NCBI GenBank assembly: GCA_945835865.1
Contig: CAMAJQ010000004.1
Span: forward strand, 1-12,099
Reading direction: 5' to 3'
DNA length: 12,099 nt
From: an uncultured Clostridia bacterium
GTDB lineage: Bacteria; Bacillota; Clostridia; Christensenellales; Borkfalkiaceae
In this document: positions 1 to 12,099 of the stretch, one piece after another
Position numbering within the stretch: position 1 is the first letter of the stretch
Layout: each line of letters starts with the position of its first letter
Position numbers and translations under genes: made by a program
The notes under the pieces: model-generated
What the model was told of the DNA's origin: nothing
The model's database searches: none
The model's input: the letters and a program-made list of their open reading frames with translations, nothing else

Positions 1-19
1 GCCCTTTTGTTTTTTTGTT
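1..19. terminator. possible half of a (bidirectional) rho-independent terminator cut by the window edge
   Basis: The window opens with GCCC followed by a T-rich run (TTTTGTTTTTTTG). This is how the 3' arm and U-tract of an intrinsic terminator for a rightward gene would look. On the minus strand the same bases read as an A-tract followed by GGGC, so it could also end the leftward tadA operon. The matching stem arm would lie left of the window, so the hairpin cannot be confirmed. Confidence 0.25.
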
Positions 20-89
20 AAAATTGCATGAAAAAAAGAACAAACTGACGAAACCCGCTTCCGTTTTTCCCCGTTTTTTCTTCCTTTTT
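20..89. other. AT-rich non-coding stretch downstream of tadA
   Basis: No convincing gene lies between the window edge and the tadA stop codon. On the minus strand there is a T7 run (complement of 31-37). It is preceded only by a weak 4-bp stem with a 12-nt gap, so I do not call it a terminator. The base composition is clearly more AT-rich than in the coding part, as expected for an operon end. Confidence 0.4.
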
Positions 90-563
90 CTACTCCGACT
101 CCCTATCCGCTCTTTGCCGCCGCGTGCGGAAAAAATTCTTCAGCAGAGAGGAACACTCCTCTTCCAGCACCCCGCCTTCCCATTCCGCGACATGGTTGAG
201 TCCGCTGTCGTCGAGAATGGAGAACCGGCTGCAGACGCCTCCCCCTTTCGGCTCGTACGCGCCGAAATACACCTTGTCGATCCGGGCGTTGGCGATCGCC
301 CCCGCACACATAGCGCAGGGTTCCAGCGTCACGTACATCTCCGCGCCGTTGAGCCGCCAGTCCTTTCGTTTCCGGCACGCCTTTTCGATGGCGAGGATCT
401 CCGCGTGCGCCGTAGCGACTCTCTTTGATTGCCGGAGATTGTGCGCGCGGGCATACACTTTCCCGTCCATCACGATGACGCAGCCGATGGGGATCTCTTC
501 CTTTGCTTCCGCCTTTTTCGCTTCTCTGAGGGCTTCCCTCATCATCTTCTCTTTCCGTTCCAT
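90..563 (-). CDS. tadA: tRNA-specific adenosine deaminase TadA
   Basis: This 157-residue protein of the cytidine/deoxycytidylate deaminase fold is predicted to convert A34 to inosine in tRNA-Arg(ACG), allowing wobble decoding. The zinc and catalytic motif HAE is at residues 53-55 (H53 ligand, E55 proton shuttle). PCAMC is at 82-86, with C83 and C86 as the other two ligands. The C-terminal segment around 124-149 (NHVAEWEGGVLEEE, then LLKNFFRTRR) is the TadA-specific part that separates it from cytidine or guanine deaminases. The length is close to E. coli TadA (about 167 residues). The ATG at 561-563 is preceded by GGGAGGA with an 8-nt spacer, which supports this start. It ends in TAG and is the last gene of the leftward run, 34 nt after rlmH. 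Confidence 0.95.
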   Translation of the reverse strand: MERKEKMMREALREAKKAEAKEEIPIGCVIVMDGKVYARAHNLRQSKRVATAHAEILAIEKACRKRKDWRLNGAEMYVTLEPCAMCAGAIANARIDKVYFGAYEPKGGGVCSRFSILDDSGLNHVAEWEGGVLEEECSSLLKNFFRTRRQRADRESE

Positions 564-597
564 TCAACCCGTCCTCCCGGATCCGCCCGACGCGCGG

Positions 598-1074
598 TCA
601 TTTATGATATTCCGTCCCCGCAAGAATGGAGAACGCGCGATAGATCTGTTCGCAGGCGATCAACCTCATAAGAGCGTGGGGAAAGGTCATGTCCGAAAAG
701 GATATCCTGTCCCGGCATCTCGCTTTCAGACCTTCGTCCATGCCGTAACTCCCGCCGATGAGAAAGGTGATCTCGCCTTCCCCTCCGTCGGTCAGTCTGC
801 CGATCGTTTCCGCAAGCTTTTCGGAGGAAAGTTTCCTCCCCTCTACGGCGAGGGCGACGGTGTAACCGCGGGCGACCTTCGCAAGTCTTTCGCCCTCCGT
901 TCTGAGGATCTTTCCGACCGCCGCTTCGTCGGGGCGATCGTTAAAATTCTCCTCCCGGACTTCCTCGACGGAAAAGTCACAATAGCGCGACAACCGCTTG
1001 GAATATTCCGCGATCCCCTCGCGGAAATAACTTTCTTTGATTTTACCGACGGCGGCAACCCTGATCCTGATCAT
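598..1074 (-). CDS. rlmH: 23S rRNA (pseudouridine1915-N3)-methyltransferase RlmH
   Basis: This 158-residue SPOUT-family protein matches RlmH (YbeA/YydA) in length and throughout its sequence. In that family it methylates pseudouridine 1915 in helix 69 of 23S rRNA on assembled 70S ribosomes, using SAM, as a homodimer. Visible hallmarks are the N-terminal IRIRVAAVGKIKE, the SAM-binding knot loop FLIGGSYG (104-111), and the C-terminal block SFSDMTFPHALMRLIACEQI (125-144), ending in the typical EYHK. The ATG at 1072-1074 has GGGAG about 8 nt upstream. It lies 21 nt after the CPBP gene and 34 nt before tadA, so the tail of the operon is devoted to RNA modification. Confidence 0.95.
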   Translation of the reverse strand: MIRIRVAAVGKIKESYFREGIAEYSKRLSRYCDFSVEEVREENFNDRPDEAAVGKILRTEGERLAKVARGYTVALAVEGRKLSSEKLAETIGRLTDGGEGEITFLIGGSYGMDEGLKARCRDRISFSDMTFPHALMRLIACEQIYRAFSILAGTEYHK

Positions 1075-1095
1075 CTTTTCATCTCCCGAAAAATT

Positions 1096-2067
1096 TTACC
1101 CGCGGGAAACGGCAAGCTGGGCGATCCACATGACGACGCAAACCGCGATCCCTGCAAACGCCCACCGGAAAAAAGCTTTTCCCTCTCCCTTTTCTTTCCC
1201 TTCCTCTTTCTCCGTCTCCCGCTTTGCGGTGAGAAAGAAACCGAGGACGACGGCCGCGACGCCGAGGACGACGGCCGCGACGCCGAGGACGGTCAGAACC
1301 GCCGTCACGGGCATAGGGAAATCCAGAACGCCAGGAGCAAAATACTCGAAACAGACGATGATCAGATTGTTCAGAAAATGCACCGCCGTCGAAGGCAGCA
1401 AAGACCCGCTTTTCAGCGCCAGCCAGGTAAACATCCCTCCCACGCACAGTTGATAGGGCGTCTGCGCGGGATTCATGTGAAAGAGCGAAAAGAAAACGCC
1501 TCCGACGAGACACGCCGCCCCGTCGGGTAAAAATTTCAGCCCGTCGGCGAGTATCCCCCGGAAGGCAAGTTCCTCCGCAACGGCGGGAAGCAGACAGACG
1601 GAAACGACCGTCAGGATAAAATTGACGGGGGTGAACTGCGGAAGTGCGATCTCCGTATAACGGTAACCGACGGTCTTTTCCAGAAAGGAAATAAAAAGAG
1701 AATTGAGAGAGGAAAGACCGAAAAACATTCCGACGAGAAAAAGCAGTGCCGCAAAGGAGGAAGAGCGATCGGGCACGCGATAAAAGCGACGGAGAGAATA
1801 CAATCCCGTCCCCTTGAAAAACAGCAGGCAAAGGAGAAGGATCGCCAGAGGAGAAAGGGCGTAGGATATAATCTTGTAACCATCCGACCCCGTGATCTTC
1901 GCGATTTCTTCCCCGTTCCCGCCCGCAATCGCGGAAAGAACGGCGGACGAGAGCAGGGTGACGACGAGAAGGGTCAGGGTAAGCAGGCTGAAAAAAGTCC
2001 CCGCAGCCCTCCCTCCCGTCGTGATGAAAAGAGGCGTTTTCCGATTCTGATTCTTCATGGTTTTCAT
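1096..2067 (-). CDS. CPBP-family intramembrane protease-like protein (CAAX protease/bacteriocin-processing, ABI family)
   Basis: This 323-residue polytopic membrane protein carries the CPBP (CAAX protease and bacteriocin-processing) motifs. They are AEELAFRG at 164-171 (E165, E166, R170), FSLFHMNP at 193-200 (H197), and AVHFLNN at 228-234 (H230, N234). These residues are thought to form the intramembrane active site. About seven or eight hydrophobic segments are visible, at roughly 24-46, 68-85, 104-126, 148-163, 184-198, 222-240, 255-279 and 302-318. A charged Lys/Glu stretch (281-298) separates the last two. Its ATG overlaps the stop codon of the upstream ABC transporter gene (ATGA), so the two are probably co-translated and work together. 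In other bacteria CPBP proteins mature peptides or give immunity to exported bacteriocins; the substrate here is unknown. Segment 255-279 contains an in-frame tandem repeat. Confidence 0.82.
   Translation of the reverse strand: MKTMKNQNRKTPLFITTGGRAAGTFFSLLTLTLLVVTLLSSAVLSAIAGGNGEEIAKITGSDGYKIISYALSPLAILLLCLLFFKGTGLYSLRRFYRVPDRSSSFAALLFLVGMFFGLSSLNSLFISFLEKTVGYRYTEIALPQFTPVNFILTVVSVCLLPAVAEELAFRGILADGLKFLPDGAACLVGGVFFSLFHMNPAQTPYQLCVGGMFTWLALKSGSLLPSTAVHFLNNLIIVCFEYFAPGVLDFPMPVTAVLTVLGVAAVVLGVAAVVLGFFLTAKRETEKEEGKEKGEGKAFFRWAFAGIAVCVVMWIAQLAVSRG
1241..1291 (-). repeat. 21-nt in-frame tandem repeat (about 2.4 copies) in the CPBP gene
   Basis: Bases 1241-1261 and 1262-1282 are identical 21-mers, and 1283-1291 start a third copy that then diverges. 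In the protein this duplicates seven residues, giving VLGVAAV-VLGVAAV within the hydrophobic segment at about 258-276. Because the unit is a multiple of three, gain or loss of copies would keep the frame and only change the length of the membrane helix. Confidence 0.9.
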
Positions 2068-4586
2068 TCGCTTCTCAATGCTTTTACGGGATCGGCTTTC
2101 CCCGCGCGCAGCGAGGGGATAAGACCGGCGATCACGGTGAGCAGGACGGACGCGGCCAACAGGATCGCCGCCTGTCCGACTCCGAGCCGCACGAAACGAG
2201 CGACCCCCGTGATTGAATAGAAGAGGGCGTTCAGAGGAAGGACTGCAACCGAGGTGAAGACGAGACCGAGGACGCCGGCGGCAAAACCGATAATCCCCGT
2301 CTCCGTCACGAACAGCCGGACGACGTCCTTTTTCCTCGCGCCGACCGACCTCAGGATCCCGATCTCCTTCGTCCGCTCGATGACGGAGACGTAAGTGATG
2401 ATCCCGATCATGATCGCCGAGACGACGAGGGAAACGGAAGTCAGGGCGATGAGAATGGCGCTGACCCCCGTCAGAATGGATCGGACGTATTCGATCGCCA
2501 CCCCGACGTTATCCACGTATTTCACCTGATCACTCTCCTCTCTGCCCTCGTTATAGGCGTCGAGATAGTCGAGCAGATAATCTTTGTCTTTTATGGTGTT
2601 CGGATAAAACCGTATCGTCGTCGGAATTTCGGAATACCCGAGGGATGCGAGCGCGTTCTGTTTTTCGCGCTCTTCCGTATAGACGACGGAAGGGTCGAGG
2701 ACGCTCTTCGTCATGTCGGCAAGTTGCGCCTCGGTCACCGCCGAACGCGCGTACGTCTTCCCGTTGAATTCTCCCCCGTAAGATAAAACTTTCACGAGAT
2801 CGGTGAGTTCCTGCGTGTAACAGGCGGTGGAAGAAGAGAGCATGCCGTACTGCGTGTCCTCTTTCAGGCGGAAGATCCCGACGATTTTCAATTCGATACC
2901 GGTTTTGTTTCCGTCGGAATTGCCGTCGAAACAGTCGATTTTATCCGCAGTCCCCTCGCCGAGAAAGGCGTCCAGTTGCGTCCTGATTTCATTTTCCTTG
3001 GTTTCATTCGGTTGGAGGAATTCACGGACGAGACGTTTGACGATATTGACCGTTTTCTCTGAAAACGCCTCCGACTCTTCCGATTCTTTGTAATAATACT
3101 GATCGTTGGAAAGGAGATAAAAAGAGCCGAGTCCGCCGTTTAAAATCTCGTCGTAGGAATAGCCTTTTTTATCGGAAGAGTATACGTCGAGATAATAAGA
3201 GGTCAGCAAAGCGTCCGAGACGGAGGAATCCTTGCCGACGACGAGAGCGAGTTCGTTGTAGGCGGAGGGATATTTCCCGATCAGATCGTATTGTTCGTAC
3301 ACCATGTCGGCGTTGCCGGGCAACGCCTGCCATTTCGACGCGTTGGAAACCATGGCGTCGACGGCGACTTTTTTATTGCCCGCCAGTCCGAAGGGAGTGT
3401 AGAAAGTCTTGTAGACCTTCATGTTCAGGCTGTAACCGAGATCGTATGTCACTTTTTTTCCGTCGATTTCCGCAACGTAATCGAGGTATTCCTGCGTGAT
3501 GTGATTGGTTACCGTCGTCTTGGTCGCGTTGCGGAGAGTGTGGTTGATCGTGACGTCAGGGGTCGGACCGTCCTCTCCGCTTTCCGAACTTCCGGAAGCG
3601 TTCTTTTTGGGCGTGACGTAACCGAGAATGGACTCGAAATACGGCTCGTACGTCGTCGCCTTGACGGCGACGGTCACGGGGGTCGCGCTCATGGTATCTT
3701 TCTGTACTTTGTCGATAAAGGCGTTGAGTCCCGTGCTGCACGCGAGCACGAGGGCGATCCCGATGACGGCGATCGAAGCGGCGACGGAAGTCAGGATCGA
3801 ACGGACCTTTTTTCCCGCAAGGTTTTTCAGACTCAGTTTCGCCGCAAGCGAATAGGGCATGGACGAGCGGAGAGGAGACTCTTTCGCCGGAAGTTTCTTT
3901 TCCTTCGGCTGGTAAGGATTGCTGTCCGAAACGATCTTTCCGTCCTTGATGCGGATGATACGGGTGGCGTACGCCTGCGCGAGTTCGTCGTTATGGGTCA
4001 CGGTGATGACGAGCCTGTCCCGGGAAATCTCCCTGAGCAGATCCATCACCGCGACGCTGTTACCCGAATCGAGCGCTCCGGTCGGCTCGTCGGCGAGAAT
4101 GATGGAGGGGTTGTTGACGATCGCCCGGGCAATCGCCACGCGCTGCATCTCTCCCCCCGAAAGCTGACGTGGTTTTTTTCGGAGATGCTCGGCAAGCCCG
4201 ACCCGGACGAGAGCGTCGATCGCCCGTTTTCTCCTCTCCTTCGCCCCGATCCCGCCGATGGTCAGAGCGGTCTCCACGTTTTCGAGAGCCGTCTGATGGG
4301 AAATGAGATTATAACTCTGAAAGACGAAGCCCACCTTTTCCGAACGGTAGCCGTCCCAGTCGGCGTCTCCGAATTCCTTCGTCGATCTCCCGTCGATGAG
4401 AATGTCGCCCGAAGTGTAGCGGTCAAGCCCGCCGAGAACGTTCAGAAGAGTGGTTTTCCCGCATCCCGAATGTCCGAGAATACAGACGAACTCGCTGTCC
4501 CGGAAGGAAAGGGAAACGTCGGAAAGGGCTTTCACCTTTTTATCCTTGGTCTCGTATATCTTTTCGACGTGACGTAATGCAATCAT
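2064..4586 (-). CDS. MacB/FtsX-type ABC transporter, ATPase fused to permease
   Basis: This 840-residue protein joins an ATPase to a type VII (MacB/LolCDE-like) permease. The N-terminal ATPase shows Walker A GHSGCGKT (38-45), Q-loop FQ (89-90), signature LSGGE (142-146), Walker B IILADE (162-167) and switch His198. After a charged linker (about 225-260) comes TM1 (about 264-285). A large polar extracytoplasmic domain of about 410 residues (290-700) follows. TM2-TM4 are at about 705-733, 762-786 and 803-825. The FtsX signature [18 protein letters not shown] is at 738-755, and the C-terminus DPVKALRSE is typical. Such proteins act as dimers and transmit ATP-driven motion to the outer domain, often for peptide, antibiotic or lipoprotein handling. 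The ATG at 4584-4586 has AGAGG upstream, 13 nt after aroK. It overlaps the CPBP start by 4 nt. The substrate is unknown. Confidence 0.92.
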
Positions 4587-4599
4587 GTTTTTCCTCTCT

Positions 4600-5118
4600 T
4601 CACCGCCTCGGAGACTCCGCTTCTTCGGCGGCTTTCATACCCTGAAGGATCTTTTCGACTTTGTCGTCTACCCCGTAACCGTTCCCGTCGACGACGAGAT
4701 CGGCGTAGCGGAGATAAAGCGGTCTTCTCTTTTCGTACAATTCCTCGATTCCTCGGACTCCCTTATCGGCGATCGGCCGCTTCGAACGCAGGATACGTTC
4801 GGCAACCGTCCCGACGGACGCGTCGAGAAAGACGACGAAGGAACGCTTTTTCAGCAGGCGCATATTCCCCTCGTCCGTGACGACGCCTCCTCCCGTAGAA
4901 ATGACCGAGCGGAAGTGTTTCGCCGCCTCGCGGACCGCCTCCCTCTCGTATTCGCGGAATTTTGCCTCACCTTCCTCGGCAAAGATCGCGGCGATATCGC
5001 CGTGCGCCTTGCGGACGAGCCTGTCGGTATCGATAAACCGCCTGCACGTCCTCTCCGCAAGCGCGAAACCGATGCGGCTCTTTCCCGCTCCCGGCATGCC
5101 GATCAGGACGATGTTCAT
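4600..5118 (-). CDS. aroK: shikimate kinase
   Basis: This 172-residue P-loop kinase phosphorylates the 3-hydroxyl of shikimate (step 5 of chorismate synthesis). Walker A GMPGAGKS is at 7-14. D30 and D32 (FIDTD) fit Mg and shikimate binding, FREYE is at 54-58, the shikimate-binding GGG is at 76-78, and the lid contains RPIADKG (114-120). RRPLY (131-135) is the usual later arginine site. The reading frame stays open upstream to about 5406, but the extension is Arg-rich, unrelated to the family and overlaps aroQ. I therefore start at ATG 5116-5118, whose ATGA overlaps the aroQ stop. No Shine-Dalgarno sequence precedes it, so translation probably depends on ribosomes finishing aroQ. Confidence 0.94.
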   Translation of the reverse strand: MNIVLIGMPGAGKSRIGFALAERTCRRFIDTDRLVRKAHGDIAAIFAEEGEAKFREYEREAVREAAKHFRSVISTGGGVVTDEGNMRLLKKRSFVVFLDASVGTVAERILRSKRPIADKGVRGIEELYEKRRPLYLRYADLVVDGNGYGVDDKVEKILQGMKAAEEAESPRR

Positions 5119-5531
5119 ATCAGAAATGACAGGGCGGCAAGCCGATAGACCTGCGTCCCCAGCCCCGCGACGACCCCTTTGCATACGGGGGCGATCACGC
5201 TCGTGCGGCGAAATTCTTCCCGCGCGAAGATATTGGAAATATGGACCTCGACGACGGGGACTTCCGTCGAGGAGATCGCGTCGCGCAGGGCGACGCTGTA
5301 ATGGGAATAGGCGCCCGCGTTCAGCACGATGGCGTCGGCGTCGCTCTCGCGAACGGCGCGGCAGAGTTCCCCTTCGATATCCGAAGTAAAAAAGGAACAC
5401 TCGCACCCCTTTTCCCCGAAGAAACGGACGAGTTCTCCGTTGATCTCTTCCAGAGTCTTCTCCCCGTATACCGATTTCTCCCGCTTTCCGAGAGCCGCCA
5501 TATTGACGCCGTTGACGAAAAGAAATTTCAT
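5115..5531 (-). CDS. aroQ: type II 3-dehydroquinate dehydratase
   Basis: This 138-residue protein fits the dodecameric type II dehydroquinase family (trans-dehydration of 3-dehydroquinate to 3-dehydroshikimate, step 3). Conserved features are the N-terminal NG-x-N (7-10), R17 and catalytic Tyr22 in REKSVYG, EGEL (53-56), NAGAYSHYSVALRDA (71-85), catalytic His97 in VEVHISN, and AREEFR (103-108) before the KG-V-x-G-LG segment. Usual family motifs are NGPNLNLLG and NPGAYTHTS, so this copy is somewhat divergent: V and M in the first, A for P in the second, and TSD where QSN is common. The catalytic residues are intact. Its ATG has a strong AGGAG with an 8-nt spacer, and the start overlaps the aroA-aroE stop (ATGA). 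Confidence 0.92.
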   Translation of the reverse strand: MKFLFVNGVNMAALGKREKSVYGEKTLEEINGELVRFFGEKGCECSFFTSDIEGELCRAVRESDADAIVLNAGAYSHYSVALRDAISSTEVPVVEVHISNIFAREEFRRTSVIAPVCKGVVAGLGTQVYRLAALSFLI

Positions 5532-7696
5532 TGCGTTTTCTCCTCTCCGCCGTTTTTCGTCGGCGGGAAAATCTTCTGTCTGACCGCTTTGCTTCTGGTT
5601 TCGATCATGCCCGCTACGGACGCGAGAAGAGAACCGGAAGACTTGCCCTCCGTCTCCGTTTTTTCCTCGCCCGTATACTCCCGGTAGAGAGCAAACGCCT
5701 CCTCCGGATCAGGCTCTCTCTCCGTGAAGATACAGTCGGCGAGATACGCCTGAAAAAAGAGCATTCCCGCCCCGTTGAAGACGGGTTTGCCGAGTTCCCC
5801 GGCAATCCGGAGAAACGCCGTTTCGGGCGGGTCGTAAACGAGATCCGCAGCCGCTTTGCAGCCGGAGAGAAGTTCTTTTCCCGCAGGCAGAGGATCGTCC
5901 GCGTGCGTTCCCAGCCCCGTCGCGTTGATCACGAGGTCGTACGGCGAGTCGGGGATCTCCCGAAGGACGTAGACGGAAGGCATTTTTTTTCGCAGTTCGA
6001 GCGCCGTTCTCGGCGTGCGGTTATAGACGTCCACGCTCGCTTTCGCCCCGACGAGCGCGGCGACGACGCTTCTGCCCGCACCGCCCGCGCCGAGCACGAG
6101 AACTTTTTTCCCCGCGACGTCGAAACCGTGGTATTTCAGCATCATCAGAAAGCCGTTTCCGTCCGTCGTGTAGCCCGAAAGCCCTTTGACGGTATTGACG
6201 CTCTTCGACGTCTTTGCGTCGCCGTGATACTTGAGGACGTGTTTATACGCGTCCCCTTTATAAGGTGCGGTCACGTTATAGCCGGCGTATTCCTTCAGCT
6301 CGGCGTACGCCCGTTTCAACCCGTCTTCCTTCACGGCGATATAGGAATAACTGTAAGTCGGCAAACCGAATCTGTCCAGAAGAAAAGAGTGCACGGCGTT
6401 GGACGGGGAAGCCGAGAGATTTTTCCCCAGCAGGGCGAACGAATTCTTTTTCAGTTCCTCGAAAAACCCCGGGAAGGAAATAGAGACGCAGCCGTCGTCG
6501 TCGATATCTCCCCCGTTGCGGGAACAGACGAGGGCGACGGCGCCGCTCATCGCGATCCTGTGGTCGCCGTACGTTCTGATCTCTCCTCCTTCGTAACTCT
6601 CCACGCCGTTGACGACGAGCCCCCCTTCGATCTTGCGGCATTTTCCGCCGACGGAGTTGATCATTTCGGAGATCGCCATCAGGCGGTCGCATTCTTTATA
6701 TTGCAATTCTCCCGCGCCGCTGATGATGCTCTCGCCTTCGGCAAGCCCCATCAGAACGGCGAGGACGGGAATATCATCGATCATGCCCGCGACCTCGTCC
6801 TCGATGACGTGCGTCGCTTTCAGTTTGCTCTTATACGCCGTGACGTCGGCGACGAGTTCCCCGCAAAGCATCCTCTTGTGCGTGATCTCGATCCTCGCCC
6901 CCATCCGTCGAAGGACGGGAATGATGCCCGTTCGCGTCGGGTTGACCCCGACGTTTCTGCACGTCACCTTTCCGAGCATAAGCCCGATGGCAAGGAAATA
7001 GACCGCCGCCGAAAAATCGCCGCCGATATAGATTTTCTTCCCCTTCAGCTCGCTCTTTTTCAGAGTGATCCTCTTGTTCTCCCGATCGACGGAGATGTCC
7101 GCGCCGAGATATCCGAGAAGGATCTCCGTATGGTCCCTCGATCTGTTTTTTTCTTCTATCGTCGCCTCGACTCCTCCCGCCAGTGCGCAGAGCAGAATCG
7201 CCGATTTGACCTGAGCGCTGTCGTTTGTCATCCGGTAGACGATCGGACGGACTTTAGCCCCCTCCACGAGAATGGGAGGAACGGTATAATCGGTGAGAGC
7301 CACCGTAGCCCCCATTTTTTCGAGAGGGGCTTTCAGACTCTTCATCGGGCGGGAGCAGAGAGATCTGTCCCCCTGCAGAATGGCTCTGACGTTGCTCCCC
7401 GCGATTTCTCCGCAGAGAAGACGGAGAGTCGTGCCGCTGTTGCCGCAGTCGAGTTTGAGTCCGTCGCGAAGGGGTCTTCCCCCCTTGATCTCGACGATGC
7501 CGTCTTTTATGCTGACCTTCGCGCCCAACTTCTTCACGCAGGAGATCGTCGCCTGCGTATCCTGGCAGATAAGAGGGTGAATGACGTACGTTTTCCCTTT
7601 TGCCATGCTTCCGAGGATGATGGCCCGGTGGGTGATCGATTTGTCCGGCGGGACGGCGAACGCGCCGTATAACTCGCTCCGTGGATAAATTCTCAT
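5528..7696 (-). CDS. aroA-aroE: bifunctional EPSP synthase-shikimate dehydrogenase fusion (AroA-AroE)
   Basis: This 722-residue single chain has two complete enzymes. Residues 1 to about 417 are EPSP synthase (step 6): DKSITHR (18-24), GNSGTTLR (85-92), GDRSLCSRPM (109-118), SRDHTE (186-191), DDIP (307-310), KECDRL (334-339) and DHRIAM (378-383). Residues from about 418 to 676 are NADPH-type shikimate dehydrogenase (step 4): SASP (428-431, both shikimate-binding serines), NVTAPYK (474-480), N501, TTDGNG (510-515), the nucleotide loop GAGGAG (536-541), the NADP-selective NRT (559-561), NATGLG (591-596) and Gln649. The EPSPS end SFPGFFEEL runs straight into the AroE start, leaving almost no linker. 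A 45-residue charged tail (677-722) follows. No frameshift is needed. The start ATG overlaps the aroB stop and has only a weak Shine-Dalgarno, so coupling is likely. Confidence 0.95.
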   Translation of the reverse strand: MRIYPRSELYGAFAVPPDKSITHRAIILGSMAKGKTYVIHPLICQDTQATISCVKKLGAKVSIKDGIVEIKGGRPLRDGLKLDCGNSGTTLRLLCGEIAGSNVRAILQGDRSLCSRPMKSLKAPLEKMGATVALTDYTVPPILVEGAKVRPIVYRMTNDSAQVKSAILLCALAGGVEATIEEKNRSRDHTEILLGYLGADISVDRENKRITLKKSELKGKKIYIGGDFSAAVYFLAIGLMLGKVTCRNVGVNPTRTGIIPVLRRMGARIEITHKRMLCGELVADVTAYKSKLKATHVIEDEVAGMIDDIPVLAVLMGLAEGESIISGAGELQYKECDRLMAISEMINSVGGKCRKIEGGLVVNGVESYEGGEIRTYGDHRIAMSGAVALVCSRNGGDIDDDGCVSISFPGFFEELKKNSFALLGKNLSASPSNAVHSFLLDRFGLPTYSYSYIAVKEDGLKRAYAELKEYAGYNVTAPYKGDAYKHVLKYHGDAKTSKSVNTVKGLSGYTTDGNGFLMMLKYHGFDVAGKKVLVLGAGGAGRSVVAALVGAKASVDVYNRTPRTALELRKKMPSVYVLREIPDSPYDLVINATGLGTHADDPLPAGKELLSGCKAAADLVYDPPETAFLRIAGELGKPVFNGAGMLFFQAYLADCIFTEREPDPEEAFALYREYTGEEKTETEGKSSGSLLASVAGMIETRSKAVRQKIFPPTKNGGEEKTQ

Positions 7697-8718
7697 AAGG
7701 TGTCCAATAGTTCTCCGAATCGTTTTTGCGTGAGGAAAACCTCTTCCGTCCTTCCCTCGCCCGCGACGGCGACGAAGGAAACGAGGTCTCCTCTGTTCTT
7801 TTTATCCAGAAAGGCGGTCTCCGCCCCTTTTCTCAGGTTTACATAATGCGGGCGGGGAAGATAGGAGAGGAGAAATTCCTCCGTTTCCCGCGCGCGTGCG
7901 GAATCGACGATCCCGAGTGCTTCCGCCATTCTGTTTTCGTAATAAAGCCCTTCCAGAACGTACTCCCCGTGGCTTTTTTCACCGTAATTCATCTCCAGCA
8001 TATGCCCGACGGTATGACCCGCGTTCAGGATCTTCCTTCTGCCCGTCTTTTCCCGCTCGTCCTCGGCGACGATCCCGCCTTTGAAGCGGATGCAGTCGGG
8101 GAGCAGGGAAACAAGCAGGGAACGCTCGTCTTTTCCTTCGGGATTTTCCCTGATTTTTTTGCCTATTTCCGGGCTCAGGAGAGCCGTCTTGACGATCTCT
8201 CCCCTTCCCGAAAGCCACTCCCGGTCGGGAAGCGACGAGAGAAAAGCGGTATCGACGACGACGGTCGACGGCTGATAAAACGTTCCGACGAGGTTTTTAT
8301 ATTTCCCGAAATCCACCGCCGTCTTCCCTCCGACCGAACTGTCCGCCATCGCGAGCAAGGTCGTTGGAACGAGGACGTGTTCGATTCCTCTCATGTACAG
8401 CGAAGCGGCAAGTCCGCCGAGATCGCCGACGACCCCGCCGCCGAAAGAAACGAAAAGTCCGTCCCGCCCGATCCTCCTTTCCGCAACCGCCGAAAGAATT
8501 TCCCCGAGAACGGAAAAGGTTTTGTTCTCCTCTCCGCCGCGGAACCGACAGGGGGAATCGCAGAAACCGAAAGAAAACCCCGTTCCGTCCGCCGCGCCGC
8601 CGTCCGCGAGGACGAAGGTCTTTCTCCCCGCGCATTTTTTCTTCAGAAAACCGCCCGCTATCCCCTCGCCGATCAGAATATCGCAGGGAGAGGATAAGTT
8701 CAGGGTAATTTTTTCCAT
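7693..8718 (-). CDS. aroB: 3-dehydroquinate synthase
   Basis: This 341-residue NAD- and zinc-dependent enzyme converts DAHP to 3-dehydroquinate (step 2). The cofactor motif GGGVVGDLGG is at 93-102, followed by PTTLLAMADSSVGGKTA (118-134) and KNLVGTFYQP (141-150). The metal ligands fit E174 (RGEIVK), H235 (NAGHTVGH) and H250 (SHGEYV), and KK at 306-307 matches the late conserved DKK motif. It is slightly shorter than the usual 350-370 residues, mainly in the N-terminal half. The start at ATG 8716-8718 lies inside the end of aroC (19-nt overlap) with GAGG four bases upstream. The stop overlaps the start of the aroA-aroE gene (ATGA). Confidence 0.95.
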   Translation of the reverse strand: MEKITLNLSSPCDILIGEGIAGGFLKKKCAGRKTFVLADGGAADGTGFSFGFCDSPCRFRGGEENKTFSVLGEILSAVAERRIGRDGLFVSFGGGVVGDLGGLAASLYMRGIEHVLVPTTLLAMADSSVGGKTAVDFGKYKNLVGTFYQPSTVVVDTAFLSSLPDREWLSGRGEIVKTALLSPEIGKKIRENPEGKDERSLLVSLLPDCIRFKGGIVAEDEREKTGRRKILNAGHTVGHMLEMNYGEKSHGEYVLEGLYYENRMAEALGIVDSARARETEEFLLSYLPRPHYVNLRKGAETAFLDKKNRGDLVSFVAVAGEGRTEEVFLTQKRFGELLDTL

Positions 8719-9803
8719 CTTTCCTCAATCTCCGCCATGGTATCTCCGCCGAGCCGAAGAGAGATCTCTTCGGTGAGAAGAAGAGAAAGCGCGCATTCCG
8801 CGACGACGAGCAGCGCGGGAACCGCAGAAATATCCGAACGGATCTTTGCGGAAACGGTCTCCTCTTTGGTGACGCAATCCACCGTCTTCACTCCGCGCGC
8901 CGTCGTCGGAACGGGTTTGACGGCAAGCCGTACGACGATATCTTCTCCGTTCGTCATCCCCCCTTCGATGCCGCCCGCGCGGTTCGTTTCTCTGTAATAT
9001 CCGCCGTTTGCCGCGTCGTAACGGATCCCGTCGACGGTCTCCGTCCCCATCCTTGAACAAAGGGAAAATCCGTCGCCGAATTCGATCCCCTTCACGCAGG
9101 GCAACCCGACGAGAGCGCCTGCGATCTTTCCGTCTATTCTCCGACCGAAAGATCCGTATCCCCCGAAACCGCACTTCATTCCCCGCACGACGATTTTCAC
9201 CGTCCCGCCGAGCGTTTCCCCTTCCCTTTTCGCCTTGCGGATCTCGTCTGTTCCTCCGTCCGCAAGCATATAAAGGGGCTTTTCTTTGGATTTGAGGATT
9301 TCTCCGAAAGAGCGCGCTTCCCCGTCGCGGACGCTTCCGAGACAATCGACGTAACCGCCGACGACAACGCCCAGACGGGACAGAAATTCCCTTGCGACCG
9401 CCCCCGCCGCGACGACGGCAACGGTCGAACGGGCGGAAGCCCTCTCCGCGACGTCCTCTGCGGAAGAGAAACCGTATTTGATCATTCCCGGGAGATCTGC
9501 GTGTCCGGGGCGGAGGGCGGTAATTTTTCTTTCCTCTCTGCCCTCCGCAAAAGCGGGTCTGAAATCCCCGTTTTCTATCTCGATACAGACGGGACTTCCC
9601 GTCGTCACGCCCGCCCGTATTCCGCCCGTGAAGCGGATTTCGTCCTTTTCCGTTTTCTGCCTTTCGCTTCTCTCCTCTCCGCCCCGTCTGAGACGGAGGA
9701 GTTCTTCCGCCGACAAGACGTCGACCGGAAGTCCCGCCGGAACGTTTTCCAGGATCGCCGTCATCCGCGGGCCGTGCGATTCGCCCGCCGTCGTAAGTCT
9801 CAT
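8700..9803 (-). CDS. aroC: chorismate synthase
   Basis: This 367-residue enzyme makes chorismate from EPSP using reduced FMN (step 7). The family signatures are GESHGP at 7-12 (catalytic His10), RPGHADLPGMIKYG (98-111, with the second catalytic His101), ERASARSTVAVVAAGAVA (120-137), and NRAGGIEGGMTNGEDI (274-289). The C-terminal signature reads RSDISAVP (322-329) where RHDPC is usual. Arg and Asp are kept, so activity is expected. The frame is open up to 9899, but the extra 32 residues lie within the patatin gene and before the family's usual start, so ATG 9801-9803 is chosen. An AAGGA lies about 11 nt upstream. It is 19 nt after the patatin stop. The last pathway enzyme is thus encoded first in the aro block. 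Confidence 0.94.
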   Translation of the reverse strand: MRLTTAGESHGPRMTAILENVPAGLPVDVLSAEELLRLRRGGEERSERQKTEKDEIRFTGGIRAGVTTGSPVCIEIENGDFRPAFAEGREERKITALRPGHADLPGMIKYGFSSAEDVAERASARSTVAVVAAGAVAREFLSRLGVVVGGYVDCLGSVRDGEARSFGEILKSKEKPLYMLADGGTDEIRKAKREGETLGGTVKIVVRGMKCGFGGYGSFGRRIDGKIAGALVGLPCVKGIEFGDGFSLCSRMGTETVDGIRYDAANGGYYRETNRAGGIEGGMTNGEDIVVRLAVKPVPTTARGVKTVDCVTKEETVSAKIRSDISAVPALLVVAECALSLLLTEEISLRLGGDTMAEIEERWKKLP

Positions 9804-9822
9804 GCTCTCACCCGTCCTTTCG

Positions 9823-10602
9823 TCAAACGGAATCTCCGTTCTCCAATATTTCCCTGATTTCGGGCATCGCCCTTTTCGCCGCGCGGTAACCGCGCGCAAA
9901 CATCTCGTCGACCCCGGAGACGGACGCCGCCGAAAACCCCCGCAGATCGGGTTCTATCATCAGCGCGCTTTCGCGGTATCCGACCTCGATCCGGTTTCGG
10001 ACGGGCACCCCGTTTCCCGGATACATCTCGTCGAGATATCCTTTCAATTCCGTCGAAAAAGGTCTCTCTTTGCCGAGGCTGACGCCGAACACGACGTCTG
10101 CTCCGAGGCGTTTACAGACGTCCGCGGGAACGGCGTTGCAGAACGCGCCGTCGACCAGACGCCTGCCCCGATATCCGACCGCGTGAAAGACGGGTGGAAC
10201 GGACGAAGACGCCGCCAGCGCCGTGGCGAGATCGCCCTCCGTCATCACCCTTTCGTTCCCGTCGTCGAGATCGGTCGCCACCGCCGCAAAAGGAATTTTC
10301 AGATCGGAAAAATGCGCGCCGCCCGTCACGCGGTACAACAGCTCGGTCAATCCTCCGCCGAACGCAAAGGCGAAAAGAGACTGGATTTCGGTGAAATCCC
10401 ATTCCTCCTTGAGAGAAACCATATCGGCCGAGGTAAGTCCCTTTGCAAAAAGAGCGCCGACCACGCTGCCGATACTCGTCCCCGCGACGGCGTCGAAGGA
10501 GATTCCTTCCTCCTCAAACGCCCTGATCGCCCCGATGTGCGCGGCGCCCTTTGCGCCGCCGCTCCCGAGAGCAAGTCCGATTTTCCGTCCGTAACGATCC
10601 AC
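9823..10602 (-). CDS. patatin-like phospholipase family protein (RssA/NTE-like)
   Basis: This 259-residue protein has the patatin fold with a Ser-Asp dyad. The oxyanion-hole loop GSGGAKG is at 13-19, the nucleophile elbow GTSIG at 41-45 (Ser43), and the DGA motif at 151-153 (Asp151). The block ATDLDDGNERVM, then ASSSVPPVF, is typical of the bacterial RssA/YchK/NTE-like group. No signal peptide or membrane segment is visible, so it is probably cytosolic and acts on lipid acyl esters; the substrate is unknown. The start is GTG (10600-10602), supported by AAGGAG nine bases upstream and by the family's short N-terminus. It lies 62 nt after the nucleosidase gene and 19 nt before aroC. No link between patatins and aromatic synthesis is established, so co-transcription is the only evidence of one. 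Confidence 0.9.
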   Translation of the reverse strand: MDRYGRKIGLALGSGGAKGAAHIGAIRAFEEEGISFDAVAGTSIGSVVGALFAKGLTSADMVSLKEEWDFTEIQSLFAFAFGGGLTELLYRVTGGAHFSDLKIPFAAVATDLDDGNERVMTEGDLATALAASSSVPPVFHAVGYRGRRLVDGAFCNAVPADVCKRLGADVVFGVSLGKERPFSTELKGYLDEMYPGNGVPVRNRIEVGYRESALMIEPDLRGFSAASVSGVDEMFARGYRAAKRAMPEIREILENGDSV

Positions 10603-10611
10603 TGAAAAATA

Positions 10612-10617
10612 CTCCTT
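10612..10617 (-). promoter_or_regulatory. Shine-Dalgarno site for the GTG-started patatin gene
   Basis: AAGGAG on the minus strand sits nine bases before the GTG at 10602. It decides the start, because no ATG in this frame lies near the beginning of the patatin domain. Confidence 0.75.
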
Positions 10618-10639
10618 CGGGGGAATTGATCCCTCCCTG

Positions 10640-10651
10640 CCGCCATGGCGG
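10640..10651. repeat. perfect 12-bp palindrome CCGCCATGGCGG between nucleosidase and patatin genes
   Basis: The 12 bases are an exact inverted repeat in the longest gap of the operon (10603-10664), about 38 nt upstream of the patatin start. It could be a regulator-binding site or a small hairpin, but short GC-rich palindromes also arise by chance. It shares the half-site CCGCC/GGCGG with the palindrome at 11397-11408. There is no T-run after it, so it is not a terminator. Confidence 0.35.
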
Positions 10652-10664
10652 ATTTACGATTCCG

Positions 10665-11345
10665 TTACAGTGCGGAAGAGATGCCGATCACCACTTTCGC
10701 GCATTCCTCCGCCGCCTCTTCGACCATTTCTTTGAATTCGTCCGCTCCTCCCTTCCCGTCCGAAACGGCTTTCAGAACGAGACAGGGCACACCCGCGTGC
10801 AGGCAGGTGAGAAGGACGCCCGCGCTTTCCATTTCGCAGACGTCCGCCCCGTATACTTCGTGCAGTCTGCGCTTTTCCCCGTCGTCGGCGACGAACTTGT
10901 CGGCAGAGGCGCAGATCGCCTCTCTCGCCCCGGGCAGGATGCTTTTCGCTTTCGCCAGAAGCGCCTCGTCCGTCGGGAGGACGACGGAGGGGAATTCGAG
11001 ATATCTCCCGACCTCGCACCCGTCGATCGGCGAGGTGTCGAAATCGTAATGGACGACTCCTTTTACGACGACGAGCCCTTTGACCCCGAGATCCTCGGTC
11101 AGACTTCCGCAGACGCCGTAGTTCAGAACGACGTCGACGGCGTAACGGTCGACGAGCATCTGCGTCGCCGCGGCGGCAAAGATCTCCCCGACGCCCGATT
11201 TCACGCAGACGATCTTATTTTCTCCGATGCGGAAAATATGCACCGAAAAATATCCTTCTTTTACCTCTTCCCCCTCGTAACCTGCGTTCGCGAGAAGGGG
11301 AAGAAGTTCCTTTTCCATTGCGACTACCATGCCGATCGTTTTCAT
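10665..11345 (-). CDS. mtnN: 5'-methylthioadenosine/S-adenosylhomocysteine nucleosidase
   Basis: This 226-residue member of the PNP/UDP nucleoside hydrolase-phosphorylase superfamily fits MTA/SAH nucleosidase (E. coli MtnN/Pfs, about 232 residues). That enzyme cleaves adenine from MTA and SAH, which clears inhibitors of SAM-dependent methyltransferases and feeds methionine salvage. Glu11 in AMEKE matches catalytic Glu12 of E. coli. ASADKFV (146-152) matches the usual SGDQFV region. CEMES (170-174) carries the ribose-binding Glu173, and VSD (194-196) carries the purine-contacting Asp196. ATG 11343-11345 follows AAGGTG with a 5-nt spacer. Some relatives use other nucleosides (futalosine, adenosine), so exact substrate choice is less sure than the family. 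It is the first gene of the leftward operon and divergent from the C26 peptidase gene. Confidence 0.85.
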   Translation of the reverse strand: MKTIGMVVAMEKELLPLLANAGYEGEEVKEGYFSVHIFRIGENKIVCVKSGVGEIFAAAATQMLVDRYAVDVVLNYGVCGSLTEDLGVKGLVVVKGVVHYDFDTSPIDGCEVGRYLEFPSVVLPTDEALLAKAKSILPGAREAICASADKFVADDGEKRRLHEVYGADVCEMESAGVLLTCLHAGVPCLVLKAVSDGKGGADEFKEMVEEAAEECAKVVIGISSAL

Positions 11346-11413
11346 CGTTTCACCTTTTTTCGTCCTTTCGCATACCCTGCATATTGCCGACGGAAATCCG
11401 CCGGCGGACGATC
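11346..11413. promoter_or_regulatory. divergent 68-nt intergenic region (probable regulatory region of the leftward operon and the rightward C26 gene)
   Basis: Both flanking genes start here and point outward, so promoters for both should lie in or near it. I found no hexamer pair close to the sigma-A consensus on either strand. The leftward promoter may lie inside the beginning of the C26 gene. The region holds the nucleosidase Shine-Dalgarno site and an inverted repeat next to the C26 start. Confidence 0.4.
11386..11408. repeat. hairpin (11386-11405) overlapping a perfect palindrome TCCGCCGGCGGA (11397-11408)
   Basis: GCCGACGG-AAAT-CCGCCGGC forms an 8-bp stem with a 4-nt loop. It has one A-C mismatch as plus-strand RNA, but a G-U wobble, so a continuous stem, as minus-strand RNA. 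It overlaps an exact 12-bp palindrome. The palindrome ends five bases before the C26 ATG, so as RNA it would cover the place for its ribosome binding site, and as DNA it could be an operator. Confidence 0.45.
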
Positions 11414-12040
11414 ATGAAGAAAAAAATTTTGCTCTTGCGGGAAAACCCGCCGGAAACTTATCTGAAAGCCCTTTCCGCCGTCGGGGCGGAAGCCGACTGC
11501 TCTTTTTTCGTCTCCGATTACTCCCCGTACCGCGCCTTGTTGCTGATCGGCGGCGGAGACGTCTTTGCTCCCCGTTACGGTAAGCCCGCCGGAGAGGAAC
11601 GGGGTCTCAACCTGATCCGCGACGAAAGAGAATTCGCCGCCCTCGATTATTTCACTTCCCGTCGTCTGCCCGTCCTCGGCGTATGCAGAGGACTTCAGAT
11701 CCTGACCGTCTATTTCGGCGGAACGCTGAAGACGCTCGGCGGGGACGGAGTCCCCCTGCATAGAGCGGAGAACGGAAAGGACGTCTGTCATTCCGTCCGC
11801 CGTCCTCTTTCCCTCTGTTCCGTCCGTCAGGTCAATTCCAACCATCGTCAGGCGGCAGACCGTCTGCCCGACGACGCACGCGTTCTCCTGCAGGCGGAAG
11901 ACGGAAGGGCGGAATGCGTCTTTTTCCCTGCCGCCAACGCTCTCGGCGTGCAATTCCATCCCGAGCGGATGACGGAGAAGGACGCCGCGGCGTGGTACGG
12001 ATTTTTACTCGGCGGTCCGATCCCTCTCTCCTGCGTCTGA
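11414..12040 (+). CDS. peptidase C26-type gamma-glutamyl hydrolase (class I glutamine amidotransferase-like)
   Basis: This 208-residue protein is predicted to hydrolyse gamma-glutamyl amide bonds, as PuuD-type gamma-glutamyl-GABA hydrolases do. The oxyanion/substrate loop GGGDVFAPRYG is at 46-56, the nucleophile elbow GVCRGLQ at 89-95 (Cys91), VNSNHRQ at 140-146 (family VNSxHHQ), and QFHPE at 180-184 supplies His182 and Glu184. It is shorter than most relatives (about 230-250), mainly between the N-terminal strand and the GGGDV loop. The catalytic triad is complete and no signal peptide is seen. The frame opens at 11318, but the extra 32 residues lie across the divergent gene start; ATG 11414 begins MKKKILLLRE, a good first strand. 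No strong Shine-Dalgarno is present. The physiological substrate is unknown. Confidence 0.85.
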   Translation: MKKKILLLRENPPETYLKALSAVGAEADCSFFVSDYSPYRALLLIGGGDVFAPRYGKPAGEERGLNLIRDEREFAALDYFTSRRLPVLGVCRGLQILTVYFGGTLKTLGGDGVPLHRAENGKDVCHSVRRPLSLCSVRQVNSNHRQAADRLPDDARVLLQAEDGRAECVFFPAANALGVQFHPERMTEKDAAAWYGFLLGGPIPLSCV

Positions 12041-12048
12041 GAAGACCT

Positions 12049-12099
12049 TTACAGATCGAACTCGCTGTGACAAGCCTGATAGGCGCGGTATTCGTCATC
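12049..12099 (-). CDS. 3' end of an unidentified minus-strand gene (partial)
   Basis: Read on the minus strand, the last 51 bases give 16 sense codons ending DDEYRAYQACHSEFDL followed by TAA. Codon choice is like that of the neighbouring genes, and the stop lies only 8 nt from the convergent stop of the C26 gene. The fragment is too short to assign a family, and chance openness over 16 codons is possible. Confidence 0.4.
   Translation of the reverse strand, partial: DDEYRAYQACHSEFDL

Follow-up and report, generated by a model that had tools for sequence, protein, structure and literature searches.

The fused gene and its operon

The window, by which we mean the whole stretch of 12,099 nucleotides that was analyzed, contains an operon of overlapping genes in the order aroC-aroB-aroAE-aroQ-aroK, in which aroAE is a single open reading frame (ORF) of 722 codons on the minus strand (ATG at 7696, stop codon ending at 5528) that joins EPSP synthase (EPSPS, AroA) to shikimate dehydrogenase (SDH, AroE). 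The features are listed below, where genus-mates (or mates) are the 14 other genomes of the genus.

2064..4586, minus strand: ABC transporter with FtsX-like permease, downstream neighbor (same slot in 12/14 genus-mates)
4600..5118, minus strand: aroK, shikimate kinase (Pfam SKI); start overlaps the aroQ stop by 4 nt
5115..5531, minus strand: aroQ, type II 3-dehydroquinate dehydratase (profile matches); start overlaps the fusion stop by 4 nt
5528..7696, minus strand: AroA-AroE fusion, 722 aa (ORF calling, Pfam and NCBIfam profile searches, AlphaFold2 model)
5528..5656, minus strand: C-terminal tail of the fusion, residues 681-722 plus stop (low model confidence; missing in most homologues in the alignment)
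5657..6445, minus strand: shikimate dehydrogenase (AroE) domain, residues 418-680 (Pfam PF08501 and PF01488, alignments); positions S428 S430 N474 T476 K480 N501 T511 D512 Y621 Q649; dinucleotide motif GAGGAGR at residues 536-542
6446..7696, minus strand: EPSP synthase (AroA) domain, residues 1-417 (Pfam PF00275 at 5-415, alignments); active-site positions K19 S20 R24 N86 G88 T89 R116 S160 Q162 D307 K334 E335 R338 D378 H379 R380
7693..8718, minus strand: aroB, 3-dehydroquinate synthase (profile matches); stop overlaps the fusion start by 4 nt
8700..9803, minus strand: aroC, chorismate synthase (profile matches); the start is likely the ATG at 9803, although the ORF opens at 9899, because the match to the family starts at residue 33
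9823..10602, minus strand: patatin-like phospholipase, upstream neighbor (same slot in 11/14 genus-mates)

Both halves match their families over nearly their full length. The AroA half matches Pfam EPSP_synthase at residues 5-415 (E 1.4e-92, 311.1 bits, model positions 3-417 of 417) and passes NCBIfam aroA (TIGR01356; 371.9 bits versus a cut-off of 287.25); the AroE half follows directly and matches Shikimate_dh_N (PF08501) at 422-503 (45.3 bits, cut-off 27) and Shikimate_DH (PF01488) at 526-594 (29.3 bits, cut-off 24.3). NCBIfam aroE (TIGR00507) matches residues 419-669 (model positions 2-263 of 270) at 153.9 bits, under its cut-off of 200.2, a low score given that the catalytic residues are all present. 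A preliminary description, made from the window sequence, had reported one uninterrupted 722-codon frame with the active-site motifs of both enzymes and almost no linker, and the present data agree on each count: 1-6 residues separate the domain matches, the AroA motifs (DKSxxxR, GNSGT, RPM, SAQVKS, KExDR, GDHR) align with solved EPSP synthases, and the AroE motifs (SxSP, NVTxPxK, VNT, TDGxG, GAGGAGR, FxQ) align with solved shikimate dehydrogenases. The coordinates given in the preliminary description are exact, but it left the strand, which is minus, unstated.

All 16 AroA active-site positions (in E. coli numbering, as we take it, K22 S23 R27 N94 G96 T97 R124 S169 Q171 D313 K340 E341 R344 D384 H385 R386) are present in the window protein, each common to 29-31 of 31 homologues. 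In AroE, Lys65 and Asp102, which we take to be the catalytic pair, and Thr61, Asn86, Tyr215 and Gln244 (presumed site numbering) are all present, as in 31/31 homologues. The window protein is itself the reference for the residue counts given below, so that its own full score is by definition, and we judge it intact from its agreement with homologues and solved structures. A break near codon 417, which the preliminary description had named as a refuting finding, was not seen; the frame runs uninterrupted in 12/14 genus-mates (the other two end at contig ends) and in 3/3 g13 genomes sampled from the family, g13 being another genus, and the fused ORF is therefore not a sequencing artifact. The AroA-AroE fusion in the window is thus confirmed as real, with canonical active-site motifs, and its product is probably a working bifunctional EPSP synthase-shikimate dehydrogenase. 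It is the only AroA and the only AroE found in the window's assembly, which is 64% complete, so that a second set might be missing from the assembly only.

Distribution and origin of the fusion

Outside the window's genus (g1), the fusion was found in g13 and in at least 25 genomes of family f18, and no stop-free AroA-AroE fusion was found in 298 other genomes of the phylum, among the matches listed. These counts are lower bounds, and leave out long AroA frames lacking an AroE match (for example, G455, G321, G499 and G766). Three candidates with long open frames in genus g10 were rejected: in G084 and G130 ORF annotation gives separate aroA and aroE genes, and in G023 the AroE match sits in its own 284-aa frame. 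Of 15 loci retrieved from g2 and g10, 8 were used in the residue alignment, and 12 of the 25 listed f18 fusions were retrieved. Relatives of the window's bacterium live in animal guts.

The fusions of g1 and g13 form one clade in two trees, with support of 95/87 (a tree from which c2_G006, with a short AroA, and G240, with no AroE in its locus, are absent) and 100/97. Most simply, these trees suggest that the fusion arose twice in this bacterial order, in the ancestor of g1 and g13 and in family f18; one ancestral fusion that later split several times is compatible with the trees, although it would be less simple. The order aroC-aroB-aroA-aroE-aroQ-aroK, with aroA and aroE separate, is common in related genera and families, and the fusion is therefore explained by the joining of adjacent genes. 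In g13 genomes G026 (96% complete) and G042 (95%) the fusion is the sole match to both the AroA-AroE query and AroA2 (the second AroA of the mates, below), among the matches listed, so that there the fused architecture must be the working form if the pathway runs.

Taking out 106 conserved columns lowers to 74 the support for a grouping in which the window is the sister of the 14 mates. In a tree of neighboring genes the window nests among seven of the 14 mates (85/98, not starred), which would mean that the residue loss described next occurred repeatedly; the same genes do not reject monophyly of the 14 mates (p 0.352).

Loss of active-site residues in genus-mates

The fused gene is kept in the same slot in all 14 mates, with frames of 675-716 codons intact in 12/12 complete copies (those of G006 and G013 are partial, at contig ends). 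The SDH catalytic lysine (K65) is present in none of the 14, T61 in 0/14, Q244 in 0/13 and Y215 in 0/12, each versus 31/31 other homologues, and the residues that replace the lysine and Gln244 differ from mate to mate. Mates agree with the window at 0-4 of 10 AroE positions (2 of 9 in G010; 1 of 6 in truncated G013), versus 8-10 of 10 in the 31 other homologues. The dinucleotide motif retains both its glycines in 13/13 mates. By its residues, the AroE half of the mates is certainly a pseudoenzyme. The preliminary description missed this loss because it is visible only through relatives.

The AroA half is less uniformly altered. Agreement with the window is 7-14 of 16 positions in mates (7 of 10 in truncated G006), that is, 2 to 9 positions lost (3 of 10 in G006), versus 15-16 of 16 in the other homologues; E341 is present in 2/14, H385 in 5/14 and R344 in 5/14, each versus 31/31. 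Only two positions differ in G002 and G003, in which residual EPSPS activity is therefore possible, and three in G001, G004 and G007. At S170 (column 161) the window and 31/31 homologues have Ala and 12/14 mates have Ser, the E. coli residue; this column was left out of the residue-loss counts. Excluding it, all mates together keep approximately 64% of conserved AroA active-site cells versus 73% at other conserved columns, a weak contrast. Shikimate-3-phosphate (S3P) residues are largely kept in the clade of G001-G004, G006 and G007; conservation of the S3P-binding residues does not extend to all mates, and so no single ligand fits all of them. The AroA half of the mates is probably a pseudoenzyme.

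Each mate also carries a second set of aromatic genes: AroA2, AroB2, AroC2 and AroE2 in 14/14 and AroQ2 in 13/14, with the main catalytic residues of AroA2 and AroE2 kept in the alignment. Across the two loci, old slot and second set, each mate has exactly one AroK, fused to AroE2 in nine mates and, in the remaining five, located at the old slot.

Predicted structures

The structure prediction that the preliminary description had proposed gave a confident AlphaFold2 model of the window fusion (mean pLDDT 85.2, pTM 0.83), with a tail at 679-722 under 50. The mate form at locus L071 (6001-8046), apparently dead, is modeled at mean pLDDT 89.8 and pTM 0.88, and its best PDB matches are again EPSP synthases, so that the fold is predicted to be kept. 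Among the best 50 Foldseek matches of each model are EPSPS, AROM and one designed protein of that fold, and no SDH structure; SDH structures matching the AroE half were found by sequence.

A probably live fusion and its constrained relatives

The joint reading that we favor, and consider probable, is that the fusion is a live bifunctional enzyme in the window species and a constrained pseudoenzyme with a noncatalytic job in the mates; activity in the former and inactivity in the latter are what we infer from their residues. Loss of the stop and start between adjacent aroA and aroE genes would have created the fusion, in the simplest case in the common ancestor of g1 and g13, and in the window species the two domains would act independently on one chain. 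In the 14 mates the second gene set would have taken over the work; aroC, aroB and aroQ would then have been lost from the old slot, with aroK staying only in those mates whose second set is without one, and the fused gene alone would always have been kept there, losing active-site residues under constraint.

That the mates' fusions are active as well, through unusual residues and in either or both domains, is unlikely: the SDH lysine is missing in 14/14 and Gln244 in 13/13, with varied replacements at sites that 31/31 homologues keep, and a further AroA and AroE, with the main catalytic residues kept, are encoded in every mate. Activity would fit the intact predicted fold of L071, the few AroA changes in G001-G004 and G007 and the NCBIfam aroA score of the G001 fusion (318.2 versus the cut-off of 287.25). 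Substrate channeling or recruitment of AroK, as proposed in the preliminary description, found no support in this analysis, and we regard it as very improbable; aroK does lie one gene downstream, AROM-like fusions are a precedent, and the pTM of 0.83 points to domains arranged in a defined way, but the AroA and AroE steps are not consecutive, adjacency in unfused relatives with the same gene order accounts for the fusion, and the fusion persists in nine mates with no aroK at the slot.

The mates' fusions could instead be decaying, still unbroken pseudogenes, or be kept only by translational coupling to the next genes. The fusion is redundant with the second set, slot genes overlap or are separated by no more than tens of bases, and the dead AroE half has diverged more rapidly than AroE2 when distant mates are compared (41% versus 62% for G001/G004; 35% versus 62% for G012/G014). 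Nevertheless, we think this quite unlikely, because the frames are intact in 12/12 complete copies, the slot has lost aroB, aroC and aroQ in 14/14 mates, coupling puts no constraint on amino acids, and dN/dS (by NG86) is 0.05-0.24 where measurable, with dS above 1 in most pairs and only G002/G003 mostly below or near 1. The AroA domain of the fusion has lower dN/dS than live AroA2 in 5/5 pairs with both values, and the AroE domain than AroE2 in 3/4. By these ratios, the mates' fusion is under purifying selection.

As to the job of the constrained form, our bet would be a ligand-responsive regulator or a scaffold, because the dinucleotide glycines are kept and the S3P residues are largely kept in the clade named above. 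A more tentative possibility, which we rate as doubtful, is that the fusion already moonlights noncatalytically in the window species and that the mates keep that role alone, as an aromatic-metabolism sensor/regulator or scaffold and a counterpart of QutR. Positions that the window and mates share without variation but that vary in the rest of the family, sought as a mark of such an older role, numbered 23; against a g13 outgroup control such columns make up 7.7% of the AroA domain, 1.1% of the AroE domain, 4.4% of the ABC transporter and 2.3% of the patatin, an excess only mild, and we set them aside as evidence.

Relation to known systems

The preliminary description named no characterized AroA-AroE pair and took the fusion to be unusual in bacteria, in accordance with our literature search (titles and abstracts, best matches), which found no paper on it. 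Its occurrence in g13 and f18 means that it is not a one-off. Bacterial EPSPS is reported to be multi-domain only rarely and, in those cases, to have two domains as a rule (PMC9394408), and prokaryotic two-enzyme shikimate fusions include AroD-AroE, AroE-AroK, PDH-EPSPS, EPSPS-cytidylate kinase and chorismate mutase-SDH (3fbt) (PMC11237513; NCBIfam and PDB names); like the window protein these place two enzymes on one chain, and none named there is AroA-AroE. Compared with monofunctional AroA and AroE, the two domains are here fused, and, unlike monofunctional AroE, the AroE halves of the sister species lack catalytic residues.

Fungal AROM/Aro1 also has EPSPS and SDH on one chain, but as part of five domains (DHQS-EPSPS-SK-DHQase-SDH), whereas the window fusion has these two only, from adjacent bacterial genes, with aroB, aroQ and aroK separate. 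Foldseek superposition on AROM/Aro1 spans more than 1100 columns at an rmsd of 25-32 A, and the AROM domain arrangement is therefore not matched by the window model. In Candida albicans, the DHQase domain of Aro1 is reported to be retained but without catalytic activity (PMC9074039). The fungal repressors QutR, GaaX and TanX are, like the mates' fusion, built of shikimate-enzyme domains, and the QutR-like combination of lost catalytic residues with a retained fold is found in the mates (residues, n = 14; predicted fold, L071). The repressors, however, resemble the final three AROM domains (SK, DHQase and SDH), whereas the mates' protein is EPSPS plus SDH, and they are paired with a zinc-cluster activator, whereas the mates' protein has no known partner among the annotated slot neighbors examined.

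Within one genus, a bifunctional enzyme that is apparently live thus stands beside 14 constrained versions that lack the SDH catalytic residues. With the start and the end of a transition both at hand, it becomes testable whether a moonlighting role arises before catalysis is lost as an enzyme turns into a pseudoenzyme. If the moonlighting reading were true, a two-enzyme fusion would have turned regulator or scaffold after the pathway genes were replaced. For annotation, the G001 form is a warning, in that it passes a curated NCBIfam aroA cut-off.

The fused gene and its distribution

The AroA-AroE fusion on one 722-codon frame that the preliminary description had proposed was borne out in coordinates and length by the ORF, Pfam and NCBIfam analyses; the strand, which it had left unstated, is minus:

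7696 to 5528, minus strand: aroAE fusion, one 722-codon ORF, EPSP synthase (EPSPS) followed directly by shikimate dehydrogenase (SDH)

The EPSPS domain covers residues 5-415 (Pfam) and the SDH domain residues 422-594 (Pfam) or 419-669 (NCBIfam). The genes of the operon lie in the order aroC-aroB-aroAE-aroQ-aroK, and at aroB/aroAE, aroAE/aroQ and aroQ/aroK the stop of the first gene overlaps the start of the next by 4 bases. The contig (C4, all 12,099 bases of the window) belongs to a 64.3% complete genome of 1.24 Mb in 263 contigs. A 42-residue C-terminal tail (window 5528-5656), modeled with low confidence, is missing from most homologs; the fusion of G009, one of the 14 other genomes of the genus (the mates), also has a tail of its own. 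The flanks common to window and mates (ranges given as window 90-2067 and 9823-12040) hold a TadA-like deaminase, an RlmH-like SPOUT methyltransferase, a CAAX-protease-like protein and an FtsX-type ABC transporter on one side, and a patatin, an MTA/SAH-nucleosidase-like protein and a divergent class-I glutamine amidotransferase on the other.

All 15 genomes of the genus (g1), the window's included, have a fusion match, with a full-length ORF (675-716 aa) in 12 of the 14 mates and copies ending at contig ends in G006 and G013. The mates are recorded as uncultured Clostridia, seven of them with goat, sheep, roe deer or reindeer and seven with no readable host. In a sample of 301 genomes of the family, all three of genus g13 carry a single fused ORF (665-668 aa); genera g2 and g10 have aroA and aroE as adjacent unfused genes, in the order of the fusion operons. 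At the order level (396 genomes, the window's among them and the rest at least 80% complete), at least 25 genomes of another family, f18, have a stop-free match over both domains (23 in genus g35, two in g112). We fetched 12 of these 25: each has a single ORF of 649-693 aa whose operon reads aroC-aroB-aroAE-aroQ-aroK, in one case with an additional ORF between aroC and aroB. Because the f18 fusions form a clade separate from those of g1 and g13 (support for the latter 100/97 in one AroA+AroE tree and 95/87 in another), with the unfused f18 relatives G416 and G567 as sisters, two independent fusion events would most simply account for the tree. A scan of 298 further genomes of the phylum gave no stop-free fusion among the matches listed (E at most 1e-60); two of those matches are adjacent aroA/aroE pairs separated by a stop codon. 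In the same scan as the mates, L085:6001-7356 (an Actinomycetes MAG record) was 33% identical to query residues 16-448.

The window fusion is real and probably a working bifunctional enzyme, of a recurrent local kind; as a fusion of neighboring genes it is ordinary, and it is notable for what the copies in sister genomes became. Among the listed titles and abstracts of open-licence PMC papers, none treats a bacterial AroA-AroE fusion or a bacterial EPSPS/SDH pseudoenzyme; such fusions may well be named in a supplementary table or a database entry. Excerpts of published papers treat QutR, GaaX and TanX (PMC10512348), report an inactive DHQase domain in Candida Aro1 (PMC9074039) and archaeal AroD-AroE and AroE-AroK fusions (PMC11237513), and describe bacterial multi-domain EPSPS as rare and, when present, usually of two domains (PMC9394408); the main text of a fusion survey has no shikimate match (PMC4921024), and PMC3018139 is cited alongside these.

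Loss of active-site residues in the mates

We aligned the window, the 14 mates and a further 31 AroA/AroE sets, 15 of them fused and 16 separate, and scored 16 EPSPS and 10 SDH positions, taken as active-site positions by E. coli numbering; the score is agreement with the window, which is hence the reference. The 31 other sets agree at 15-16 of 16 EPSPS and 8-10 of 10 SDH positions, and the mates at 7-14 of 16 (truncated G006, 7 of 10) and 0-4 of 10 (G010, 2 of 9; truncated G013, 1 of 6). Of the SDH residues, the catalytic lysine and Thr61 are gone in 14/14 mates, Gln244 in 13/13 and Tyr215 in 12/12 with data, whereas all four are present in 31/31 others. The EPSPS positions most often lost are E341 (kept in 2/14), H385 and R344 (5/14 each), all kept in the 31 others. 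In the AroE half of the mates, 24% of conserved active-site cells are kept versus 59% at other conserved columns; in the AroA half the contrast is weak (about 64%, with column 161 removed by hand, versus 73%). The dinucleotide-motif glycines G536 and G538 are kept in 13/13 mates.

As modeled by AlphaFold2, the window protein (pLDDT 85.2, pTM 0.83) and one mate's fusion, the L071 form (pLDDT 89.8, pTM 0.88), have a near-identical order of elements, and the best structural matches of both are solved EPSP synthases (target-normalized TM-scores 0.85-0.89, top eight of each); the fold of the L071 form is therefore probably kept, as far as the models indicate.

A second aromatic gene set

AroA2, AroB2, AroC2 and AroE2 occur elsewhere in all 14 mates and AroQ2 in 13 (the set is spread over contigs in G006 and G009), and aroB, aroC and aroQ are absent from the old slot, the fusion's operon position, in all 14. 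In the fetched loci nine mates have AroK fused to AroE2, the remaining five have it at the old slot, and none has both. The order in L041, the sole locus scanned fully, is DAHP synthase, prephenate dehydrogenase, AroB2, AroA2, AroC2, chorismate mutase/prephenate dehydratase, AroE2::AroK2, AroQ2. In AroA2, 14 of the 16 positions compared are kept throughout the 13 full-length sequences (that of the 14th mate is partial), with Glu at the N94 position in 14/14 and Leu or Ile after D313; AroE2 keeps Ser16, Asn59, Thr61, Lys65, Asn86, Asp102, Tyr215 and Gln244 in 14/14 and varies at Ser14 and the Asn preceding the last glycine. An AroA2 query of 91 family genomes matched the AroA2 type (about 35-50% identical) in genera g5, g6, g8, g14 and g16; for g10, g13 and g2, except G032, the match was to the old type (about 25-33% identical). 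Neither AroA2 nor AroE2::AroK2 was found in the window's genome (64% complete).

The AroE::AroK fusion (400 aa, L041:10609-11811, equivalents in 9/14 mates) puts two consecutive steps on one chain; another (447 aa, L106:1728-3071) is in G348 of family f27, and passages of PMC11237513 report such fusions in Methanomicrobiales and two bacterial assemblies. G062 (g6) has a second, 28% identical AroA-like match (C12:20855-22036) beside the AroA2 type and may be another two-set genome.

Constraint and interpretation

dN/dS (NG86) in six pairs of mates; AroE2 values include AroK2 where fused
Pair; AroA domain; AroA2; AroE domain; AroE2
G002/G003; 0.046; 0.174; 0.109; 0.166
G005/G011; 0.060; 0.208; 0.052; 0.194
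G006/G007; undefined; 0.095; 0.110; 0.083
G001/G004; 0.091; 0.144; undefined; 0.201
G012/G014; 0.156; 0.213; undefined; 0.249
G010/G013; 0.215; 0.335; 0.236 (90 codons); 0.345

The reading we favor, and consider likely from the sequences, is that the window fusion is a bifunctional enzyme and the mates' fusions are retained pseudoenzymes with a non-catalytic job. That the latter are decaying pseudogenes seems quite unlikely. The fusion is kept at the old slot in 14/14 mates, even where the patatin (three mates) or the ABC transporter (two) was not found there, and the AroA domain of G002/G003 is 93.5% identical versus 73.4% for the live AroA2. The constraint picture is not uniform: the AroE half is just 41% identical in G001/G004 and 35% in G012/G014, versus 62% for AroE2 in both, and over eight mates it has 9% invariant columns versus 18% in AroE2 (AroA half 27% versus AroA2 22%). 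Residual activity in one or both domains, which we regard as unlikely, gains from G002 and G003, where just two of the 16 EPSPS positions are gone, and the pseudoenzyme reading is weakened to that extent.

The course of the loss can be read in two ways. The neighboring-gene tree groups the window with seven mates (85/98, not starred), which leaves room for repeated loss of the active sites, although the same genes do not reject the 14 mates as one clade (p 0.352). The AroA+AroE trees place the window outside all 14 mates, as their sister (100/99 and 100/97; 74 without 106 conserved columns), and the AU test on AroA+AroE rejects its placement inside the group of seven (p 0.0005); this position fits a single loss.
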